From IMG/VR virus record IMGVR_UViG_3300047323_000694, positions 34,045 to 98,044 of that record: a DNA stretch of 64,000 bases, one strand, 5' to 3'. Shown here piece after piece: positions 1 to 64,000 of the stretch. The stretch comes from a virus. The stretch's first letter is position 1. Every line of letters starts with the position of its first letter. The position numbers and the translations under genes are program-made. The notes below the pieces were generated by a model. The model was not told the DNA's origin, did not search any database, and saw only the letters and a program-made list of their open reading frames with translations.

Positions 1-135
1 CGCTGGGTTGCGAAGATCCGTAACCTAGGCAGCACCACCGAGAGCAAGCACGCCACAATGATCACGCTCTTAGCTGACGCCCGGGTCGGTTTTCAGGACG
101 TCACGGACTTCTGGAAAGGCAACCCTTCGACTTGA
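1..135 (+). CDS. 3' end of an unrecognised gene (partial)
   Basis: An open frame runs from the first base to a TGA at 133-135 (44 codons) and ends in DFWKGNPST. It looks like the C-terminus of a real protein cut by the window edge, but I recognise no family. It belongs to the left element or its flank. Confidence 0.4.
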   Translation, partial: RWVAKIRNLGSTTESKHATMITLLADARVGFQDVTDFWKGNPST

Positions 136-310
136 TGTTGCCGATGATCAACGGCAAGACGCTCAAAGGGAATTGTGATTTGTGCTTTCTCAAGGGCGCT
201 AAACAGATCTATTCAATCATCTCAAGCGAGCTTGGCTAATCGGCACCCAAGGGCGACTGGCAGGCGCAGCAAGAAAAAACGTCAAGTTAGGCAACGGGAC
301 AACAGGCTAA

Positions 311-427
311 GGCGCTCTGTTCCGCTTCGACCGCCCCGGCTATCAGCAGATGCTCGCCTACTCAAACACTCAAATCGATATTTTCTCCGGGCATGATCGA
401 TCCGTTGGGTGTTTCTGCGGAGATTAG
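311..427 (+). pseudogene. possible gene remnant in an otherwise empty 290-bp gap
   Basis: Between 136 and 423 no intact gene is convincing. A 38-codon stretch after a stop at 308-310 reads GALFRFDRPGYQQMLAYSN and has protein-like composition but no start codon of its own, so it may be the tail of a degraded gene. It could be chance. Confidence 0.2.
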
Positions 428-843
428 GTATGTTTGAGAGCCGAGATAATCCCAGTGATCATGCCTGCACAACCAAAGAATATGGGTATCCAGAATGCAA
501 CGGCTTCCCTCTTTGCTTTTTGCTCTTCGCGTATCAACTTTCTTATTTCAAGAACTCCTATTTGAGTCAAATACTTGGGTTGCGATGGATCATTGTCGAA
601 ATCCACTGAATCCCAGAGCGATTTGTCGCTTCGATCCGGAAGTGGAAGATTTAAATCATCAGCTTTCCTGGAAAAATACTTGGTCATGACTAGCTGGCGC
701 CATTCGTAAATATTAGAAGCCTCTTGAATATAGGAGTGCCAGTCATCAGCGGGCTCGTGGGGCCTCTTTTTTTCATTTTCGGCTTCTGCCCGCCGTATTT
801 TCTTTAGATCATTCCTGTGTTCAAACCAATTCATAAACGACAT
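424..843 (-). CDS. hypothetical protein with C-terminal membrane anchor
   Basis: 139 residues. The N-terminal 100 residues are highly charged and helical. Residues about 115-135 form one hydrophobic segment (FWIPIFFGCAGMITGIISAL), so a tail-anchored inner-membrane protein with its bulk in the cytoplasm is likely. The ATG follows a GGGAGGGAG purine tract. It is divergent from the methyltransferase next door. Function unknown. Confidence 0.6.
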   Translation of the reverse strand: MSFMNWFEHRNDLKKIRRAEAENEKKRPHEPADDWHSYIQEASNIYEWRQLVMTKYFSRKADDLNLPLPDRSDKSLWDSVDFDNDPSQPKYLTQIGVLEIRKLIREEQKAKREAVAFWIPIFFGCAGMITGIISALKHT

Positions 844-892
844 CCGACTCCCTCCCTAGAATTTTTCTAGACTATACCGTCGAGGCTTAGCT

Positions 893-2062
893 ATGCCCAT
901 CATTTACGGTAGCGTGTGCAGCGGAATTGAAGCCGCGACAGCAGCCTGGCATCAACTAGGCATGCGTGCAGCTTGGTACGCCGAAATCGAACCCTTTCCC
1001 TGCGCGGTGCTGGCCCACCATTACCCCAACACACCAAACCTCGGCGACATGACCCGGCTCGCCGCTATGGTGTTATCCGGAATAATCGTCGCGCCCGACA
1101 TTCTGGTCGGAGGGACACCCTGCCAAGCCTTTTCTGTGGCCGGTATGCGCGAGGGTCTTTCCGATCCGCGCGGCGCCCTCACCATCAAATACGTGGAGCT
1201 TGCAGATGCAGTTGACCATGTTCGAATCCTGCGAAACGAACCCGAATCCATCATCGTCTGGGAGAACGTCCCGGGTGTCCTGTCCGACAAAGGCAACGCC
1301 TTCGGATGCTTTCTTGGCGCGCTTGCTGGGGAAAACTGCGAGTTGCAGCCTTCAGGGAAGCGCTGGCAGGACGTTGGTTGTGTGTATGGACCCAAAAGAA
1401 CAATCGCATGGAGGATTCTTGACGCCCAATATTTCGGCCTGGCCCAACGACGCCGCCGTGTGTTCGTTGTCGCAAGTGCTCGACCGGGGTTCGATCCCGC
1501 GTCGGTACTTCTTGAGCGAGAAGGCCTGCGCCGGGATTCTGCGCCGGGCCGAAGCCCGCTCAAGGCGGTTGCCGCCCTCACTTCAAGCGGCGTTGGAACA
1601 TGCGGCGCGGACGACAACCAAGCCCAGGCCGGCCACATCATCGCCACCTATGGCGGAGGACGGCGCGGCGGCCCCATCGATGTAGCAGCCTGCCTCGTGG
1701 CCAAAGGGCAAAAGCTGGATTTTGAAGTGGAAAGTTTTGTGGTGCATGGCACACAAGATCCATGTGTCAGCAGAGACATGGCCTTTGCGCTGGGGAGGAA
1801 CAGTGGACAGGAAAATGCCGTGTACGCCATGCAAGCGGCCGTACCGACTCATACATGGCAAAGGGTAAGGCGGCTGACACCCATCGAGTGTGAACGACTT
1901 CAGGGCTTTCCTGACAACTACACGCTGATTCCCTGGAGAAACAAGGCAGCGCAGGACTGCCCTGATGGGCCTCGATATCGAGCCATTGGAAACAGCAAGG
2001 CAGTGCCCGTCATACGCTGGATTGGCCTACGTATAAGTCGAGCACTGCATTCAAGCACCTGA
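893..2062 (+). CDS. DNA (cytosine-5) methyltransferase
   Basis: 389 residues, the usual size for phage-borne C5-methyltransferases. Motif I is SVCSGIEAATAAW. Motif IV with the catalytic Cys is GGTPCQAFSVAG. Motif VI is the ENV of IIVWENVPG. Motif VIII is QRRRRVFVVA. Motifs IX-X are RLTPIECERLQGFPDNY and YRAIGNSKAVPV. It would methylate cytosine in a specific duplex site using S-adenosylmethionine. No cognate endonuclease is adjacent, so it is probably an orphan enzyme protecting the element from host restriction. Part of element 1. Confidence 0.93.
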   Translation: MPIIYGSVCSGIEAATAAWHQLGMRAAWYAEIEPFPCAVLAHHYPNTPNLGDMTRLAAMVLSGIIVAPDILVGGTPCQAFSVAGMREGLSDPRGALTIKYVELADAVDHVRILRNEPESIIVWENVPGVLSDKGNAFGCFLGALAGENCELQPSGKRWQDVGCVYGPKRTIAWRILDAQYFGLAQRRRRVFVVASARPGFDPASVLLEREGLRRDSAPGRSPLKAVAALTSSGVGTCGADDNQAQAGHIIATYGGGRRGGPIDVAACLVAKGQKLDFEVESFVVHGTQDPCVSRDMAFALGRNSGQENAVYAMQAAVPTHTWQRVRRLTPIECERLQGFPDNYTLIPWRNKAAQDCPDGPRYRAIGNSKAVPVIRWIGLRISRALHSST

Positions 2063-2220
2063 CTACTTCTTCTTTTCCTTGTCGCCTTTTTTTGCGCAGG
2101 AGTCCGATCATCACCTTTATTCGTTCGATGATCGTGCCCACCCGTCTCTTTTTGACGACCAGTAGAAATGACCCCTTTGCTGGTGCTGTCGTTCGAGTTT
2201 AGAAAATCGAAAATACCCAT
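2063..2220 (-). pseudogene. small conserved-looking protein, frameshifted at an A7 run
   Basis: The ATG at 2220 has an AGGGAG site 5 nt upstream and begins MGIFDFLNSNDSTSKG. Read as is, the frame runs through the convergent methyltransferase to 1918. One extra A in the seven-A run (minus strand, near 2091-2097) would instead give GDDRTPAQKKGDKEKKK and a stop at 2063-2065, exactly abutting the methyltransferase stop at 2062. This suggests a recent frameshift, slippage or a sequencing error in a gene of about 52 codons. Function unknown. Confidence 0.5.
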
Positions 2221-2402
2221 TTTTGCTCCCTGCTGTACCTGGCTGAACAACCATTTGTCTCATCCATGATAGCTCCAAATTGCCATCACGCCTCAACCTC
2301 AAATCGTTAATCCCCCATCCGCATGCCAATTGCCAGACGCAATCGGTACAGCATTCAACATGACAACAAACACCCCTCCTACGCATCACAGGAAGCTTCG
2401 CC

Positions 2403-2804
2403 ATGGCCAACACCAGCGCAAAGAGTGTAGAGGCGCCGCAATCCAGATTTATCCGCTTCAAGCATGCATGGGGATACCTGGGCATGTGCCGCGATGAATT
2501 TAACAAAACCGTCAGGCCCCACGTCCGGGAATTCCCCATTGGGAAACAGGGTGTGGGATTTGACAGGCATGAGCTGGACGAGTGGGCAGATGCCTACGTC
2601 GAGTCCATGTCGATTGAAAAAGAGAACAACCGAGTCAACAATCAGCCCCGCAGTGGGCGCCAAGGAGTCAATCAATGGCGCGCAAAACCATGTCCGGCCT
2701 CTACGAGAGGAACGGCATTTGGCACATCGACAAGATCGTCAGAGGTAGCCGAATTCAAGAAAGTACTGGAACGAGTGAAAGGCAAGAAGCAGAGCAATAC
2801 TTGA
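2403..2804 (+). CDS. putative excisionase / helix-turn-helix protein of element 1
   Basis: 133 residues. The N-terminal part (FKHAWGYLGMCRDEFNK ... GVGFDRHELDEWADAYV) has the layout of MerR/Xis-type winged helix proteins that select recombination direction. The gene overlaps the integrase start by 130 bp in another frame, so the C-terminal third may be dispensable. Position directly before int supports an excisionase role. Homology was judged by eye only. Confidence 0.6.
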   Translation: MANTSAKSVEAPQSRFIRFKHAWGYLGMCRDEFNKTVRPHVREFPIGKQGVGFDRHELDEWADAYVESMSIEKENNRVNNQPRSGRQGVNQWRAKPCPASTRGTAFGTSTRSSEVAEFKKVLERVKGKKQSNT

Positions 2805-3853
2805 TCCATCGGCTCGAAAAGCTCAGGGAGCAAAGAGTGTACGGCGTGCGCCAGGTGCGAACCTGGCGGGAGGCAGCAACCCGATACCTGGTGGAGTTCA
2901 GCCACCAGACATCCATCGAGCTTACAGCGTCCCACCTCGAGCAGTTGGACCCGTACATTGGCGATCTGCCGATCACCCACATCGACGATGGGACGCTTGC
3001 ACAATTCATCAAGGATCGAAAAAGCCCGGGCAAAACGTCAAAGGGCAAGGTCAAGCCGGGAGTTGCCAACAGGACCGTTAACATCGCCTTACAGCGCGTC
3101 GTCAGGATCTTGAACCTGTGCGCGCGAAAATGGCGGGATGCGGAAAAACGTCCGTGGCTGGATTCGGTGCCGATGATCAGCATGCTGGAAGAAAAGAACA
3201 GCAGCCGTAAGCCCTACCCACTGTCGTGGGACGAGCAATCGGTGTTCTTTGCTGAGTTACCGGCGCACCTTCAGCGGATGGCGCTTTTCAAGGTCAACAC
3301 CGGGTGCCGCGAACAGGAAGTATGCAAACTGCGTTGGGATTGGGAGATTTACGTGCCGGAGCTGGAGACCAGCGTATTTCTGATCCCATATTCCTTCGGC
3401 GGGCGAAAGGAGAAGTCCGGCGTGAAGAATGGCGAGGACCGCCTTGTGATCCTGAATGGGGTCGCAAAGTCGGTAATTGATAGGCAACGAGGCCAAAGCG
3501 AGGAGTGGGTGTTTCCCTATGAAGGCAGGGCAATGCACAGGATGAACGACACGGCATGGCAAAACGCGCGGGAGCGTTCAGGCAAGATCTGGCAGGAAAA
3601 ATATTTAAAGCCGGCGCTGCCAGGTTTTGTATCACTCAGGGTTCACGATTTGAAACACACCTTTGGCAGAAGGCTGCGGGCGGCGGGCGTTACAGAGGAG
3701 GACAGAAAGGCATTGCTTGGGCATAAGAACGGCAGCATCACCAGCCACTACTCCACCGCAGAGCTGGGGCATTTGATTGACGCTGCGAATAAGGCGTCGT
3801 CCACCGACTCGCGTGGCCCGGCGTTGACAATACTAAGGAGGAAAACGGGATGA
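2675..3853 (+). CDS. int: tyrosine integrase of element 1
   Basis: 392 residues. The catalytic half shows the tyrosine recombinase signature: Arg in NTGCREQEVCKLRWDW (near 212), VHDLKHTFGRRL in place of the usual HxxR box (Lys where Arg is common), LLGHKNGSITSHYS with the nucleophilic Tyr. The N-terminal half resembles arm-binding and SAM-like core domains. The gene points at the tRNA-Pro remnant 70 bp downstream, the usual relation of int to its attachment site. It would integrate and, with the upstream protein, excise element 1. Confidence 0.93.
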   Translation: MARKTMSGLYERNGIWHIDKIVRGSRIQESTGTSERQEAEQYLIHRLEKLREQRVYGVRQVRTWREAATRYLVEFSHQTSIELTASHLEQLDPYIGDLPITHIDDGTLAQFIKDRKSPGKTSKGKVKPGVANRTVNIALQRVVRILNLCARKWRDAEKRPWLDSVPMISMLEEKNSSRKPYPLSWDEQSVFFAELPAHLQRMALFKVNTGCREQEVCKLRWDWEIYVPELETSVFLIPYSFGGRKEKSGVKNGEDRLVILNGVAKSVIDRQRGQSEEWVFPYEGRAMHRMNDTAWQNARERSGKIWQEKYLKPALPGFVSLRVHDLKHTFGRRLRAAGVTEEDRKALLGHKNGSITSHYSTAELGHLIDAANKASSTDSRGPALTILRRKTG

Positions 3854-3877
3854 ACCCCCGCAAAAGTCCCTGCGCGT

Positions 3878-3905
3878 AAAAAAGCCGAACTGGCTAGAGT
3901 TCGGC
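3878..3905 (-). terminator. rho-independent terminator downstream of the tRNA-Pro fragment
   Basis: On the minus strand GCCGAAC-ctctagcca-GTTCGGC (7-bp stem) is followed by TTTTTT. It lies just 3' of the tRNA fragment in tRNA orientation, so it is probably the native terminator of the tRNA-Pro transcript, carried within or beside the attachment region. Confidence 0.75.
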
Positions 3906-3922
3906 TAAGTCACTGAAAAATA

Positions 3923-3971
3923 TGGTCGGGACGGAGTGATTCGAACACTCGACCCCTAGCACCCCATGCTA
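3923..3971 (-). tRNA. 3' fragment of tRNA-Pro(GGG); attachment site between two elements
   Basis: Read on the minus strand the fragment ends in CGTCCCGACCA. It contains a perfect T arm (GAGTG-TTCGAAT-CACTC), variable region GGGTC, and anticodon loop ATGGGGT (anticodon GGG) with 3' stem GCTAG. The 5' anticodon stem breaks down beyond base 3971 and no D arm or 5' acceptor strand (CGGGACG) follows. It is therefore an att copy, not a working tRNA. It marks the right end of element 1 and most likely the left end of the large prophage. Confidence 0.85.
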
Positions 3972-4216
3972 CGGTCAATACTCACATAACTCTATGATTT
4001 AATTGAAATACATAGGTATTCGAGCAAGCCAAATAATACGTTTTATTGTGGTTACGCAAACGAAAACACGCGGTCTCCAGCGCAGGTTTTGCGCAAGCTT
4101 GCGCCCCGCCCCCGGCGTCCTGCCGACATTCAAAACCATACCCTTTCATCACCTGACACTAGTCATCCATTCATCATCTCGATTACTGTATATCCAAACA
4201 GTATCGGATAATCCAC

Positions 4217-4573
4217 ATGTGCATCGACTACGACGCCGAGAACTGGCTCGGCAATCCGACCCGGGAAGAAATGCTCGAGCACCATAACAAGCTGATCGAG
4301 GCAGAGAACGAACTCCTGCGCCAGGAGGTTGACCGGTACCGGAAGAACCAGGCCAAGCTGATCGACATGGTTTCGGCATTGACGATCGAACGTGATCGGT
4401 TGGGCAAGGATCTGGAAACCACAAAAACACGCTTGTCTGAAACCAGCAGCCAGAGCTATGAAAGGATGCGGGAGATCAGCGAGCTACAGCGCGTCGTATC
4501 ACAGCGGGATGCGATCATGCGTCATTACGGAGTGCCTGAGGTCCTTTTCGGGTCGCCGCGCACTGAATCATAA
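4217..4573 (+). CDS. coiled-coil hypothetical protein
   Basis: 118 residues, nearly all predicted helix with heptad-like Leu/Ile spacing from about 20 to 100 (EAENELLRQEVDRYRKNQ, LTIERDRLGKDLETTKTRL). No signal peptide. It converges on and overlaps the 3' end of Rz by 49 bp. The 240 bp before it (3972-4216) hold no gene I can support. It lies at the extreme end of the prophage beside att, a common place for lysogenically expressed cargo genes; function unknown. Confidence 0.55.
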   Translation: MCIDYDAENWLGNPTREEMLEHHNKLIEAENELLRQEVDRYRKNQAKLIDMVSALTIERDRLGKDLETTKTRLSETSSQSYERMREISELQRVVSQRDAIMRHYGVPEVLFGSPRTES

Positions 4574-5058
4574 GCCGCCTCACACGCCAGCCCAGCTATT
4601 CGGGAAGAATCAGCGATTGCTGCCAGTTCCCGATTTCTTTGGACAGATTTGTCGAGCAGTCCGGCGAGCAGATCTGCGGAAGTGTCCCTTGGCGCGCAGC
4701 TGGTGCCAGAGCTGGAATTGCTGCGGGCGCGACCGGTGGCGAGTAGTTGCTCGACTTGCTTGCGCAGCCCGTCAGCAGCAGTAGAGGCAGTAGCAGCAGT
4801 AGCGCGGGCCTGATCGAGTCGTTTCGTTGCATCGGTCTGTACCTCTTCCATCTGGGATTGGCGGGATTGTTCGAGGGCGCGGGCGACTTCGGTGGCCTTG
4901 AGCGTTGCCGCGGTATCGGCCTTGTCGCGGTCTGACCACTTCGCCTGCCACCGGGCATCAGTGACGGTCACGCCGTGGTGATAGGCGCCGTAGAGAATCC
5001 CGGCGATGGACAGCAGGATCAGTAGCGCCGCCCCGGCTTTGGCATAGAGGGTGCTCAT
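4525..5058 (-). CDS. Rz: i-spanin, Rz-like (DUF2514 type)
   Basis: 177 residues with an N-terminal membrane anchor (ALLILLSIAGILYGAY, residues 11-26) and a long periplasmic coiled coil rich in Ala, Gln and Glu. This is the inner-membrane spanin subunit that links to Rz1 and fuses inner and outer membranes at the last step of lysis. It overlaps the endolysin stop by 4 bp and contains the Rz1 gene in another frame, the classic lambda arrangement. Confidence 0.85.
   Translation of the reverse strand: MSTLYAKAGAALLILLSIAGILYGAYHHGVTVTDARWQAKWSDRDKADTAATLKATEVARALEQSRQSQMEEVQTDATKRLDQARATAATASTAADGLRKQVEQLLATGRARSNSSSGTSCAPRDTSADLLAGLLDKSVQRNRELAAIADSSRIAGLACEAAYDSVRGDPKRTSGTP
4596..4832 (-). CDS. 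Rz1: o-spanin lipoprotein, Rz1-like, nested in Rz
   Basis: 78 residues from the ATG at 4832. A short basic N-terminus (MQRNDSIRP) is followed by ALLLLLPLLLLTGC, a strong signal-peptidase II lipobox; the mature protein starts at Cys23 and is Pro/Ala rich. It lies entirely inside Rz in a shifted frame. It would sit in the outer membrane as partner of Rz. An upstream start at 4958 is open but lacks a signal peptide, so 4832 is preferred. Confidence 0.85.
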   Translation of the reverse strand: MQRNDSIRPALLLLLPLLLLTGCASKSSNYSPPVAPAAIPALAPAARQGTLPQICSPDCSTNLSKEIGNWQQSLILPE

Positions 5059-5660
5059 GCCAGCACCTTGAGCGCCTGCGAATACAGCGCCTGCCGGTCA
5101 GCGAGACCATTTGTGCCGCCGTTGATTCGCTTGGTGATGCCGATCAGATCCCCGGCGTCGGCCAGCTTGTTCAGCCCATTGATCGACGAGAACCATGCTG
5201 CTGACATCGCGGCATTCGCCGGCTGCTCGATCAATTCAGGGTGCGCGACCAGATCCAGGCCTAGGGCATCGCCGCATTCCTTGTAGTTCGACTTCCCGGT
5301 GATCTGGATCAGGCCGCGACCGCGATAGGTCCAGCCGTCACCCAGCGCCGTGTTGCCCATGCGGGCGGCGTAGACCACGTTCGCGATGCGCTCAGGCTGC
5401 CGGGCGAACTGCGCAGCCAACCCAGCATCAAACCGGGCGGGCCACGTCGCCACCAACGCATCGGCGCTGTAGTTCAGGTTTTCGACCAGTCGGGTCAGCT
5501 GGGCCGACTCATGGCCGACCTGCGCGATGAATGCCGCGATACGCAGTCGTGTGATGATCTGGTACTTGCCCATGGCCGTATTCAGCACAGGCGTGAAAGC
5601 TGCCGCCACCTTCGCCGAGTTCGGCAGGATCGCGACAAGCTGGGACTGGGTGATTGGCAT
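5055..5660 (-). CDS. endolysin, GH19 chitinase-like
   Basis: 201 residues from the ATG at 5660, which follows GAGGAAAG. Family GH19 features are QVGHESAQLTRLVENLNYS with the catalytic Glu, GDGWTYRGRGLIQITGKSNY, and ITKRINGGTNGLADR. No signal peptide or membrane segment is present, so export depends on a holin. It cleaves peptidoglycan glycan strands. It forms the lysis cassette with Rz/Rz1, and a late-promoter copy stands just upstream. Confidence 0.9.
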   Translation of the reverse strand: MPITQSQLVAILPNSAKVAAAFTPVLNTAMGKYQIITRLRIAAFIAQVGHESAQLTRLVENLNYSADALVATWPARFDAGLAAQFARQPERIANVVYAARMGNTALGDGWTYRGRGLIQITGKSNYKECGDALGLDLVAHPELIEQPANAAMSAAWFSSINGLNKLADAGDLIGITKRINGGTNGLADRQALYSQALKVLA

Positions 5661-5678
5661 TCCACTTTCCTCAAGACG

Positions 5679-5703
5679 AAAAAAAGCCCGCTCAAGGCAG
5701 GCT
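5679..5703 (-). terminator. terminator after the tail fibre operon
   Basis: Minus strand AGCCTGC-cttga-GCGGGCT followed by seven T. It would stop transcripts arriving from the tail fibre genes. The late-promoter element at 5701-5726 overlaps its upstream arm. Confidence 0.7.
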
Positions 5704-5726
5704 CTGTGGCTGTATCGGTTTGGCAA
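5701..5726 (-). promoter_or_regulatory. late promoter element, copy 8 (lysis genes)
   Basis: Minus strand TTGCCA, 14-nt spacer ending ACAGCCA, then CAGAGC: the same fixed geometry as eight other copies. Transcription would begin near 5694, inside the terminator stem, so this transcript skips the complete hairpin and reads into endolysin and spanins. Confidence 0.6.
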
Positions 5727-5727
5727 G

Positions 5728-6291
5728 CTATGTCGCTGGCTGAACCACTGCCGAGGTTTCGTTGGTGTAGGGCTCAGGCTGTACCGGCCACGCCGGGGCG
5801 CTTGGCCATGTCGCTTGAGTCGATACACGGCCCAGCTTCACGTTGTAGCTGTTCCACGACTTGAGCTGGGCTTTGCGCACCGGCAATTCTGCGATTTCAG
5901 CCGCAGACGGTTCGATGTAGTCCTCGTCGTCAGGGTCTTGCTGGTTGATCAGGTAGTCGAGGGTGTTGACTCGGCCTTGTAGGGCGGTGACTTGGGCGTT
6001 TGCTTGGCGGCTCAAGGCGTTCAGCTTGTCGGTATTGACCTCAAGCCATTGAGCGCTAGTGGCAGGAATAATGACCCAAGCCTGGTAAGCATGACCATCC
6101 ACAATACGAACTGCCCCAGCAGCGTAGGTGTCTGGTGCGACTACAGTCGGTCGCGGATCCTCTTCTAGCACTGCGAAACCATACTCAAGCAAGGCCTCAT
6201 TTCCGACATCAGGAGGAAATCCGGTTAAAGGGAATAACTCCTGAAGCTGAATAGCATTGATAACTTCTAAGGTAGCCAAATTTACGTACAT
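5728..6291 (-). CDS. tail fibre assembly protein (chaperone type)
   Basis: 187 residues. The C-terminal half (AELPVRKAQLKSWNSYNVKL then ATWPSAPAWPVQPEP) matches the Trp/Pro-rich end typical of phage tail assembly chaperones that help fold or trimerise the fibre. It lies directly downstream of the likely receptor-binding protein and closes the operon before the terminator. Confidence 0.7.
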   Translation of the reverse strand: MYVNLATLEVINAIQLQELFPLTGFPPDVGNEALLEYGFAVLEEDPRPTVVAPDTYAAGAVRIVDGHAYQAWVIIPATSAQWLEVNTDKLNALSRQANAQVTALQGRVNTLDYLINQQDPDDEDYIEPSAAEIAELPVRKAQLKSWNSYNVKLGRVSTQATWPSAPAWPVQPEPYTNETSAVVQPAT

Positions 6292-6299
6292 GTTTTCAC

Positions 6300-7346
6300 C
6301 TAAGTCTTAGCTATTCTGGATGAAACGTTACCAGCAGAATATGAAGCGTCTGTAGATAAGTTTAAATAGAACGGCCCGCACTGCGCGCCGCCACCGTAAG
6401 AGCCACCGAAATAAAGAACTGCCGAAGCTCCGGCTGAATAACGATCGCCGGTAGCCCCGTCTGTTTGAGTGGCACTAGTTGAAGAGGGAACAAATGACGT
6501 CCTCAGGTCGTATCCAGTACCGGTAGCCGCCGAAAATGCGGTTGGGTAGCCGCTTACGGGAAGCGTAAGCGACGTACCAACATAGCTGGAATTCCCTGAG
6601 TTATCCCAAATCATGCAGCCCATACTTGAGCTAGAGCTTAAACCGTCTGCCATCTGCCAAACATTCGCCCAAAGTCCGACTATCCCCCTCCAAGTTGCTT
6701 GGGCGACGGTAGCGTTATTTACTTGTAGCGGCCCAAAATCAGCTGTCGAGTTTCCTTGCCCTAATACATTTTGCGCGTCAGGCGTCCCCAACTCTACAAT
6801 AAGAAGCAGTTGTATGGCTGAAATCTGATGATAGCTCCATATGGTAAACCCAGTGACAGACCCGGTGTTTCTAGCGCTAGCTCTGCTGCGCATTGTTGCG
6901 AAATCTAGATCAGCTATAGGGTATAGCCCGGGAAGCGAGCCAAGTTTTGACCCGTCTGCCACTGCCTGATATTTGCCAACCCATATCTGCGCTATAGGTG
7001 ATCCTCCGCTCCAGAATGCGGGATGCCTGACAAATCCGGGAGATGCGGTATCAGATATCCACCAAACCCTCTTTCCTGTGTATGGGCCTGACGTCAAAGT
7101 ATCGCCCTTAACAAAGAAGGCAGGAATTTTAATCATCGCCTGGCTATCTATCGTCTCCCCAATAATGGCGCTATATATAGGATGGCTAGCGAAATACCCT
7201 GCGCTCGGCGAAACGGCGTTCCCTAGCAAGTCGACTCTCTGCCAGACACCAGCGCCGCCGCTGCCTGCCGATATGAAAGCTATGCCGATTATCGGGGATG
7301 TAGTCGCCGCCGACGAAATCCTTCGCAACGCCGCAGCCAGCCTCAT
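6300..7346 (-). CDS. tail fibre / receptor-binding protein with C-type-lectin-like end
   Basis: 348 residues from the ATG at 7346, which overlaps the preceding stop by ATGA. The C-terminal 130 residues (WRGIVGLWANVWQMADG, then YFGGSYGGGAQCGPFYLNLS and SAGNVSSRIAKT) have the WGNxW ... GGxxxxGxxxGPFYL pattern of C-type-lectin folds seen in phage receptor-binding proteins and in diversity-generating-retroelement targets. No reverse transcriptase is present. Likely the adhesin contacting the host surface. A longer start at 7616 lies inside the upstream gene and is rejected. Confidence 0.65.
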   Translation of the reverse strand: MRLAAALRRISSAATTSPIIGIAFISAGSGGAGVWQRVDLLGNAVSPSAGYFASHPIYSAIIGETIDSQAMIKIPAFFVKGDTLTSGPYTGKRVWWISDTASPGFVRHPAFWSGGSPIAQIWVGKYQAVADGSKLGSLPGLYPIADLDFATMRSRASARNTGSVTGFTIWSYHQISAIQLLLIVELGTPDAQNVLGQGNSTADFGPLQVNNATVAQATWRGIVGLWANVWQMADGLSSSSSMGCMIWDNSGNSSYVGTSLTLPVSGYPTAFSAATGTGYDLRTSFVPSSTSATQTDGATGDRYSAGASAVLYFGGSYGGGAQCGPFYLNLSTDASYSAGNVSSRIAKT

Positions 7347-7720
7347 GTCGAAGGCCCCGCATACAGATTCCACGCCGTCCCGTTGACCGTGGAGTAAATG
7401 TACTCGGCCAGCTTGCTCGCAGCAGGCGTGGCTGGAGTCGTGCCGCCTGACGTGATTGGGGTCGTGCCTGTCGGCTGCGTCAGCGTGTACGCTGTCGAGC
7501 CTTGGCGAACCCGGACAAGCACGGTGTACGTTTCCCCGGACGGCGTTGGCACATTGGAGAATGCCAGGGTGGCATTCCCCGTCAGCGTGATATCGAAGAT
7601 CGACCCCAGCGAGCAATCCAGCGTTACGGTTCCGGTAGCGGTCGCGTTCGTGACGGTCTTGTCAAAGTAGCCGACGGCGCTGAGCAGCCGTACAACTAGT
7701 TTTGCTCCGACGAAGTTCAT
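7343..7720 (-). CDS. tail fibre-associated structural protein
   Basis: 125 residues of beta-rich, Thr/Gly-rich sequence (TGTVTLDCSLGSIFDITLTG) ending GTAWNLYAGPST, as in phage fibre-tip and collar domains. It abuts the preceding gene and overlaps the next by ATGA, so it is translated with them. Exact role not identifiable. Confidence 0.6.
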   Translation of the reverse strand: MNFVGAKLVVRLLSAVGYFDKTVTNATATGTVTLDCSLGSIFDITLTGNATLAFSNVPTPSGETYTVLVRVRQGSTAYTLTQPTGTTPITSGGTTPATPAASKLAEYIYSTVNGTAWNLYAGPST

Positions 7721-8443
7721 TTACGCCACCACGGTGACGCGGTACTGGCCGGTCGTAGGCGCAGTGCCGAACGTGAGCTGCACCGTGTTCACGCCGTTAG
7801 CCACGTTGTCGACGATGACCTGCTCGTTCGAGCTGACCAGGCGGACCATGACCAGCACGTCCTGAGTGTTCAGGTTGTGCGTGAAGGTGATAGTGGTTGC
7901 CGTGCCGTCGCCAATGGTGGCTGAGGCTTTACGAGCGACGACAGTAGGGTCGACAGCGATAACGCCGCTGGTGATGGTGACGCCATTGCCTGCGGTGTAC
8001 GTTGCCCCGCCGCCAATCTGGGCGAATACCAGCGCTGTGGTGCCTATGGTGATTGGCGCGTCGGTAGTTTGCAGCCAGATGGTGTTGCCCAGTGTTGTGC
8101 CTTCGCTGATGAAGGTCGCGGCAGCCAAAGCCTCGGCGCCGGTGTCGAAGTCAGTCGCGCGGGTCCATGCGCCAGTGGCGGCAAGGTAGATACCATTTCC
8201 GGAACCTGCGGTTTGGCTCTTAACCAGCACACGGTCACCGGCAACAACGGAAACACCATCGATGGTCTGGGCGCCGGACAGGGTGATGTTGGCTGTGGTA
8301 GCCGCACGCACTGGCTGCTTCCACGAAAAGCCCTGGATGGCTGCCTGAAGCTGGGCGTATGTCACTGCGTCTTGCGGGTTAACGGCGTCCTTCAAGTTGA
8401 TGAAAGCAAAGCCACTACCATCCAGCGTGTTCGTGATTTTCAT
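7721..8443 (-). CDS. phage tail fibre protein
   Basis: 240 residues. The N-terminal part (NLKDAVNPQDAVTYAQLQ, DRVLVKSQTAGSGNGIYL) is the repeated domain found in many podovirus and siphovirus tail fibres. The end (TITFTHNLNTQDVLVMV) resembles the terminal domain of the next gene (TWTIPHNLNRYPSVTVV), suggesting related tip domains. Confidence 0.7.
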   Translation of the reverse strand: MKITNTLDGSGFAFINLKDAVNPQDAVTYAQLQAAIQGFSWKQPVRAATTANITLSGAQTIDGVSVVAGDRVLVKSQTAGSGNGIYLAATGAWTRATDFDTGAEALAAATFISEGTTLGNTIWLQTTDAPITIGTTALVFAQIGGGATYTAGNGVTITSGVIAVDPTVVARKASATIGDGTATTITFTHNLNTQDVLVMVRLVSSNEQVIVDNVANGVNTVQLTFGTAPTTGQYRVTVVA

Positions 8444-8454
8444 GCGGGTCTACC

Positions 8455-9453
8455 TCAGTTTAAGTACGCCTTGCCTGCGTAGGCCGCGCCATGGGTTACT
8501 TGGACGGTGTTCGAGTCGACGTAGGAAACGTCGGGCACAATGACGTTACCGAGGGTGTCGACGACGGTCACTGATGGGTATCGGTTCAGGTTATGCGGGA
8601 TGGTCCAGGTCGCGAGCGCGCTGGCCTGGGTGAACGTGTAGGTGCTGGCGCCGCCGGAGCCGGACGAAGCCAGTGCAGTGCCGTCCGCTCGCTGATAGCT
8701 GATGCAGCGCCAAGCTGTTGCGCCATCAGCCTGCACGATCATGGCGTCACCGTTCTGCACGGTGATGTTTGCGTGGGTAGGCAGTGTCAGATTGTTGCTG
8801 TGGACCAGCACCATGCCCGGCGCTACAAAGACGATTCGGCGGACGGCGCCATTAGTGGTGACAGAGGGATCTGCGATGCCGTAGATCATGTCCCCAACGG
8901 AGCCGCCCACGAAAGCCGAGTTGCCGTTAGCGCCGAATGTGACGATCCCAGAGATTATGCCGGCCGAGCCGTATGCCTCGTTTAGCGGGCCGGTCATCTG
9001 GCCGCCAGCCAATGGAAGCTTGGTTGGGTCTGGGGCGCCAATCAATGGCGTGCCGTCATACCGGCTATAGGCCAACATCTTGGCTTCATTGCCGGTCCCG
9101 GTCTTTTGGAAGATTGCTACATCTCCCGCGTGCGTGAGGATGTCGGCCTGGGAGAGATTCAGCAGGTGATAGCCATTCGCTGCGTTGTGAGTAAGCGTTA
9201 GCGAGCCGCCAAACGTTACACGCCAAGTGGTGCCAGATGGCGTAGCGCCTGCCCCCATATCAAAACCGGTCACGGTGCTGGTGCCGGTGAGCAATATGTT
9301 ATTGCTATTTGCGGCCTCCAAGCTCGGGAAGCTACCGCTAGCCACGGAAACCATTTCCGGCCCATAAAGAGCCCCGCGCAGCAGTAGCGCGTCGCCGACC
9401 GGGATCTGAACGGGCTGCCCGTCCTTGCGAACCAGCGTCAGACGGGAGGCCAT
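8455..9453 (-). CDS. phage tail fibre protein
   Basis: 332 residues, beta-rich, with the LPLAGGQMTGPL signature (near residue 148) common in phage fibre proteins. The C-terminal domain (WTIPHNLNRYPSVTVVDTLG) is paralogous to that at 7721-8443. It starts one base into the upstream gene's stop (TAATG overlap), indicating coupled translation. Confidence 0.72.
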   Translation of the reverse strand: MASRLTLVRKDGQPVQIPVGDALLLRGALYGPEMVSVASGSFPSLEAANSNNILLTGTSTVTGFDMGAGATPSGTTWRVTFGGSLTLTHNAANGYHLLNLSQADILTHAGDVAIFQKTGTGNEAKMLAYSRYDGTPLIGAPDPTKLPLAGGQMTGPLNEAYGSAGIISGIVTFGANGNSAFVGGSVGDMIYGIADPSVTTNGAVRRIVFVAPGMVLVHSNNLTLPTHANITVQNGDAMIVQADGATAWRCISYQRADGTALASSGSGGASTYTFTQASALATWTIPHNLNRYPSVTVVDTLGNVIVPDVSYVDSNTVQVTHGAAYAGKAYLN

Positions 9454-9968
9454 TACAGCACCACGTAGTCGTAGTCGTCGGTGTCCAGCTCAGTCGCCGA
9501 CAGCGCTACGCCGATCTTCTGGTCAATAGTGCCTGAGGTTGCCGTGGTCGCGTCCAGTGCGGGAGTGATGACGCCGCCAGCAGTGCCGAGGTAGTAAGTG
9601 GCGCCCAGGGTCAGGCCGGTCAGTTGCGAGTTCACGCCATCGAGGTCGTAAACCGAGGCGTTACCGCCGGACGCCACGGCGGCAAGCACATAGCCATGAG
9701 CCGGGCGACCGTTCGAGTTGTCAGCCAAACGCACATTCACCACACCGGCATTGGAGAAGATGTTGACCAACTTCCCGGCCGCAATGGCCTCGCTCGCCGG
9801 AATGGATCGGCTGGATGGGCCGCTGCCTGCGTTGTACAGGGTCGGGTCCAGCTTGCCGTCAGCACCCAAGGCTGGAATCTTCCCGGCATCAGCAGAGCCT
9901 GCCGACGTGGTGATGGGGGTGTACTGCTGATTCTGGCCATTTACCCGGCGAAGAACTTTGTCTACCAC
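9453..9968 (-). CDS. tail fibre-region structural protein
   Basis: 171 residues. The central part (ASEAIAAGKLVNIFSNAGVV, GLTLGATYYLGTAGGV) matches the capsid/tail-fibre stalk domain frequent in phage virion proteins. No membrane segments or catalytic motifs. A virion role follows from its place in the fibre operon. Confidence 0.6.
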   Translation of the reverse strand: MVDKVLRRVNGQNQQYTPITTSAGSADAGKIPALGADGKLDPTLYNAGSGPSSRSIPASEAIAAGKLVNIFSNAGVVNVRLADNSNGRPAHGYVLAAVASGGNASVYDLDGVNSQLTGLTLGATYYLGTAGGVITPALDATTATSGTIDQKIGVALSATELDTDDYDYVVL

Positions 9969-9977
9969 GATATGCTC

Positions 9978-10445
9978 CTACGCCAGTAAAACCGGCTCAT
10001 TGAGGTCGATATAAAGGCGTGTCGCGCTGGTGGCGAAGCCAATGATGAAGTCCCAGCCGGAGGTCGGCGGGGTTTGAGTGAGTGCGCCAGTTGGGCTGCA
10101 CCAGACGACGCCCTCAGTCCACGACCACGATTGATCGTCGATGAAGCCTTGCGTCTGGATGCTGATGTCGGTGCCGGTGGTGGCGGATGTGATAGCCAGG
10201 CCGAGCGCTTGGAATACAGAAAGGGTCTGCGGATCGACCGCGAAGACCTTAGCCTGTGATTCGTAGACGACGCGCAAGGCGCTGATGGTTGCGCCAGCGG
10301 TGCGGACGATGGTCTGGATGCCGCCGCCCGTGTCGGTGCCGGGCCTGCCCTGTGCGCCGCGCTGGCCCACCATGATGGTGAATGCGCCGCCATCCTGACG
10401 AACGCTGCAGCACGTCGAGCCCCGAACCACGAAGGCCGAGTTCAT
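9978..10445 (-). CDS. hypothetical tail-region protein
   Basis: 155 residues. A short collagen-like GQRGAQGRPGTDTGGG occurs at about 27-42, followed by beta-rich sequence ending LYIDLNEPVLLA. It overlaps the next upstream gene by ATGA. Collagen-like stretches are common in fibre proteins, but the role is not established. Confidence 0.6.
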   Translation of the reverse strand: MNSAFVVRGSTCCSVRQDGGAFTIMVGQRGAQGRPGTDTGGGIQTIVRTAGATISALRVVYESQAKVFAVDPQTLSVFQALGLAITSATTGTDISIQTQGFIDDQSWSWTEGVVWCSPTGALTQTPPTSGWDFIIGFATSATRLYIDLNEPVLLA

Positions 10446-11047
10446 TTGGTCACCTCGGCGCCGACACTGACCTTGCTGATGGCTGTAATCGGATAGACGT
10501 TGCCCCCAGGGGTGATCAGTTCGAGGTCGTAGACGCCGCGCGTCCAGTCAATGGCTGCGGTTACGATCGGGCTCAGACGGACGACCAGCGCAGCCAGGGC
10601 CTCGTCGATATCGATCTCGCCATCCGGATCAGTCGAGGAATCCGAACTCAGGGTCAGTAGGATCTTGCCGTCTACCTTGTCGCGGATCTGCATCCGAGCA
10701 GAGCAGCCCGTCAGGTCGAAAGGGCGATTGAAGATGACCAGGCCGCCAGCGGTGTAAGTGCGCCAGGAGTCGGCCCGGACGGCGTTCAACTCGATGACGC
10801 TGGGACTGAAGGTGGACGCGAAGTAGAAGCTGTCGTCTTCGCTGTTCAACTCTTCAGGCTGACGAACGCCCTCGATGCGGACCGGCCAGCCATCAGGGAT
10901 TTCATGATTGGCGACAGTCAGGCGTACAGGCGCTGTGTTCGGCATGCCAGTAATAGGCAGATAGACCAGCTCCTTGTCCGCATAGCGGTACATGAACTCG
11001 AATGTCTTGCCTCTGACGATGTTGATGTCGACGACGGGGGCGCCCAT
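10442..11047 (-). CDS. hypothetical tail-region protein, first gene of the fibre operon
   Basis: 201 residues beginning MGAPVVDINIVRGKTFEF and containing FDLTGCSARMQIRDK and TRGVYDLELITPGG, a pattern I associate with phage baseplate-region proteins of unknown function. A GGAGA site precedes the ATG. Its promoter is the late element 27 bp upstream. Confidence 0.6.
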   Translation of the reverse strand: MGAPVVDINIVRGKTFEFMYRYADKELVYLPITGMPNTAPVRLTVANHEIPDGWPVRIEGVRQPEELNSEDDSFYFASTFSPSVIELNAVRADSWRTYTAGGLVIFNRPFDLTGCSARMQIRDKVDGKILLTLSSDSSTDPDGEIDIDEALAALVVRLSPIVTAAIDWTRGVYDLELITPGGNVYPITAISKVSVGAEVTK

Positions 11048-11073
11048 GGAAATCTCCTGCGATTTCCGTGGAC

Positions 11074-11099
11074 GTTATGTGGCTGGACTCTTTACGCAA
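11074..11099 (-). promoter_or_regulatory. late promoter element, copy 1 (tail fibre operon)
   Basis: Minus strand TTGCGT, 14-nt spacer ending GTCCAGCCA, then CATAAC. It stands 27 bp upstream of the first fibre gene and heads seven co-directional genes down to the terminator at 5679-5703. Confidence 0.7.
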
Positions 11100-11127
11100 C
11101 AGCGACTCACAAGGAATCGCGGGCAAC

Positions 11128-11150
11128 AAAAAGCCCGCACTTGGCGGGCT
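11128..11150 (-). terminator. terminator downstream of yhaV
   Basis: Minus strand AGCCCGC-caagt-GCGGGCT followed by five T. It separates the toxin-antitoxin operon from the late promoter of the fibre operon. Confidence 0.7.
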
Positions 11151-11160
11151 TGCAATAAAG

Positions 11161-11673
11161 CTACGATTCCTCTTCGGTTCCCGTAGGCTCTACCTGAACA
11201 TCGTATGGGGAGCATTGTGCCAGCAAGGCCGAAAAATCACCTGGAACCTTTCCGGCATTCAGCATCGAGGCGAAGACGGCATATACATCATGCTTGTCAC
11301 CATCTTTGCGTATCGAATCTAGATCATTCAGCCATACGTAAATGATGGTTTTAGGAGCATCGGTGCGGAACTGGAAAAACAGTCTGTAGCGAGGTGCCAT
11401 TCCTTGCTTCTTGACCCTAAACCAATGCTTGTTGGATTTTCCTAGCTTATTCCCCTGTCGATAATTCGGATGCGCAGGGTCATTGGGCACATTCACCCGC
11501 ACATTCTCATCGATTGCTTCAAGAAGCTTGAAAGATGGGTGGCGATGAAACCCATCTGGATTGCTTTGAGCGGCGCGCTCAACCTCTTGGGTTAATTGCT
11601 CTAGGCGCTCAAGAAAAAAAGGGTGAGCATAAAGAGCCCACCCGTTTACGATATGCAATGAGCTTTCAGGCAT
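11161..11673 (-). CDS. yhaV: YhaV-family toxin (RelE-like ribonuclease)
   Basis: 170 residues, about the family size. Family features are VNGWALYAHPFFLERLEQL at the N-terminus, NPAHPNYRQGNKLG-like (here DPAHPNYRQGNKLGKSNKHW), RYRLFFQFR, IIYVWLNDLDSIRKDGDKHD and YAVFASMLNAGKVPGDF. YhaV cleaves ribosome-associated mRNA and is neutralised by PrlF. It lies 6 bp downstream of its antitoxin, with its own terminator inside the virion region, a typical phage moron insertion. Confidence 0.88.
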   Translation of the reverse strand: MPESSLHIVNGWALYAHPFFLERLEQLTQEVERAAQSNPDGFHRHPSFKLLEAIDENVRVNVPNDPAHPNYRQGNKLGKSNKHWFRVKKQGMAPRYRLFFQFRTDAPKTIIYVWLNDLDSIRKDGDKHDVYAVFASMLNAGKVPGDFSALLAQCSPYDVQVEPTGTEEES

Positions 11674-11679
11674 AAATTG

Positions 11680-11880
11680 TTAGCCTTCTTGTAGCTCGCT
11701 TCGACGATTTTGGTCAGCTTTTGCGCGAAGAGCCTGGATGCGATTCAGCAGCCCGCTCGGGATGGGCTTTACGCTGTCGGGATTGCTCGCAATATCATCA
11801 TGAAGCAAATCAAGAAATCCGGCATCAGCTTCGCGTTCTGCTTTCTTTTTCGCGAAAGAAGCAACATTACTATGAGACAC
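11680..11880 (-). CDS. short PrlF-like antitoxin lacking the AbrB domain
   Basis: 66 residues from a GTG at 11880 (GGGAGAG upstream). Residues about 20-55 (DAGFLDLLHDDIASNPDSVK and P) align by eye with the C-terminal toxin-binding region of PrlF (FLRFLDADIQNNP in E. coli). The N-terminal AbrB-type DNA-binding hairpin of PrlF is absent. It should bind and block YhaV but not autoregulate in the usual way. A GAGAC-gccgt-GTCTC inverted repeat spans its start codon. Confidence 0.65.
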   Translation of the reverse strand: MSHSNVASFAKKKAEREADAGFLDLLHDDIASNPDSVKPIPSGLLNRIQALRAKADQNRRSELQEG

Positions 11881-12098
11881 GGCGTCTCTCCCTATGGGGG
11901 TGTAAGCAATCTCTTTTCGAGATGATGGCCTCGTTAGCAGGCCCGCACGATCAATGCACGGCTTGTCTTGGGTGACACTGACGGCACCTGAATTATGGGT
12001 ACTAGTGCCACTTCATTCAAGAGACAGCTTGGTTCAGAATGCCACACCTGCCGGGCTTCAGACCGTACGGCTCAATGAAACCAACGGCTTAGCCGTCC

Positions 12099-12134
12099 CG
12101 CGCCACGAAAAATATATTTTCGAAATGTGGCGCG
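12099..12134. repeat. 36-bp dispersed inverted repeat, copy A; rest of a 400-bp gap
   Basis: CGCGCCAC and GTGGCGCG arms frame a 20-bp AT-rich centre. The same arms at the same 36-37-bp span recur at 39419, 48279 and 58319. The gap 11881-12282 otherwise holds the promoter region of the toxin-antitoxin pair and, near 12240-12280, further inverted repeats (CGGATTT/AAATCCG) just downstream of the next gene. No gene was found there. Confidence 0.7.
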
Positions 12135-12282
12135 AACGAACCGCTGGACGATTCATCGTAGGAATCGGCGTAATTTTCATGGTTTTTTGCACGATTTAGC
12201 GCTGTATTGACCGTTTTGCAATTAATCTCAAAATCGAATTCGGCACCGGATTTACAAAATCCGATCGTTTCGGCGCCGGAAT

Positions 12283-12678
12283 TTAATACGCGTAACCGTT
12301 GCGACGGGCGTCCGCCTCAGCTTTGCGACGCTCGAAAGCTTCTTTGCGCTCCCTCTTAATCTCGCGCTTACCAACGGCAGTCGTGGTATCTGGAATCACC
12401 ACGACTCCGCTGGTCCGTTGACCGCCCGACTCCATCCTGTTCTGGTGCGTCATCTGAGCTGCGCGCAATTGGCTTCGGACGATCTCTGCGCTGACGGCTT
12501 CAGGATTATCGAGGTGCGTATCGGCGGTCGGAGAGTAAAGTGTCGACTCTCCCTCCCATGCCGGGCATGGCGTGAAGGCAAAGCTGGTCTTACCTTCCCT
12601 GTCGACGCATTTGTAGGAGTCGGCCACTGCGGCCTGGCTGGCGAGTATTGAGACTAAAACGATTATCTTCCTGACCAT
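12283..12678 (-). CDS. exported hypothetical protein (DUF4124-like)
   Basis: 131 residues. A signal peptide MVRKIIVLVSILASQAAVADS is followed by YKCVDREGKTSFAFTPC, resembling the short DUF4124 domain of secreted bacterial proteins, then a charged helical tail rich in Arg/Lys/Glu. Probably periplasmic. Last gene of the ejection-protein unit; function unknown. Confidence 0.65.
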   Translation of the reverse strand: MVRKIIVLVSILASQAAVADSYKCVDREGKTSFAFTPCPAWEGESTLYSPTADTHLDNPEAVSAEIVRSQLRAAQMTHQNRMESGGQRTSGVVVIPDTTTAVGKREIKRERKEAFERRKAEADARRNGYAY

Positions 12679-12720
12679 GGGTTTCTTCCTTGTGTTCGCC
12701 GCTTACTCTACCGAGCGGAT

Positions 12721-13143
12721 TCAGAAATGCACGCAATGCCCGAAATAGACGACATCATCATCCGCGAACACAAATGGTTTCGCAGACTCATCTACATATT
12801 CAGCAATATTCAAGGCCTGCAATACCGTACCGGGCCCACCGCTCTGCTGGGACGTTACCGCAGTTACCACCTTAAGCGCGTTTTCAGAGGAGCCGTAGTC
12901 GATGACTATTGGCTTTGTGATGTAGGCGTTCTTTAGGGCTCCGGACATCACTCCATCAGCTCTGTTGACGGTGAAAACCTTGCCGATATAGCTATCCTGA
13001 AAAGTTTTCGCGACAGCGTCGTTGTCATGCATCGAGGATGTGACGCGCTTGATCGTGCACTGGTAATCAGGCATGCCTGTCATGGCGGCGGGCGCGGCCT
13101 GGCTGACAAGCAGCCCAGCAGCGAGGGCAATCATCCTGATCAT
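12721..13143 (-). CDS. exported hypothetical protein
   Basis: 140 residues with a clear signal peptide (MIRMIALAAGLLVSQAAPAA). The mature part has two Cys (DYQCTIKR near the N-terminus, YFGHCVHF at the C-terminus) that could form a disulphide. Probably periplasmic. No family recognised; a lysogenic conversion or superinfection role is only a guess from its class. Confidence 0.6.
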   Translation of the reverse strand: MIRMIALAAGLLVSQAAPAAMTGMPDYQCTIKRVTSSMHDNDAVAKTFQDSYIGKVFTVNRADGVMSGALKNAYITKPIVIDYGSSENALKVVTAVTSQQSGGPGTVLQALNIAEYVDESAKPFVFADDDVVYFGHCVHF

Positions 13144-13165
13144 TGAGTTGTCCTTGAGGTGTTAG

Positions 13166-13384
13166 CTATCTATTCGAGCGAAATCCTTCGATCACCCAGT
13201 TGATACCGGCGATCAGGGCGTATAGACAAACCACGGGCATGAGGACATACCAGAAGCAGTCATGAATCCATCTGGTGTTCTCAATGTTGACAGCGCCAGC
13301 GCCCAAGATCCAGATTACAGAAATCACCAGCCATAGACGGCGTAATCCAATTCTGTACGACGGCTTCGAGTTGATATCGCGCAT
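13166..13384 (-). CDS. small two-helix membrane protein, paralogue of 17865-18080
   Basis: 72 residues from the ATG at 13384: MRDINSKPSYRIGLRRLWLV then two hydrophobic segments (about 19-36 and 45-63) and a basic tail VIEGFRSNR. The same start, spacing and tail (MRDINSRPS..., IVEGFRAGK) and similar 5' untranslated sequence occur at 17865-18080. The two copies bracket the large ejection-protein genes. Inner-membrane location likely; role unknown. Confidence 0.65.
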   Translation of the reverse strand: MRDINSKPSYRIGLRRLWLVISVIWILGAGAVNIENTRWIHDCFWYVLMPVVCLYALIAGINWVIEGFRSNR

Positions 13385-13422
13385 GGCGTCCTGATCCGGG
13401 GAGCAAGACGCCATCATAGTGG

Positions 13423-15822
13423 TTATGGCGTGACAGTGGTAGGCGGCAGCTCGACAGGCTTCGGCTTTGCTGGCTGCGGCGTCTGATCTGTCGTCAGGTA
13501 AGCGACTGGGCCGACCGTGCGGATTTGGTTCTGCGCATCTTCGCCCAAGGCAGCGAACCACTTCCGGTAGGCCAGGGTGCGCATGAGCTGCGCCTCCCGC
13601 GCTTTCATCCGGCCGATCTGGGCACCATCGGTGCTGGTTGCCGTGTAGATGGCGTCACGGAATTTTGGGCTGGCGATCAGTTTCTCTGCAGCTTCTTTTA
13701 TAGGCGTCTTCTCTTTCGAGAACGCAGTAGACAGCACGCCGATGGTCCCGGCGCCAGGGAAGCCCAGTGTACTGGTGACGCCCTCGGCCGCCCCAGCCTT
13801 CTTGCTGACATCCCAAACCCTCGACAGCAGCCCGCCCTCGTCGGCGTATTGCTCGAGCAGATTTATCGAGTTGAGGCGCCCCGTGGTGATTCGCTCTTTC
13901 GAGGCCTCTCGCATACCGCGCGCCACCGTAGCAATGTCGTCCAGTGTCTTTGCCGCGTCGGCGGGCAGGTATTGGGTCAGTCGATTCTTCGCTGCGCCGT
14001 TTCGGCTGAGGCTGTCGTACCAGTCCACAAAGCCTGGTGCGCTGAGTTGCTGCTGCGCACCGCTCCGCTTCGTAAAAGCATTGTTCAGGGCAGTCAATAC
14101 TGCTTCCTGACGCAGATTGGCCGGAATCAGCGTAACCAGCTTGTCGAAATCCTTGAAGTTTCCGCTACCCAGTTTCTCCACGGCAGATCCGAAGGTCGAA
14201 CTGATAGACCCAGACATGTCCTTGCCGATAGCCTGGATCAATCCGTCTTCCAGGCCCTTGCGCTGGGCGACGACCGATTTTGCCGCGGTAAAGATGTTCC
14301 CGACACCGGCGGCGTCCGCGACCGCCTGCTGGTCCTTGCTGAGATTGGCGTATAGAGCATCCAGGGTGCGGGAACTGGAGTTGGCGAACGGCCCGCGACC
14401 CTTGTACCCATCGCCGACGGACTTGCGAACCGAGTCCAGCGCTGCGTAGGTCGGGTGCGTAGTGATTGTCTGGACTGTGCCGGGAATCAGCGGGTTCGGA
14501 ACAGTCTCGACCTTGGGCGCGAGGATATTGAGGGCCTTTCGCTCGTCGGCCGACAGCAGCGGAGCCCCGCCGAAGTCTGCCGATCGCCCCCGGATGTAGC
14601 TGATCGTTGAGTCGGCCGGCGCCTGGGTCTGCGCCGGGATTGCCTTCGACACATTCGAATAAAGGTCTTCAGCCTGCTTGTTCAGCCCTTGAATAGTGCT
14701 TTGGCTTTGAGTTCTGAACTTGTCGGAGAATGCGCTTTTGTCCAACGACCCGCCGTATTGCACAATGAGATCGTCGGCTTTCTGTGCCAGAGCTGCGTAG
14801 GACTCCTTCTGCTGGGCGTTCAGTACGCTACCCGGCACCGAAGCCAATGCCTGCTCAATCTCGCGATAGGACTGGCTGCGTGAATACTGTGACGGGATCA
14901 GCTTCTCTTTCAGCCCTAGCCGGTCAGCAGCGCCAAGGATTTCTTGGTTTGGCGCAACTTCTTCTGCCAGGTCGGCGACTTTCTGTGCCTGCGTGCGCGG
15001 AGTGGCTTGGGCAGCATCCGCTGCCGCCCTGACCGCGCCAGCCTGCTCAGATGCCACGTCGGCCGTGCCGCCAGCAGCATTCGCAGCGGCTTGATCGTTG
15101 CGGGCCGTTTGGATGGCTGCCTGCTGAGTCGTTAGCTCGGCCTCGGTCTTGTTCGCCGCGCTCCGAGTGAGCGCCCCGGCGCCGCCGATTACTGCCGGGA
15201 GCGCGCCACCCAGGACGCCACCAATCGCTGCGCCCTTTGCAGCCTCAGGTATACGCTCAAGCGGGTCGCCCTCGGCGGAACCAAAGCCGTAAGCCGCTCC
15301 ATATCCCGCGCCATACAGCGCGCCCCGGCCGACATTTGCTGCGAGACTCGCCCCGGCCGTGGTGCCGCCGGTGAGCACGGCTGGCGCAATACCGCCGACC
15401 AGGCCGCCCGCAATTGTCGCAACCGGGTGCTGATCCTGCGCTGCCTTCAGTAGGCCGCGTTGTTCATCGACGTTCTTGTCGTAGCGATCGCCGAATGACT
15501 CGCTACTGTCGCCAGTGCCGAAGACTGGCTGCAGTGCCGCCTTGGCGCCACCGACAAGCTCGTCAGAAAGGCCGAACGTGAGGCCGTCGCCAGCCCCGCG
15601 CAGGAATGCTTCGCCGGTGCCGACATCTGGCGGCTTAACGTAATTGTAGGCTTGCGGCCCGCTTGCCGGAGCAGTGGCGGCGCCCGAAGGCGCTGGCGCT
15701 ATAACCGGGTCTGCGTCCCATACATTGGCGACTTCGGGGGCGGCGGCCTGCGGCAGCGGTGCTGGTGGCGCAACTGCTGGTGTTGGCGACTGAACAACCG
15801 GATCCTCATCCCACGCGGCCAT
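13423..15822 (-). CDS. large putative DNA-ejection (internal virion) protein
   Basis: 799 residues. The N-terminus is Ala/Pro-rich with repeated DEDPVV/DADPVI motifs. Residues about 120-225 are a Gly/Ala-rich segment (GGLVGGIAPAVLTGG, GALYGAGYGAAYGFGSA, IGGVLGGALPAVIGG) typical of membrane-inserting glycine zippers, and the rest is largely helical. By size, composition and place beside another large Gln/Ala-rich protein it fits a podovirus ejection protein that forms a channel across the cell envelope. Overlaps the upstream gene by one base. Confidence 0.7.
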   Translation of the reverse strand: MAAWDEDPVVQSPTPAVAPPAPLPQAAAPEVANVWDADPVIAPAPSGAATAPASGPQAYNYVKPPDVGTGEAFLRGAGDGLTFGLSDELVGGAKAALQPVFGTGDSSESFGDRYDKNVDEQRGLLKAAQDQHPVATIAGGLVGGIAPAVLTGGTTAGASLAANVGRGALYGAGYGAAYGFGSAEGDPLERIPEAAKGAAIGGVLGGALPAVIGGAGALTRSAANKTEAELTTQQAAIQTARNDQAAANAAGGTADVASEQAGAVRAAADAAQATPRTQAQKVADLAEEVAPNQEILGAADRLGLKEKLIPSQYSRSQSYREIEQALASVPGSVLNAQQKESYAALAQKADDLIVQYGGSLDKSAFSDKFRTQSQSTIQGLNKQAEDLYSNVSKAIPAQTQAPADSTISYIRGRSADFGGAPLLSADERKALNILAPKVETVPNPLIPGTVQTITTHPTYAALDSVRKSVGDGYKGRGPFANSSSRTLDALYANLSKDQQAVADAAGVGNIFTAAKSVVAQRKGLEDGLIQAIGKDMSGSISSTFGSAVEKLGSGNFKDFDKLVTLIPANLRQEAVLTALNNAFTKRSGAQQQLSAPGFVDWYDSLSRNGAAKNRLTQYLPADAAKTLDDIATVARGMREASKERITTGRLNSINLLEQYADEGGLLSRVWDVSKKAGAAEGVTSTLGFPGAGTIGVLSTAFSKEKTPIKEAAEKLIASPKFRDAIYTATSTDGAQIGRMKAREAQLMRTLAYRKWFAALGEDAQNQIRTVGPVAYLTTDQTPQPAKPKPVELPPTTVTP

Positions 15823-17801
15823 TAGCGTTTACTCCTGTGGACGCCATTCGGGTCGATGTACTCGGCGCCAGAGGGGAGTGCCGCATAGCCAGCGGCGTCG
15901 ACAATCTGTACAGGACCGCTAATAACGGGTGGAGTTTGGGGCTGCGCAGCGGGCGCCTGGCTCTGGGCTTGCTGGGTCGCCTGTGGTTTTCCTGCGTTCG
16001 GATTGGCTTTTTCGTACTCGGTGAGCTTTCCAGAAAGTCTTTCTGCGATATCTGAAAGCCTCTGTTTCGTAGCGCCTACAGAGCCGTTGATACCTTTATC
16101 GCCAATATTTAGACCCGACCCCACCTGCGACAAAAACGTGATGTCTTTATCGGTAAGGACGCCGCTCATAAGTTTCAAATTGTCGACTGTTAACAGGGTT
16201 TGGAGTCTTTGAGCTTTGTTGACTAGATCTTGAGATTCGTCGCGCAATGTCGGAACCTTTGACCGAACTGTGCCGGTTACATCGTCCAGGCTTTTAGAGC
16301 CCGCGATATCACCAACCAGCTTCAACGCTTCTTTGCTCAGGTCATAAGCACCGGCTTTTTGTGTAGTCAAAGCCTGAGCCGCGTTCGCCGCATCGGTTTT
16401 GCGCTTATCGATCTCAAGCTGGTTGAGTTGCCGTTGCTGCCCGGCGGCGCCCGTGCCATTGGCCTCACCGGTCAGTTTTGCGGTCTCGGCTTCGTTTTTG
16501 CCGATCTGAGACTTGGCAAGGCCAGGGGCTGTATCTGTCTCAGCCCTTGTTTTCCCTGCCTCAGCATTGGTTTTGCCGATTTGCGCCTGCTGCACTTGTC
16601 TGGCGAGCGCCTTCGAGCCGTCTGGGTCGATGACAGAATTGTATGCAGCCTTAGCCTGTGGCGTAGCATCAGGCGCGGCGGCGGCAACCCGAAGGTCTTC
16701 GACGTTCTGAGCCTGTCGCGCCTGAGCTGCTGCGGAACGCTGGGCCTGTCCAGAGGTGATCCCGTTTTGGGCATTCAGAATTGCTTGCTGGTCGCTCTGA
16801 CGCCCCTGCTGATCAAGAGCTGCCTGCGCCAGGTCATTCCGTGTAATCGGCTGGCTGCTGTCCCTGATCGTGTTGACACTTGAATCAATGCTTGCCTGCT
16901 GCCGAGCAATGGCGAGTGCGTCCTGCTCTTTGTACCCCTGCCGAAGATCAGCCGCCTTCTGGAATCGATCCATGGCCAGCTTGGCATCGCCTTGGTTGAA
17001 TTGCGAAAACGAGCCCACGCCATCACCCATGTTCTTAGCCGACCCCAGCGCCGCGAACGACGGGCCGGAACCAGCAGCATTCTCGATGTTCGCCTGATCG
17101 GTCGGGGACAGGGTTTTAGGGTCGTTTACAGGCGCCATTCCGTAAGCGCTCCGCAGGTCGGTTTTGTCATTCGAGAACGACGCCGTGCCATCCGGATTGA
17201 GCTTGCCTACGATGCTTGCCCGGCCATTCGACGTATCGGCAGTGCCGACTACCGGCCGATAAGCATCACCAAGAGAGGTAACGGGTGGCTGGACATTGGC
17301 TTGGGCCGTCGTATCGATGCTGCGCAAGTCCGGGGCTGTCGGCGCTGGCGTCGCTACCGCTGGCGGTGCTTCAGCAATTGGCGCTGGCTGCTGCTGGGCC
17401 GCGAGCTGTGGATTTTGCAGGAGGCTGCGGCCGATATTGGCTCCAGCCTCCGCAAAACTGGTAGGCGTCTGAGCAGGTAGGCCAGTGCTTTGCGTGTATG
17501 CCTGTGACAGGTCCGGAGGTGATGCTGCCGGAGGTGATGCTGCAATTCCAGCGGGCAGTGCCGATGAAAGGCTGGGCATGCTTGTTGGCGTGGGTGTTGG
17601 CGCTGATACCGGATCTGGCGTAGAAGCTGGCGCAGTCTGCGGCGCGACCTGGCTTAGACTAGTAAGCTGCTGTGACGCCTTGGCGATCGGGCCAGTGTTC
17701 GTGATATCGAACGAATTTGGCCTCAACCCCATTTTGGCCGCGCGCTCGGCGGGCGTCATATAAGTGCTCGCCATCTCACCAATCAAATCACCGACAGCCA
17801 T
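15822..17801 (-). CDS. large putative ejection / internal virion protein
   Basis: 659 residues, low-complexity Ala/Gln/Pro/Thr-rich from about 50 to 170, then helical and coiled-coil-like (ARQAQNVEDLRVAAAAPDA, GKTNAEAGKTRAETDTAPG). The N-terminal MAVGDLIGEMASTYMTPAER may be a virion-binding tail. It is the first gene of the ejection unit, 35 bp after the late promoter element. Function by position and composition only. Confidence 0.65.
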   Translation of the reverse strand: MAVGDLIGEMASTYMTPAERAAKMGLRPNSFDITNTGPIAKASQQLTSLSQVAPQTAPASTPDPVSAPTPTPTSMPSLSSALPAGIAASPPAASPPDLSQAYTQSTGLPAQTPTSFAEAGANIGRSLLQNPQLAAQQQPAPIAEAPPAVATPAPTAPDLRSIDTTAQANVQPPVTSLGDAYRPVVGTADTSNGRASIVGKLNPDGTASFSNDKTDLRSAYGMAPVNDPKTLSPTDQANIENAAGSGPSFAALGSAKNMGDGVGSFSQFNQGDAKLAMDRFQKAADLRQGYKEQDALAIARQQASIDSSVNTIRDSSQPITRNDLAQAALDQQGRQSDQQAILNAQNGITSGQAQRSAAAQARQAQNVEDLRVAAAAPDATPQAKAAYNSVIDPDGSKALARQVQQAQIGKTNAEAGKTRAETDTAPGLAKSQIGKNEAETAKLTGEANGTGAAGQQRQLNQLEIDKRKTDAANAAQALTTQKAGAYDLSKEALKLVGDIAGSKSLDDVTGTVRSKVPTLRDESQDLVNKAQRLQTLLTVDNLKLMSGVLTDKDITFLSQVGSGLNIGDKGINGSVGATKQRLSDIAERLSGKLTEYEKANPNAGKPQATQQAQSQAPAAQPQTPPVISGPVQIVDAAGYAALPSGAEYIDPNGVHRSKR

Positions 17802-17835
17802 TTATCGTCACTCCACCACAGTTAATGATGGCGAC

Positions 17836-17861
17836 GTTATGTGGCTGATTATGGATTGGAA
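17836..17861 (-). promoter_or_regulatory. late promoter element, copy 2 (ejection genes)
   Basis: Minus strand CAGCCA-CATAAC core with the usual 14-nt spacer; the distal hexamer is TTCCAA, weaker than the other copies. It lies in the 63-bp gap between the small membrane protein and the 659-residue protein. Confidence 0.6.
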
Positions 17862-17864
17862 GGG

Positions 17865-18080
17865 CTATTTGCCAGCGCGAAAGCCTTCGACTATCCAGCT
17901 TATGCTGAATGCCAGAGCGTAGAGGCCTACTATCGGCAGAAGCCCCGAGAGAATGACATTGATCGTCGACGTTCTTCCTGCGATAACGGTCAGATCGAAT
18001 ATCAGCCAGAGCACGGAAACGACCAGCCATAGGCGACGAAGCCCAGCCTTGCGTGATGGTCTTGAGTTAATGTCGCGCAT
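17865..18080 (-). CDS. small two-helix membrane protein, paralogue of 13166-13384
   Basis: 71 residues: MRDINSRPSRKAGLRRLWLV, two hydrophobic segments (about 20-35 and 44-62) and tail IVEGFRAGK. It sits immediately after the array terminator and before the next late promoter, so its own promoter must lie in 18081-18142. Probably inner membrane; function unknown. Confidence 0.65.
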   Translation of the reverse strand: MRDINSRPSRKAGLRRLWLVVSVLWLIFDLTVIAGRTSTINVILSGLLPIVGLYALAFSISWIVEGFRAGK

Positions 18081-18142
18081 GGCGTCTCGGTCCGCAAATC
18101 AAGGTGCCATGATAGTGCTTCGGATGATTGGGCGGTAGACCC

Positions 18143-18168
18143 AAAAGAAAAGGCACCCGAAGGTGCCT
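18143..18168 (-). terminator. strong terminator ending the immI/array transcript
   Basis: Minus strand AGGCACC-ttcg-GGTGCCT, a 7-bp stem with a stable UUCG loop, followed by TTTTCTTTT. It marks the 3' end of a leftward RNA that includes the pentanucleotide arrays. Confidence 0.85.
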
Positions 18169-18184
18169 ATTCAATGCCGTTTAC

Positions 18185-18259
18185 GGCCCATACCTAAACA
18201 TGCCGAAGCAAACCAGACCTTGCCACGTCACGCCGTACCAGAGCGAACCAGGCCAGACC
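18185..18259 (-). repeat. pentanucleotide array B, 15 units of GGNNN
   Basis: On the minus strand a G recurs at exactly every fifth base for 15 consecutive pentamers (plus-strand C at 18189, 18194 ... 18259), and 11 of the 15 begin GG. Examples in order are GGTCT GGCCT GGTTC GCTCT. It is not an open frame of any recognisable protein. It is transcribed leftward toward the terminator at 18143. Confidence 0.85.
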
Positions 18260-18266
18260 AAATGAT

Positions 18267-18311
18267 GCTTTCGCACCGCAATGCCGACTGTCGGCAATCG
18301 GCATTACGCTG
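18267..18311 (-). repeat. conserved hairpin repeat 2 separating the arrays
   Basis: Plus strand GCTTTCGCACCGCAATGCC (18267-18285), a 14-base centre, then GGCATTACGCTG. The same block occurs 127 bp away at 18394-18438 with an unrelated 14-base centre. In this copy TGCCGA pairs with TCGGCA and the centre also forms GCCGAC-t-GTCGGC. Pairing is kept although the sequence differs, which suggests a conserved RNA fold. Confidence 0.75.
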
Positions 18312-18316
18312 TTTTC

Positions 18317-18386
18317 AGCCCATATCCTACCAAGCCCAGCCAAGTCTCAGCTTGCCGAACCATGCCACTCCAAGCCGTGGCCTGCC
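18317..18386 (-). repeat. pentanucleotide array A, 14 units of GGNNN
   Basis: Same strict five-base phase as array B: plus-strand C at 18321, 18326 ... 18386, 14 of 14, with 10 pentamers beginning GG on the minus strand (GGCAG GCCAC GGCTT GGAGT and onward). Like array B it ends in GGGCY followed by an A-rich stretch. Unit sequences differ between arrays; only the phase and the G are kept. Confidence 0.85.
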
Positions 18387-18393
18387 ACATGGC

Positions 18394-18438
18394 GCTTTCG
18401 CACCGCAATGCCTTCTCGTACGAAAAGGCATGACGCTG
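18394..18438 (-). repeat. conserved hairpin repeat 1, upstream of array A
   Basis: GCTTTCGCACCGCAATGCC, 14-base centre, GGCATGACGCTG on the plus strand. Stem ATGCCTT/AAGGCAT with an inner palindrome TCGTACGA. It begins 2 bp after the stop of the gene at 18440-18904, so gene and array share a transcript. Confidence 0.75.
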
Positions 18439-18439
18439 C

Positions 18440-18904
18440 CTACTCCGCCCTGAGTGTTTTGGATGCCATACCTTGCAGCTGCGTAAGTTTTGCAACGGCG
18501 TCAACGTTTCTCCGGCGCTCACCATCGGACAGCTCGCTCAATCTGAGGTTGCGCAGCTTCTGTCCTGCTGAGCTGAAAATCTTCTTCGCTCCACGCTGGA
18601 AGTCGGCGACCGCGATATCAGTCTGCTCATTAGGAGGAACCCAGCGGTAGCCCTTGCCCCTGATGGATTGCAGGCAGATCTGATGATCTCGCAGCAACTC
18701 GACCTTGAATGCCTCGACGTTGGCCAGCCATTCAAACTGACGCTCTCGAAACTTGTCGGCGGTGAGCTGCTGGTCTTCGGCTAAGCCTGGCATACCGAAT
18801 CTCACCTCCAGCCAGTCATGCCCGACGATATCGCCATACTTGAACTCAGCGATAAAATCCTGCACGGCCTGGCGCCATAATGGATAACGAGCCACCTCAC
18901 TCAT
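18440..18904 (-). CDS. conserved phage protein of unknown function, array-adjacent
   Basis: 154 residues from the ATG at 18904, overlapping the upstream stop by 8 bp (ATGAGTGA). Motifs are FKYGDIVGHDWLEVRFGM, FEWLANVEAFKVELLRDHQ, LQSIRGKGYRWVPPNEQT and LRNLRLSELSDGERRRN. The combination of a short wHTH-like segment and a conserved GKGYRWVPP loop is one I associate with phage proteins of no assigned function. It is translationally coupled to the next upstream gene and directly precedes the pentanucleotide array. Nucleic-acid binding is plausible, not shown. Confidence 0.65.
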   Translation of the reverse strand: MSEVARYPLWRQAVQDFIAEFKYGDIVGHDWLEVRFGMPGLAEDQQLTADKFRERQFEWLANVEAFKVELLRDHQICLQSIRGKGYRWVPPNEQTDIAVADFQRGAKKIFSSAGQKLRNLRLSELSDGERRRNVDAVAKLTQLQGMASKTLRAE

Positions 18905-19472
18905 AAGCCACCTCGAAGCGCCCGAAGCGCGGGCGATACTCACAGACACCAATCAGCTTTCCAGAGTCTGAGATAGCCTTCTTTGCCTCTTTCAAGTCCA
19001 GCACATCAGGATTGACCACAACCTCAAGCGTCACAGCCCAGTCGAGAAAGATCGGGCGATAGCGCATGATCTTCGCCTGCCCTACTTTCACGCCCCGGCA
19101 GTCAACGAAGCGAGTGTCTTCCCAGAGCTTAGCGGGAGTGTCTGGGCCGTCGAACTCAAGCTTCGCCTTGTCCGTCATTACCATGGCGCCGCGCTTCCAG
19201 TGGACGCCAAGCTTTTGGAGTTTCGCCCCCGCCCAGAATGTCGCATCGAAGTTTTGGCCCGGCACGAAGAAACCTGTTTTCTCGTCGAAATACGCACCTG
19301 AGACGAATTCGGATCGAGCAATTGCCAAATGATCGTCGTCGGTTTTTTTGCGTTTTCCGGTCAGCTCCTTGTGAGCTTTGGTCTCTGGCAATAGAGGGTT
19401 TGCCAGCCGGTCGCTGTGCATCATGAGTGGAGAGGTGCCCGTGATGCGGATGTTCAACATTTCCATGCTCAT
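18897..19472 (-). CDS. conserved phage protein with RAMP/Cas7-like features
   Basis: 191 residues. It opens with a strand and MHS turn (LNIRITGTSPLMMHSDRLAN), then a Lys-rich helix (KELTGKRKKTDDDHLAIAR), GFFVPGQNFDATFWAGAKLQ, and ends with RYRPIFLDWAVTLEVVV and a Gly/Arg-rich loop LIGVCEYRPRFGRFEV. The order beta-alpha with a terminal Gly-rich loop resembles the RNA-recognition folds of Cas7-type backbone subunits; this is an inference by eye. It overlaps ant by ATGA and the downstream gene by 8 bp, so ant, this gene and the next are one translational unit ending in the array. Confidence 0.6.
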   Translation of the reverse strand: MSMEMLNIRITGTSPLMMHSDRLANPLLPETKAHKELTGKRKKTDDDHLAIARSEFVSGAYFDEKTGFFVPGQNFDATFWAGAKLQKLGVHWKRGAMVMTDKAKLEFDGPDTPAKLWEDTRFVDCRGVKVGQAKIMRYRPIFLDWAVTLEVVVNPDVLDLKEAKKAISDSGKLIGVCEYRPRFGRFEVAYE

Positions 19473-20356
19473 GCTGCACTCCCCATGGCGTAACCGCCAT
19501 GCATGCCAAAACTGGTGTATTGGGCGTAGATCTCTTCGCGGCGTTTATCGAGATTGAAGAATGCGGAGTGCCCGCCCTGCAACTGATCGAAAAATGCCAT
19601 CAGCGGGCGGGAGTCCAGCGCACGCGCTGCGTGCAGCATGTCGCGCTTGTATTTGTGCATGGCTGAAAAGCAAGACATCAGCAAGTACAGGTGCTGGGTC
19701 TCAACGCGGTCTAGATGGATTCCTTCCTTTTTGCCTGGACCCCGGATGTATTCGCCCTCCTTCACCTCGTACGCTGCGATGAAGTTTCTGGCGGAGTCGA
19801 GTTGGTCGGCAGGAATGTCAGCCGCCGAACGCACACCGAACGCTGCATGAGTTTGCGACCAGAGCTTTGCAGTGGCGCGGCGCTGAATGGCGAGAGGTAG
19901 GTTGGTCACCTTGCCCTTGATCACCGCGCCGAGCATATGAAAGCCGTCGGTGCCGATGGTCTGACTCATAATGGTGGCGGCTTCCGAAGGAGCAACCTGA
20001 TGGAGTCGCTTCTCGCACTCAATAAAGTAGCGGCGAGCCTGACGCCCCTTGTCGTTGTTTTCGACCATGGAAAGCTCTTTTGCCATATCCAGCGTGAGGT
20101 GATAGTCAATGCGATTGCTGCCGCCCCGCTTTGCTTCATTTTTTTGTGAAGCAATCACATAGTCAGAGCCTTCTTCAAAGCCGAACTTCACAATCTTCAT
20201 TGTCAGCCAGTCAGAGAACTGGCGGCGGCTTTCAAGAAAAGCATGAAGGGTGCGAGCATCGACGAGCCCTTCTTCTCGTCCGGAAATTGCGCCCCGGAGG
20301 ATTGGTACAATTGAGCTAACGTTGTTTTCTGTACCATTTACGTTAATATTACTCAT
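19469..20356 (-). CDS. ant: AntA/AntB-type antirepressor
   Basis: 295 residues from the ATG at 20356 (GAGGAAGAAATCGTC upstream). The AntA/AntB domain is at about 30-105: LVDARTLHAFLESRRQFSDW, FEEGSDYVIASQK, DYHLTLDMAKELSMVENNDK and ARRYFIECEKRL. The C-terminal half is longer and specific. Such proteins bind and inactivate phage repressors, triggering lytic growth. Its place after an Arc homologue, with a divergent Mnt homologue, copies P22 immI. Confidence 0.9.
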   Translation of the reverse strand: MSNINVNGTENNVSSIVPILRGAISGREEGLVDARTLHAFLESRRQFSDWLTMKIVKFGFEEGSDYVIASQKNEAKRGGSNRIDYHLTLDMAKELSMVENNDKGRQARRYFIECEKRLHQVAPSEAATIMSQTIGTDGFHMLGAVIKGKVTNLPLAIQRRATAKLWSQTHAAFGVRSAADIPADQLDSARNFIAAYEVKEGEYIRGPGKKEGIHLDRVETQHLYLLMSCFSAMHKYKRDMLHAARALDSRPLMAFFDQLQGGHSAFFNLDKRREEIYAQYTSFGMHGGYAMGSAA

Positions 20357-20428
20357 GACGATTTCTTCCTCGAAGCTGATCTCGTTTCCTGAAGCCCTGG
20401 CGTCTCGTAAACGCTGGGGCTTTTTCGT
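20356..20428 (+). ncRNA. sar: predicted sar-like antisense RNA against ant
   Basis: Plus strand promoter TTGTTT (20322-20327), 16 nt, TAATAT (20344-20349) would start an RNA near 20356. It runs across the complement of the ant ribosome-binding site to a 12-bp hairpin (20392-20422) followed by TTTTT. No rightward gene needs this terminator. Length (about 70 nt), position in the arc-ant gap and polarity match P22 sar RNA, which represses ant translation. Confidence 0.6.
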
Positions 20429-20430
20429 TT

Positions 20431-20604
20431 TCAGGCCGTTGCCTGCTTGCTCTGCATTTCCCGCCATCTCAGACCCTCCTCAATTAACAGGCCAAGTTCC
20501 GCATTCAAGCTGCGGCGGTTTGCTTGGGCCTGCGTGCGCGCCCTCTCTCTGAGCTCTTGCTCTATACGCAAGCTGTAGGCGTTTGCCTGATGCCTGTCAT
20601 TCAT
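20431..20604 (-). CDS. arc: Arc-family ribbon-helix-helix repressor
   Basis: 57 residues, close to P22 Arc. NAYSLRIEQELRERARTQAQ forms the ribbon and first helix, and ANRRSLNAELGLLIEEGLR the second helix with the family-typical RSLNAE. It should bind DNA as a dimer of dimers and repress the arc-ant promoter. First gene of the leftward immI operon; the antisense RNA terminator lies just beyond its stop. Confidence 0.85.
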   Translation of the reverse strand: MNDRHQANAYSLRIEQELRERARTQAQANRRSLNAELGLLIEEGLRWREMQSKQATA

Positions 20605-20738
20605 GGCGCTTCCCTTTCGTGTGGATTCATAATGCAGTCAAACGATATCGCCACCCCATTGTGCCGTCAAGTGGATTCTTGATTCTTTTTGAGGCCACGC
20701 CCAAACTCTCATTTCATATCACCGTATCGTGGAAAATC
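20605..20738. promoter_or_regulatory. immI divergent promoter/operator region
   Basis: 134 bp between the divergent arc and mnt homologues. GTGGATTC occurs twice in direct orientation (20621-20628 and 20671-20678), 50 bp apart, and is a candidate operator half-site. Leftward TTGACG-N17-TATCGT (minus strand) is a good promoter for arc-ant. A rightward promoter near TTGAGG ... TTCATA is weaker. Confidence 0.55.
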
Positions 20739-21107
20739 ATGTCAGACCGGCACGTCCTCCCCCCTTATTCCCTGCGCATGTCTGCCGAGCTGAGAGAGCA
20801 ATTGGAGTCAGCCGCCAAAAACAGCAAGCGCAGCCTTAATGCTGAAATCGTCGCCAGGATCGAGCGAACATTCGCCGAGGATGAGAGTAATGCCGACATC
20901 GAAGCGTACGCAGAGTGGGCTAGGCAGAACCCGCAAGAGTCGAATGAGGACAATATGATCAGCGCCTTGGCCTATCTTCGTCACCTCATCTCGTCCGCTG
21001 AAACTGGCATACGGAACATAGAGCGAATTCACGACGAAAGGACCGGCGAGCACGCCATGGCCGTCGACAATCACGGAAACCTCGTAAAAAGCTACGAGGC
21101 CGACTGA
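20739..21107 (+). CDS. mnt: Mnt-like ribbon-helix-helix repressor
   Basis: 122 residues from the ATG at 20739. The N-terminal Arc/Mnt domain is PPYSLRMSAELREQLESAAK and SKRSLNAEIVARIERTFAE, closely resembling the Arc homologue across the divergent promoter. The C-terminal 70 residues are helical and could mediate oligomerisation as in P22 Mnt, which is shorter. Expected role: lysogenic repression of ant. A longer upstream start at 20583 would run through the operator region and is rejected. Confidence 0.8.
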   Translation: MSDRHVLPPYSLRMSAELREQLESAAKNSKRSLNAEIVARIERTFAEDESNADIEAYAEWARQNPQESNEDNMISALAYLRHLISSAETGIRNIERIHDERTGEHAMAVDNHGNLVKSYEAD

Positions 21108-21119
21108 TTGCCCGGCCAA

Positions 21120-21145
21120 ACTATGTGGCTGGATGGCTATGGCAA
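21120..21145 (-). promoter_or_regulatory. late promoter element, copy 3
   Basis: Minus strand TTGCCA, 14-nt spacer ending ATCCAGCCA, then CATAGT, only 4 bp after the stop of 21149-22225. Leftward transcription from here would run antisense to mnt and then through arc, ant and the array genes. Confidence 0.65.
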
Positions 21146-21148
21146 TCC

Positions 21149-22225
21149 CTATGCATCCTCAGTCGCCTTGACGAAGTCCTGCCAGAACCCAGTCGGCTCA
21201 GGTGGCGGGCCGCCGATGCCAAGCCCTCTATAAGCGATTGGTAGGCCATCGGTCTCATATAGCCCTTGGTTTCGCTTGTTGATCCGCGTCGTGACGACCC
21301 CAGAATTGAAGTCCAATACCGCCAACAACCCACGGTTATGCAACAGCACATGACTGTCATCAACCATGCCCACCAGGGTGTAGTCGGCGGCGAAGCTGCC
21401 TGTGACGTTATCATCCAGCTGTACTTGGAAGTCTCGAATATTGAGCACATTGGATGTTAGGTTTCGCACCGCGAGCGTGGTGTCGCCATACCGGTATACA
21501 AGCTGTTCGCCATCGCCGCTGAACCCAGCATTTTTGGACTTGTCAGTGTTGCTGCCTGAAGAGTCAGATGACATCAACAGAGTGGCGTCGACGTCGAATG
21601 TAGTGATGTTCTGTCTCAGGTTTGCCGGGGATAGAGCCATGAATCGCGCATCCGGGCTTGCTGTCACGCCAGCATAGGGCCCGTACGACCACGCCGTCTG
21701 CCCGAGGTCGATATAGGTAGATTGCGCCCCAGTACTGGCATTCAGCCGAAATATCCCTGTGGGGCTCCCGCTATTTTGATCGCGGGTTGAGATAACAATT
21801 AGATCTGCCACCCCGGTTACGCTGAAATCAGTGATCGGATCGGACGATAGAGAAATATACGACGGCGTAGTGTAGGGAGGTGGAATGCTAATCAGAACTC
21901 CGGGGGTGCCGAAAACGTAAGCGTAAAAATTACCCTCAGGGCCAAATCCGTACTGCCCGGCACTAATAAATCCGGTGATTGGCGTTGTTCGAATATTCCC
22001 GCTTGCCGTGTCGCAAAAATAGATAAAGCTGTCGTTAACTCCCTTGACCGCCAGGGTCGACCCATCTCTCGACAAGGTGCCATTGCCAAAGTTGTATGCC
22101 TGACTCTGCAGGGCGATCTGCGCGGTCTGCGCCCCACTAACCGAGTCGAACAGGAAAAGCGAGTAGACGTAATCATCATCAGGGGTCGCCCGAGTGCCAG
22201 CGTCAAGATAGCCAATAATCGCCAT
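21149..22225 (-). CDS. beta-propeller-like virion protein
   Basis: 358 residues with recurring strand-turn units (GNGTLSRDGSTLAVKGVNDS, GVTASPDARFMALSP, NAGFSGDGEQLVYRYGD), as in WD40/YVTN-type propellers; no signal peptide. It closes a long virion operon, so an adhesin, tail-tube or tail-tip role is likely. No exact family recognised. Confidence 0.6.
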   Translation of the reverse strand: MAIIGYLDAGTRATPDDDYVYSLFLFDSVSGAQTAQIALQSQAYNFGNGTLSRDGSTLAVKGVNDSFIYFCDTASGNIRTTPITGFISAGQYGFGPEGNFYAYVFGTPGVLISIPPPYTTPSYISLSSDPITDFSVTGVADLIVISTRDQNSGSPTGIFRLNASTGAQSTYIDLGQTAWSYGPYAGVTASPDARFMALSPANLRQNITTFDVDATLLMSSDSSGSNTDKSKNAGFSGDGEQLVYRYGDTTLAVRNLTSNVLNIRDFQVQLDDNVTGSFAADYTLVGMVDDSHVLLHNRGLLAVLDFNSGVVTTRINKRNQGLYETDGLPIAYRGLGIGGPPPEPTGFWQDFVKATEDA

Positions 22226-22241
22226 GAATAATCCTCTTCAG

Positions 22242-24452
22242 TTAGACCCGAACGATGGGCTCGTCTCGGGCCTGGGCGGCATTGCCGCAATGGAATGCGC
22301 CGGCGGGCGAGCCGTAATTCAGCATGACGGTCCAGCTCGCGCCAGAGTCGTAGCTGATCCACGTCGTGCCGTTTCTGATGTCCTGGCCGTTCTGCTCGGG
22401 CACCGAAATAGATGGAGCCCCCCAGCCTCTGGTAGCAATTAGAGTTGCTGGATGCCCTTTTCCAGTTGAGGCGTTGTAATTGTCGCTTTCCGGTCGAACA
22501 ACTTCGATTCGACCAACCCTTGGGCCCCAATAGACCTGAGTGAGTGTTGCCCCCCCAGTAACGCCCCCTCCAACAACTCCTGAATCGCTCAGAGTCGAAT
22601 CAATTACACCGGCCAGCTCTACCCCGCCCTCAAGGTCGAATATTGCGACTGCGAGATTCCCCTTCGGAGTAAAGAAAACGTCGTCCTCTTCAGGTGTTGT
22701 CCACTCTGAAGAGACATAAAACATAAACCGGCCATTGCCGATGTAGGAGACTTGGCCGTCACCGGTAGGCATTGTCCAGTACCGACTGGTATCTCGGTCA
22801 TTAGGGTCTTCTGCGTCAGGATCCAGTATAGGGTGATCCGTGTACTGAGCCGTTACTGCCTCGTCGAGGGCGCTTGATACGTTCTGAGCAAAGCCAGGCT
22901 TGCCCGAGTATGCGACAGACGCGCCTGATCGATTCGCAACGACGATACTTAGCAGGGGCGAACTGTCGGGGATAAAGGTTGAGAACAGTACCGAAACCAT
23001 CACTTCTCCATCGGTAGCTGATCCGCAAAAAAATCTCATCTCGTCGTCGCCAGCGTCGAACTTCACGTCATGCCCATATTGGCTCATGATTTGTTCGCCG
23101 TCTTTATCGTAGATGTCCGCTCGTAGCCGGGTCTTTTTGATGGCTTGAGATCGGCTCCCTCCACCGATAAACCAGCAGACATCTACGAATAGGTTTGCGC
23201 CCTTTGTAGAGGGAGTCGGGCTATCCTCGTCTTCCTTGGTTCGCTGGACATAAGAGATGTCAATCATCACCCCTTCGCCGGTATCCAGCATCACCGGAGA
23301 CGACTTGAAATGATGATTTGGCTGGTACCATGTACCTGCCGGCTGAGGATCATCCTCTTTCTCTGAAACTTTCCATGGGTGCCTATCCTCATCAGGGTCG
23401 TCAGCGCCGTCGATTTTGTATTGGGCTGTTATCTTCCCAGTTAACCCGTTGACATCTACTAGGCACGCCCACAGACCTTTTGAACCAGCGGCGCGCTTGA
23501 AATTGCCAGAGCCCCACCCGTATTCATTCGGCGTGTCATCGGTGTAATAAGGTCCACCTAAGTCGTACACCACCTGCCCTGCCACTATCATCCGGTAGGA
23601 CTGCTGGCCATCATCATCGACGTATGGCTGAGGTGCTGAGAAGGTCATCCATGGGTAGTTTTCAAGATCCCACGTCGCTTCATAGTTTGGCGAAGGCACC
23701 CCCATGCGCCGGACGAATGCCTTTGCCCCAACTGCAGCAAGGACCGACTCCCCGATTTCAAGTGACCAATGGATCATCGGTGAATTTACGTTTCCCTGGC
23801 CTGAAAACTGCCCAGGAGTATCGGTAGGCGTCCACAGCACATTGCTTGGGCTTAGCACATGGATGACATAGACGAATGGATCGCCCTCTCTCGCATAGGA
23901 TAGTGCCCAGCTCAGCTGATTGAGGGACAGGTACACGGCCGCAAACCCGTAGGCGCACCCAGCCCCATTAAACGATGTTCCAACCCCCCAAACGCGCGTA
24001 GCCACCTTGTTGCCAGCCCCCTCCGACCCAAGCTTGATGAATGTGTAAGGCCCGGCCAAGGCCGGCGGATCATCTTGGCTCTCGAGTACATCATCGATAG
24101 CGCCTGGCATATAGGTGTCACGCCCCAGGGGGAGCGGCTGCACGTATGCAAATTCCAGATAGACGTTGCTACCGATGATGTAACGCCCTGGCAGGCAGAG
24201 ATACCCTGGGCAATCCAGAATTATCGCGTTCAAGTGCACAGAATTTCGCACCAGCGGCGACTGCATGTGCGGCGGCAGCCCTGGCACATCTGGCTGGGTC
24301 TGGTTTTTCTTCGCGATTAGGATGTATCCCGACATGACTTTCTTTGAAGAAAGCGCCGGGCCATTACGCTTCCCTAAAGACTCGGCCATATCGACGACGG
24401 TCTTTGTCAAAAAAAGACCGGACGACGATATCGAGCGACGGACGACGGCCAT
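22242..24452 (-). CDS. large virion structural protein (tail region)
   Basis: 736 residues, beta-rich, low in Lys, without catalytic or membrane motifs. The fold is not identifiable by eye. It begins directly at the stop of the preceding gene (24453) and is followed at 16 bp by the propeller gene. Size and place suggest a tail hub or tail-tip component. Confidence 0.6.
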   Translation of the reverse strand: MAVVRRSISSSGLFLTKTVVDMAESLGKRNGPALSSKKVMSGYILIAKKNQTQPDVPGLPPHMQSPLVRNSVHLNAIILDCPGYLCLPGRYIIGSNVYLEFAYVQPLPLGRDTYMPGAIDDVLESQDDPPALAGPYTFIKLGSEGAGNKVATRVWGVGTSFNGAGCAYGFAAVYLSLNQLSWALSYAREGDPFVYVIHVLSPSNVLWTPTDTPGQFSGQGNVNSPMIHWSLEIGESVLAAVGAKAFVRRMGVPSPNYEATWDLENYPWMTFSAPQPYVDDDGQQSYRMIVAGQVVYDLGGPYYTDDTPNEYGWGSGNFKRAAGSKGLWACLVDVNGLTGKITAQYKIDGADDPDEDRHPWKVSEKEDDPQPAGTWYQPNHHFKSSPVMLDTGEGVMIDISYVQRTKEDEDSPTPSTKGANLFVDVCWFIGGGSRSQAIKKTRLRADIYDKDGEQIMSQYGHDVKFDAGDDEMRFFCGSATDGEVMVSVLFSTFIPDSSPLLSIVVANRSGASVAYSGKPGFAQNVSSALDEAVTAQYTDHPILDPDAEDPNDRDTSRYWTMPTGDGQVSYIGNGRFMFYVSSEWTTPEEDDVFFTPKGNLAVAIFDLEGGVELAGVIDSTLSDSGVVGGGVTGGATLTQVYWGPRVGRIEVVRPESDNYNASTGKGHPATLIATRGWGAPSISVPEQNGQDIRNGTTWISYDSGASWTVMLNYGSPAGAFHCGNAAQARDEPIVRV

Positions 24453-25400
24453 TTACTGACCGCTGCCGGTCGTAATGTTGGCCTGCAGGGTGCCTGCCGC
24501 GCTAGCCGCACCGTTGGCGATCGCTGCGAATGCGTTAGCCGCCGTAGCATGCGCATTGCCTGTGGAGTTCGAACCGTTGTTGGCAACTCGGTTTCGGTCG
24601 ATGTTCCCGTCGACGCCTGCCTTCGTCTCTGCCGCCCGGAGCTTCAACTGCTCAAGGTTCACTTCAACGCTGTAGTAGCTGGCCAGGGCGTTATAGAACG
24701 ACTGGTAGGCTGATGCCTTGATCTGGGCAGTCTGTGAGTCTAGTTGATACAGGGCGGTGTAGGAGCGGAACAGATCTGAAGCTGCGCCGAGAATACCCAG
24801 CTTCAGCTGATTGGCGAGTTGAACAGCCTGCTGTAGCAGTTGCACCCGAATATCCGCGTCCTTTTGGGTCTGGTCGCGGTTAACGTCAAGCACATTGTCT
24901 GTGCCACGTCGCTCAGAGAATGCGATCTGATCAACCATGGCGCCAGGCGGGAGCGAGAACCCCCGAGCAGAAAACGTCGCCGTTATAGTTGCTGTCTCGG
25001 ACCGTACCGTCCGCGATGCCCGGTCCCGTGCATGATCCCAGACCAAGTCGAAGATGGTGGATGCCGTACCAAATGGTGTAACGCCGCTGATCACGCCGAT
25101 CAGATAGTCCTCAGGAATCCCCTGGAAGTCACCGCTGATCGACGGGAAGTAAGTCTTCATCCACTCAGCAACATTGCCGTCAATGGCCTGGACGTTAGTC
25201 GCGGCGTTGTCCGTGCCGCCGAACAAGTCGCTGAACTTGGGTGGCGCTTCCAGGGCGATGTTGCCAACCGTGTACGAAAACGGCGTTTCCTTCAGTGTCG
25301 GCTTCGACGTGATCTGAATCCGGCCGGCGCTTCCCGATGCATAGCTCAGGGACTGCTGAGCCAGCGAAAATAGCTGACTGGTTGTGCTGTCGATGCTCAT
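24453..25400 (-). CDS. virion protein with coiled-coil C-terminus
   Basis: 315 residues from the ATG at 25400 (AGGAG upstream, ATGA overlap with the previous gene). Residues about 190-270 are a long amphipathic helix (VQLLQQAVQLANQLKLGILG, SVEVNLEQLKLRAAETK). The tail is Ala/Asn-rich. Probably a tail or ejection-associated component. Confidence 0.6.
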   Translation of the reverse strand: MSIDSTTSQLFSLAQQSLSYASGSAGRIQITSKPTLKETPFSYTVGNIALEAPPKFSDLFGGTDNAATNVQAIDGNVAEWMKTYFPSISGDFQGIPEDYLIGVISGVTPFGTASTIFDLVWDHARDRASRTVRSETATITATFSARGFSLPPGAMVDQIAFSERRGTDNVLDVNRDQTQKDADIRVQLLQQAVQLANQLKLGILGAASDLFRSYTALYQLDSQTAQIKASAYQSFYNALASYYSVEVNLEQLKLRAAETKAGVDGNIDRNRVANNGSNSTGNAHATAANAFAAIANGAASAAGTLQANITTGSGQ

Positions 25401-27175
25401 CGCTTGGTTCTCCTGGCGCCGGTCGCGGCCACCCATTCAATATTGTCGATCTCGGCGTAGCTGGCCTCTTCAACCTCAAGGCGTAGATGCCAGTAGCGCG
25501 AAGACACGCCCTTTGCGGTGTTGATCCGGGATTCAGAGCTATCGCGTTGGATCAGCTTGTAGGTGATTTCGCGACCATAGTCGTCCTTCAGTCGAGCCAG
25601 GGCCTGGCCGTCAGTGGCGATGCCGAAGAAGATATTTTCCAGTCGCTTGGTTCGGGCCGTGCCCTGATCCTCGGCGGCGAAGTCGATCAGGAAGGACAGT
25701 AGCTTGCCGTCATCCGTATCGCCGCCGATCTTGTAGAGACCGTCCTGGCGAACCCCGTAGAGCACTTGCCCCACTCGGCAAAAGCTGGTGAAGCCGAATC
25801 CCACATACCGAGTGACGGCACCGGTAGCGATGTTGGTGGCGTACTGGATTGCCTCGTTAGCCGCGGCGTACTGGATTCCGCCGTCGCTGCCGGTATAGGA
25901 GCTGTTGGTGATGCGATTGCGCAGCGAGTAATCGCTCAGCGTCAGGCCGCCCTGGATTAGTGCTGTGATGAGCAGACTCGCGTCGGTCCGGTCCGAGATG
26001 ACCAGCATTTCAGCAATGCGGGCATCAATCGCGATGAAGAAGTCGATGACGCTTCCGAGCCGCAGCTTCTCGTTGATCGTGGCGAACAGGACGGGCTGAA
26101 AGTACGGCTCAGACTGTGCGATGATTCCCTCGACCAAGGAAACGTCGAAGAAGTTATCGGTGTCGTAGGCGCTGATCGCCGGGACATCCATCACGAACCG
26201 GATGCCCGATTGGAACTCTTCAGACATCCTGGCGGTTGGCGTAACGTCGAAATTCAGCACGCCAGGATCAATCGACAAGCCGATATCGATCGCGCTCATG
26301 ACCAGATCGAACTCTGTGGCGATGCCATCCAGGCCGATGTCGGGCACCACGATGGGTTTGGCATTTTTACCGGAGGCTGTCCCGCCGAGCAGATTCACCT
26401 CGAACGAGGATCCAGAATTAGCTGCGGTTGGCGTGCCAAGGCTCAGCGGCGCAAACGACGATCCAGAATTCGAAGTGCCCAGTGTGGGCGAATCCACGTA
26501 GTCGCCGGCCGTGTACATGGCTGCCGTAAGCTTCTTCGACCCACTGGAGCGCTGGCCGCTGGTGTAAGAGTTGATCCCAGCTCGGTAGGTGACGACCCCT
26601 GCTATGCGCTGAATGACTAGCGCTGAGGCATCATCAGCACTGATCGAGAGCGTTGCAAGCTCGATGCCGGACTCATAGACCTTAATGCCACCTCCAGCGC
26701 TATACAGACCATGCTGAATGGCTGCGAAGTCGCCGATCGATACAGAGTCAGGCGCCAGCCCGCAAATCACTGCGCCGCTAGCGGCATATGGAAGTTGAAA
26801 TGAAACGCTGAAGTCGTTATCGACAGAGTCAACGCTGCGCGCACCAGAATTCCAGCCAGTGAAGCCCTCGGTGATGACCGATGCCTCGCGACCCGCAACC
26901 CCTTTGACTGCGGGATAGCACACCGTCACTTTCGAATTAGGGACCAGAAACGGGTAATAAATATTGTCGATTACGGTCTGCCCGTTTTCCTCATGCGTAT
27001 CCATGCGCACTGGATATCCGGGCGCCACTTCATAGCCGAGGTTGATCACGTCAGTAACGAGGAAGTACTTCACGGCATTGCCGGTGGTCGTCACGCACCG
27101 GGCCGGAGTTGCGACCACCGCCGGGATGGCGGCAATGAACGTGACCTTGCCTTGCTTCGTCAGTCGGTTAGACAT
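25397..27175 (-). CDS. large virion structural protein
   Basis: 592 residues beginning MSNRLTKQGKVTFIAAIPAV, with central parts rich in Ser/Gly/Thr and the end RYWHLRLEVEEASYAEIDNI. I associate this N-terminus with tail-region proteins of podoviruses, without assigned function. Coupled to the next gene by ATGA. Confidence 0.6.
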   Translation of the reverse strand: MSNRLTKQGKVTFIAAIPAVVATPARCVTTTGNAVKYFLVTDVINLGYEVAPGYPVRMDTHEENGQTVIDNIYYPFLVPNSKVTVCYPAVKGVAGREASVITEGFTGWNSGARSVDSVDNDFSVSFQLPYAASGAVICGLAPDSVSIGDFAAIQHGLYSAGGGIKVYESGIELATLSISADDASALVIQRIAGVVTYRAGINSYTSGQRSSGSKKLTAAMYTAGDYVDSPTLGTSNSGSSFAPLSLGTPTAANSGSSFEVNLLGGTASGKNAKPIVVPDIGLDGIATEFDLVMSAIDIGLSIDPGVLNFDVTPTARMSEEFQSGIRFVMDVPAISAYDTDNFFDVSLVEGIIAQSEPYFQPVLFATINEKLRLGSVIDFFIAIDARIAEMLVISDRTDASLLITALIQGGLTLSDYSLRNRITNSSYTGSDGGIQYAAANEAIQYATNIATGAVTRYVGFGFTSFCRVGQVLYGVRQDGLYKIGGDTDDGKLLSFLIDFAAEDQGTARTKRLENIFFGIATDGQALARLKDDYGREITYKLIQRDSSESRINTAKGVSSRYWHLRLEVEEASYAEIDNIEWVAATGARRTKR

Positions 27176-27189
27176 GGCGGTCTTCCCGA

Positions 27190-27633
27190 TTAGCCGGCGG
27201 CGATAGAGGCCACGAAGTAGTTGAGTTTGCGTTGGTCGCCGGCCGTCCAGGTCGTGCTGCTGACAACCAGATCGGCGTCGACCAAGCCGATGCCGCCCTG
27301 CAGGCGCGCAAGGGTCGTGCTGTCCGTGTTTGCGTCAGAAGGAAGCTGCATGCGGAAGAACGTCGGCGTGCCAGAGGCGACGATGGTGCCTTGCCAGACT
27401 TCAGCGGCATTCTTCTGGAGCGTACCGCCTGATGGCGTAGCTTCAAACGATACGCCGCCGCCAGTGCCATCCAGCGAATAGGTCAGCAGTAGCAAGGCAT
27501 CGCCCGGCAATGCCGCGTCGGCTGTCGCTGGCTCCGTGGCAGCCGAATAAATGTTGATTACCGTGCCCGTCAAGGCTGCCTTGAACGACCCAGTTGCCAA
27601 CATGGAGTTACGAAGACCAGTGCTGCGCTTCAT
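27190..27633 (-). CDS. virion structural protein
   Basis: 147 residues from the ATG at 27633, overlapping the upstream stop by ATGA. It starts MKRSTGLRNSMLATGSFKAA, a pattern shared with the next upstream protein (MSLTLSARNSILPTLVGGTV), and both continue with INIYSA or VYIGLHS. They look like related small tail-surface proteins. Confidence 0.6.
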   Translation of the reverse strand: MKRSTGLRNSMLATGSFKAALTGTVINIYSAATEPATADAALPGDALLLLTYSLDGTGGGVSFEATPSGGTLQKNAAEVWQGTIVASGTPTFFRMQLPSDANTDSTTLARLQGGIGLVDADLVVSSTTWTAGDQRKLNYFVASIAAG

Positions 27634-27989
27634 GACGCGCCCCCCAAGGTGATATCGCCCGCAGCGATGGTGAAGGTGCCGGAAGTAACGGTGACCGGCG
27701 CGGTAAGGGCCTGGCGCTCGAATGCATTGCCGCCAGTCGAGGCCGACCACATGGTGATATGGGTCAGCGTGGTCGAAGCGGTGACACTGAAGCTCAGGCC
27801 CGCCGCCAATATCGCGGTTCCGGTCGTGGTGTTCAGGGTGAAGGTTGCCGCCTGCCGGTTGTAGCCGCCGCCGGATACTTCACTGGCCGCGCCGGTATCG
27901 CCCGGGTTGGCTGAGTGCAGGCCGATATAGACCGTTCCGCCAACCAGCGTCGGCAGAATCGAATTTCGTGCAGAGAGGGTCAGGCTCAT
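27630..27989 (-). CDS. small tail-surface protein
   Basis: 119 residues: LVGGTVYIGLHSANPGDTG then SGGGYNRQAATF and LTHITMWSA, the signature of a widespread family of small phage tail proteins of unknown exact role. ATGA overlap with the downstream gene. Confidence 0.7.
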   Translation of the reverse strand: MSLTLSARNSILPTLVGGTVYIGLHSANPGDTGAASEVSGGGYNRQAATFTLNTTTGTAILAAGLSFSVTASTTLTHITMWSASTGGNAFERQALTAPVTVTSGTFTIAAGDITLGGAS

Positions 27990-27992
27990 GGC

Positions 27993-28508
27993 TTAGCTCG
28001 CCGACAGAAGAGAGATAGCAACGCCCAGGCGGAAAGTAGATCCGGCCGGGATGTCGTAGGGCGAGGCGAAACGCGAGATCGACAGCAGAATGCCTGCGTT
28101 CGCGCCCTTGCCGGAGTTCGATACCAGAAACCCGCTGTACAGCCGGGTCGCTGCTGGGAATGTGAACTCGGCCTTGGCATCAAGGTTGCCCACCATGGAC
28201 ACGCCATCGTAAGTGTTGGACCACGTGGGCCGAGTCGCCTGGGAGTAGCCGACGCTCTCGCCCACGGCTACCGGCAAGTCTGCAGAGGTGGTCGCTGAGG
28301 TAGGCACATAGTTGGCAGCACCAACGCCTACGTACCAGCTTGAGTTGATCGTGCCGGTGCCGCGCAACAGGCCGACAATGTGATCAATACCGCTCTGCGG
28401 GATGATATTGTGGTCGGTGCGCGAATAGATCACCTCGCCAGACGGCGACACGACCTCACCGGTAAAGACAAAGCCGAACTTTGCCAGGCCTTCCGTCATG
28501 CAGGTCAT
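27993..28508 (-). CDS. tail structural protein
   Basis: 171 residues (168 from the alternative ATG at 28499). It contains NIIPQSGIDHIVGLLRG and WYVGVGAANYVPTSATT, as in phage proteins found beside the small tail-surface family downstream. Its ATG overlaps the upstream stop. Confidence 0.65.
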   Translation of the reverse strand: MTCMTEGLAKFGFVFTGEVVSPSGEVIYSRTDHNIIPQSGIDHIVGLLRGTGTINSSWYVGVGAANYVPTSATTSADLPVAVGESVGYSQATRPTWSNTYDGVSMVGNLDAKAEFTFPAATRLYSGFLVSNSGKGANAGILLSISRFASPYDIPAGSTFRLGVAISLLSAS

Positions 28509-29701
28509 GGGGTGACGATCTCCGCTTCGTAGTAATCGGTGGCGGCAAGCGGGTTTGGTCCGCGCTGACCGGCCATAGTGGTGACAACCATCTGGTTGCC
28601 GTTGTGATCGATGACGCCGGAGGCGCCTGTGGTGCTCATGTCGGGAATGAAATTGCCCTGACTAAGCAAGGTGACACTTCCGTCCACGGCGCCGACCGCG
28701 AGGCCGTACTGAGTCATCCAGGAGGCGCGACCGTCGGGCAGGATGGTTCCAGTGCCCGGGATGGCGCCGTATTCAAGCTTTGTTGTCTGCACGACTGCAT
28801 CGCCAGATTCAGGCGATTGCAGGAAATAGGTCTTGTCAGCGCACACAAACACGCCGCCATTCACCTGAATGACCAGGCTGATGGCTGACGGGTATTGGAA
28901 GAAGGAGCTGGCCATGTTGAGCAGGTGCGGGCTCATTGGCGAGGTATACCAGAGCGTCTTGCCGTCGGCGATGAGCAGGATGCCACCCAGCGCCGCGATG
29001 TAGTCGCCACCCACCGGCTCGCGCAGGTTCAGCGTGTCCAGGCGTGCTGTGTCATCACGAATGGTACTGACCGTGTAGCCGCCGGAGCCTTGATATTGCA
29101 GATAGAGGCTTTCGCCGCTGGAGGTGCTGACGTACAGCCGCGCCGTGTAACCCGCCGGGGGTGACAGCGAGAACTGCAAAGACGACTTGGCCGGAACCGT
29201 CACCTGAATAGGGTTTACGGTGCCGCCCTCTTCGCCCTTGGCATTCACCAGCGTCATTGCAGCTTGATACAGGCCTGCCGGGATGCCGCCGCCACCTACG
29301 CCAGGGTATGGCTGATTAACGACGGTGGGCACGCCCCAAGGACGCAGTGTCGATCCATCAAATCGCAATACGTCGTTCGCGGTGCAGAAGAACAACTCTT
29401 GATTCATCACAGCGCCAGCCAGTCGGCCTCCGCCCGCGATAGAGCCCAGGACTGTTTGGGTGTTGGTCGCGGTGTCGAAGCAGATCAGCGAGCCACCGTC
29501 TGCGAACAGGATTTTCGAACCGACTGACAATGCGCCGCGGCCATTCGTGGCCGGACACACCTTGTCGAACCCAGAGCGCAGACCGAGGGTGCCGCCGAAC
29601 AGAGGATCGAGGTTCACCATGTCACGGACGTAGCCGTCGGGAATATCCCGGTAGTTCGCCCGGTTGTTGATCCCGCCCGCCCAGGCGGTGGTGCCAGCCA
29701 T
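28505..29701 (-). CDS. virion protein, propeller-like stopper/tail component
   Basis: 398 residues from the ATG at 29701, which overlaps the preceding stop (TAATG); an upstream TTG-type start at 29731 is less likely. The N-terminus AGTTAWAGGINNRANYRDIP and DGYVRDMVNLDPLFGGTLGL are typical of podovirus head-closure proteins with a propeller fold (P22 gp10 class). Position right after the adaptor gene supports this. Confidence 0.65.
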   Translation of the reverse strand: MAGTTAWAGGINNRANYRDIPDGYVRDMVNLDPLFGGTLGLRSGFDKVCPATNGRGALSVGSKILFADGGSLICFDTATNTQTVLGSIAGGGRLAGAVMNQELFFCTANDVLRFDGSTLRPWGVPTVVNQPYPGVGGGGIPAGLYQAAMTLVNAKGEEGGTVNPIQVTVPAKSSLQFSLSPPAGYTARLYVSTSSGESLYLQYQGSGGYTVSTIRDDTARLDTLNLREPVGGDYIAALGGILLIADGKTLWYTSPMSPHLLNMASSFFQYPSAISLVIQVNGGVFVCADKTYFLQSPESGDAVVQTTKLEYGAIPGTGTILPDGRASWMTQYGLAVGAVDGSVTLLSQGNFIPDMSTTGASGVIDHNGNQMVVTTMAGQRGPNPLAATDYYEAEIVTP

Positions 29702-30354
29702 TACCAGTGACTCCGGATCGGCCGGGAGCATGCGCCGCGCCGCAGGATCGATGCCTCAAGCGCAGACTGGCATTTGCCAAGGAATTCGGCATATCGATTG
29801 TTCGACTTGGACTTGTCGAACGTCTCTGCATCGCTGACGCTGTAGGCCTTGTAGGCCAGGTACAGCAGCAAGTGGCGGCGCTCAGACGGAAGCATATCCG
29901 GGATGGCGTCGCGCTTGTCGACGTCCTTGACCGGTCGGCGGATGACGCGAAGACGAATCTCACCCGCAGCAGCGGGCTTCGGATAAAGCCGCAGATTACC
30001 CGCGCCGTCGAAATGGAAGTGGGAGCCGCAGCCGTTGAAGGCCAGCCAATATCGGCCTCTGCCGTAATCGTCGCCGCATCGCATCAGCGAGCACGACGGA
30101 CTGCCCTCAATCCAAGCGCCGACCACATCGATGATGCAAGGGTCGAGCTGGAAGCAGTCGTCACCGATGCCGTAAGGGATCAGCGTCACGTCGCCCTGGT
30201 CATCGTAGAAGCTCTTGGCATTCTCGGCGAACTCGACAAGCCCCTCATTCACCCAGCGCACCAACTGGCCATCCGACCAGAAATACGGCTGCACAGTATC
30301 CTTTTCGTCATCACGAAAGGCTTTGATGAGGGACTCGACGGTTTCGTAAGCCAT
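29701..30354 (-). CDS. head-tail adaptor (P22 gp4-like position)
   Basis: 217 residues, mostly helical: WSDGQLVRWVNEGLVEFAEN at the start and SERRHLLLYLAYKAYSVSDA, FDKSKSNNRYAEFLGKCQSA at the end, the layout of phage adaptor proteins that attach under the portal. It contains seven Cys, unusual for a virion protein. Followed directly by the putative head-closure gene. Confidence 0.7.
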   Translation of the reverse strand: MAYETVESLIKAFRDDEKDTVQPYFWSDGQLVRWVNEGLVEFAENAKSFYDDQGDVTLIPYGIGDDCFQLDPCIIDVVGAWIEGSPSCSLMRCGDDYGRGRYWLAFNGCGSHFHFDGAGNLRLYPKPAAAGEIRLRVIRRPVKDVDKRDAIPDMLPSERRHLLLYLAYKAYSVSDAETFDKSKSNNRYAEFLGKCQSALEASILRRGACSRPIRSHW

Positions 30355-30357
30355 GGG

Positions 30358-30753
30358 TTATGCCAGCGAGTCTTGGAAGTGATCCCATGCATCATTGGCT
30401 TGAGCACGGGTCACGTTGAACCCGGCCTGAGCCTTCAATGCCTTGAGAGTCGGCTTGCCGGTGCTATCGAGGTCATCTGCTTCGTCACGGGTAACGATCG
30501 CTTCAATGGCCGCAATGATCAGAGCGCCGTTCTCAGAACCGCCTTGATCGTCGCTTTCGTCTTCGTCGTACTCGGCGCCCAGGTAGATGCAGCCAGCTTT
30601 GAGCGCGTGCTTGTGGTACTTGCTCGGAATGACGCTGCCCGGCTTCTGGTCTTCGGGGTCGACGCGGTAAACGCGCACGCTATGCCCCGACGGCAGGAAT
30701 ACCGGAAAAGATTCGTCGCCTTTTGGCGGGAGGATACGCAGTGCTTCAGCCAT
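30358..30753 (-). CDS. hypothetical head-region protein
   Basis: 131 residues, acidic in the middle (GAEYDEDESDDQGG), with GHSVRVYRVDPEDQKPGSVI before it and a helical end. It lies between the capsid-region genes and the adaptor. No family recognised. Confidence 0.6.
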   Translation of the reverse strand: MAEALRILPPKGDESFPVFLPSGHSVRVYRVDPEDQKPGSVIPSKYHKHALKAGCIYLGAEYDEDESDDQGGSENGALIIAAIEAIVTRDEADDLDSTGKPTLKALKAQAGFNVTRAQANDAWDHFQDSLA

Positions 30754-30805
30754 GGTTATTGCCCCTTCTCATGATGAATTGCCCCGGCGAACCGGGGCGG
30801 TGGTG

Positions 30806-31198
30806 TTACTCGGAGATTTCGTCGCCTTTACGCTCGACGATGTACTCGACATACACCCGAGCAGCGCCAGCGGTAGCAGCCGCGCCGGTTTGGGCGAAAG
30901 TCACGGTCACCGGGCCCTGGCCTGGCGTGATATAGCCAGTCGGAACCAGCGCTTTGATGCCGGTGGTTTTCAGGTCGATACCAGAGCCGTAACGGGCAGG
31001 CGTGACGCTGTCGCCGACACTCAGGGTCGCGGTGGTGGCCGAGTTGTAGGCAGTGGTCACCAGCACAAAGGCGCGGATGACCATGGCGCCTTCCGGCAAC
31101 ACCACGACGTTCTGAGTTGCAGCCGTGGCGAAGTCAGTGGAAAGCATCTCGTTGTAGCCAATCAGCGGCCACTGATGGTCGTAATGGAAGTAGTTCAT
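30806..31198 (-). CDS. small head protein, possible capsid decoration protein
   Basis: 130 residues, beta-rich, with EGAMVIRAFVLVTTAYNSAT and ending YVEYIVERKGDEISE. It is encoded 10 bp after the major capsid gene, where decoration or stabilising proteins often lie. The assignment rests on position only. Confidence 0.55.
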   Translation of the reverse strand: MNYFHYDHQWPLIGYNEMLSTDFATAATQNVVVLPEGAMVIRAFVLVTTAYNSATTATLSVGDSVTPARYGSGIDLKTTGIKALVPTGYITPGQGPVTVTFAQTGAAATAGAARVYVEYIVERKGDEISE

Positions 31199-31207
31199 GA
31201 GGCCTCC

Positions 31208-32326
31208 TTAAGCGCCCGAGTTCGGCAGGTAGTGGTCGACAGCGATTACGCCGAAGTCTTGAACAGACTTGTCGTAGATGCTGTAGAACTGCGGTTTTTT
31301 GAAGCCGATGAAGCGATCCAGCGAGACGCCCATCTGGGTGTCGTAGTTGAAAAGCTTCTCAACCCAGCCCGCGCCGCCTTGCTCGATATCAGCGAAGCCG
31401 AGAGCCTGCGAACCCAGCAGCAGAGTCCGGGTGCCGTTGATGTTGCCGCCAGCGCCCCACTTGCTGCCCGCAGCGGCGCCCAAGGTGGTGTACACCTTGT
31501 TCGATTCTTGGATGATTGCGCCGTCCACGGTCACGGTCGCGCCGGTGAACCATGGGTTGTTGTCGCCACGCACACCGGCATTGGTCAGGCCGTTCTGCCA
31601 CAGCGGGTCCATTTTCAGGGCCGCCAGGGTGCCGGGCTGAACCAGCAGCACGTAGTACTCTTTGCCGTTGGCGATCACCGGACGAATGTGGTGCGACTTC
31701 GCGTAGGCGATGAGGTCCACGATCATCTTGTATTTCGGGATGCCAGTAGCCGCGACCGAGGCGGTGCTGCCAGCGATCAAATTAGAGCCATCCCAGGTCA
31801 GATACCGCTTCGATGAGGGGGCACTCACGTCTTCGGCAAAAGCCAGGCCTGGGAAGGCGGAACCGACACGGGCCGAGCCGTCGGTGTTGAAGTTGTAGGC
31901 AATGCCGGACAGGGTCAGGATTGCCAGCTCATCAACACGTTGAGCCAGCCAGTTGGAAAGACGGCCGCGAGCCATGCGGCGGAAGTCGATAACAGACTTC
32001 TGCTCGGCCAGCTTGCCCTTGCTGCGTACTGCGTTGGAGATCAGGTCAATCTGAATCTCCTGGAAGTACGCTTGCATTTCTTCTTCGTTGCCTTCGCGCC
32101 AGTTATCACCGGTCACGCCGTCGCCGACCAGATCGGCCACCAGGTTCATGATGACCTGCGTGCCTTTCTCGGTTTTGGTCAGCTCGGTAATGTGCTGGAT
32201 GATTGCCGATTCGCCATCGCCCAGGAATTTGTTGACGAACATGTCGTCGCGGGCGGCTTCCCAGGTCTTTTTCGACCAGTAAAATTTTTGCTGCGGCTGC
32301 AAGGCCGCGAAATTGGTAGTTGCCAT
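31208..32326 (-). CDS. major capsid protein (N4-gp56-like family)
   Basis: 372 residues from MATTNFAALQPQQKFYWSKK, preceded by AGGA. Family traits are TKTEKGTQVIMNLVADLVGD, WLAQRVDELAILTLSGIAY, HIRPVIANGKEYYVLLVQPG and WVEKLFNYDTQMGVSLDRFI. The frame is open to 32485, but the extra 53 codons are Ser-rich and lack a good ribosome-binding site, so I take them as leader. Downstream of the scaffold gene, as expected for a head operon. Confidence 0.85.
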   Translation of the reverse strand: MATTNFAALQPQQKFYWSKKTWEAARDDMFVNKFLGDGESAIIQHITELTKTEKGTQVIMNLVADLVGDGVTGDNWREGNEEEMQAYFQEIQIDLISNAVRSKGKLAEQKSVIDFRRMARGRLSNWLAQRVDELAILTLSGIAYNFNTDGSARVGSAFPGLAFAEDVSAPSSKRYLTWDGSNLIAGSTASVAATGIPKYKMIVDLIAYAKSHHIRPVIANGKEYYVLLVQPGTLAALKMDPLWQNGLTNAGVRGDNNPWFTGATVTVDGAIIQESNKVYTTLGAAAGSKWGAGGNINGTRTLLLGSQALGFADIEQGGAGWVEKLFNYDTQMGVSLDRFIGFKKPQFYSIYDKSVQDFGVIAVDHYLPNSGA

Positions 32327-32480
32327 GAGGGCAGTCCTATAAAGGTGGCTTTGTGGTTCTGGGTATGTCGCCACCCTTGCGAGGACAGGTTTGGACGCTC
32401 CTGATGCGCTTGAATCGGTCAGCTTTACGCCCTGCTGGCGAGAGACACCGAACTCGGTGAGCGAGCTACGTATTGAGCGG

Positions 32481-32506
32481 GTCACCCACTTAGGAAGCTG
32501 GGTGAC
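32481..32506 (-). promoter_or_regulatory. hairpin in the capsid gene 5' leader
   Basis: GTCACCCA-N10-TGGGTGAC, a perfect 8-bp inverted repeat with no T tract, so not a terminator. It lies near the 5' end of the leader of about 205 nt between the late promoter and the capsid start. It may protect the abundant capsid mRNA from 5' decay. Confidence 0.5.
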
Positions 32507-32537
32507 GTCCTTGTCTCAATGGCGTTGCAGTTGCGAA

Positions 32538-32563
32538 ATTATGTGGCTGGATCAAGCTGTCAA
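32538..32563 (-). promoter_or_regulatory. late promoter element, copy 4 (capsid operon)
   Basis: Minus strand TTGACA, 14-nt spacer ending GATCCAGCCA, then CATAAT: the copy nearest to sigma-70 hexamers, fitting the need for most capsid mRNA. It abuts the scaffold stop at 32564 and heads the genes from capsid to 21149. Confidence 0.75.
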
Positions 32564-33523
32564 CTAAACAATGTCACCTGCGAGGCTGGCCTCGTCTTCG
32601 GCGGACAAGGACTTGAGGTCTTTGCCGGTCATCTTGCTGACGTCCAGAGTCGAGGCCCTGGCACCCACGCCATTTGGCTTGCTCGGGACCTTGGCGGCCC
32701 GGTCGATGCCCTTCTGGATGTCCTGCTTGACGACAGGAGCGGCGGACTCCTTCTCGCCTGGCTTGGCGTAGCGAGGCGCGACCCGGGCAACCGCTGCCGC
32801 CATAGCCTCAGCAGGAGACTTGCCCTTGCTCATTTGAGACTGATGCCATACCAGCACCTCTTCGATCGCCTCGGGATTGGCGTCGGCGCTCTCGCCATTC
32901 AGGAAGGGAAATTCGGAGTAGGCCTTGCTGACCTCAAGGTCAAACTCCAGCTTTGCGCGCTTGGCGTCATCGGCGGCTTTGTTGGTGCTGTAGCGGCGAT
33001 CAGCAGCAGCTTCAGCCTCGATGCGCGCCGCTTCCCGCTCATGCGTGCGGATTTCGGCCCTGATCGCATTTGCCTTGGTTTTGTCGCCATCCAGCAACGC
33101 ATCCTGGTAATTCGCTTCTGCAGCGTCGAAGTCGTAAGCGGCGGACTCCTGCCTCTGCTCATTCTTAGGCGCAGATGCTTCGGCCTTGCCATTCAGGGTT
33201 GCGAGCTGCAATTCCAGTTCATGGACCCGCTTCTCGGCGGCCTTGCGAATCGTGTTCACTTCGTTGAAGCGCGCGTGCGGCACAGTGGCGGGCTTGTCGT
33301 CACCTGCAATGGATGCCAGTGTGTCTGCGTCGTATTCGGGCTTGGCGCTGGCAGAGGAATCTTCAGCGCCTGCGTCTGCAAGGGATGCTGCCGGAGCCGC
33401 ATCAGTGTTGGCGTCTTCGCCCGGCGGGGTGTAATCCTCGCCACTCAACGCCGCTTCTTCGGCCAGGCGCGCGTCGATCTGCTCTTGGGTCTCTTGTGCT
33501 GCTGCGTTTGCTGCTGTGCTCAT
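32564..33523 (-). CDS. scaffolding protein
   Basis: 319 residues, very acidic and Ala-rich (29-40 repeated Asp/Glu/Ala), with a long coiled coil at about 90-190 (RKAAEKRVHELELQLATLNG) and a basic helical end before KMTGKDLKSLSAEDEASL. Composition and place between portal and capsid are those of podovirus scaffolds, which template the procapsid and then leave. Confidence 0.8.
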   Translation of the reverse strand: MSTAANAAAQETQEQIDARLAEEAALSGEDYTPPGEDANTDAAPAASLADAGAEDSSASAKPEYDADTLASIAGDDKPATVPHARFNEVNTIRKAAEKRVHELELQLATLNGKAEASAPKNEQRQESAAYDFDAAEANYQDALLDGDKTKANAIRAEIRTHEREAARIEAEAAADRRYSTNKAADDAKRAKLEFDLEVSKAYSEFPFLNGESADANPEAIEEVLVWHQSQMSKGKSPAEAMAAAVARVAPRYAKPGEKESAAPVVKQDIQKGIDRAAKVPSKPNGVGARASTLDVSKMTGKDLKSLSAEDEASLAGDIV

Positions 33524-33546
33524 GGTTTGCCCCTGGGTATTCGTGA

Positions 33547-33708
33547 TTACTTGGTGATTTTTGCCAGTTCGGCGGCTTTTTCCTTAGCGAGAGCCTTCAC
33601 TGCCGCCAAGCGTTTCTGGTCTTTATTGATTTCTGCGGCCTCGACCAGCGAGCGAAGGTCTTGCTCAACTTTCCACTTCTGATCAATTTCGACGTCGGAC
33701 TTGCTCAT
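33547..33708 (-). CDS. small helical protein between portal and scaffold
   Basis: 53 residues, entirely charged helix (SKSDVEIDQKWKVEQDLRSL then AAVKALAKEKAAELAKITK). Its ATG overlaps the portal stop by ATGA, strong evidence of a real coupled gene. Possibly a scaffold accessory; function unknown. Confidence 0.65.
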   Translation of the reverse strand: MSKSDVEIDQKWKVEQDLRSLVEAAEINKDQKRLAAVKALAKEKAAELAKITK

Positions 33709-35885
33709 GCTGGCGCTCCTTCAATGCGTGGGGTTTCAATGCCTGCGTCAAGGCCGACGGCCGGGCTGGCTGGGGTTAGAGGATTCGTGTTGTGCGGGAT
33801 ATCAGGCGAGGCCAGGACCGTGCCCACGTATTGCGGGACGATTGGCGCGGCATTGTGATCTTGGAAGCCGGCGGACAGCAGGAGCGCATCGGCCAGATTC
33901 GAGGTGGCCGGCGTCGCGGCAATAACCCCTGCGGTCTGGATTGCGCTGTACATCGCTGTGACGGACTTCGAAACAGTGTCCGCCCGGGTGTCGTCGGTCT
34001 GTGCGTTGAGAAGATCCAGTGATGCCTTGGATTTGGCGGCATCCACCTGTGAACGACCTGCGTCGGCCTGAGCCTTCAGTGTCTGAGCGGAAATAAGCTC
34101 AGCCTTGGCCTGCAGCGTTGGATCGACCGGCGCGGCGTGCTGCTGATCCTGCATCGCCTTGACGATTTCCTGCTTATTCGCAAGGTTCGAGTATTGGATG
34201 ATGAACGGCCACGGGATGTTAGCGCCCTTCTCGTTCAGCTCGATGGCTTGCAGGAACTGGCTGTTCTCGAACGTGATCTGTGCCGGGGCCTCGGTGACGA
34301 TGACGTCATATTCGCCGATGGTCAGGTCATTCAGGATGCGCTGGTCAGGCTGCGGCCAGTTCAGGGGGATTTCGGTCGTCGCTTCCTGGCCGGAAGGATC
34401 GGACTCGGTGATGCGCATGATGCGCGGCTGATCGTAATAGGCCTGGATCAGCTCAAGGATGCGCGTGGCGACCATCGCCCGTGTTCTGGCAAGGTTATCC
34501 AGGGGGACGGCAAGCTGCTGCTGAGCGGCGAACTGGCGAGTTTGGATGGCAATGCCGGAGACTTCGTTGCTCTGGTTGCCGGACATGGCCTGGTTTACGC
34601 CGGTTGCCGACTCCAGCAGTGCGGAGGCTCTATCAATGATGCGATCGAATCCGGTCGGCACCTGGTTGGGCTGGATCTTCTGAGGCCTGTCGAGTTGCTC
34701 GGTGCCCTTCTTGATAACTATGTGCAGCCCAGTCTCGGCGCCGCGATTAGCCAACTCATCGTCTGCCATGTTCACAAGCGTGCCTGCAACCGTGACCCAG
34801 CCGCTATTGGCAGTAGTGTTGATGATGTGCAGGAACTGGCTCATCGACTTGTTCAGGAGTTGTTGCGGCCCAATCGCGTCATCCACCAGGCCACGGGTTT
34901 TACCGCGGCGAAACGTGGGGAAGAACGGAACCACGGTGAAATGGTTGAACGGGGACCATTCGTCGTGCAGAACCTTGTCCTTGGTCGTGATCAGCCAGCG
35001 CACGCGGCGAATCTTGCGCTTCTGCTTGATGCCACCCGCCGCTACCATCTCTTCGATGGCCTTCGGGTTGATATCTTCGACCAGCCGGATATCACCGGTT
35101 GCGGTGATGATTACCTCGGCAAGGTCCATCTGCCAGAACTGACGATCGATGACGCGATAGCGCTTGGTTGACTTGTCATCAGGATCATCGCCATAAAATT
35201 CCGGGTACAGCGAGTCTGATTCGCCAAAGGTAGCGCGCTCGATATCATCAAGAACTGGCAAGAAGGTGTCGCCGGAATCGCTTTCGTCATCGATCGCCCT
35301 GGCGGCCTTACTGCCGTGCATGGCCTCGATTTCGATAGCTGTCAGCATCCGACTGGTAGTGACATCAGCCCAATCGTCCGGGTCGTAGCTGTTGGCGTCC
35401 GGGTCGGGGATCACGTCCATCGGGTCGAGAATGTCAATTTTGACCTCGCCCAGGATCGTATCCTCGTAGCTCATGCGGATATCGAAGTAGCCGCGCTGCT
35501 GGATCACGCCATCGCTGAACACCTGGGTTTCTTTGAAGTGAAGCTGATTGTTGTCGGCAATCTGCATGGCGAGCTTCGACAGCGTGGTAGCGGTCTCGGC
35601 ATCAGCGGCGCCGGAGCGCGGGCGAAACCCGATATCCATGCGGTTACCGATCTGATACCCAACTGCAGCGTTGATCTTGTTCTTGATCTGGTTGAACTCG
35701 AGCGCCGGCCGACCAGCTTCGGTGAGGATGGCAACGTCAGCCGCTTTCCACTGGCAGCCGCCGCCCAGGTAGTAGTCCTCACACTCCCGCGCTGTATCGA
35801 CGTAGTTCCTGTGGCCACGATTCAGCCCGTACTCGTACCGAGCCCAGTTGTCCGTCGCTTTTTGCTTGTCGGAGGCATCAGCCAT
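33705..35885 (-). CDS. portal protein (P22-like)
   Basis: 726 residues from the ATG at 35885 (a GTG at 35894 would add three). Family features are GGGCQWKAADVAILTEAGRP, ALEFNQIKNKINAAVGYQIG, DPMDVIPDPDANSYDPDDWA, WVTVAGTL and MSGNQSNEVSGIAIQTRQFA. Size matches P22-class portals, including a long helical C-terminal barrel (about 600-690, Ala/Gln-rich). It forms the dodecameric DNA channel at the head vertex. Confidence 0.9.
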   Translation of the reverse strand: MADASDKQKATDNWARYEYGLNRGHRNYVDTARECEDYYLGGGCQWKAADVAILTEAGRPALEFNQIKNKINAAVGYQIGNRMDIGFRPRSGAADAETATTLSKLAMQIADNNQLHFKETQVFSDGVIQQRGYFDIRMSYEDTILGEVKIDILDPMDVIPDPDANSYDPDDWADVTTSRMLTAIEIEAMHGSKAARAIDDESDSGDTFLPVLDDIERATFGESDSLYPEFYGDDPDDKSTKRYRVIDRQFWQMDLAEVIITATGDIRLVEDINPKAIEEMVAAGGIKQKRKIRRVRWLITTKDKVLHDEWSPFNHFTVVPFFPTFRRGKTRGLVDDAIGPQQLLNKSMSQFLHIINTTANSGWVTVAGTLVNMADDELANRGAETGLHIVIKKGTEQLDRPQKIQPNQVPTGFDRIIDRASALLESATGVNQAMSGNQSNEVSGIAIQTRQFAAQQQLAVPLDNLARTRAMVATRILELIQAYYDQPRIMRITESDPSGQEATTEIPLNWPQPDQRILNDLTIGEYDVIVTEAPAQITFENSQFLQAIELNEKGANIPWPFIIQYSNLANKQEIVKAMQDQQHAAPVDPTLQAKAELISAQTLKAQADAGRSQVDAAKSKASLDLLNAQTDDTRADTVSKSVTAMYSAIQTAGVIAATPATSNLADALLLSAGFQDHNAAPIVPQYVGTVLASPDIPHNTNPLTPASPAVGLDAGIETPRIEGAPA

Positions 35886-35886
35886 A

Positions 35887-37425
35887 TCAGGCACTCATCG
35901 CAGATTTATTACGAGCGTTCCGGCGCAAGAGCTTCGCCTTCCAGTCTTCGGTGAATTGATCGTCCGCAGCCACGGGCTCGGCGAATGTCAGAGCGAGGGC
36001 GTCGCCGTCGTCAGGGGAGCGGCGCAGTTCCTTCTTGATGACTTCTTTCTTGTCGAGCTTCAGCTGTCCATTGCTGCTGTACTGGTCGCCGCGAGCTGAC
36101 GTCAGGTCGCCATGCAGGCGGTCGTCGTCAGGAATGCAGGGCGTAATGTCGTCATGAATCCACTCGGCCATCTCTCCCCACATCTCGGAGCGCTTGTTGA
36201 AGTACTTGCGCTGGTCAGTCGCGGATGCGCCAAAGTTGACGGCGGTGACGCGATCGCCAAAGCCAAGCTCGACAAGACGGTCGTAAACCCCGGCGCCAAT
36301 GCCGCCAATGTCGATGAACATCATGCGGATGGTCGGATCTTCACGGAGCATGCGAGCCGCCTGCCCTGCTACCGCCATGGTGTCGGCTGAGTTGTTGCGC
36401 TCAAGGCCCCAGGCAACACGACCTTGACGATGAATGAACGACGAAGGGTCGCCACCACGGCCAGGATCGAGGCCGACGACGTGGGCGCCGATGCGAGGGG
36501 CGTTCTTGAGTGGCTTCTTGCGCGCCAGCGACACCTTGACGGTGTTGATCAGCGGCTTGTGACCGATGCGCTGGAATGCAAGGTCTACCGTGGCCGGATA
36601 TTCCTGGTTGAACCAGTTGTGATCGCCAGCAAAGTCCGTCTGGATCTTGGCTGCCCGCCAGGCCATTTGCTCCTCATCGAGGCTGTACGCCTCCATGTAT
36701 TCGTAATCTTCGTCGGAAAGGTCCAGGCCGTCGGCATTGCGCCGGTATTCCTGATCGGCGAACCAAGGGATGAACACGGCAACGTAGTCAGACTTGCCGG
36801 CCTCTGCCAGCCCCCAGAAGTCGTGGAACAGGTTGCCCATGCCATTGGCTGTGGATTCAATGATCGATTCGCTATCCTCGACCAACGGAACCGTCTGGCC
36901 GAGACCGGCCATGATCTTCTGAGCATTGGCCCAAAACGCCATTTCCGAGGCGTGCAGGTACTGGATGGTGTCGGACCGGCCAGCGCCTGGGCTTCCCGCA
37001 GTCGCCACCTTGTAGCCGCTACGCAGCTTTGCGAATGACAGTTCAGTGCCGGAGTTCGCCTTGATCGTCGGGCGAAGAGTGTCGTCGCTCAGCTCAAAGA
37101 AGGTCTTAGCCATGCCGAACAGGTTCTGCGTGGCCGCGTCCAAGTGCGTCAGGATCATGGTTCGTTTGCCGAACCCCATGCTTGTGCGCTTGTAGAATCG
37201 GGCGGCCACGTAGGTGCTGATGCCCTGCTGCCTGCCCTTCAGCACGATGATGCGCACCCAGCCCTTGTCAGCCTTCTGCTTCTCAATTGCCGCGTGCAGG
37301 ATTCGCTGGGCGTCGTTCCAAATGAAAGGGACGATCTCGCCTTTCTTCGTGCGGATCTTCAGATTGCGCGCGCAGTAAAGCTCATCGTCGGTGATGAGCT
37401 GGCTGAGCATGGCGTCGGCTGACAT
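35887..37425 (-). CDS. terL: large terminase subunit
   Basis: 512 residues. The ATPase Walker A variant is VLKGRQQGISTY, Walker B region is TIQYLHASEMAFWANAQK with the catalytic Glu, and the nuclease domain shows VVGLDPGRGGDPSSFIHRQ, MFIDIGGIGAGVYDRLVELG and RRSPDDGDALALTFAEP with the expected acidic residues. It cuts and pumps DNA through the portal. No separate small subunit precedes it; the likely partner is 39466-40068. Confidence 0.93.
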   Translation of the reverse strand: MSADAMLSQLITDDELYCARNLKIRTKKGEIVPFIWNDAQRILHAAIEKQKADKGWVRIIVLKGRQQGISTYVAARFYKRTSMGFGKRTMILTHLDAATQNLFGMAKTFFELSDDTLRPTIKANSGTELSFAKLRSGYKVATAGSPGAGRSDTIQYLHASEMAFWANAQKIMAGLGQTVPLVEDSESIIESTANGMGNLFHDFWGLAEAGKSDYVAVFIPWFADQEYRRNADGLDLSDEDYEYMEAYSLDEEQMAWRAAKIQTDFAGDHNWFNQEYPATVDLAFQRIGHKPLINTVKVSLARKKPLKNAPRIGAHVVGLDPGRGGDPSSFIHRQGRVAWGLERNNSADTMAVAGQAARMLREDPTIRMMFIDIGGIGAGVYDRLVELGFGDRVTAVNFGASATDQRKYFNKRSEMWGEMAEWIHDDITPCIPDDDRLHGDLTSARGDQYSSNGQLKLDKKEVIKKELRRSPDDGDALALTFAEPVAADDQFTEDWKAKLLRRNARNKSAMSA

Positions 37426-37428
37426 GGG

Positions 37429-37713
37429 TTAGACCAGCATCCAGTCGTCGGCCAGCATGTCGGTTTGCGAGGCGAGCCATCCGGGCTGCATCTCGCCGGT
37501 AGCCGTCTTCATGTCGATGTGCGGATTGATCGTGAACGAGCCGGTTACGCCAGCCTTGTGATAGGCGCTGCCTTCTCGGACTTCGCCAACTACGGAACCA
37601 GGATCGAGCACCAGCCACATGCCTTTACCGTTCCATCCAGCACGGGCAACACGCTGGCCTTGTTTCAGCGCTTCGATTGCCGCCCCGAAAGTCATTTGGT
37701 CGATCTGACTCAT
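37429..37713 (-). CDS. tad2: Tad2-like anti-Thoeris protein (DUF2829)
   Basis: 94 residues. Family signature MTFGAAIEALKQGQRVARAG followed by WNGKGMWLVLDPG and, at the end, GWLASQTDMLADDWMLV. DUF2829 proteins include Tad2, which sequesters the cyclic ADP-ribose signal of Thoeris defence. First gene of the packaging operon, 35 bp after a late promoter element and 3 bp before terL, so it would be made late unless another promoter exists. Confidence 0.82.
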   Translation of the reverse strand: MSQIDQMTFGAAIEALKQGQRVARAGWNGKGMWLVLDPGSVVGEVREGSAYHKAGVTGSFTINPHIDMKTATGEMQPGWLASQTDMLADDWMLV

Positions 37714-37747
37714 AACCCGCCCCTATCTCATTTATCGATGGGGCGAC

Positions 37748-37773
37748 GTTATGTGGCTGGATCGGGAGTGCAA
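37748..37773 (-). promoter_or_regulatory. late promoter element, copy 5 (packaging/head operon)
   Basis: Minus strand TTGCAC, 14-nt spacer ending GATCCAGCCA, then CATAAC. It precedes tad2-terL-portal-small protein-scaffold, a run of overlapping genes. Confidence 0.72.
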
Positions 37774-37781
37774 CAAGATGA

Positions 37782-38273
37782 TCAGAGCTTGGCTTTGATC
37801 TCTTCTGCGAAGGTTTTGGCGATATGCTGGGCCAGGTCGCGCTTGTCGATGTTGCGCAGACCTGACTGGCTGATGCTGTACGCCAGGTCGTCCCGATCGG
37901 ACCTGAGATAGACGTGGGTGTTGCCGGTCAGTAGATCCAGCCTCAGCTCAGATCGGTAGACGTCGAGCATGTAGCACGACATATCAACGAAATCCGTGAG
38001 CTGGGCCTGTGAGTAGAGCTGAGTTACATCCAGCGCTATGGGCATAGGTAGGCCGAACTGGCTCCGGATCTCCCGAACCTGAATCGTCTCAGGAGGAAGC
38101 CCTACAAAGTGCTTGCCCAGCACCCCGGCAACGCCCTCAATCACGCCCCGCTGATCAGCCAGTGTCTTGCTAAGCATCTGCTGCTGGCCCGCCATGAACT
38201 GAACGGTAATGGCAGCGCTATCAATCTGGTGTTGCATCCTGCGCTTCTGGTTCCTGCCGAATCTCTTACTCAT
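37782..38273 (-). CDS. hypothetical protein
   Basis: 163 residues from the ATG at 38273: basic start MSKRFGRNQKRRMQHQIDSA, then mixed helix/strand sequence with LFSQ-like VTQLYSQAQLTDFVDMSCYM and RSDRDDLAYSISQSGLRNID. No family recognised. It stands alone between two late promoter elements, so it is probably a late gene. Confidence 0.6.
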   Translation of the reverse strand: MSKRFGRNQKRRMQHQIDSAAITVQFMAGQQQMLSKTLADQRGVIEGVAGVLGKHFVGLPPETIQVREIRSQFGLPMPIALDVTQLYSQAQLTDFVDMSCYMLDVYRSELRLDLLTGNTHVYLRSDRDDLAYSISQSGLRNIDKRDLAQHIAKTFAEEIKAKL

Positions 38274-38308
38274 GAATCCGCCCCCAGTCGTTTGTGTAGA
38301 GCTGGGAG

Positions 38309-38334
38309 CTTCTGTGGCTGAACCGCGCGCGCAA
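38309..38334 (-). promoter_or_regulatory. late promoter element, copy 7
   Basis: Minus strand TTGCGC, 14-nt spacer ending GGTTCAGCCA, then CAGAAG. More diverged than the others but with identical spacing; it lies 36 bp before the gene at 37782-38273. Confidence 0.55.
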
Positions 38335-38362
38335 GGGATCTGCAGCAATCCTCAGCAAAGAT

Positions 38363-38413
38363 AATCATTTATGATTTATTTAATCATAAGTGTTGTATTT
38401 AATCATTTATGAT
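38363..38413. promoter_or_regulatory. hicAB operator/promoter region
   Basis: AATCATTTATGAT occurs twice in direct orientation (38363-38375, 38401-38413), and TTATGATT/AATCATAA forms an inverted repeat between them. AT-rich, unlike its surroundings. These are probable HicB binding sites for autoregulation. Confidence 0.65.
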
Positions 38414-38451
38414 GTAGAATGAACCCATCAGCAAAACACAAAGGAGGGCTG

Positions 38452-38634
38452 ATGAAATGTAACGAGTTCAAGCGGTGGCTACTGGCTCAAGGAGTAGAGG
38501 TTTCAAAGAAGCGCAAAAAGCACTTCAAACTCTACTTCAACGGCAAGCAAACCACCCTTCCTGACCACGGAGCCAAGGAAATGGCAGAAGGGACAAGAAG
38601 GGCAATCATCAAACAACTGGGCCTCAAGGATTGA
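38452..38634 (+). CDS. hicA: HicA-family mRNA interferase toxin
   Basis: 60 residues from the ATG at 38452 (AAGGAGGG upstream). The double-stranded-RNA-binding-like fold and catalytic His are seen in KKRKKHFKLYFNGKQTTLPD, followed by GTRRAIIKQLGL. It cleaves mRNA and is held inactive by HicB. Transcribed against the flanking late genes; 57 bp before hicB. Confidence 0.88.
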   Translation: MKCNEFKRWLLAQGVEVSKKRKKHFKLYFNGKQTTLPDHGAKEMAEGTRRAIIKQLGLKD

Positions 38635-38690
38635 GGCTCCACCCTGATGACAGCTTGAATTCAGCCCTCACTCATCACAGAGGAATGACA

Positions 38691-39410
38691 ATGTACGAAT
38701 ATCCGATTATTTGTCGAGAAGACGTAGGCAGCTGGTGGTCGTCCTGCCCGGACATTCCAGAGGCTCACAGCGCCGGTGATTCCCTTGAGGAATTGCTGGC
38801 GAACGCCGTGGACGGAATAACGCTCGCCCTGTCGATCTACGTTGATCAGGGTCGAGTGATTCCGCCTGCATCTACGCCAGAGGAAGGCCAACCAACCGTG
38901 CAGCTTCCAGCTCAGACCGTCGCCAAGATCGTGCTGTGGAACGCAATGCGCGAAAAAGGAATGCGCGTAGCAGACCTGGCCCGCGCCCTGGGGCTGTCGC
39001 ATCCCGTTACTAACCGTCTGGTCGACTTTGAGCACAATTCAAAGATCGAACAGGTGGAAAACGCACTGAAGGCGCTCGGCACCTCGATCAAAAAAGGATC
39101 GCGGTCGTCTACTTGGATTGTCCTTCCGTACGGCGGCCCTGAAGCTGGCTTCTATGCTGAGCGCCTAGTCGATACGTTCAAGGAGTTGAAGGTAACGGAA
39201 ATGGTGATAGGCGCTGTAGCCGGCCCTCTAAGCCAGATCAAAACCGACTCACTGGATTATCTTTTGCGCACTCGCTACGCCAAGAGCACCAGCACCATGC
39301 AAGCGGTAACAGAGGTCGTTGACGCTCTTGTGGCTACCGGAATGTTTGTGCGCGTGAATGTGCCTGGCACTAACAACAGTCGCCCATTGAAAGCGATCCG
39401 ACTTAGCTGA
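38691..39410 (+). CDS. hicB: HicB-family antitoxin with an extra C-terminal domain
   Basis: 239 residues from the ATG at 38691 (GAGG upstream). The HicB partial-RNase-H-like domain is at 1-55 (YEYPIICREDVGSWWSSCPD, AVDGITLALSIYVDQGRVIP) and a helix-turn-helix at about 78-125 (WNAMREKGMRVADLARALGL). Usual HicB ends near 135. Here about 100 more residues follow (STWIVLPYGGPEAGFYAERL to LKAIRLS), with a winged-helix-like end. The additional domain may widen DNA binding or sense another partner. Confidence 0.85.
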   Translation: MYEYPIICREDVGSWWSSCPDIPEAHSAGDSLEELLANAVDGITLALSIYVDQGRVIPPASTPEEGQPTVQLPAQTVAKIVLWNAMREKGMRVADLARALGLSHPVTNRLVDFEHNSKIEQVENALKALGTSIKKGSRSSTWIVLPYGGPEAGFYAERLVDTFKELKVTEMVIGAVAGPLSQIKTDSLDYLLRTRYAKSTSTMQAVTEVVDALVATGMFVRVNVPGTNNSRPLKAIRLS

Positions 39411-39418
39411 TTTTCGTG

Positions 39419-39455
39419 CGCGCCACGTTTTCGCTTGAGGGCGTTTCGTGGCGCG
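39419..39455. repeat. 37-bp dispersed inverted repeat, copy B
   Basis: CGCGCCACG and CGTGGCGCG arms 9 bp long, 19-bp centre, starting 8 bp after hicB. It could end hicAB transcripts from the right and terS transcripts from the left, but it lacks a T tract and has three relatives elsewhere. Confidence 0.7.
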
Positions 39456-39465
39456 GATTAATTGC

Positions 39466-40068
39466 TCACTCCCCCTTCATCAGCCGCGCTAGGCGGTCTT
39501 CGTAGGATTCGTCGGCGGTATCCTCGGTCAGCCCGAACGCCTGAGCCTCAAGCGCAAACAGCGTCTTCATCGTTTCCGAAAGCTCTTTGTTCATCTTGAT
39601 GCGGCCCTGCAGGTCGATGACTTTGTGGTACGCATCATTGAGCCTGTCCAGGCCATTATCGTCCGGCGACTCCATCAGCTCGCCAAGCTTCACGAACAGT
39701 TCACGGTTGTCGGTGATGAACTCCAGTTCCTGAATCAGCTTGTCAGTGAGCGTCGACGCTTTGGTAACGCGCTCCCGGCGACCAAGCTTGATCTCTTTCA
39801 GCAGCTCTGCACCGATCTCTACCTGGCGAACTTCGGAGACAATTGCCTCGCTGCGTACCGCTTTGCGTACCTCTTCCTTGCGTACCAGTTCATCAGCACG
39901 CATTTTGATCTTGGTGTTGAGGTCACGGCTCCAGTTGTCACGCTTGGCGCGTTTGCGGATGGCGCCTTCTGATACTGAGTGAAGCGAGCCCATCTCGCGC
40001 AAGGTCATGATGCCCGCGCGGTAGTCGAGCTCTATCCGCTCCCAGTCAGTGGGCTTCTTTTCGGTCAC
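39466..40068 (-). CDS. terS: small terminase subunit (putative)
   Basis: 200 residues. An N-terminal helix-turn-helix at about 8-50 (WERIELDYRAGIMTLREMGS, VSEGAIRKRAKRDNWSRDLN) is of the type found in DNA-recognising small terminases, then long helices for ring assembly. It lies about 2 kb upstream of terL, separated by hicAB and two late genes, an unusual split probably caused by insertions. Confidence 0.75.
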   Translation of the reverse strand: MTEKKPTDWERIELDYRAGIMTLREMGSLHSVSEGAIRKRAKRDNWSRDLNTKIKMRADELVRKEEVRKAVRSEAIVSEVRQVEIGAELLKEIKLGRRERVTKASTLTDKLIQELEFITDNRELFVKLGELMESPDDNGLDRLNDAYHKVIDLQGRIKMNKELSETMKTLFALEAQAFGLTEDTADESYEDRLARLMKGE

Positions 40069-40505
40069 TTGGCACCGCCAGAGTTAACAACGAGCCTTCT
40101 CACGACCCCACCTGTTCCCGTGTCTCGCTTCTTGGCAGCATGGACAGCCTCGGCTGCAGTTGCGCCCATATCCATAGCAACAAGCGCGTAATCCTGGCCG
40201 CTGCCAATCGCGTATGGTCTTTCGAGCCAGATAGGGGTCTTGCAGAGCCCGTCTTTGTCGTTGTAAGCCGCGTAGCATAGCGACCCACCATCAACCACCA
40301 AGGCCGAGGCTTCTACGGTGCCGGTTACTGGCTCGCCGAACCAGGCAGCGATCAGCTTGGGGTAATCGCACATGTACCCAGACAGTACGAACTTGACACC
40401 TTTCACCTCATGGCACTTTTCATAGTCGTCATAAGTGACGGTGTTGCCGTTGGTGATTTGTGAGTCATAGGCTATCACGCCGTTCTTATAGGCAATGGTT
40501 GTCAT
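40065..40505 (-). CDS. HslV/proteasome-like Ntn-hydrolase homologue
   Basis: 146 residues. The start MTTIAYKNGVIAYDSQITNG parallels HslV (Thr2 as possible nucleophile after Met removal, then AYDSQ for the usual AGDGQ), with GVKFVLSGYMCDYPKLIAAW and YAIGSGQDYALVAMDMGATA matching the conserved GSG and later segments. HslV is a self-compartmentalised protease needing HslU; no ATPase partner is encoded here. Overlaps terS by ATGA. Confidence 0.7.
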   Translation of the reverse strand: MTTIAYKNGVIAYDSQITNGNTVTYDDYEKCHEVKGVKFVLSGYMCDYPKLIAAWFGEPVTGTVEASALVVDGGSLCYAAYNDKDGLCKTPIWLERPYAIGSGQDYALVAMDMGATAAEAVHAAKKRDTGTGGVVRRLVVNSGGAK

Positions 40506-40533
40506 AGCACTGCTCCCGTGCTTGATTGATCGA

Positions 40534-40857
40534 TTACAGCGCTTTCTTGGCCAGGGCGATCAGGTGATCCCATTCGGCCTCGATGTCGTGGCCCAGGGTG
40601 ATAAGGAGGGCTTTGAGCTTGCCTGTGTCGACCGTGGCTTGCGGCGCGCCTGTCGGGGTGGTGGACTGCAGTGGCGTGGCCGGTGTCGAGCTGGCAACGC
40701 CGGTCAGCGAGAGGTTGTTATCAGCAGCCGGGGCGGACGCCAATGCCGGTTGTGCCGATACCGAAATGCCAGAGTTTGCCGGTACTGCTTGCGATTCGTT
40801 GTCCATGGGTAAATCCTCTTGATGTGGTTTGGGCCTGAATAGGTTGAGCCAGCTCAT
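40534..40857 (-). CDS. hypothetical protein, Ala/Thr/Pro-rich
   Basis: 107 residues from the ATG at 40857 overlapping the upstream stop by ATGA. A second ATG at 40806 has a better AGAGGA site and would give 90 residues. The middle is low-complexity and the end (GKLKALLITLGHDIEAEWDH) helical. Lies in the holin cluster; function unknown. Confidence 0.55.
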   Translation of the reverse strand: MSWLNLFRPKPHQEDLPMDNESQAVPANSGISVSAQPALASAPAADNNLSLTGVASSTPATPLQSTTPTGAPQATVDTGKLKALLITLGHDIEAEWDHLIALAKKAL

Positions 40858-41201
40858 TCACCTTTCCGGCGCTCAGTCTGGGCCTCGCCTGGCCCGAAGT
40901 TGACGCAGTGCTCACAGTTGAGATGGCGGCAGATCCAGGCCTTGACGGTCAGCCAGTAGGTGACCATGAAGATGTGGCGCACCCCGGCAAGGGCCAGGGC
41001 GGCATGAAAGGTGACACCCGCGACCGTGGGGGTGATGAAGAACGTTTCGTCGCGCTGGACGATGGCGTAGCCCGCCATGGCGATGGTGGCGTAGATGCAC
41101 TTGCCAACGATGCCGTCCCGCACCTTGGGGCTGAGCATCGACCACAAGGCCCAAGCTGAAATGATTGCGATGAAGGTGGTGCTCAGGAATTGAAGCGTCA
41201 T
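40854..41201 (-). CDS. multi-spanning membrane protein of the holin cluster
   Basis: 115 residues from the ATG at 41201 (TAATG overlap). Hydrophobic segments at about 4-22, 33-50 and 58-85, then a Cys-containing cytoplasmic end (WICRHLNCEHCVNFGPGE). By position it may be a second holin or antiholin. The longer start at 41240 has no advantage. Confidence 0.6.
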   Translation of the reverse strand: MTLQFLSTTFIAIISAWALWSMLSPKVRDGIVGKCIYATIAMAGYAIVQRDETFFITPTVAGVTFHAALALAGVRHIFMVTYWLTVKAWICRHLNCEHCVNFGPGEAQTERRKGE

Positions 41202-41524
41202 TAGCTGCCTCCTCCGAACTTTGAGCGTATGAGCGCCCAAAGGTCAGCGGCTTTAATCGCGCGGTTAATGGCCGTCATCAAGGAGCCACCAAAGGTCCCC
41301 AGCAGAAAGCCAACCCCGGCGACATTGCTGGGCTCCGTGATACCTAAGTGCGAACTGACCATCCCCGTCAGATAGAGCGCACATGCCACACCTGTGATCA
41401 TGAAGATGATCCAGGCTTTGTAATCGACCAAATCGTCTCGGTGCCACCAACTGGCGACCAGTGAGCCGATCAGGCCTGCGACGATTACGTCGATTTTCTC
41501 AAAGAGCCGATACACGAACTCCAT
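41201..41524 (-). CDS. putative holin
   Basis: 107 residues with three hydrophobic segments (about 13-27, 38-58, 72-88), a cytoplasmic basic end (INRAIKAADLWALIRSKFGG) and the small size of class I/II holins. It would open the inner membrane at the lysis time and release the endolysin, which is encoded 36 kb away at the other end of the late region. Confidence 0.7.
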   Translation of the reverse strand: MEFVYRLFEKIDVIVAGLIGSLVASWWHRDDLVDYKAWIIFMITGVACALYLTGMVSSHLGITEPSNVAGVGFLLGTFGGSLMTAINRAIKAADLWALIRSKFGGGS

Positions 41525-41588
41525 GCTCGGCCCTCGCTGTGTGATTTGTCATCGTCGGCCCTTGGGCTTGATTGCTACTTGCCATCAG

Positions 41589-41614
41589 GCTATGTGGCTG
41601 GATCGACGATGCAA
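41589..41614 (-). promoter_or_regulatory. late promoter element, copy 6 (holin/terS operon)
   Basis: Minus strand TTGCAT, 14-nt spacer ending GATCCAGCCA, then CATAGC, 65 bp before the holin gene. It is back-to-back with a rightward copy at 41618-41643. Confidence 0.7.
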
Positions 41615-41617
41615 CAC

Positions 41618-41643
41618 TTGCCCTCCCCGATCAGCCACGTGTA
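41618..41643 (+). promoter_or_regulatory. late promoter element, copy 9 (rightward)
   Basis: Plus strand TTGCCC, 14-nt spacer ending GATCAGCCA, then CGTGTA. Same geometry, only copy on the plus strand, with a poor last hexamer. It lies 30 bp before the gene at 41674-41940. Confidence 0.5.
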
Positions 41644-41673
41644 CTGACCGCTCAATCCAAAGGGGCATTCCAC

Positions 41674-41940
41674 ATGACACAACGACAATTCAGCAGTAAC
41701 ACCCGCGATTCGGCTTACTTCGCAATCACCGAAGTGATGGCGCTGACCGCTGATACCATGGACCAGGGCGAATCCGACGCCCTGCTGGTGATTACGCTGT
41801 CCGGCAACGGCGAGAACGCCATCCTGGGTGGCACTCTGGATTCGGAGAAGATCACCCGGCTCCAGGCCCTGCTCGACGATCTAAAATTCCGCGCAGCATC
41901 CGAAGGCGATGGCGACAAGGTTCTGCACGTCTGGCGCTAA
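41674..41940 (+). CDS. hypothetical protein, divergent from late genes
   Basis: 88 residues from the ATG at 41674 (AAAGGGG upstream). Soluble, acidic, with the sequence MALTADTMDQGESDALLVIT and a helical end. The only rightward gene between hicB and the immunity region; its 3' end overlaps the convergent early operon by 4 bp. Function unknown. Confidence 0.6.
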   Translation: MTQRQFSSNTRDSAYFAITEVMALTADTMDQGESDALLVITLSGNGENAILGGTLDSEKITRLQALLDDLKFRAASEGDGDKVLHVWR

Positions 41941-42299
41941 GCGTGCATCCTCCAGTTCGACATAAACGTCGTCCGGCGCAGTTCCGGCTTCAGGGCCTCG
42001 GTCCAGCCATCTCCCCTGAGTCGACGCATCTTCACTGTGTTCCACTTGATGCCCAGCCTGGCCGCCCACTCAGCGGCCGGAAGGGTTATCCCGTCTCGGG
42101 TGATCGGTGTAGCCCCGGCGCAAGTCGTGTCCCGGTGCGGCATCCGGGGGATGTATGTAGCCAACGCCAGAACAGGCGCAGTGAAGTCGATGCACAGTTG
42201 CTCAGGCTGAGGGCCTGATTCGGCCCGGGCCTTCGGTACAAGTCGAAGGCGCGGACGTACTGACTGAGCTGGCAACTCGAATGACATCTGCTCTGGCAT
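41937..42299 (-). CDS. hypothetical DNA-binding protein at the Q position
   Basis: 120 residues. The first 60 are Pro-rich. Residues about 68-100 (ITRDGITLPAAEWAARLGIK, WNTVKMRRLRGDGWTEALKP) form a helix-turn-helix-like motif common at the ends of phage proteins. It is the last gene of the leftward early operon, next to the first late promoters, where lambdoid phages encode the late regulator. A late activator role is therefore suggested by position only. Confidence 0.6.
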   Translation of the reverse strand: MPEQMSFELPAQSVRPRLRLVPKARAESGPQPEQLCIDFTAPVLALATYIPRMPHRDTTCAGATPITRDGITLPAAEWAARLGIKWNTVKMRRLRGDGWTEALKPELRRTTFMSNWRMHA

Positions 42300-42313
42300 G
42301 GTCTACCCCTCCG

Positions 42314-42934
42314 TTAAGCGGACTTCTTCAGCTCTCGCGTTTTTGCTCGGTACTCGGCCTTCAGCGCCTTCAATTCCTCAATCGTGTAGCGCCGCGGCTC
42401 GCAAGGCCCGATCAATTCCTCCAATGCGCGCAACCCGATCCGGCGCTCAAGCTCAGGCTTGAACCCCAAGATGTTGCCGCTCAAATGGTTATTGCAGATG
42501 GAGCAGGCCTTATGGACGTTGGCCGGATTGAAGCGGTGCTCTGGCGACGATCCGACGCTGAGAAAATGCGATGCGTGCCATTGCCCCTGCCAGGTCGCCG
42601 GCTTATTGCAGCTCACGCAGCCAAGGTCGGCGTCACGTAGCCGGATCCACTGGTTAAAGGCTTGTTGGGCCTCACGCATGTGATCGGCCCGACTCTTCAC
42701 CCTCTCCTTCGCCGCCCGATGCTCCTTGCGCCCCACATCAGCCAGAGCCTTGCGCGCCTGTTTCAGGTTCTCCGGTGGCAGAGCGATGGCGCAGGCAGGG
42801 CTGCATACCTTCTGACCGACACGCGAAGGCAGGAAGGCTTCAGCGCAGTGGGCGCACTTCTTCTTGCGGGGTGTGCGTGGGTTTATGCCGCTGGCCTTGA
42901 GGGGGACGGTCCGCTTCAGTTCTGTGCGCCTCAT
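42314..42934 (-). CDS. ninG: NinG/Rap recombination protein
   Basis: 206 residues. A zinc-binding start CAHCAEAFLPSRVGQKVCSP followed by AC, a charged middle, then CVSCNKPATWQGQWHASHFL, NPANVHKACSICNNHLSGNI and the end YRAKTRELKK, all as in NinG. Lambda Rap/NinG cleaves recombination branch points. It lies late in the early operon as in lambda. ATGA overlap with the previous gene. Confidence 0.9.
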   Translation of the reverse strand: MRRTELKRTVPLKASGINPRTPRKKKCAHCAEAFLPSRVGQKVCSPACAIALPPENLKQARKALADVGRKEHRAAKERVKSRADHMREAQQAFNQWIRLRDADLGCVSCNKPATWQGQWHASHFLSVGSSPEHRFNPANVHKACSICNNHLSGNILGFKPELERRIGLRALEELIGPCEPRRYTIEELKALKAEYRAKTRELKKSA

Positions 42935-43518
42935 GCGAAGCTCCCCATCTGATCTGCAGCACTCAGCGCGTCCTGCTCGCTCTCGAAGTGGGCGGACAAC
43001 ACCAGGCGCCAGCAGGCGCTGAACACGTCGCGGTAAAGTGGCTCAAACGCCAGATCGTCCATGGATGACCAACTGATCGACTTGGCCTCTTTGCGGATGC
43101 CGTCAGGGGTCTGCACCAGATGGAAGTGGCCAGCCTCGATCGTCACCCACTCACGGAAAGCCTCGCGGCTCTTGTCGACTGCCGGGAAGCGCTCAGCCCG
43201 GTCCGACTCCAGCTTGGCGAGATAGGCAGCTACGGCGCCGGTCAGCTGTCCCGGCTTGCCGTTCAGCTCTTCGAAGTACTTGGCCAGCCCCTGGATTCCG
43301 CGCATCTCCTGGCGAGGGATTAGGCCGCCGACCGGCTCCCAGTAATCCCAGGCCAGATCCAGCATGCAGAAGAACTTGCCGTGGAACTTGGCGTTACGCA
43401 TCTTGGTGAACTTGCCGTGGATGACCTGGCCCAGCTTCCATTTCTGAGCCAGTTCACGGTCAGCTTCGGTTGCTGGGACAAGGCCCTGGGCGGTGCGGAT
43501 GAGTGCTAGGTCAGCCAT
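42931..43518 (-). CDS. DUF1367-family phage protein
   Basis: 195 residues from the ATG at 43518. Features are LIRTAQGLVPATEADRELAQ, KWKLGQVIHGKFTKMRNAKF, HGKFFCMLDLAWDYWEPVGG and ISWSSMDDLAFEPLYRDVFS. This family is usually found beside NinB or NinG and is thought to act in phage recombination, without a proven reaction. Confidence 0.8.
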   Translation of the reverse strand: MADLALIRTAQGLVPATEADRELAQKWKLGQVIHGKFTKMRNAKFHGKFFCMLDLAWDYWEPVGGLIPRQEMRGIQGLAKYFEELNGKPGQLTGAVAAYLAKLESDRAERFPAVDKSREAFREWVTIEAGHFHLVQTPDGIRKEAKSISWSSMDDLAFEPLYRDVFSACWRLVLSAHFESEQDALSAADQMGSFA

Positions 43519-43672
43519 GACGCACCTCCCGATACTTGGCCCATGCCCCGGCAAGACAGTGACCCGCGAAAAACACGCCGCAGGCCAGCGCAAACCATGG
43601 GCTCGACTCAACGTTGGCCGCGACTAGCCAGAGAGGCGCGCAGATACCGTGATATTGGCAGTCAGTCATCAT
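43511..43672 (-). CDS. small membrane protein
   Basis: 53 residues (MMTDCQYHGICAPLWLVAAN ... FALACGVFFAGHCLAGAWAKY). One or two short hydrophobic segments and three Cys. It overlaps both neighbours by 8-11 bp, as expected of a coupled accessory gene. Function unknown. Confidence 0.5.
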   Translation of the reverse strand: MMTDCQYHGICAPLWLVAANVESSPWFALACGVFFAGHCLAGAWAKYREVRHG

Positions 43673-44261
43673 TGCTCTGCCCTCCCTGCCCCAGCGCATC
43701 CTGAACGATAGATTTGATCGCCTCGCATTCGCCGTAGAAGTCGTTAGGGTTAATTTGCGGAGTACCCCAGTTCACCAGGTCACGGACAAGGCACTCCGTA
43801 TTGCCTTCAACGTGATTGAACACGTCGATCAGCGCTTTCCGCAGCCCTTCGCACTCAGCCTTGAGGTGGGTGTATTCCGCGACTTTCTCGGCGTCCTGGC
43901 GCAGGAGCTTCGATGTTTCGGCGGTACGAATCAGCGTGCGGACAAGGCTCAGCCATCGCGCCGCCGATTCTTCTCCGCTTTCCGGGGTAGACACTCCGAG
44001 ATACCCCAGCACCCTGCATAGCCGCTCTACGTCCTCGTAGTTTGGCTCTACACACCGCAAGCTTTCGCACTCAGCCTTGAGCGCGTCACGCTCGGCGAGC
44101 AGGCCGGTCAGCTCTTCCTCGGCCGCATCGATCACCTTCTGGGCTTCGTGCTGGTCGATCCAGTTGCCGCCTTCCATCTTCTGGACGCGATTGCCGGACG
44201 GGCTGAGCAGAAACATGTAAGCGGGGATGGCGCAGATACGCTTCCAGTATTTGCCAGTCAT
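43662..44261 (-). CDS. coiled-coil early protein (Ea-type)
   Basis: 199 residues from MTGKYWKRICAIPAYMFLLS. Residues about 40-75 and 130-165 are coiled coil (EEELTGLLAERDALKAECES, THLKAECEGLRKALIDVF). This design, short strand region plus LKAE-rich coil, is typical of nonessential early-region proteins of temperate phages. Function unknown. Confidence 0.6.
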   Translation of the reverse strand: MTGKYWKRICAIPAYMFLLSPSGNRVQKMEGGNWIDQHEAQKVIDAAEEELTGLLAERDALKAECESLRCVEPNYEDVERLCRVLGYLGVSTPESGEESAARWLSLVRTLIRTAETSKLLRQDAEKVAEYTHLKAECEGLRKALIDVFNHVEGNTECLVRDLVNWGTPQINPNDFYGECEAIKSIVQDALGQGGQSNDD

Positions 44262-44827
44262 TGGTCGAACTCCTTGAGCAATTGGCGTGCGACCATGACT
44301 GCCCACTTATCACCGGATGTCTTGCCGATGTCCTTGAGGAATTCGCGCATCCGCCCGTTCTGGGCCTTGAGGTCGTTGACCATTCCAAGCAGCTCATCAC
44401 CGTCGCTGTTCATGTCGGCGCCGAGCGCTTCACCTATGGCACCCATGCCCATGCAGGCCGCCAGGAGCATCCGCTGGTTGCGCTCCGCGTCTTTGATCAG
44501 CCCCAGCACTGCGGCAGGATTGGCGGCGGCGATGAAGGAGTCATCGTCGTGATGGATTCCGTGGATTTCGCCGGACTTGTCATCGGCGTAGCGCAAGTCG
44601 CCTGGCTTGTACCACTCATCAATGGGCGATGCTTTTTCAGCCAGCGCCTTCAGCTCTTCATTGGTCATGGCTGAACCTCGCTCAGCGTCCACGACTGCCG
44701 GGGACGTCTTGCTGTCATAGCGCACATTCGTATGCACCAGAGTTGAGGCGCCGCACCCGCCATGAGGTGAGCACATCCCCGGCGTCTGGCAGCGCATCAT
44801 CGATTTGCGGCAGATCAGATCACTCAT
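44258..44827 (-). CDS. Ea22-like early protein with Cys-rich N-terminus
   Basis: 189 residues from the ATG at 44827, which overlaps the NinX stop by ATGAGTGA. The N-terminus has CRKSMMRCQTPGMCSPHGGC, four Cys that could bind zinc. After a linker the Ea22-like part starts at MTNEELKALAEKASPIDEWY and ends in a helix. An internal ATG at 44668 would give only the second part (136 residues). Confidence 0.6.
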   Translation of the reverse strand: MSDLICRKSMMRCQTPGMCSPHGGCGASTLVHTNVRYDSKTSPAVVDAERGSAMTNEELKALAEKASPIDEWYKPGDLRYADDKSGEIHGIHHDDDSFIAAANPAAVLGLIKDAERNQRMLLAACMGMGAIGEALGADMNSDGDELLGMVNDLKAQNGRMREFLKDIGKTSGDKWAVMVARQLLKEFDQ

Positions 44828-45266
44828 GGATAAGCTCCTTCGGCACAGACACGACAGGGCCAAGTACCCAGTTCACGACGCAACGCATAGCTGCAACCAA
44901 CGGCTCGTCAGGATGGTTGTGGGCTTTGCGGCGATGCTCGCCTTTGCGAAAAATGGTTGCGCCCCATGAGCCGCTTTCCTGCCAGCCCGCGTTCGGGCCG
45001 CCATTGACGTGAATAGGGCTTTCCTTGGGAGAGATCAGGACGCCGTACTTCTCGATCAGCGGGCCGCCTTCCTGCCATCGGGTGGAGGGCATGAAGGGCT
45101 CTGACATCTCTTGGCAATGACCCATAAGCTGCTTGCTCACCACCAAATAGAGCTTTCCGTCCTCGAATTCGTGTTTGGTCTTTTCGCCCTTCACGCACAC
45201 CATCACAGCCCAATCCAGCGCAGCACCACTCAGCTCGCTTACCTTCACTTCGATGAGCTCACTCAT
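44820..45266 (-). CDS. NinX-like protein (DUF2591)
   Basis: 148 residues. VSELSGAALDWAVMVC, PSTRWQEGGPLIEKYGVLIS, GWQESGSWGATIFRKGEHRR, DEPLVAAMRCVVNWVLGP match the NinX/DUF2591 family found in ninR-type regions. Reaction unknown. It overlaps the preceding gene by 8 bp; a start two codons earlier is also open. Confidence 0.8.
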   Translation of the reverse strand: MSELIEVKVSELSGAALDWAVMVCVKGEKTKHEFEDGKLYLVVSKQLMGHCQEMSEPFMPSTRWQEGGPLIEKYGVLISPKESPIHVNGGPNAGWQESGSWGATIFRKGEHRRKAHNHPDEPLVAAMRCVVNWVLGPVVSVPKELIHE

Positions 45267-45462
45267 AACCAACCTCCTGGCGCGATGGCGCTTTCCACTC
45301 CCAAAAGGGGCCTTTGTTCTTCATGACGCCCTTACGCTTGAGACGCTGGAGGGCTTTGCTGACTTCTTCCCTGTCTACTTGAAGGGCTGATGCGCAGATC
45401 CAGGCTGTTGCGCCACCATGACGCTGGTAGTAAGCGAGTACGGACTGGTCGAAGGGGGTCAT
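45259..45462 (-). CDS. small winged-helix DNA-binding protein
   Basis: 67 residues: MTPFDQSVLAYYQRHGGATA then LQVDREEVSKALQRLKRKGV and KNKGPFWEWK, the helix-turn-helix and wing of a MarR-like fold. Overlaps the lipoprotein gene by ATGA. Likely a small early regulator. Confidence 0.65.
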   Translation of the reverse strand: MTPFDQSVLAYYQRHGGATAWICASALQVDREEVSKALQRLKRKGVMKNKGPFWEWKAPSRQEVGYE

Positions 45463-45635
45463 TGGGCAATCCCCTTGGGCGGCATGCAGCGGACTTCGGA
45501 ATAGGCGTTCAGATAACTGCCCATCCCGGCCTTCTGGCAGACGGCGTAATCCTCGACTTGGCTCTTGACGTCACTCCTGACCTTGTCGCAGCCAGCGAGC
45601 GCCACAAGCGCAATCACAGCGAATATTCGAATCAT
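45459..45635 (-). CDS. small lipoprotein
   Basis: 58 residues. Signal sequence MIRIFAVIALVALAGC with a lipobox LAGC, mature chain with three further Cys. Overlaps at both ends by ATGA. A phage lipoprotein in the early operon could act in superinfection exclusion, but nothing specific supports that. Confidence 0.65.
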   Translation of the reverse strand: MIRIFAVIALVALAGCDKVRSDVKSQVEDYAVCQKAGMGSYLNAYSEVRCMPPKGIAQ

Positions 45636-46414
45636 TGCGCAGCCCTCCGCTGATATTCGGCCGCAGCGTCGAGCTGGCGGTTTATGCGTTCGTTCAGATC
45701 CCGGCGAGTGGCGCGAATGCGGTGATCCTTGACCAGTTGGCGCTGGGCGGCCTTGACCTTCAGGTCGCGTTTGATCGCATCCAGCTTTTCCCGGAAGTCA
45801 GCAGATGGCGTGGCGGCCTTGCCGGTGATCAGTCCGGCAATGGCAAGGCCCTCCTGAGTGACCGGCACGACGTTGAGGTCGGCCAGGTACACAGCGCCAC
45901 GCTCCTGAGGGATGCGTTTCATCTGCACAGCGGCCGTGATGGCCTCGACACGGCGATTGGCGTCGAATCCGATGGAGACGTGCCAGTTGACCGGGATCGC
46001 GTCTTCACGGGCCTTGGAGACCAGCCTTTCGTAGGAGCTGATGAAGGCCATGCGAGCGCCGACCTTGTCGCCTACGTTGAGGACTGGCCGGGCAGCGCCG
46101 AGGGCCACTTGGATTTCATCGGTCATCACCACGGTGTCGAATTCATCGTTCGATGCGAGGGCAATGGCCCATGCCTCGTCCTTGCCCGGACGGCCGTCGG
46201 CGGCGTGAATGCGACCCAGCACAGCAGCCAAGGTCAGCTTGCCGGTCAGCTCCTTGCGGCATGACCACAGCGCATTGGCGATCACGTCCATGTCGTAGTC
46301 AGCGAGGTCTTCGGCCATCAGCTTGGCGGCAGGACCGCTCAGGGTCTGGCCCAGGGTTTCAGCAGTGGCGCAGATGGCCATGCTCAGATCAGCGATTTCG
46401 GCGAAGGAAAGCAT
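45632..46414 (-). CDS. replication accessory protein (P position)
   Basis: 260 residues from the ATG at 46414 (GGAGGTGAG upstream). Mostly helical; the N-terminal part (LSFAEIADLSMAICATAETL, YDMDVIANALWSCRKELTGK) resembles phage proteins encoded after O-like initiators and the C-terminus is a basic helix (RATRRDLNERINRQLDAAAE). By analogy with lambda P it may help load a helicase; the fold is not certain. Confidence 0.6.
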   Translation of the reverse strand: MLSFAEIADLSMAICATAETLGQTLSGPAAKLMAEDLADYDMDVIANALWSCRKELTGKLTLAAVLGRIHAADGRPGKDEAWAIALASNDEFDTVVMTDEIQVALGAARPVLNVGDKVGARMAFISSYERLVSKAREDAIPVNWHVSIGFDANRRVEAITAAVQMKRIPQERGAVYLADLNVVPVTQEGLAIAGLITGKAATPSADFREKLDAIKRDLKVKAAQRQLVKDHRIRATRRDLNERINRQLDAAAEYQRRAAQ

Positions 46415-47531
46415 TGCTCTCACCTCCGGCTGTGATCATGGCGTGGGCGTGCTGGGCGGCGTTGATGTTGGCCTGGGTGTTCTCCATCTGGCGGGCAGTG
46501 ACGGCGTTGACCTGTCGGCCGGTGATCCACTGCGTTCGAATCCCTTCCGCCCTGGCGACCAGCAGGCCGAACTCATGCGAGGACCGGATGAAGAACGAGT
46601 CGTTGATGGTCACGTAGAAAGCGGCAACGTTCGGCGCCTCTTCAGCCCCGAGGCGCTGCACAAGCTGGGCCACCTGGCCGTTGACCTTCGCGTTCCGTAC
46701 CGGCTCAACGCTGTAGCGGTCGAAGTAGGCGTTGGCATACGCAGCCCAGGTGTTGCTGTTGGCAATCTGCGATGGTGTCTTTTCCTTCGCCGCCTTGGGC
46801 TTGAGCACCTTCACGTTCGACGCGCCCGGAGCGGAAGCGACTGGCAAGGGCTTTTGATCTTGGATCGGAGAAGCGGGAATCAGAGAATCAGAAGAGAGGG
46901 AATCAAGAGAGAGGGAATCAGTAGGGCAAGGGGTTGCATGGTTGTCGCAACGTTGAGCCATTCTTGAGTCAACGTTGGATCGACGATGATCAGACGTTGA
47001 ATCGCCCTTGATCGAATTACAGGTCGAGCACAGAGTCTGCAGGTTTTCAGACGAATTATCGCCACCCTTAGCGAGCGGGACGATGTGATCAATCGAAAGC
47101 CTTTCGGTATCTCCGCAGCGCAAGCACGTATGGTTGTCGCGGGCGAAAGTTGACTCCCTGAGCGACGGAGACACGTCGTAAGAGTGTCGTGTCATTTGAG
47201 CGCGACCCGGCGGCGCAGGGATTACGCTCGCAACTTCCTTATGGTGAGGCATTTGATGCTTCGTGAAGCTGTCGATTTGCAGATAGCGTTTCCCATCAAT
47301 CTCGTATCGCTGAATGAACCCGAATTCAGCTAAGTCATTGAGCATGCGATCAACATCTACGCTGTCAGCTGGGAACAACGCCATGCGCAAACGCTTCGGA
47401 CGATCTTCAAGGCGTCCCTCCCGGTCTGCCTCGGTCCACATACCAATGAAAAGAAGGCGCGTGGCAAAGTCCAGCTCTGCCAGATGCTCGTTCGAAAAGA
47501 AGCCTGGTTTGATGTTGCGGGAACGTGCCAT
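46389..47531 (-). CDS. replication initiator O-like protein carrying an HNH domain
   Basis: 380 residues. The N-terminal winged-helix domain (SRNIKPGFFSNEHLAELDFA, LLFIGMWTEADREGRLEDRP, YLQIDSFTKHQMPHHKEVAS) is that of phage O-like initiators. Residues about 120-180 form a complete HNH nuclease motif (CLRCGD, LSIDHIVPLAKGGDNSSENL, LCSTCNSIKGD). The remainder is linker and helical C-terminus. Likely the origin-binding initiator with an inserted or co-opted endonuclease. Overlaps the upstream gene by TGATG. Confidence 0.8.
   Translation of the reverse strand: MARSRNIKPGFFSNEHLAELDFATRLLFIGMWTEADREGRLEDRPKRLRMALFPADSVDVDRMLNDLAEFGFIQRYEIDGKRYLQIDSFTKHQMPHHKEVASVIPAPPGRAQMTRHSYDVSPSLRESTFARDNHTCLRCGDTERLSIDHIVPLAKGGDNSSENLQTLCSTCNSIKGDSTSDHRRSNVDSRMAQRCDNHATPCPTDSLSLDSLSSDSLIPASPIQDQKPLPVASAPGASNVKVLKPKAAKEKTPSQIANSNTWAAYANAYFDRYSVEPVRNAKVNGQVAQLVQRLGAEEAPNVAAFYVTINDSFFIRSSHEFGLLVARAEGIRTQWITGRQVNAVTARQMENTQANINAAQHAHAMITAGGESNAFLRRNR
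46875..46920. repeat. iteron-like repeats inside the initiator gene
   Basis: GGGAATCA at 46875-46882, 46898-46905 and 46913-46920, plus GAGAATCA at 46883-46890; the last two GGGAATCA lie in a 13-bp repeat AGAGAGGGAATCA. They encode a Ser/Asp/Leu-rich linker. In lambda the origin iterons lie in the same part of O, so this is a candidate replication origin. Confidence 0.45.
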
Positions 47532-48358
47532 CACGCGACCCCCTTGAGTTCTTTGTCGTGTGTGAAGAGGCCGTCCCACGTTTTCTTCATGGGCAATTCT
47601 TTGTTCAGGTAGAGATCATAGAGACGGATCGCGCCCTTCTTCAGCAGCACCGGCGTGTAGGTGAAGAAGGCGTCTTTACCGTGGGGGGTGACTTCGTGCG
47701 CGTGCTCGGTCATGTACTTGTCGCGGGCATAAGACGCCACACGCCAGCGCACACCAGTCTTGCTCTCGTTGTAGAGCCAGTTGCGACCCTCAAGAGCCCC
47801 TCCGACTTGCATCACGTTCACGCCATTCAGCTTTTTGCAGAACTGCGGCGCGGTCATGCCTTCCTGGAAGAGGTTCTCCATCTGATGGATCTTGGTTGCC
47901 TGAGCCTGATTCTCAGCGCTGAGCAATTGCTGAACTTTTTCAGCAGCCTGCTTTTTCTCGACTTCATCAGCCCAAGCGCGTGCTGCAGCTGCTGGATTAG
48001 AGAAGTCAGGGAGCGTGACGGCTTGGCGTGACTCAAGCTCTTGCCAGCGGTCCACAAGCGCCGCCGTGAACTCGGGAGAGAGTTGCGCAACAACTACAAA
48101 GCTGTCTCGCTTGCAGACCTGGTACTGCTCGACCGCCTGCCCCAAGTGATTCCGGACTTCCCCCAATGGGGGGAGTTCGATAGCTCCGCGCGCTGCGAGA
48201 CGCTCAATTGATTGCTTCACTTTGTCGTGGCGTGACCCGACCAGATCGGCAATTTCCTGAGAGGACATTGAAACGATCCGCGCCACGTTTTCAGAGATAA
48301 CAAAACGTGGCGCGGCGTGAATTGATACGGGATTGACATTGTCTTGTTGAGTGCGCAT
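47531..48358 (-). CDS. Rha/KilAC phage antirepressor
   Basis: 275 residues. The pRha-type domain at about 28-110 (MSSQEIADLVGSRHDKVKQS, FVVVAQLSPEFTAALVDRWQ) is followed by a coiled linker and a KilAC domain at about 165-260 (MTAPQFCKKLNGVNVMQVGG, NWLYNESKTGVRWRVASYAR, YTPVLLKKGAIRLYDLY). Such proteins regulate phage development and act as antirepressors. The inverted repeat copy C lies in its 5' end, encoding RFVISENVAR. Confidence 0.88.
   Translation of the reverse strand: MRTQQDNVNPVSIHAAPRFVISENVARIVSMSSQEIADLVGSRHDKVKQSIERLAARGAIELPPLGEVRNHLGQAVEQYQVCKRDSFVVVAQLSPEFTAALVDRWQELESRQAVTLPDFSNPAAAARAWADEVEKKQAAEKVQQLLSAENQAQATKIHQMENLFQEGMTAPQFCKKLNGVNVMQVGGALEGRNWLYNESKTGVRWRVASYARDKYMTEHAHEVTPHGKDAFFTYTPVLLKKGAIRLYDLYLNKELPMKKTWDGLFTHDKELKGVA
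48279..48314. repeat. 36-bp dispersed inverted repeat, copy C (in rha)
   Basis: CGCGCCACGTTTT and AAAACGTGGCGCG, a perfect 13-bp inverted repeat around a 10-bp centre. The most complete of four copies. Confidence 0.75.
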
Positions 48359-48393
48359 TATTCGCTCCAGACATTAGCTGTAAGTGCTGCACG

Positions 48394-48422
48394 AAAAACC
48401 ACCATTGCCCGGTGGTTTTTTT
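48394..48422 (-). terminator. bidirectional terminator before rha (tR1-like)
   Basis: ACCACC-attgccc-GGTGGT with T5 on the minus-strand side and T7 on the plus-strand side. It lies between the first small early genes and rha-replication genes, where lambda has tR1, so early expression beyond it may need antitermination. Confidence 0.7.
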
Positions 48423-48486
48423 GTGCCTGCGTTTTGGTAATCAGTTGCTTCATTCAGCAGCTCCTCAAGAGTCCCTCAGGGGCTAA

Positions 48487-48669
48487 TCAGCCCTTACGAA
48501 AGGCCCTTACGTTGCTTCTTGATGGGTCGGGGCGGAGTTGAGAAAGTGCTTTATTGATCAAAAACGCGCCCATCTCTTCGGGCGTGATCCCCTTCAACTT
48601 CGCTACATGCTCAAGCTCGGCCCTGCCCCTCATGTCGAGCTGGATTTCCAGCTCTCTTTTTTCAGGCAC
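48487..48669 (-). CDS. small early protein, possible ribbon-helix-helix
   Basis: 60 residues: PEKRELEIQLDMRGRAELEH and VAKLKGITPEEMGAFLINKA. The strand followed by two helices fits a ribbon-helix-helix DNA-binding fold. Downstream of cro in the leftward early transcript. Function unknown. Confidence 0.6.
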   Translation of the reverse strand: MPEKRELEIQLDMRGRAELEHVAKLKGITPEEMGAFLINKALSQLRPDPSRSNVRAFRKG

Positions 48670-48687
48670 AGTCCCTCCTCGGCTACT

Positions 48688-48876
48688 TCAAGCCACGTCA
48701 GTCTTCGCGTTAAGCTCTTCCATCATCTGGTTCAGAGCGCGTTCAAGCAGGTCGCGCGCAAGCACAGCCTTTTGGGTCCTGTGGAACCTGGCCATGGCAG
48801 TCAGCAAATCGTCAGCTACCTCGTCGAGGCGCACCTTCGTTGCCTTGTCGTGCAGGTGATTAGGGTCGACGTACAT
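48688..48876 (-). CDS. small early protein, possible ribbon-helix-helix
   Basis: 62 residues: ATKVRLDEVADDLLTAMARF and TQKAVLARDLLERALNQMME, again a ribbon-helix-helix layout, with AGGAGCAACAC before the ATG. Possibly a transcription regulator of the early region. Confidence 0.6.
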   Translation of the reverse strand: MYVDPNHLHDKATKVRLDEVADDLLTAMARFHRTQKAVLARDLLERALNQMMEELNAKTDVA

Positions 48877-48914
48877 GTGTTGCTCCTTGTGGCTATAGAA
48901 ATTGGGTTGAATTT

Positions 48915-49145
48915 TTAAGCAGCTGAAAGCTCGGGCCAGATCTGCTTCCAGTCTTCCGGGCGAAGCTCTCTTCGGGTAACGGCGCCGTAGGTAGCAGATT
49001 CGGTGCGCGCAGCTATTTCAGCTGATGCTGTTTTGTGCCCGTAGGCGATCAGCCGAAGGTAGGCCCGAGTGGTGCCAGTACCTTCAACCTGGGCGTCTGT
49101 TGCTGTTTTCAGCCAGGCAAGCAGGCTTTGGTTCTTGCTCCGCAT
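48915..49145 (-). CDS. cro: Cro-like repressor (YdaS family)
   Basis: 76 residues. Helix-turn-helix at about 20-60 (TTRAYLRLIAYGHKTASAEI) and the family ending RRELRPEDWKQIWPEL. AGGAGG precedes the ATG. It is the first gene under the leftward promoter TTGCTT-N17-TAATAA, which overlaps operator O1, and would shut off repressor synthesis on induction. Confidence 0.85.
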   Translation of the reverse strand: MRSKNQSLLAWLKTATDAQVEGTGTTRAYLRLIAYGHKTASAEIAARTESATYGAVTRRELRPEDWKQIWPELSAA

Positions 49146-49173
49146 AGGGAACCTCCTTCTAGATATGAGGATT

Positions 49174-49229
49174 ATTACCCGCAGGTAATCATCAAAGCAA
49201 TACCCATGGGGAATTTACCTTTCGGTAAC
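49174..49229. promoter_or_regulatory. OR-like operator cluster and leftward early promoter
   Basis: Three 16-bp sites lie between cro and the repressor: ATTACCCGCAGGTAAT (49174-49189), AATACCCATGGGGAAT (49199-49214) and TTTACCTTTCGGTAAC (49214-49229). Core TTACC-N4-GGTAA. The leftward promoter (-35 TTGCTT, -10 TAATAA on the minus strand) overlaps the first and second sites. Confidence 0.8.
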
Positions 49230-49248
49230 AGGTGGCGATGATCATCAA

Positions 49249-49731
49249 ATGGATATTTCAGAAATTCGAAGAGCCAACCTTCAGGCGCTGATGAGCGACC
49301 GATTTGGCGGCAAAAAAGCGCATATCGCTGACGCTCTAGGAAAGAGCCCGAGCTATATAGCTAGGTGCCTCTCGCTAACTATCGCGCCAGAAAACAGGAA
49401 GAAAATTGGTGAAGATTTTGCTCGGCACATAGAAGTTGAGCTTGGTCTTGAGCGCTATCAGATGGACAAGCCAATGTCCGGCGCGCACATAGAGGCGTCG
49501 GCTGTAGCGGCTAAGGCTAAGAAACTTGACCTGCTTGCTTCTCCGCGATCGCAGTCAGCTCTTGCCAAAATTGTCGCCGCCGCAGAGTCGGGCCGGCTGA
49601 CCGAAGAGGACATGGTTCTTCTGGAGCTGATCGCAGCGAAGATCGCTGGCGGCGCCCAGGACTCCGGCGCCAACACCAATTCACGACTTAGGGATAGGTT
49701 GAAGATCGATGATTCAGGTACTGAACAGTAG
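49249..49731 (+). CDS. cI: CI-type repressor without peptidase domain
   Basis: 160 residues. The helix-turn-helix is at about 8-50 (RRANLQALMSDRFGGKKAHI, ADALGKSPSYIARCLS) with the usual ENRKKIGEDFARHIEVELGL after it. The rest is an Ala/Lys linker and a short helical domain (LAKIVAAAESGRLTEEDMVL). No S24 peptidase (no Ser/Lys dyad region) is present, so RecA-stimulated self-cleavage is not expected. Divergent from cro; heads an operon with the HipA-like gene. Confidence 0.85.
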   Translation: MDISEIRRANLQALMSDRFGGKKAHIADALGKSPSYIARCLSLTIAPENRKKIGEDFARHIEVELGLERYQMDKPMSGAHIEASAVAAKAKKLDLLASPRSQSALAKIVAAAESGRLTEEDMVLLELIAAKIAGGAQDSGANTNSRLRDRLKIDDSGTEQ

Positions 49732-50584
49732 TTTTTTTGGAGGGCAAATTAGTGCTCCAAAGAATGTCGGCGTGAACCCCCTATTCAGAGCGAAAATATC
49801 CGTCAACGGGGAGTCTGTTAGGTGCTATGTCAAGCCCGCACCTGACAGCTACAAAAACAAGGATGGAACATTTTTCCTGAATCGCGAGATTACCAGCGAG
49901 GCTCTTGGCTACGTATTGGGCAAGGCTTGCGGCATGAGTATGGCGGACAACGCCGGCGTTATAGTTCTTGAGCGGGACATGATCCCTGCCGACATCCTGG
50001 GTAAGCTTGATGAGATTACTCATGGCGACAAGCAAGAGTCCTTCTTGGCATGGTTCAGCCAGGACATGACCTACCCTAATCTCGTCGAAAGGCTTATCGG
50101 CGACCCCAAGAATGACTTCCAAGCAAAGCGCATAAGGCGCGTGGCTGAAACGCTGGCGAAGCATCCTGACTCCCCTGCTCTTGTTTCATTTGATGAGTGG
50201 CTGCTCAATTCGGATCGGCACCTTGGTAACCTTTTGGCTGCCGCGAAGGGGAAAATGATGCTGATCGACCAGGGCCGAATTTTCGTACAGCCTTCATGGC
50301 AACCAGCGACACTTGGCCCGATTGGGGCGCGCTGTAAAAACACATTTGAACTGATGCTGAATACCTACACTCCTAGGTGGAGCGAGCAGTTACCAATAAA
50401 AAGTGCACGATCTCTGGCGTACAATACAATCTCGGTGGCCTTTCGAGGGGATGGCGCTTCCGCCGCTCGCAGCGTGCTCAAGGAGATGATGATGGAGGAG
50501 TCTGACGTGGATACAGTAATCGACTACCTGGCAGGTCGCCTGGACCCCGTTCAGTACAACCAATTTGTCGAGCTATTGGCGTGA
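49709..50584 (+). CDS. HipA-like kinase (HipA_2 type) in the lysogenic operon
   Basis: 291 residues, overlapping the repressor gene by 23 bp. N-terminal lobe GGQISAPKNVGVNPLFRAKI with a candidate ATP Lys in CYVKPAP (42). Catalytic loop LLNSDRHLGNLLAAAK (Asp169, Asn174) and metal-binding MMLIDQGRIF (Asp187), as in HipA-type Ser/Thr kinases. It lacks the long N-subdomain of classic HipA. Expressed with the repressor in lysogens, so a role in exclusion, defence or prophage control is plausible. Substrate unknown. Confidence 0.75.
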   Translation: MIQVLNSSFFGGQISAPKNVGVNPLFRAKISVNGESVRCYVKPAPDSYKNKDGTFFLNREITSEALGYVLGKACGMSMADNAGVIVLERDMIPADILGKLDEITHGDKQESFLAWFSQDMTYPNLVERLIGDPKNDFQAKRIRRVAETLAKHPDSPALVSFDEWLLNSDRHLGNLLAAAKGKMMLIDQGRIFVQPSWQPATLGPIGARCKNTFELMLNTYTPRWSEQLPIKSARSLAYNTISVAFRGDGASAARSVLKEMMMEESDVDTVIDYLAGRLDPVQYNQFVELLA

Positions 50585-51456
50585 CTAACAGCATACTTCG
50601 CAAGCGCCTTTCTCAGGACGCTCCCGCCCGACCAGTCCAGGGTTACTGGCAGCCTATAAGCGTCTGCCTCGACCAGGATGCCGGTGAGTTTCTAAACGTG
50701 GGAGTGGTGTTTTCTAGCGGCACCAAGGTCGATGTGAGGATGCTTGATACGTTCGATCGCATGAAATGCCTGTACGACGGCAGATTCGATCAAAACGATT
50801 TGACGCATTACTTGTTGGATATCGAGGAATACCTTTACAAAACCAAGGGTGACTTCCCTGACGAGATCGACTCTGGGATCAGGCTCGGAACCAAGCTTTA
50901 CGCTGCTGGGGAGTCATCAGAGGCAATTGTTAATGAGTATTTCGAAGATGTGGTAACCCTAGCCAGGCCGAAGGGATCCCCTCGGAATGCTGGATTTCGC
51001 TACACGTCGACTCCGAAGCTTCGGGACAACATCTTTCAGATAATGAAGCAAAAGATGAATATGGAGGCATCAGCGATAATCAAGGACGAACGATTCCGCC
51101 TCAAGATGAAGAATGGCGCATTCATGGATGTTGACACCCCTCTGCTTAGCGCTTCGGCTGCGGGCACCATCGTGTCAGCCTGGTACAAGAGTCCTCTTGT
51201 CGTCTCCAACAACATCCTGCAGGGCTACACCGACCTCGTCGTGGTTTCTAGCAATAGCGACCGGAAGACGGCAATGTCGATTCTTATACCTGACGACAAA
51301 AGCGGTCTGGATGCCGCCGAGTTCCAGAAGCTTAGCGATGCTGTTAGCAAGCAAATCGATAGAATTCGGAACTCTGGTGTTGAGGTTCTGGCTGCCAGCT
51401 CTACCGATATCCTAGCTAACAAGACAATCGAGTGGTGGGCTAACAAGGTGGCATAA
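50581..51456 (+). CDS. DUF3037-like partner of the HipA-like kinase
   Basis: 291 residues. The N-terminal strand region (YWQPISVCLDQDAGEFLNVG then VVFSSGTKVDVRML) follows the DUF3037 pattern ('FVNVGVIL'), and genes of that family are commonly adjacent to HipA_2 genes. The C-terminal half (GYTDLVVVSSNSDRKTAMSI) is specific. It overlaps the kinase stop by 4 bp, indicating coupled synthesis and probably a complex. Function unknown. Confidence 0.65.
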   Translation: MTNSILRKRLSQDAPARPVQGYWQPISVCLDQDAGEFLNVGVVFSSGTKVDVRMLDTFDRMKCLYDGRFDQNDLTHYLLDIEEYLYKTKGDFPDEIDSGIRLGTKLYAAGESSEAIVNEYFEDVVTLARPKGSPRNAGFRYTSTPKLRDNIFQIMKQKMNMEASAIIKDERFRLKMKNGAFMDVDTPLLSASAAGTIVSAWYKSPLVVSNNILQGYTDLVVVSSNSDRKTAMSILIPDDKSGLDAAEFQKLSDAVSKQIDRIRNSGVEVLAASSTDILANKTIEWWANKVA

Positions 51457-51504
51457 CCTATAAGCCCGCTCGACGATCCGAGCAAAACCTCTTTTGAATC
51501 AAGG

Positions 51505-51526
51505 CCCGCCATTGAGCGGGTTTTTT
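51505..51526 (+). terminator. terminator of the lysogenic operon
   Basis: CCCGC-cattga-GCGGG followed by TTTTTT, 48 bp after the DUF3037-like gene. It isolates the repressor-kinase operon from the rightward early promoter. Confidence 0.8.
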
Positions 51527-51538
51527 ATTTGGGAAAAG

Positions 51539-51583
51539 ATTACCTATGGGTATTGACGATGTGAGTTACCTACAGGTAATGTT
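51539..51583 (+). promoter_or_regulatory. OL-like operators and rightward early promoter
   Basis: ATTACCTATGGGTATT (51539-51554) and GTTACCTACAGGTAAT (51565-51580) match the operators before the repressor gene. The promoter TTGACG (51554-51559) with -10 TAATGT 18 bp on overlaps the second site, so repressor binding would block the early operon that runs to int. Confidence 0.78.
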
Positions 51584-51633
51584 CACTCCATCGAGCCACT
51601 ACAGCGACTCGCCAGGGCCTCAATCGGGTCTGC

Positions 51634-51677
51634 GCTCTTTCACAACTTAGACCGCCGAGCCTTCAGGCATAGAAGGC
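51634..51677 (+). promoter_or_regulatory. nut-like antitermination site (boxA plus hairpin)
   Basis: GCTCTTTCACA (51634-51644) is close to the boxA consensus, and 14 bp later GCCTTC-aggcata-GAAGGC (51659-51677) forms a boxB-like hairpin. It lies in the untranslated leader after the rightward early promoter. The rest of the leader (51527-51870) has no convincing gene apart from the tiny frame below. Confidence 0.55.
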
Positions 51678-51719
51678 CAGCAGACCCAACAGGGCGAGCT
51701 GCAAACAGGTGTGACGGCC

Positions 51720-51782
51720 ATGAAGCTGTCATTCAAGCGACACGCAGGCCCCAAGCGAAGTGGGAAGCGTGATACCGGATGA
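51720..51782 (+). CDS. tiny basic leader peptide (doubtful)
   Basis: 20 codons, MKLSFKRHAGPKRSGKRDTG, seven of them Lys or Arg. No strong ribosome-binding site. It follows the nut-like site, where lambdoid phages encode N, but it is far shorter than known N proteins. Could be chance. Confidence 0.25.
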   Translation: MKLSFKRHAGPKRSGKRDTG

Positions 51783-51870
51783 GCGACCGGTGCCTGGCTT
51801 GAGTAAGACCGAACATTTCACTGATGCAGCTTGGCGACAGGCTGCATTGGGAAGTCAGAGGAGGTGCAGC

Positions 51871-52134
51871 ATGAGCGTGAAAGAAGTTGTGGAAAGCCAG
51901 ATTCGCGCCTCTCAAATCTGCCGAGAGCGCTACTCGACCATGAGTGAAGTCGACTGGTTGGCAGGCGGAATAATTTTCACGCTGAAGCATTCAATGAGCG
52001 TCCTTAGGGATCAAGAGCGATTCGCCAAGAAAGCTTATGAGTACATTCAAGAGCTCCGTAATTCTGACAAACACCAGGCTGCAGCAAAGGTTTCAGATTG
52101 GCTAGACGCCTTTGGCAGCCAGGTAGCAGCTTAA
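51871..52134 (+). CDS. hypothetical early protein
   Basis: 87 residues from the ATG at 51871 (GGAGGTG upstream). All-helical: VKEVVESQIRASQICRERYS and SVLRDQERFAKKAYEYIQEL. First substantial gene of the rightward early operon, where host-takeover genes are common. Function unknown. Confidence 0.6.
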   Translation: MSVKEVVESQIRASQICRERYSTMSEVDWLAGGIIFTLKHSMSVLRDQERFAKKAYEYIQELRNSDKHQAAAKVSDWLDAFGSQVAA

Positions 52135-52164
52135 TTCGCCTATGGGCAATCAGGAGTTAGAGAG

Positions 52165-52557
52165 ATGACACCCGAACAGAAAGTGAAATATCTGATCCTT
52201 GAGTGGGCCGAGAAGTGGGATGGCGAAACAGCTGCAACGTTCGCCGCCCGCACCGGGGAGGAGGTAGACGAGGCATATGACGCGCTGGTCGAGGCTGACG
52301 CCCACTGGGACGCCAAGAGCGAAACCCGCGAGGGCGAGATCGAAACCGGATTGCCTGCCGATGGTGGTCGCCACTACGAGGCCAAGGCTGTAGGTGGACG
52401 CCTGCCGGATGATTCATGGGTTGGCTGGACTTACTACTACGGCGGCGGGAAGCATTCCGATCCCGACTCTGTCGACTGGATTGAGCATGCCTACGACTTG
52501 CTCTGCGTCGTAGAGGAAAGGGTCATGACCGTTAGAACCTTTACGAAAGCAGCGTAA
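52165..52557 (+). CDS. hypothetical early protein
   Basis: 130 residues, acidic. Helical N-terminus (QKVKYLILEWAEKWDGETAA) and an aromatic central part (SWVGWTYYYGGGKHSDPDSV) then DWIEHAYDLLCVVEE. I have seen the WVGWTYYYGGGKH-type motif only in hypothetical proteins. Function unknown. Confidence 0.6.
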   Translation: MTPEQKVKYLILEWAEKWDGETAATFAARTGEEVDEAYDALVEADAHWDAKSETREGEIETGLPADGGRHYEAKAVGGRLPDDSWVGWTYYYGGGKHSDPDSVDWIEHAYDLLCVVEERVMTVRTFTKAA

Positions 52558-52581
52558 CCCATTTCAGCAAGGAAGCCCCTC

Positions 52582-52719
52582 ATGTCCCTAAAACAACTCG
52601 CAGTACAAGCAGCCCGTAACCATAACCATCTGGCTATACGGGAGAAAGAATTCAGTCAAATGGCACTCGCTCAGCGTGATGTATGGATGCGTCTGGCGAG
52701 ATCGGTAGGAGGTAAGTGA
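52582..52719 (+). CDS. small hypothetical protein
   Basis: 45 residues (SLKQLAVQAARNHNHLAIRE then QRDVWMRLARSVGGK), basic and helical. An AAGGAAG site lies 7 nt upstream and its stop overlaps the next ATG, so it is likely real and coupled. Confidence 0.5.
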   Translation: MSLKQLAVQAARNHNHLAIREKEFSQMALAQRDVWMRLARSVGGK

Positions 52720-52931
52720 TGAGTGATCCAAAACCAAAGCCATGCCCTGTATGCGGCGGCGATGATCTGGAAGTGGACAGTTCCACGAACGCCGCAAGCT
52801 GGGTGCAGTGCCGCGATTGTGACCACAAACTTCAGAACGCCTGCTCCGAGGAGGCGGTAGTTCGCCGCTGGAACAAGCTTGAGAGACCAGCCAAGGCAGC
52901 CCCGCATGATCAAGGAGTAAGTGATGAGTGA
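52719..52931 (+). CDS. Lar-like restriction alleviation protein
   Basis: 70 residues. Zinc-ribbon CPVCGGDDLEVDSS then WVQCRDCDHK and the family end SEEAVVRRWNKL. Lar-family proteins weaken type I restriction by modulating modification. A paralogue lies at 54890-55111. Start taken at the ATG after the overlapping GTG. Confidence 0.75.
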   Translation: MSDPKPKPCPVCGGDDLEVDSSTNAASWVQCRDCDHKLQNACSEEAVVRRWNKLERPAKAAPHDQGVSDE

Positions 52932-53265
52932 GTCGAAGTTTACGCCGGGGCCTTGGCATGTCGGTGAAGGCCAGCAAGCGCAGATCGTTTACGACAAAGA
53001 TGGATGGGGAATTGCTAACGCCGTGGTTTTTCATCGAGCGCATGAGCAAGGCTCGTCGCTGGCCAACGCCAAGTTGATCGCTACCGCCCCTGATTTGGTT
53101 GCGGACCTAATCATTGCCGCCGCAACCCTGCGCCGCTACGAGCAGGCTCACCGAGCCAAAGGCACCGAAGAAAGCGCCGCCAAGGCCGAGGTTAACGCTG
53201 ATCTTGCCGCACGCTTCGAAGCGACCATCCAGCGCGCCACAGCCAGCCCTATGGGCAAGGAGTGA
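52924..53265 (+). CDS. conserved phage early protein
   Basis: 113 residues from the ATG at 52924: FTPGPWHVGEGQQAQIVYDK, ANAKLIATAPDLVADLIIAA. The TPGPW ... NAKLIATAPDL pattern is widespread among small early phage proteins of unknown function. Overlaps the Lar-like gene by 8 bp. Confidence 0.7.
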   Translation: MSESKFTPGPWHVGEGQQAQIVYDKDGWGIANAVVFHRAHEQGSSLANAKLIATAPDLVADLIIAAATLRRYEQAHRAKGTEESAAKAEVNADLAARFEATIQRATASPMGKE

Positions 53266-53476
53266 GACAGTGCCCGCACATGCGGCCCGATCCTCTCTCT
53301 GAGAGCGCATCGGGGTGTGATCTGAGGCTAAGTCTCGGGCGGCGGAAGTGCCAACAGGCAGCCTTTAGGGCTTCCCCTTCCGCTCAATTCCGGCTGAGCC
53401 CCGGACAGATCATACCGCCGATGCGGAAGCCAACCCCGCAGATGCGGGACACCTGCATAACCAACCGGAGAAACCC

Positions 53477-53617
53477 ATGCTCCAGATCATCCTGATCGGC
53501 GCAGCACTGAGCTTTGAGCGACCCGAATCGCTTACATGCCAGAACAGTGCGAGCGCTGAGCTTGAGCGGGCATCACGCCCCGCCGAAGTCAGGCGAACAT
53601 CCATCGGGGCGGTTTAG
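53477..53617 (+). CDS. small hypothetical protein; remainder of a 550-bp gene-poor stretch
   Basis: 46 codons after a GGAG site: MLQIILIGAALSFERPESLT, hydrophobic start then charged. It may be a small membrane protein. The stretch 53266-53818 otherwise contains inverted repeats (GCGGAAG near 53341 with CTTCCGC near 53377) and a terminator at 53694, but no other gene. Confidence 0.4.
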   Translation: MLQIILIGAALSFERPESLTCQNSASAELERASRPAEVRRTSIGAV

Positions 53618-53693
53618 CGTTCGGGCGCCGCCGTCCCGCCAAGAAATAAGGGCCCGGTCAGAGCCCGGATAACCCTTTAAACCTGATCTGTGG

Positions 53694-53717
53694 AACCCGG
53701 TTAACGCCGGGTTTTTA
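53694..53717 (+). terminator. terminator within the rightward early operon
   Basis: AACCCGG-ttaacg-CCGGGTT followed by TTTT. Genes continue in the same direction, so readthrough, perhaps by antitermination at the nut-like site, is needed for expression of the recombination genes. Confidence 0.7.
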
Positions 53718-53818
53718 TTGCCCTGAATTTATTCGCATGGAAATCCACCGGCTCCTTTGCGGGCTACAGCCGGGTTCGGGTTTCCAGCCGAATTGATTCA
53801 CTGACTGAGGATTGAGTG

Positions 53819-54052
53819 ATGAGACCAGTAATGACGATGAAGCCGATTCACGATTCGCTCGGACGGCTGATGAACGGATACGACGATGCGGGCGAAGGCA
53901 GGTTTCACGGCTGGGGCGTTGAGTATGAGGAGTTCGAAACCGGCCCTGGAAACTACAGCGTTGCGATCATCGAAATGCCCGACGGCACCATGCAAACGCT
54001 GGCGCCCTGGCTGATTCGCTTTCTGGATATTGACGCGCCGCCAACCGAATAA
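53819..54052 (+). CDS. hypothetical protein
   Basis: 77 residues from the ATG at 53819 (GAGG upstream); an ATG at 53831 is an alternative. Small soluble protein with RFHGWGVEYEEFETGPGNYS and MQTLAPWLIRFLD. Function unknown. Confidence 0.6.
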   Translation: MRPVMTMKPIHDSLGRLMNGYDDAGEGRFHGWGVEYEEFETGPGNYSVAIIEMPDGTMQTLAPWLIRFLDIDAPPTE

Positions 54053-54073
54053 CCCAGCCCACTGGAGGCAACC

Positions 54074-54520
54074 ATGAACGCTGCATTGCAGATTGCACAA
54101 CAGAACTACGACCGTGCGTTGCCTCTGGAAGACGACGGTTTTCTCGAAACTGCAGAGGGCCAAGATTGGGTTGAGCGATCCACGGTCAAGCTGATGGCCG
54201 GGCGCAATGTGATTAAGCCCAACCCATGGGGGCGCGACGGGGTTCTGATTGACGAGTTCAAGCTTGTCGAAAAGGTCGCCGAGCATTTGGCTGAGTTGCC
54301 GAATGATCACTTCGCAGTCGAGCGGATCCTGATCGAGCTCATGCGCCGCGCTCACAAAGATGACGAACTGTACCGGCTCGCATCCGAGGCCCTGGGCGTT
54401 GACGAGGGCGAGTGCCGGGTAGTGCAGGACTTGGCTCTTGAGCTTCTGTCACCGGTCGCCGAAGAGTATGCCGAAGCGGTACGGGCAGACGACAAAGCCC
54501 AGTCGGAGTGTGGATTTTGA
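54074..54520 (+). CDS. hypothetical protein
   Basis: 148 residues (GGAGG upstream), acidic. It reads LEDDGFLETAEGQDWVERST, VAEHLAELPNDHFAVERILI. Predominantly helical in the second half. No family recognised. Confidence 0.6.
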   Translation: MNAALQIAQQNYDRALPLEDDGFLETAEGQDWVERSTVKLMAGRNVIKPNPWGRDGVLIDEFKLVEKVAEHLAELPNDHFAVERILIELMRRAHKDDELYRLASEALGVDEGECRVVQDLALELLSPVAEEYAEAVRADDKAQSECGF

Positions 54521-54708
54521 GCCCTCACATCATCTTAGACGACGCACTGGAAAGCCTTGAGCACCCAGCCAGCGCCTACGGCGAGACGATTTTGGTGCAG
54601 CGAATCATCACCAAGATGATGACCGACCACCTGATCACCCTCGAAGAGTTTTCACACTACTGCAAGCGCCTGAACAAAATCACTGCCGGGCGCAGGGAGG
54701 CAGCATGA
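54517..54708 (+). CDS. small hypothetical protein
   Basis: 63 residues from a TTG overlapping the previous stop (TTGA), with GGAG 8 nt upstream; a GTG at 54508 would add three residues. Helical: LVQRIITKMMTDHLITLEEF, SHYCKRLNKITAGRR. ATGA overlap with the next gene. Confidence 0.55.
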   Translation: MSPHIILDDALESLEHPASAYGETILVQRIITKMMTDHLITLEEFSHYCKRLNKITAGRREAA

Positions 54709-54893
54709 GCACGCCAATCGTTAAATCCCTGATAGACGAAATGCTCGAAGAGATCGCCGGGGCCAACCCTGCGGACGTGATTCAGCGCGCCGAGCGCCTG
54801 GGCTATGTCGGCTGGCCGCTGAAGTCGTACCGCGAGCCGGGCGGGCCATGGGTTCATCGGTATGCGGCGCCGAAGGTTGGGATGCGGCCATGA
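54705..54893 (+). CDS. small hypothetical protein
   Basis: 62 residues: VKSLIDEMLEEIAGANPADV, IQRAERLGYVGWPLKSYR. Coupled to both neighbours by ATGA overlaps. Function unknown. Confidence 0.55.
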   Translation: MSTPIVKSLIDEMLEEIAGANPADVIQRAERLGYVGWPLKSYREPGGPWVHRYAAPKVGMRP

Positions 54894-55111
54894 GCTCCAT
54901 TAAACCCTGTCCCTTCTGCGGCTCACCGGCTGAAATTGATACTCAGCAGCCTTACCGGAATTTTCAGTCTGGCGTTCTTGGTTCGGCCGTGGCCGTTTAC
55001 TGCACCGGATGTATCGCCAATATGTCCATCTGCCGAGAGGATGTGCCGGACGTCGATGCTGACATGGTGATCGAGCTTTGGAATGCCAGGCATGAAGGGT
55101 CGATAAATTGA
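54890..55111 (+). CDS. Lar family restriction alleviation protein
   Basis: 73 residues from the ATG at 54890. Zinc ribbon IKPCPFCGSPAEIDT then VYCTGCIANMSI, and the family end VIELWNARHEG. Second Lar-type gene of the operon; both would act early, when incoming DNA meets restriction enzymes. Confidence 0.82.
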   Translation: MSSIKPCPFCGSPAEIDTQQPYRNFQSGVLGSAVAVYCTGCIANMSICREDVPDVDADMVIELWNARHEGSIN

Positions 55112-55221
55112 CCCGTCAACGCCTGCGCAGACTCGCTTACTGGCGAGGCTCTGCATACGCCCTCCTATTCGCAACTGCTTGGATGCTCGCAAGCGCATAC
55201 GCAGAGCGAATCACGAACTAA
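55108..55221 (+). CDS. very small membrane protein
   Basis: 37 residues from a TTG overlapping the previous stop: basic TRQRLRRLAYWRGS then AYALLFATAWMLASAYAE, one hydrophobic segment with positive-inside charge. Likely an inner-membrane miniprotein. Confidence 0.45.
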   Translation: MTRQRLRRLAYWRGSAYALLFATAWMLASAYAERITN

Positions 55222-55275
55222 CCCTTTCATTTACTCGCAGCGCCCCGGCATTCGGCATGGCGCGTGGAGATAGTC

Positions 55276-55437
55276 ATGTCCGCAGAAAGTCTGCGCGCAA
55301 CGCCTACTGAGGCCGCAAGGCTGCATTGGCGCGCCGAGGGTGAGTTTCATCCGCTGCAATTCACTGGCGACCAGCGCAAAGAGTACGAAGCAGAGCAGGC
55401 CCGCCTTGAGCGGGAATGGGATAACCAACCTAATTGA
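55276..55437 (+). CDS. small hypothetical protein
   Basis: 53 residues from the ATG at 55276 (GGAGA upstream): LRATPTEAARLHWRAEGEFH, RKEYEAEQARLEREWDN. Charged and helical. Directly before the Sak4-like gene; possibly a recombination accessory. Confidence 0.55.
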   Translation: MSAESLRATPTEAARLHWRAEGEFHPLQFTGDQRKEYEAEQARLEREWDNQPN

Positions 55438-55447
55438 GGTGGACGCC

Positions 55448-56086
55448 ATGGCAACAGTCGTTTTGATTCTCGGCAAGTCTGGCAGCGGGAAAAGCACATC
55501 GCTGCGAAATATGAACCCTGCCGAAGTTGCCCTGGTGCAGGTGATTGGCAAGCGTCTCCCGTTCAAAGGTGCGGCCAACTGGAAGCCATTCGTTACCGAC
55601 GATCACGCACGCATCATCGCTGCCAGCAAGAAGGCTTCCGCCGGCGGGAGAAAGGTGATCGTGATCGATGACTACCAGTATGTGCTGGCCAACGAGTTCA
55701 TGCGCCGCAGTCAGGAAAAAGGCTACGACAAGTTCAACGACATCGGACGGCATACTTGGGATGTGTTCGACGCCCTTCTCAAGCTGCCCGATGACGTCCG
55801 GGTCTACATCCTCAGCCATACAGAGGAAAGCGAGACCGGGCAAATCAAGATGAAGACCGTCGGCAAGATGCTGGACGACAAGATCACGCTGGAAGGCCTT
55901 GTGACCATCTGCCTGCGAGCAACAGTTCAGGACGGCCAACACTATTTCGCCACCCGCAATAACGGATCAGACACGACCAAGGCGCCTATGGGCATGTTTG
56001 ACAGCGACATGATCGATAACGACCTGGCCGCCGTCGACGCTGCCATCTGCGCCTACTACGAATTCGAATCCCCTCAAGCTGCATAA
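55448..56086 (+). CDS. Sak4-like AAA/RecA-type ATPase
   Basis: 212 residues from the ATG at 55448 (GAGGTGG upstream). Walker A is GKSGSGKST (about 9-17), Walker B KVIVIDDYQYVLANEF, followed by RVYILSHTEESETGQIKMKT and LEGLVTICLRATVQDG. This is the minimal RecA-core architecture of Sak4 annealases, which pair phage single strands with help from a cognate SSB. The SSB-like gene follows at once. Confidence 0.82.
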   Translation: MATVVLILGKSGSGKSTSLRNMNPAEVALVQVIGKRLPFKGAANWKPFVTDDHARIIAASKKASAGGRKVIVIDDYQYVLANEFMRRSQEKGYDKFNDIGRHTWDVFDALLKLPDDVRVYILSHTEESETGQIKMKTVGKMLDDKITLEGLVTICLRATVQDGQHYFATRNNGSDTTKAPMGMFDSDMIDNDLAAVDAAICAYYEFESPQAA

Positions 56087-56097
56087 GGAACCGCTCA

Positions 56098-56754
56098 ATG
56101 TTCAATCTCGACGCAAACGCCGCCCGGTCGGCTGACAACAAATCAGCATTCATCGACACTGCAGGCAAATACATCGGCACCTTTACCCGTGCCGAGTACA
56201 TGGACAAGCAAGATACCGGGTCGACCGGCATCGGTTTCAGCTACAAGACTCGCGAGGGCGCCGAAGGCCAGTTCTACCTGAACCTGACCTATCAGCACGG
56301 TACCCGCAATGATGGCGGCTATGCCCTCCTGAACGCCATGATGGCGTGCATGCAGTTGCGCACTGTTGGCGCCCCTCAGTCGATGGAGGCTGAGAAGTGG
56401 GATAGCGACAGTAAGCAGCGAGTGAAGGTAAAGGTACAAGGCTTTGCCGAGCTGTGCGGCAAGCCTCTTGGCTTGTTGATCCAGATGGAAATCGAGAAGA
56501 ACAGCACCACCGGCATGGAGCGCCCAGTTATCTTCGCGCCATTCAGTGCTGAGTCTGAAAAGACCGCATCGGAGATCCTAGATCCTCGCTGCACGGCTCC
56601 GACGAAGCTGGAAAAGATGGTCCAGCAGATCATGAAACGCCCTGTTGTTGACCGCCGCCCCAAAGGTTCGACGTCGAGCCAGCAAGGTATCCAGCATCAA
56701 AGCGGCCCCATGGCTGACGGTCCTGACTCCTTCGATGATGACATTCCGTTCTAG
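56098..56754 (+). CDS. ssb: phage single-stranded DNA-binding protein
   Basis: 218 residues with an OB-fold-like beta core (TFTRAEYMDKQDTGSTGIGF, FYLNLTYQHGTRN, LGLLIQMEIEKNSTTGMERP), a Gln/Ser-rich linker and the acidic tip SFDDDIPF. That C-terminal tip is the protein-docking signature of SSBs. Partner of the Sak4-like ATPase just upstream. Confidence 0.85.
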   Translation: MFNLDANAARSADNKSAFIDTAGKYIGTFTRAEYMDKQDTGSTGIGFSYKTREGAEGQFYLNLTYQHGTRNDGGYALLNAMMACMQLRTVGAPQSMEAEKWDSDSKQRVKVKVQGFAELCGKPLGLLIQMEIEKNSTTGMERPVIFAPFSAESEKTASEILDPRCTAPTKLEKMVQQIMKRPVVDRRPKGSTSSQQGIQHQSGPMADGPDSFDDDIPF

Positions 56755-56833
56755 GATATAGCTGAGAGGCCCTTATTCGGGTCAAGCCATTCCCTTGGGC
56801 GCCGTTGAGCGCCCTTTCTTTTGGAGCAAAGAA

Positions 56834-57544
56834 ATGAACATCTATTTGGATATCGAGACAATCCCCGGTCAGGCGGAGGGAATCAAGGAGATCCTGGCAG
56901 AGCGAATCACTGCGCCAGGCAACTACAAGAAGCCTGAGACGATCCTTGCTTGGGAGCAGAACGAAAAGCCCGCACTGATTGAGGAGGCTTGGCTGAAGAC
57001 CAGCTTTGACGGCGCATTCGGCCATATCGCTGTAGCTTCAATTGCAATTGGCGACGATACGCCGACGACCTTCTACAGCCATGACTGGCCGGGCGGTGAG
57101 CGCGGGATTCTTTTCGACCTGTTCAACGTCATCGAATCCGTTGGTGGGCGTGAATATGGCGGAGGGACGCGCCAAGGAGTGAAGCCCGTGTTCATTGGTC
57201 ACAACGTACTCAACTTCGATCTGCGCTTCATCTTTCAGAGGGCAGTAATGCTCGGCATTCGACCTCCTGCGTGCATTCCGTTTGACGCCAAGCCATGGGG
57301 GTCGGAAGTGTTCGACACCATGACTGCTTGGGCTGGCGCACGCGGCACGGTGAGCCTGGACAAACTTTGCAAGGTGTTCAGCATTGCCGCCAAGGGCAGC
57401 GAGATCGAAGACGAGATCGACGGCAGCAAGGTATGGGAATTCGTGCAGGCTGGGCGTATCGATGATGTTGCCAAGTACTGCGCGGGCGACGTAGAGCGCG
57501 TGCGTCAAATCTATAAGCGCCTCACATTCGCGCAGGCGGCCTGA
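56834..57544 (+). CDS. DnaQ-like 3'-5' exonuclease
   Basis: 236 residues from the ATG at 56834 (TTGGAGC upstream). Exo I YLDIETIPG, Exo II FIGHNVLNFDLRF, Exo III YCAGDVERVRQIY: the DEDDy acidic residues of PolB-type proofreading exonucleases. No polymerase domain is attached. It probably trims 3' ends for recombination together with Sak4 and SSB. Confidence 0.88.
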   Translation: MNIYLDIETIPGQAEGIKEILAERITAPGNYKKPETILAWEQNEKPALIEEAWLKTSFDGAFGHIAVASIAIGDDTPTTFYSHDWPGGERGILFDLFNVIESVGGREYGGGTRQGVKPVFIGHNVLNFDLRFIFQRAVMLGIRPPACIPFDAKPWGSEVFDTMTAWAGARGTVSLDKLCKVFSIAAKGSEIEDEIDGSKVWEFVQAGRIDDVAKYCAGDVERVRQIYKRLTFAQAA

Positions 57545-57546
57545 CC

Positions 57547-58017
57547 ATGAGCATCAGCCTTGAACTGAGCATGGTTCAGCACAACAGGATCGCGTCAGCT
57601 CAAATTGCTGATGCGGTCGATTCATTCATGCAGCGCGGCGGGCAAATTCAGTTTCTCGAATCCGGTATAGCCCGGCCGGTCGGACTGGTAGCGCAGTACA
57701 ACTCGCCCCGCATCGAGCCGCCGAACAAGAAGGAGTCCATGCAGAAGCAGCGCGTGCGGCCGGACATTGACGAGGCCATAGCGAAAGCCGAGGCCAAATC
57801 AGCCGCGGCTAAATCGAGAGCTGAGGCGCGGGCCTCTCGCCCCAAGGTATTCAGCGAAAGCGAAATGAAGATGGTTGCCCGGGTGAAAACCATGCGCGAC
57901 CTGGGGGTCACTCGCAAGCAGGCTGCCAAGCACATGCAGATCAGCGACACGCTGATGACGAGGCTGATCAATGACCATGCCATCGACTATCCCAAAGCCG
58001 TGAATGGTCACAAATGA
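57547..58017 (+). CDS. hypothetical helix-turn-helix protein
   Basis: 156 residues. The middle is an Ala/Lys/Arg-rich charged helix, and the end (MRDLGVTRKQAAKHMQISDT then LMTRLINDHAIDYP) is a helix-turn-helix of the resolvase/terminase type. An internal ATG at 57739 would give the helical part only. Function unknown. Confidence 0.6.
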   Translation: MSISLELSMVQHNRIASAQIADAVDSFMQRGGQIQFLESGIARPVGLVAQYNSPRIEPPNKKESMQKQRVRPDIDEAIAKAEAKSAAAKSRAEARASRPKVFSESEMKMVARVKTMRDLGVTRKQAAKHMQISDTLMTRLINDHAIDYPKAVNGHK

Positions 58018-58098
58018 GGCGCGCTTTCAAAGCCTCGCAACGCCGAAAGCGCGAAACACAACACCATCTGCCGCCCAGTGGAATAAAGGAGCTGATGC

Positions 58099-58410
58099 AT
58101 GGCGATGAATCAGAAAGAGAGGGATGTTCGCCGTCACGACAAGGCGGCGCGGCTACAGGAAGAGGACCTACGACTCAAGGTCAGGCCGGGCACTAAGCAA
58201 GCCTTGGCTGAGCTGATGGAGTGGTCCGGGCTTGAGGAGCAAGGGGAGGCGCTGACACTGATGATTCATCATCTGCATGCGCTGGGGCCGGGATGTGCGT
58301 TGCCATTGCTTTCCGCGCCGCGCCACGCTTACGTGATACCCGAAAACGTGGCGCGAAAACTCGAGATTGCCTACAGTCGGGAAGCGCTGCGGACTGGGCG
58401 CGATGACTAG
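58099..58410 (+). CDS. hypothetical protein containing inverted-repeat copy D
   Basis: 103 residues. RHDKAARLQEEDLRLKVRPG then TKQALAELMEWSGLEEQGEA fit a ribbon-helix-helix-like DNA-binding fold. The C-terminal part APRHAYVIPENVARKLE is encoded by the dispersed inverted repeat and resembles APRFVISENVARIV in the Rha protein. Confidence 0.6.
   Translation: MAMNQKERDVRRHDKAARLQEEDLRLKVRPGTKQALAELMEWSGLEEQGEALTLMIHHLHALGPGCALPLLSAPRHAYVIPENVARKLEIAYSREALRTGRDD
58319..58355. repeat. 37-bp dispersed inverted repeat, copy D
   Basis: CGCGCCACG and CGTGGCGCG arms 19 bp apart, inside the coding region of 58099-58410. Confidence 0.72.
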
Positions 58411-58412
58411 CC

Positions 58413-58658
58413 TTAGGTCGTCAGGAGTCGGTCAACATATCGTTTGACGTGTAGCTTGCCTTCGTTAACCGCGTCATCGAACGACGTGTACTCGGCGTGC
58501 TCGCGGATATTGTCCACTTGCCCGCCCGGTAGCCTCACTTCGATACGTAAAGCCTGAGGAATTGGGTTATTCGCCTCTCCCCATGCAAAGCCAATCTTCG
58601 ACTCAATGTCGCGGTAGGTGTAGTCAACGGGGTATGGACGGTCAACTGCCATGCTCAT
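58413..58658 (-). CDS. hypothetical protein on the opposite strand
   Basis: 81 residues, GGAG 7 nt before the ATG at 58658. It reads YTYRDIESKIGFAWGEANNP, DNIREHAEYTSFDDAVNEGK. The only leftward gene in the 51.6-64 kb operon, so it has its own promoter and may be expressed in the lysogen. Function unknown. Confidence 0.6.
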   Translation of the reverse strand: MSMAVDRPYPVDYTYRDIESKIGFAWGEANNPIPQALRIEVRLPGGQVDNIREHAEYTSFDDAVNEGKLHVKRYVDRLLTT

Positions 58659-58766
58659 GAGTTACTCCTTTTGACCCGGCTCCATGCCGGTCACCCGTAA
58701 TACCCCAACACAAAACAAATTGCCACCAGCCAGCATCGGAGGTTGGCGTACGCATTGGAATTCAAT

Positions 58767-59903
58767 ATGAGCGAGCTTCACCAGATATTGGTCGGTGACT
58801 GCATCGAGATGATGCGGACGCTGCCAGGCCAGTCCGTACAGACCTGCGTAACGTCGCCGCCCTACTTCGGCCTCCGCGACTACGGTGTCGAAGGCCAGAT
58901 AGGCCTGGAGCAGACACCGGCCGAGTTCATTGCTCGATTGGTAGATGTTTTCCGGGAGGTTCGCCGAGTACTCCGCGATGACGGAACGATGTGGGTAAAC
59001 ATGGGCGACAGCTATGCAGGCAGTTGGGGCGCCCACGGCCGGGATGATATGGGTGTCGGTGTTTCAACGATCAGCCAGCGGCAGGTTATGGCGAGTCAGC
59101 GAAAAGCCAAGGCCGCCACGCACGCCGAGTACAAGCCGAAGGACTTGATGGGCATGCCTTGGCGTCTTGCGTTCGCACTGCAGGATGATGGCTGGTATCT
59201 GCGGCAGGACATCATCTGGCACAAGCCGAACCCAATGCCAGAGTCGACGCGCGACCGCTGCACCAAGGCTCATGAGTATTTGTTCCTTCTCAGCAAGTCG
59301 CGACGGTACCACTGCGACATGCAGGCTATCCGGGAGCCAGCAGCATATGGACCAACTCCAAGTGGCGTCGGTTTCGGCCACGGTTTTGATGCGGTACCGA
59401 AGCCGCGAGTAACAGTGCCTGCTGGCTGGGATACTACAACCGGTGAAGGCGGTCACGGCGCATTTCATAAGTCAGGATCTGCGCGGACCAATCGCGACAC
59501 TTTCCTGCGCGAAGGGTCTAAGCGCGAACAGCCGATACCTGGACAGGCCAAGGGCACGCACCGGCCAGATCGAGAGCCGAGCAGCTGGGACATATTGACG
59601 CGGAACAAGCGCAGTGTCTGGACTGTGGCAACGCATAGTTTCAAGGGCGCCCACTTCGCGACCTTCCCGCCAGACCTGATTAGGCCATGCATTTTGGCCG
59701 GGGCGCCACGCGGCGGGATCGTGCTCGATCCGTTCGGCGGTGCCGGTACGACTGCACTGGTATCCATGCAGGAGGGTCGCCGATCAATCCTGTGTGAGCT
59801 GAACCCTGAATATGCGCAGTTAGCTAGAGCGAGAATCGACGCGGCATGGCTCGATGGTGCGGCGCAGATGGATGTTTTTCACGACGCGGTACCAGCAGCC
59901 TAA
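58767..59903 (+). CDS. site-specific amino-DNA methyltransferase (beta class)
   Basis: 378 residues from the ATG at 58767. Catalytic motif IV VTSPPYFGLRDYG precedes the S-adenosylmethionine motif I VLDPFGGAGTTALVSMQEGR, the beta-class order of N6-adenine or N4-cytosine enzymes. The central target region includes WHKPNPMPESTRDRCTKAHE and VWTVATHSFKGAHFATFPPD. No cognate endonuclease nearby, so probably antirestriction or regulatory. Confidence 0.92.
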   Translation: MSELHQILVGDCIEMMRTLPGQSVQTCVTSPPYFGLRDYGVEGQIGLEQTPAEFIARLVDVFREVRRVLRDDGTMWVNMGDSYAGSWGAHGRDDMGVGVSTISQRQVMASQRKAKAATHAEYKPKDLMGMPWRLAFALQDDGWYLRQDIIWHKPNPMPESTRDRCTKAHEYLFLLSKSRRYHCDMQAIREPAAYGPTPSGVGFGHGFDAVPKPRVTVPAGWDTTTGEGGHGAFHKSGSARTNRDTFLREGSKREQPIPGQAKGTHRPDREPSSWDILTRNKRSVWTVATHSFKGAHFATFPPDLIRPCILAGAPRGGIVLDPFGGAGTTALVSMQEGRRSILCELNPEYAQLARARIDAAWLDGAAQMDVFHDAVPAA

Positions 59904-59957
59904 TTCGAAATCCCCCCACTCCCACGAATCACGCCACCACCCAGGCGAGGACGCCTT

Positions 59958-60152
59958 ATGTGCAACGTACTTTACCGCGAGGGCGCTGCCTGGGCGGTCG
60001 ACTCAATCCGCCAACTCCAAAACTCGGCAGGCAAAGGCGATCAGTACCGCCAGCTCATCAACTACCTCGAACGCGGGAAAACGAATAAGCCGGCTGACTT
60101 CGTTCGCGGCGTTGAGTCCGTGATCGATCAAGTGAAGAAGGTTGCCGCATGA
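59958..60152 (+). CDS. small hypothetical protein
   Basis: 64 residues: MCNVLYREGAAWAVDSIRQL, QYRQLINYLERGKTN. Helical. It lies after the methyltransferase; its stop overlaps the next ATG. Function unknown. Confidence 0.6.
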   Translation: MCNVLYREGAAWAVDSIRQLQNSAGKGDQYRQLINYLERGKTNKPADFVRGVESVIDQVKKVAA

Positions 60153-60316
60153 CAGCGCTACGCCGAACGACTACGCCCAGGGCGATGCAGATGCAGTTCC
60201 TCGATCTGTCCTGCATCTGCGATCTATGCAATCGGCCCCGAGCCCACGGAAACCACGCGGCCTGCTCTAGAAAGCGGCAGGCCATTTATGCGAAGGAGAG
60301 AATGAATCGTGAGTGA
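60149..60316 (+). CDS. small Cys-containing protein
   Basis: 55 residues: QFLDLSCICDLCNRPRAHGN then HAACSRKRQAIYAKER. The CICDLC ... H ... C cluster could bind zinc. ATGA overlap upstream and 8-bp overlap downstream. Confidence 0.55.
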   Translation: MTALRRTTTPRAMQMQFLDLSCICDLCNRPRAHGNHAACSRKRQAIYAKERMNRE

Positions 60317-60842
60317 ATGGAAATTGGTTCCGGTTGAGCCGACCGGGGAAATGTGTGTAGCAGGTGATGCGGCGTATAGCTGGAATGTCGCGAAGATATT
60401 TAAGGCCATGCTCGCCGCAGCACCGCAACCGCCAGCGCTCGGCGGGGAGCCGGAAGTGCTTGGCTATGCCATCCGTGGGCTGTCTTACTCGCTACGACAT
60501 ACCCGCGCAGAGCTGGACAAGCTAACTGTCCCTTTCGAAGAGGATCAGATTGTTGAACTGATCGATCGCGGCCACGTCGCCCCGCTGCTGGCTGAGATTG
60601 GAAGTAAGGACAAAGAACTATCCAAGCTGGCTGATGACTATTGCAAGAAAGTTGACGAACTAATTGAATCAAATGCAGAGCGCGACACGCTCAAGGCGCG
60701 GTGTGAAGTACTGGAAGCTGCGCTCTCAGGAATGGTTGAGTATTTTCCTGAAGGCCACTCTGATGGCGAATGCTTCAGCATTGATACGGCTAAAGCGGTA
60801 CTGAATAAGGCCACGCCAGCCGCCAAGGATGGTGCGCTATGA
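60309..60842 (+). CDS. Ea22-like early protein
   Basis: 177 residues from a GTG at 60309 (AAGGAGAG upstream). MSEWKLVPVEPTGEMCVAGD is the common start of this family of nonessential early proteins, followed by a coiled coil (KDKELSKLADDYCKKVDELI). Function unknown. Confidence 0.65.
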   Translation: MSEWKLVPVEPTGEMCVAGDAAYSWNVAKIFKAMLAAAPQPPALGGEPEVLGYAIRGLSYSLRHTRAELDKLTVPFEEDQIVELIDRGHVAPLLAEIGSKDKELSKLADDYCKKVDELIESNAERDTLKARCEVLEAALSGMVEYFPEGHSDGECFSIDTAKAVLNKATPAAKDGAL

Positions 60843-61099
60843 ACGTCAACCAAAATGAATGCAAGGCAGCCGGACTTGACCCGGAAGTAGTCGACCGCCT
60901 TCGTGCCAGGCAGGAAAAGCTGTTGAAAGATATGGCCAGGGCTGGTGTCGCGCTTTTCTGTGGCAGCTGTAGCACCCTGCGACCAGCCTCTGGAGACATG
61001 ACCTTAATCCTTGCCGGAATTGTTGAGGGATACACCGACGGCGGTTGCGGTGCGTCATCTGTTTGCGAGGATGGACTTGAGAGGGGTGAGGACCTATGA
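60839..61099 (+). CDS. hypothetical protein
   Basis: 86 residues with five Cys (ECKAAGL, ALFCGSCSTLR, GGCGASSVCEDG). ATGA overlaps at both ends. Possibly metal-binding; unknown role. Confidence 0.55.
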   Translation: MNVNQNECKAAGLDPEVVDRLRARQEKLLKDMARAGVALFCGSCSTLRPASGDMTLILAGIVEGYTDGGCGASSVCEDGLERGEDL

Positions 61100-61623
61100 C
61101 TGACAAACAGAGTACGGTCGTTGTGTCGCGCGAGCTGGCTGAGCGCATAGTCAAGACCTGTATGTTCACAATGCTTGAAGCTGACTATCAAGAGCTGCGC
61201 GCCCTACTCGCCGCCACGCCAGAGCAGGCCGTCGATGTGGGCGATCCGGTGGCGATAATCAATGAGGGTGACGAAGGCCTGTTTGCCGAATTCCTCTACG
61301 GCGAGGACGGAAGCCCATTGAAGCGAGGCGACAAGCTGTACCTGAATCCAGCGGACAAGGGATATGTCACAAAGCTGGCCTACGAGGCAATGCAGACAGA
61401 AGTAGCACGGCTCAACGCCCAGCCACCGCCCAAAGTTGTCGCCGAACAACTCCAATCCCTGATCAGTGCCGTTCGCTCAATCAATCACGGACCACGCCAC
61501 GCGCACCATATGCCCGGCGATGACGAACCCTGCTACCTTCAGCGTAAGGAGTGGGTGGAATGGATTCTCGGCATGTGTGACGAATCCGAAGCCGCATTGA
61601 CGCCCATCACCCCGCAAGCCTAA
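61096..61623 (+). CDS. hypothetical protein
   Basis: 175 residues. SRELAERIVKTCMFTMLEAD and VDVGDPVAIINEGDEGLFAE followed by KRGDKLYLNP and a helical end. The pattern is common in tail ends of Ea-type early proteins. Function unknown. Confidence 0.6.
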   Translation: MTDKQSTVVVSRELAERIVKTCMFTMLEADYQELRALLAATPEQAVDVGDPVAIINEGDEGLFAEFLYGEDGSPLKRGDKLYLNPADKGYVTKLAYEAMQTEVARLNAQPPPKVVAEQLQSLISAVRSINHGPRHAHHMPGDDEPCYLQRKEWVEWILGMCDESEAALTPITPQA

Positions 61624-61655
61624 ACCCCTTCCCTTTCACACACCGCATCAGCGGT

Positions 61656-61829
61656 ATGGCGGAGCTATTGCCAATGGATAGCCGTGAACGCTTCGAACAG
61701 GCCTACGCCGAAGACAACAACTGCACTCCTGAATGGTGCCGTGATCAACGTATGAGCACTGGCAGTTATCTGGATCGGTATCTCGCCCGAGCCTGGCACT
61801 GGTGGTCGCGTGCCAAGGAGGCAGCATGA
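61656..61829 (+). CDS. small hypothetical protein
   Basis: 57 residues, LPMDSRERFEQAYAEDNNCT then YLARAWHWWSRAKEA. Aromatic-rich end. ATGA overlap with the next gene supports it. Confidence 0.5.
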   Translation: MAELLPMDSRERFEQAYAEDNNCTPEWCRDQRMSTGSYLDRYLARAWHWWSRAKEAA

Positions 61830-62038
61830 ACAAGTTACTCCTGGCAGCCCTACTGCTCTCACCCCTGGCCCAGGCCGAGAACGTGATCGACGTTCAGCAC
61901 GACACGGCCCGAGGTATCACCTGCTACATCCTCAATGGAGTGGGGATCAGCTGCATACCTGACAGTCAGCTTCGCGATGGGCCGAAGAAGATGCAGGCGC
62001 CGGCTGATCCTGTTGATGGCGAGAGGTATTCGATGTGA
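61826..62038 (+). CDS. small exported protein
   Basis: 70 residues from the ATG at 61826 (AAGGAGG upstream). Signal peptide MNKLLLAALLLSPLAQAE, mature part with two Cys (GITCYILNGVGISCIPDSQL). Probably periplasmic. Function unknown. Confidence 0.65.
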   Translation: MNKLLLAALLLSPLAQAENVIDVQHDTARGITCYILNGVGISCIPDSQLRDGPKKMQAPADPVDGERYSM

Positions 62039-62273
62039 GCCGATTCATCGCGATCATCCACGGCTGGCACGTCCACAGCAATGGCTTCAACGTCCACGAA
62101 CTCGACGCCCTAAGCCTGGCCGAAGCCGAGAAAGAGGCTTGCTGGCTCAAGGGGCGGCGCGAGGGGGGGGTGGGTTCGACCGATGCGCCTATGTGGTCGT
62201 TCAGGTTGGCGACTGCGAGCACCTTCCCCGGCGCCTCACCTGGCGCGAGCGCCTGACCGGCAAGATTCAGTAA
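62035..62273 (+). pseudogene. conserved early protein split by a G8-tract frameshift
   Basis: The GTG at 62035 begins MSRFIAIIHGWHVHSNGFNV, runs to a run of eight G (62163-62170) and then continues in an unlikely frame to 62256. With one more G (or two fewer), the reading becomes GFDRCAYVVVQVGDCEHLPR then RLTWRERLTGKIQ and stops at 62271-62273, which looks like a proper C-terminus. Either tract slippage (possible phase variation) or a sequencing error. Function unknown. Confidence 0.55.
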
Positions 62274-62320
62274 CTCCCCTCCCCACTTCAAGCCTGCCGC
62301 ATGGCGGGCGAGGCCTTGCT

Positions 62321-62641
62321 ATGTCTCTTAATGTATCTCTGATCGTCGATGGCGATTGCGTCTATGACGCGAATATCACCCACAACCTCGGAAAGATGGC
62401 TGCCGAGGCAGGAGTGTACGAGTACCTATGGCGCCCCGAAGATATTGGAGCAATAACGGCAGCCGATATCACTGACGGATTGCGTGTCGGCTTGCATGAC
62501 CTGGTGGAGCGCCCTACCCACTTCGAACAGTTCGACTCGCCGAACGGCTGGGGCAAGTACGAGCACTTCGTCCCCTTCGTATCGAAATATCTTGAAGCAT
62601 GCGTCATGCATCCGACGGCCGTGCTGCAAATTTCTCGATAA
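62321..62641 (+). CDS. hypothetical protein
   Basis: 106 residues from the ATG at 62321. LNVSLIVDGDCVYDANITHN, EAGVYEYLWRPEDIGAITAA, LVERPTHFEQFDSPNGWGKY. This pattern is known to me only as a hypothetical protein of phage and plasmid origin. Function unknown. Confidence 0.6.
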   Translation: MSLNVSLIVDGDCVYDANITHNLGKMAAEAGVYEYLWRPEDIGAITAADITDGLRVGLHDLVERPTHFEQFDSPNGWGKYEHFVPFVSKYLEACVMHPTAVLQISR

Positions 62642-62675
62642 CCCCTTCGCCGCCCTGCGCGGCACGGAGCAGCAC

Positions 62676-62888
62676 ATGAAAAAAGAACTGATAAAGATCA
62701 GTGAGTTTCAGCGGCGGCGCTGGGGCGAGAATGGCACACCGCCCTGCCCTCAAGCGATCCGCAACCACATCCGCAACGGGCAAGTGCCCGGGGAGCAGAT
62801 CGGCAAACTCTGGTACGTTGACTGGACGGCGTTCAGCCGGTCGGAAGGCAGTGACCTGGTCGCGATGGTGTTGAAAGGAGCTGCATGA
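62676..62888 (+). CDS. xis: excisionase
   Basis: 70 residues from the ATG at 62676. ELIKISEFQRRRWGENGTPP, AIRNHIRNGQVPGEQIGKLW then YVDWTAF match the small winged-helix excisionases of lambdoid phages. It binds beside the arm sites to favour excision. Overlaps int by ATGA. Confidence 0.85.
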   Translation: MKKELIKISEFQRRRWGENGTPPCPQAIRNHIRNGQVPGEQIGKLWYVDWTAFSRSEGSDLVAMVLKGAA

Positions 62889-64000
62889 TGGTCCCACGGC
62901 CGCGAAACAAGGCGAACAAGAGTCTCCCGCAGAACCTGTACTTCGACTCGAGGCGTTCGAGCTATCGCTACCGTCGGCCCACTGATGGTAAGTGGTTCCA
63001 GTTCGGCACCGACCGGATAAAGGCCATCGACGCGGCAAAGCAGTTAAACCTGGAGTTCATGCGCGGCGCTGACCTGATCGTCACCGTTATGGGGAACTCA
63101 GTGGAGTCATTCAGCGGCTTCCTGGATACCTACGAGCGCGAAGTCCTGCCGCCGCGCGAGTTGGCCAAGGGCACCTTGGGTCTGTACGCCGTCCACTTCC
63201 GCCGCTTTCGTAAACACTTCGAAGGAAAGGCAGTGGACCAGATCACGATCCGCATGATCGCTGAAATGCTGGATGCTCTCACCCCGCGCACGGCCAACCA
63301 GTGCAGGGCACTGCTGATCGACATCTTCAATCACGCAGCGGCGAAGGGCTTGTGCCCGGACAACCCGGCGGCCAGCACTATCAACCGGATTGAGAAGAAA
63401 CAGCGCAAGCGGCACACCGTCGACGGACTGAAAGCCATTCGAGAGAAGGCGCCAAACTGGCTGCAGAACGCAATCGACTTGGCACTGATCACTGCTCAGC
63501 GCCGCACCGACATCCTGAACATGCGATTCGATGGTGTTCGGGATGGGTTTCTGTATGTGGTTCAGCAGAAGACGGCCAAAGCCAGTGACGCCGCCTGGAT
63601 ACGGTTCAAGGTGACAGATGAGCTTCAGGCGGTTATCAGCCGGTGCCGGGATGACATCGTCTCCCCGTACTTGATCCACCGTCGGCCTGATCGCAAGAAG
63701 CAGAAGCAGGCGCAAACGAAGGACCACTGGACGCAAGTCGAAGAACGATATTTGACGCGAGCCTTCAAAGAGGCGCGGGAGGTGGCGGGATGTTACAAGG
63801 GCTGGAAGGAAGAGGAAATGCCGGGCTTCCATGAGGTGCGAGCACTGTCGCTACACCTGTACCAGAAAGCCGGGAAAGACGGCCAGAAGATCGCCGGACA
63901 CGCCAGCGAAACCATGACCAAGAACTATCAGAAAGACCACGCCGAAATCGTCTGGTCGGAAGCAATTCCAGACCTGAATATCAGCGAAATTACCGGATAG
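62885..64000 (+). CDS. int: tyrosine integrase of the large prophage
   Basis: 371 residues, ending exactly at the window edge. The N-terminal arm-binding domain is SLPQNLYFDSRRSSYRYRRP then KWFQFGTDRIKAIDAAKQLN. Catalytic residues: Arg in ITAQRRTDILNMRFDG, HEVR in GFHEVRALSLHLYQKAG, His in KIAGHASETMTKNYQKDH with the Tyr nucleophile. It is unrelated in detail to the element 1 integrase. Its site should lie just beyond base 64000. Confidence 0.95.
   Translation: MMVPRPRNKANKSLPQNLYFDSRRSSYRYRRPTDGKWFQFGTDRIKAIDAAKQLNLEFMRGADLIVTVMGNSVESFSGFLDTYEREVLPPRELAKGTLGLYAVHFRRFRKHFEGKAVDQITIRMIAEMLDALTPRTANQCRALLIDIFNHAAAKGLCPDNPAASTINRIEKKQRKRHTVDGLKAIREKAPNWLQNAIDLALITAQRRTDILNMRFDGVRDGFLYVVQQKTAKASDAAWIRFKVTDELQAVISRCRDDIVSPYLIHRRPDRKKQKQAQTKDHWTQVEERYLTRAFKEAREVAGCYKGWKEEEMPGFHEVRALSLHLYQKAGKDGQKIAGHASETMTKNYQKDHAEIVWSEAIPDLNISEITG

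Follow-up and report, generated by a model that had tools for sequence, protein, structure and literature searches.

Pairs of a kinase and a DUF3037 protein, known as DS-6 or HipAD, constitute a phage-defence system that requires a predicted catalytic residue (PMC13092281); according to a passage of the same paper, HipAD was first described in prophages. In Retron-Sda1 of Sphingobacterium, deletion of the HipA gene ends defence and deletion of the DUF3037 gene is toxic (PMC12548924). The original prediction for the locus described here took HipA_2/DUF3037 pairs to be without an assigned role, a view that these two publications supersede. In the annotation of Escherichia phage PhiR5_1 the genes follow the order cI-HipA-HipD, with the pair in the position of lambda rexAB.

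The locus lies in a window of 64,000 nucleotides (the whole stretch of DNA analysed here) taken from a virus record of 98,044 bases. This record encodes an integrase, a terminase, a portal protein and replication genes, which places the operon in the immunity region of a temperate phage. Three overlapping genes, for a repressor, a HipA-like kinase and a DUF3037-like partner, follow one another on the same strand (Table 1). They had been proposed to form one operon with its own terminator; the coordinates proved exact and the hairpin is present at the operon end. Comparison of the window with locus L088 gave dN ∼0.1 for the kinase and the partner with saturated synonymous sites, as well as dN/dS of 0.06 for the repressor; the low dN despite this saturation is the mark of purifying selection and indicates that the genes are real.

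Table 1. Features of the operon and its flanks (window coordinates)
Feature	Position	Strand	Basis
Cro/YdaS-like regulator, divergent, beyond the right operators	48915..49145	-	ORF, family profiles
Predicted operator TTACCCGCAGGTAA, right side	49175..49188	+	palindrome scan
Predicted operator TTACCTTTCGGTAA, right side	49215..49228	+	palindrome scan
CI-like repressor without S24 peptidase, 160 aa	49249..49731	+	ORF, PHROG matches
Repressor C-terminal tail, aa 90-160	49516..49728	+	alignment, Mantel tests, tail-led searches
Repressor/kinase gene overlap, 23 bases	49709..49731	+	window sequence; 8-23 bases in tail-type close relatives
HipA-like kinase, 291 aa	49709..50584	+	catalytic residues K42, E64, D169, N174, D187 intact
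Kinase/partner gene overlap, 4 bases	50581..50584	+	window sequence; identical in all close relatives
DUF3037-like (HipD-like) partner, 291 aa, GTG start	50581..51456	+	family profiles
Terminator-like hairpin at operon end	51501..51524	+	sequence
Predicted operator TTACCTATGGGTAT, left side, one mismatch	51540..51553	+	palindrome scan
Predicted operator TTACCTACAGGTAA, left side	51566..51579	+	palindrome scan

Several other genes of the window drew our attention. A gene on the minus strand (46389-47579) encodes a replication-initiation protein whose N-terminal (17-133) and C-terminal (270-391) matches are separated by an HNH-endonuclease-like segment, as if a nuclease domain had been inserted. 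A Rha-like phage regulatory protein (Pfam Phage_pRha) is encoded near the immunity region (47531-48358, minus strand), and a gene for an N6/N4 DNA methyltransferase (58743-59903, plus strand) is located in the phage early region.

The kinase contains the motifs N167-S-D169-R-H-L-G-N174 and I-D187-Q-G. Residues K42, E64, D162, D169, R170, N174, D187 and R190 are invariant among 21 relatives; D169, N174 and D187 are also kept in the HipA protein of Escherichia phage PhiR5_1. Taken on its own, the window kinase scored under the cut-off with Pfam HipA_2 (E 0.042), had no PADLOC match and, as a single query in a search of bacterial genomes, retrieved nothing. At the family level, HipA_2 was matched by 15 of the 21 members and PDC-M66A (PADLOC) by 11 of them; profile-profile comparison with canonical stand-alone HipA_2-DUF3037 pairs gave E 4e-10, and the family HMM retrieved HipA of PhiR5_1 (E 1.6e-4). 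Sequence profiles searched against solved structures found PI3-kinase fragments and chance matches only. The structure model (pLDDT 85, pTM 0.86) had solved neighbours in Foldseek that include Fam20, CtkA, PI4K and HipA. Intact motifs, family-level profile matches and a HipA-like fold model bear out the initial description of the protein as a HipA_2-type kinase.

For the partner, PDC-M66B matched the window protein itself (E 4e-4) and 15 of the 21 family members. The DUF3037 profile was matched by seven of the 21, the window protein alone falling under the Pfam cut-off (E 0.053). Comparison with profiles of canonical DUF3037 proteins yielded E 4e-5 over ∼100 residues, and the match is confined to the N-terminal part of DUF3037/PDC-M66B. 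A fold search with the partner model retrieved nothing from the PDB at E ≤ 0.001; its weak matches were nuclease-like folds (Can2 and XPF/Mus81). Of the two folds expected at the outset, that of the kinase was recovered by modelling, while that of DUF3037 was not, though profiles do give DUF3037; this identity, purely profile-based, is sound across the family. The C-terminal DUF1829 domain reported for DS-6B was not found in the window partner. HipD of PhiR5_1 had no match to it either, thus DUF1829 is not a strict criterion for HipAD. Judged by its sequence, the pair belongs to HipAD/PDC-M66/DS-6 as a divergent branch.

In IMG/VR, a search that started from the kinase identified 27 close loci (40-64% identity), and a genome scan led by the partner identified four loci. 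The partner follows the kinase with a 4-base overlap in each of the 26 close viral loci whose length covers both genes (L028, which ends at a contig edge, is outside this count). Every close relative whose upstream region was read has a repressor gene there. This repressor bears the C-terminal tail in 19 of the 26 loci; among the other seven, all six that were tested have an S24 repressor with no tail (the seventh, L020, which was not among these six, shares its kinase with L019). The order repressor, kinase, partner is kept in distant sets too (Moraxella phages, L033, L038, L064, L090, L100, L101 and L137), and chromosomal stand-alone pairs without a repressor also exist. A second operon type is seen at L100 and L101, where the repressor tail, of ∼106 residues, is conserved and the partner has an unrelated-looking sequence. 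Alteromonas phage P24 (L128, 38-2239) carries a kinase-partner pair annotated as hypothetical, preceded by a gene for an HTH protein whose end resembles the tail. In Acinetobacter phage vB_AbaS_qsb1 (L129, 3648-5570) another pair annotated as hypothetical is located among phage tail genes, after an Arc-like gene.

The motif TTACCN4GGTAA, with at most one mismatch, occurs at four sites in the 64 kb, against an expectation of 0.47; all 100 shuffles had fewer than four. Two of these predicted operators are situated between the Cro-like gene and the repressor, and two directly past the terminator. The same two-plus-two layout is found at L088 and L090, whose repressors have the DNA-binding domain common to the window. 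A shared-operator scan detected flanking palindromes in the window, L003, L030, L089, L090, L100, L101 and L127 (weak, A+T-rich ones in L003 and L127), and did not find them in the remaining loci of the scan. In lambda, cI-rexA-rexB lies between the right and left operators; the operator pairs on both sides of the window operon place it in a like arrangement. RexAB of Pseudomonas putida prophage P1 is also encoded downstream of a CI-type repressor, in parallel to lambda (PMC12894663).

We conclude, with a probability of about 0.72, that this operon is the transcript for lysogeny maintenance in a lambda-like prophage and that the repressor is accompanied in it by a divergent HipAD-type toxin-antitoxin defence pair at the place of rexAB. 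In the lysogen, the transcript of the repressor would also supply the kinase, as the toxin, and the DUF3037-like partner that would restrain it. Infection by another phage would lift the restraint; the released kinase would phosphorylate its target, and growth or phage production would stop, with the lysogen population and the prophage surviving as the outcome. We infer the HipAD-like action of the window pair, including its trigger and target, by analogy. The defence role itself appears well supported by homology to the tested HipAD/DS-6 systems and by the location after a phage repressor, as in PhiR5_1. To that extent the lysogenic defence system of the original prediction stands, on evidence that comes from relatives.

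The toxin-antitoxin logic of HipAD would also suit an addiction module that stabilizes the prophage, with defence being a side effect or absent. An integrated prophage, however, would presumably gain little from such a module, and the position is that of exclusion systems such as RexAB; we consider this explanation unlikely.

The repressor is built of two parts. PHROG transcriptional repressor families match only residues 1-90, and the DNA-binding part (∼aa 1-89) has a ParB/KorB-like helix-turn-helix. A family-profile search found no S24 peptidase match in the window repressor, in agreement with its earlier characterization as peptidase-less; an S24 domain was found in ten relatives without the tail. 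In alignments, the DNA-binding half of the window repressor belongs to a family very unlike those of most relatives, yet the last ∼70 residues align. For 20 sets, Mantel r was 0.92 between tail and kinase and 0.89 between tail and partner versus 0.06 between DNA-binding domain and kinase; within the main type the corresponding values were 0.83, 0.68 and 0.36 (permutation P-values serve as a guide only, since pairwise values are not independent). The window and L090 have the DNA-binding domain and operators in common, but the L090 tail is clearly different and its kinase and partner are unrelated-looking. Likewise, L089 and L100 agree in DNA-binding domain and operator (TTAGCN4GCTAA), but in nothing after the domain. 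What is new here is a modular repressor tail co-inherited with the kinase while the DNA-binding half is exchanged.

This co-inheritance fits a contact between repressor and kinase. The repressor could then be a working third component, whose tail would bind the kinase or the kinase-partner complex and so hold or sense the toxin; loss or capture of the repressor, e.g. by operators of an infecting phage or by an antirepressor, would free the kinase. Both the Mantel correlations and the two natural exchanges speak for such a role, but the tail adjoins the kinase gene, and linkage alone could keep the two together.

Searches led by the tail end at kinases, a further point in favour of a third component. 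In 299 Pseudomonas genomes, the three with strong tail matches are the same three that have strong kinase matches, and in a fourth genome a distant kinase is immediately preceded by a weaker tail. Nine more weak matches were short and had no kinase downstream where the context was read (that of L098 was unread); scoring covered only about a quarter of the first-look candidates in each genome, so this count may miss weak tails. In genomes outside the Pseudomonas sample the single strong match leads to a kinase; both matches in viral contigs lead to kinases, as does the only convincing match among 50,697 phages. A scan with the window tail alone as query found nothing, and tail alignments were too variable for pattern-based scans of the collections.

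The tail is under constraint, with dN/dS of ∼0.06 to 0.3 where computable, its synonymous sites being near saturation. Its end is conserved at the protein level, which again favours a working tail: the first Arg/Lys is encoded by seven codons and the first Leu by four. We considered whether the conserved end is merely the ribosome-binding site of the kinase gene and rejected this, as synonymous codons are used for the neighbouring Arg and Leu; a single Arg, almost always AGG, may reflect that site.

An obligatory pairing of tail and kinase is ruled out by the loci with S24 repressors. The other tested relatives, six of them close, have self-cleaving S24 repressors and no tail, hence contact between tail and kinase cannot be essential for all. 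A tree built from kinase plus partner cannot be reconciled with fewer than three switches between tail and S24 repressors, so these were exchanged more than once. Some related repressors (L091-L097, L099 and L138) have a short tail and are not followed by a kinase gene; possibly, they are ancestors or losers of the module. These short tails, along with canonical HipAD pairs seen here without such a repressor partner, count against a third component as well. We therefore hold that role only tentatively, at well below even odds; that the prophage repressor is a defence subunit, with a portable tail that would couple the immunity state to the kinase so that interference arms the toxin, seems doubtful.

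The tail may be a dimerization element or a tether. If it serves repressor oligomerization only, it would be linked to the kinase passively and the pair would be plain cargo, an explanation that competes with the third component and is compatible with the defence operon we prefer. Tail and S24 domain are mutually exclusive in the loci examined, stand-alone repressors have a short version of the tail, and the sequence pattern makes a helical hairpin likely. On the other hand, the far tail end, SHxRLRxKLxxND, was seen in kinase-linked repressors only, and breakpoints between DNA-binding domain and tail recur in several unrelated repressor families. We give this explanation an even chance.

The tail bears as well on the proposal that the kinase is a lysogeny-control enzyme, which would phosphorylate the repressor (or Cro) and shift the choice between lysogeny and lysis. 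Such a function would agree with the overlap of the kinase and repressor genes and with the [ST]PR[ST] motif conserved in the tail; a helix cap, though, would also yield an [ST]P pattern, the same kinases are kept beside S24 repressors without the tail, and the known relatives act in defence, which leaves it little probability.

The defence operon we prefer would extend HipAD-type defence beyond its described members to phages of Pseudomonas, Azotobacter and Moraxella, which carry a divergent branch overlooked by current annotation; this branch occupies the place next to the repressor that is classic for exclusion systems. A functional tail would connect lysogenic immunity directly, at the molecular level, with an abortive-infection toxin, and natural tail swaps are at hand (window versus L090 and L089 versus L100).

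With respect to known systems, the window pair resembles HipAD in having a HipA-like kinase gene followed, with a 4-base overlap, by a gene for a DUF3037 protein, and in keeping the catalytic residues; in contrast to the HipAD partner, the C-terminal half of the window partner is not recognizable. PhiR5_1 has the kinase-partner pair directly after the repressor gene, as in the window, but its HipA is only ∼19% identical to the window kinase, and its cI is larger and ∼120 bases away, whereas the window repressor overlaps the kinase gene and has the kinase-linked tail. HipBA and HipBST share with the window the kinase fold and an HTH protein encoded before the kinase; in the window, however, the HTH protein is a phage repressor, the DNA-binding domains of relatives are unrelated and the partner is DUF3037-like rather than a HipB (Xre) or HipS antitoxin. 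RexAB of lambda and of P. putida prophage P1 is likewise a two-gene exclusion system downstream of a CI-type repressor (PMC12894663); there, RexB is a membrane protein, RexA binds DNA and no kinase is present. No Rex family model was among the family matches of the window kinase and partner, the first of which has a kinase fold. In Moraxella phages Mcat22 and Mcat18 and Pseudomonas phage vB_PaeS-D14P, where kinase and partner are annotated as hypothetical and the DNA-binding domains differ from that of the window, the three genes overlap in the same order as in the window.
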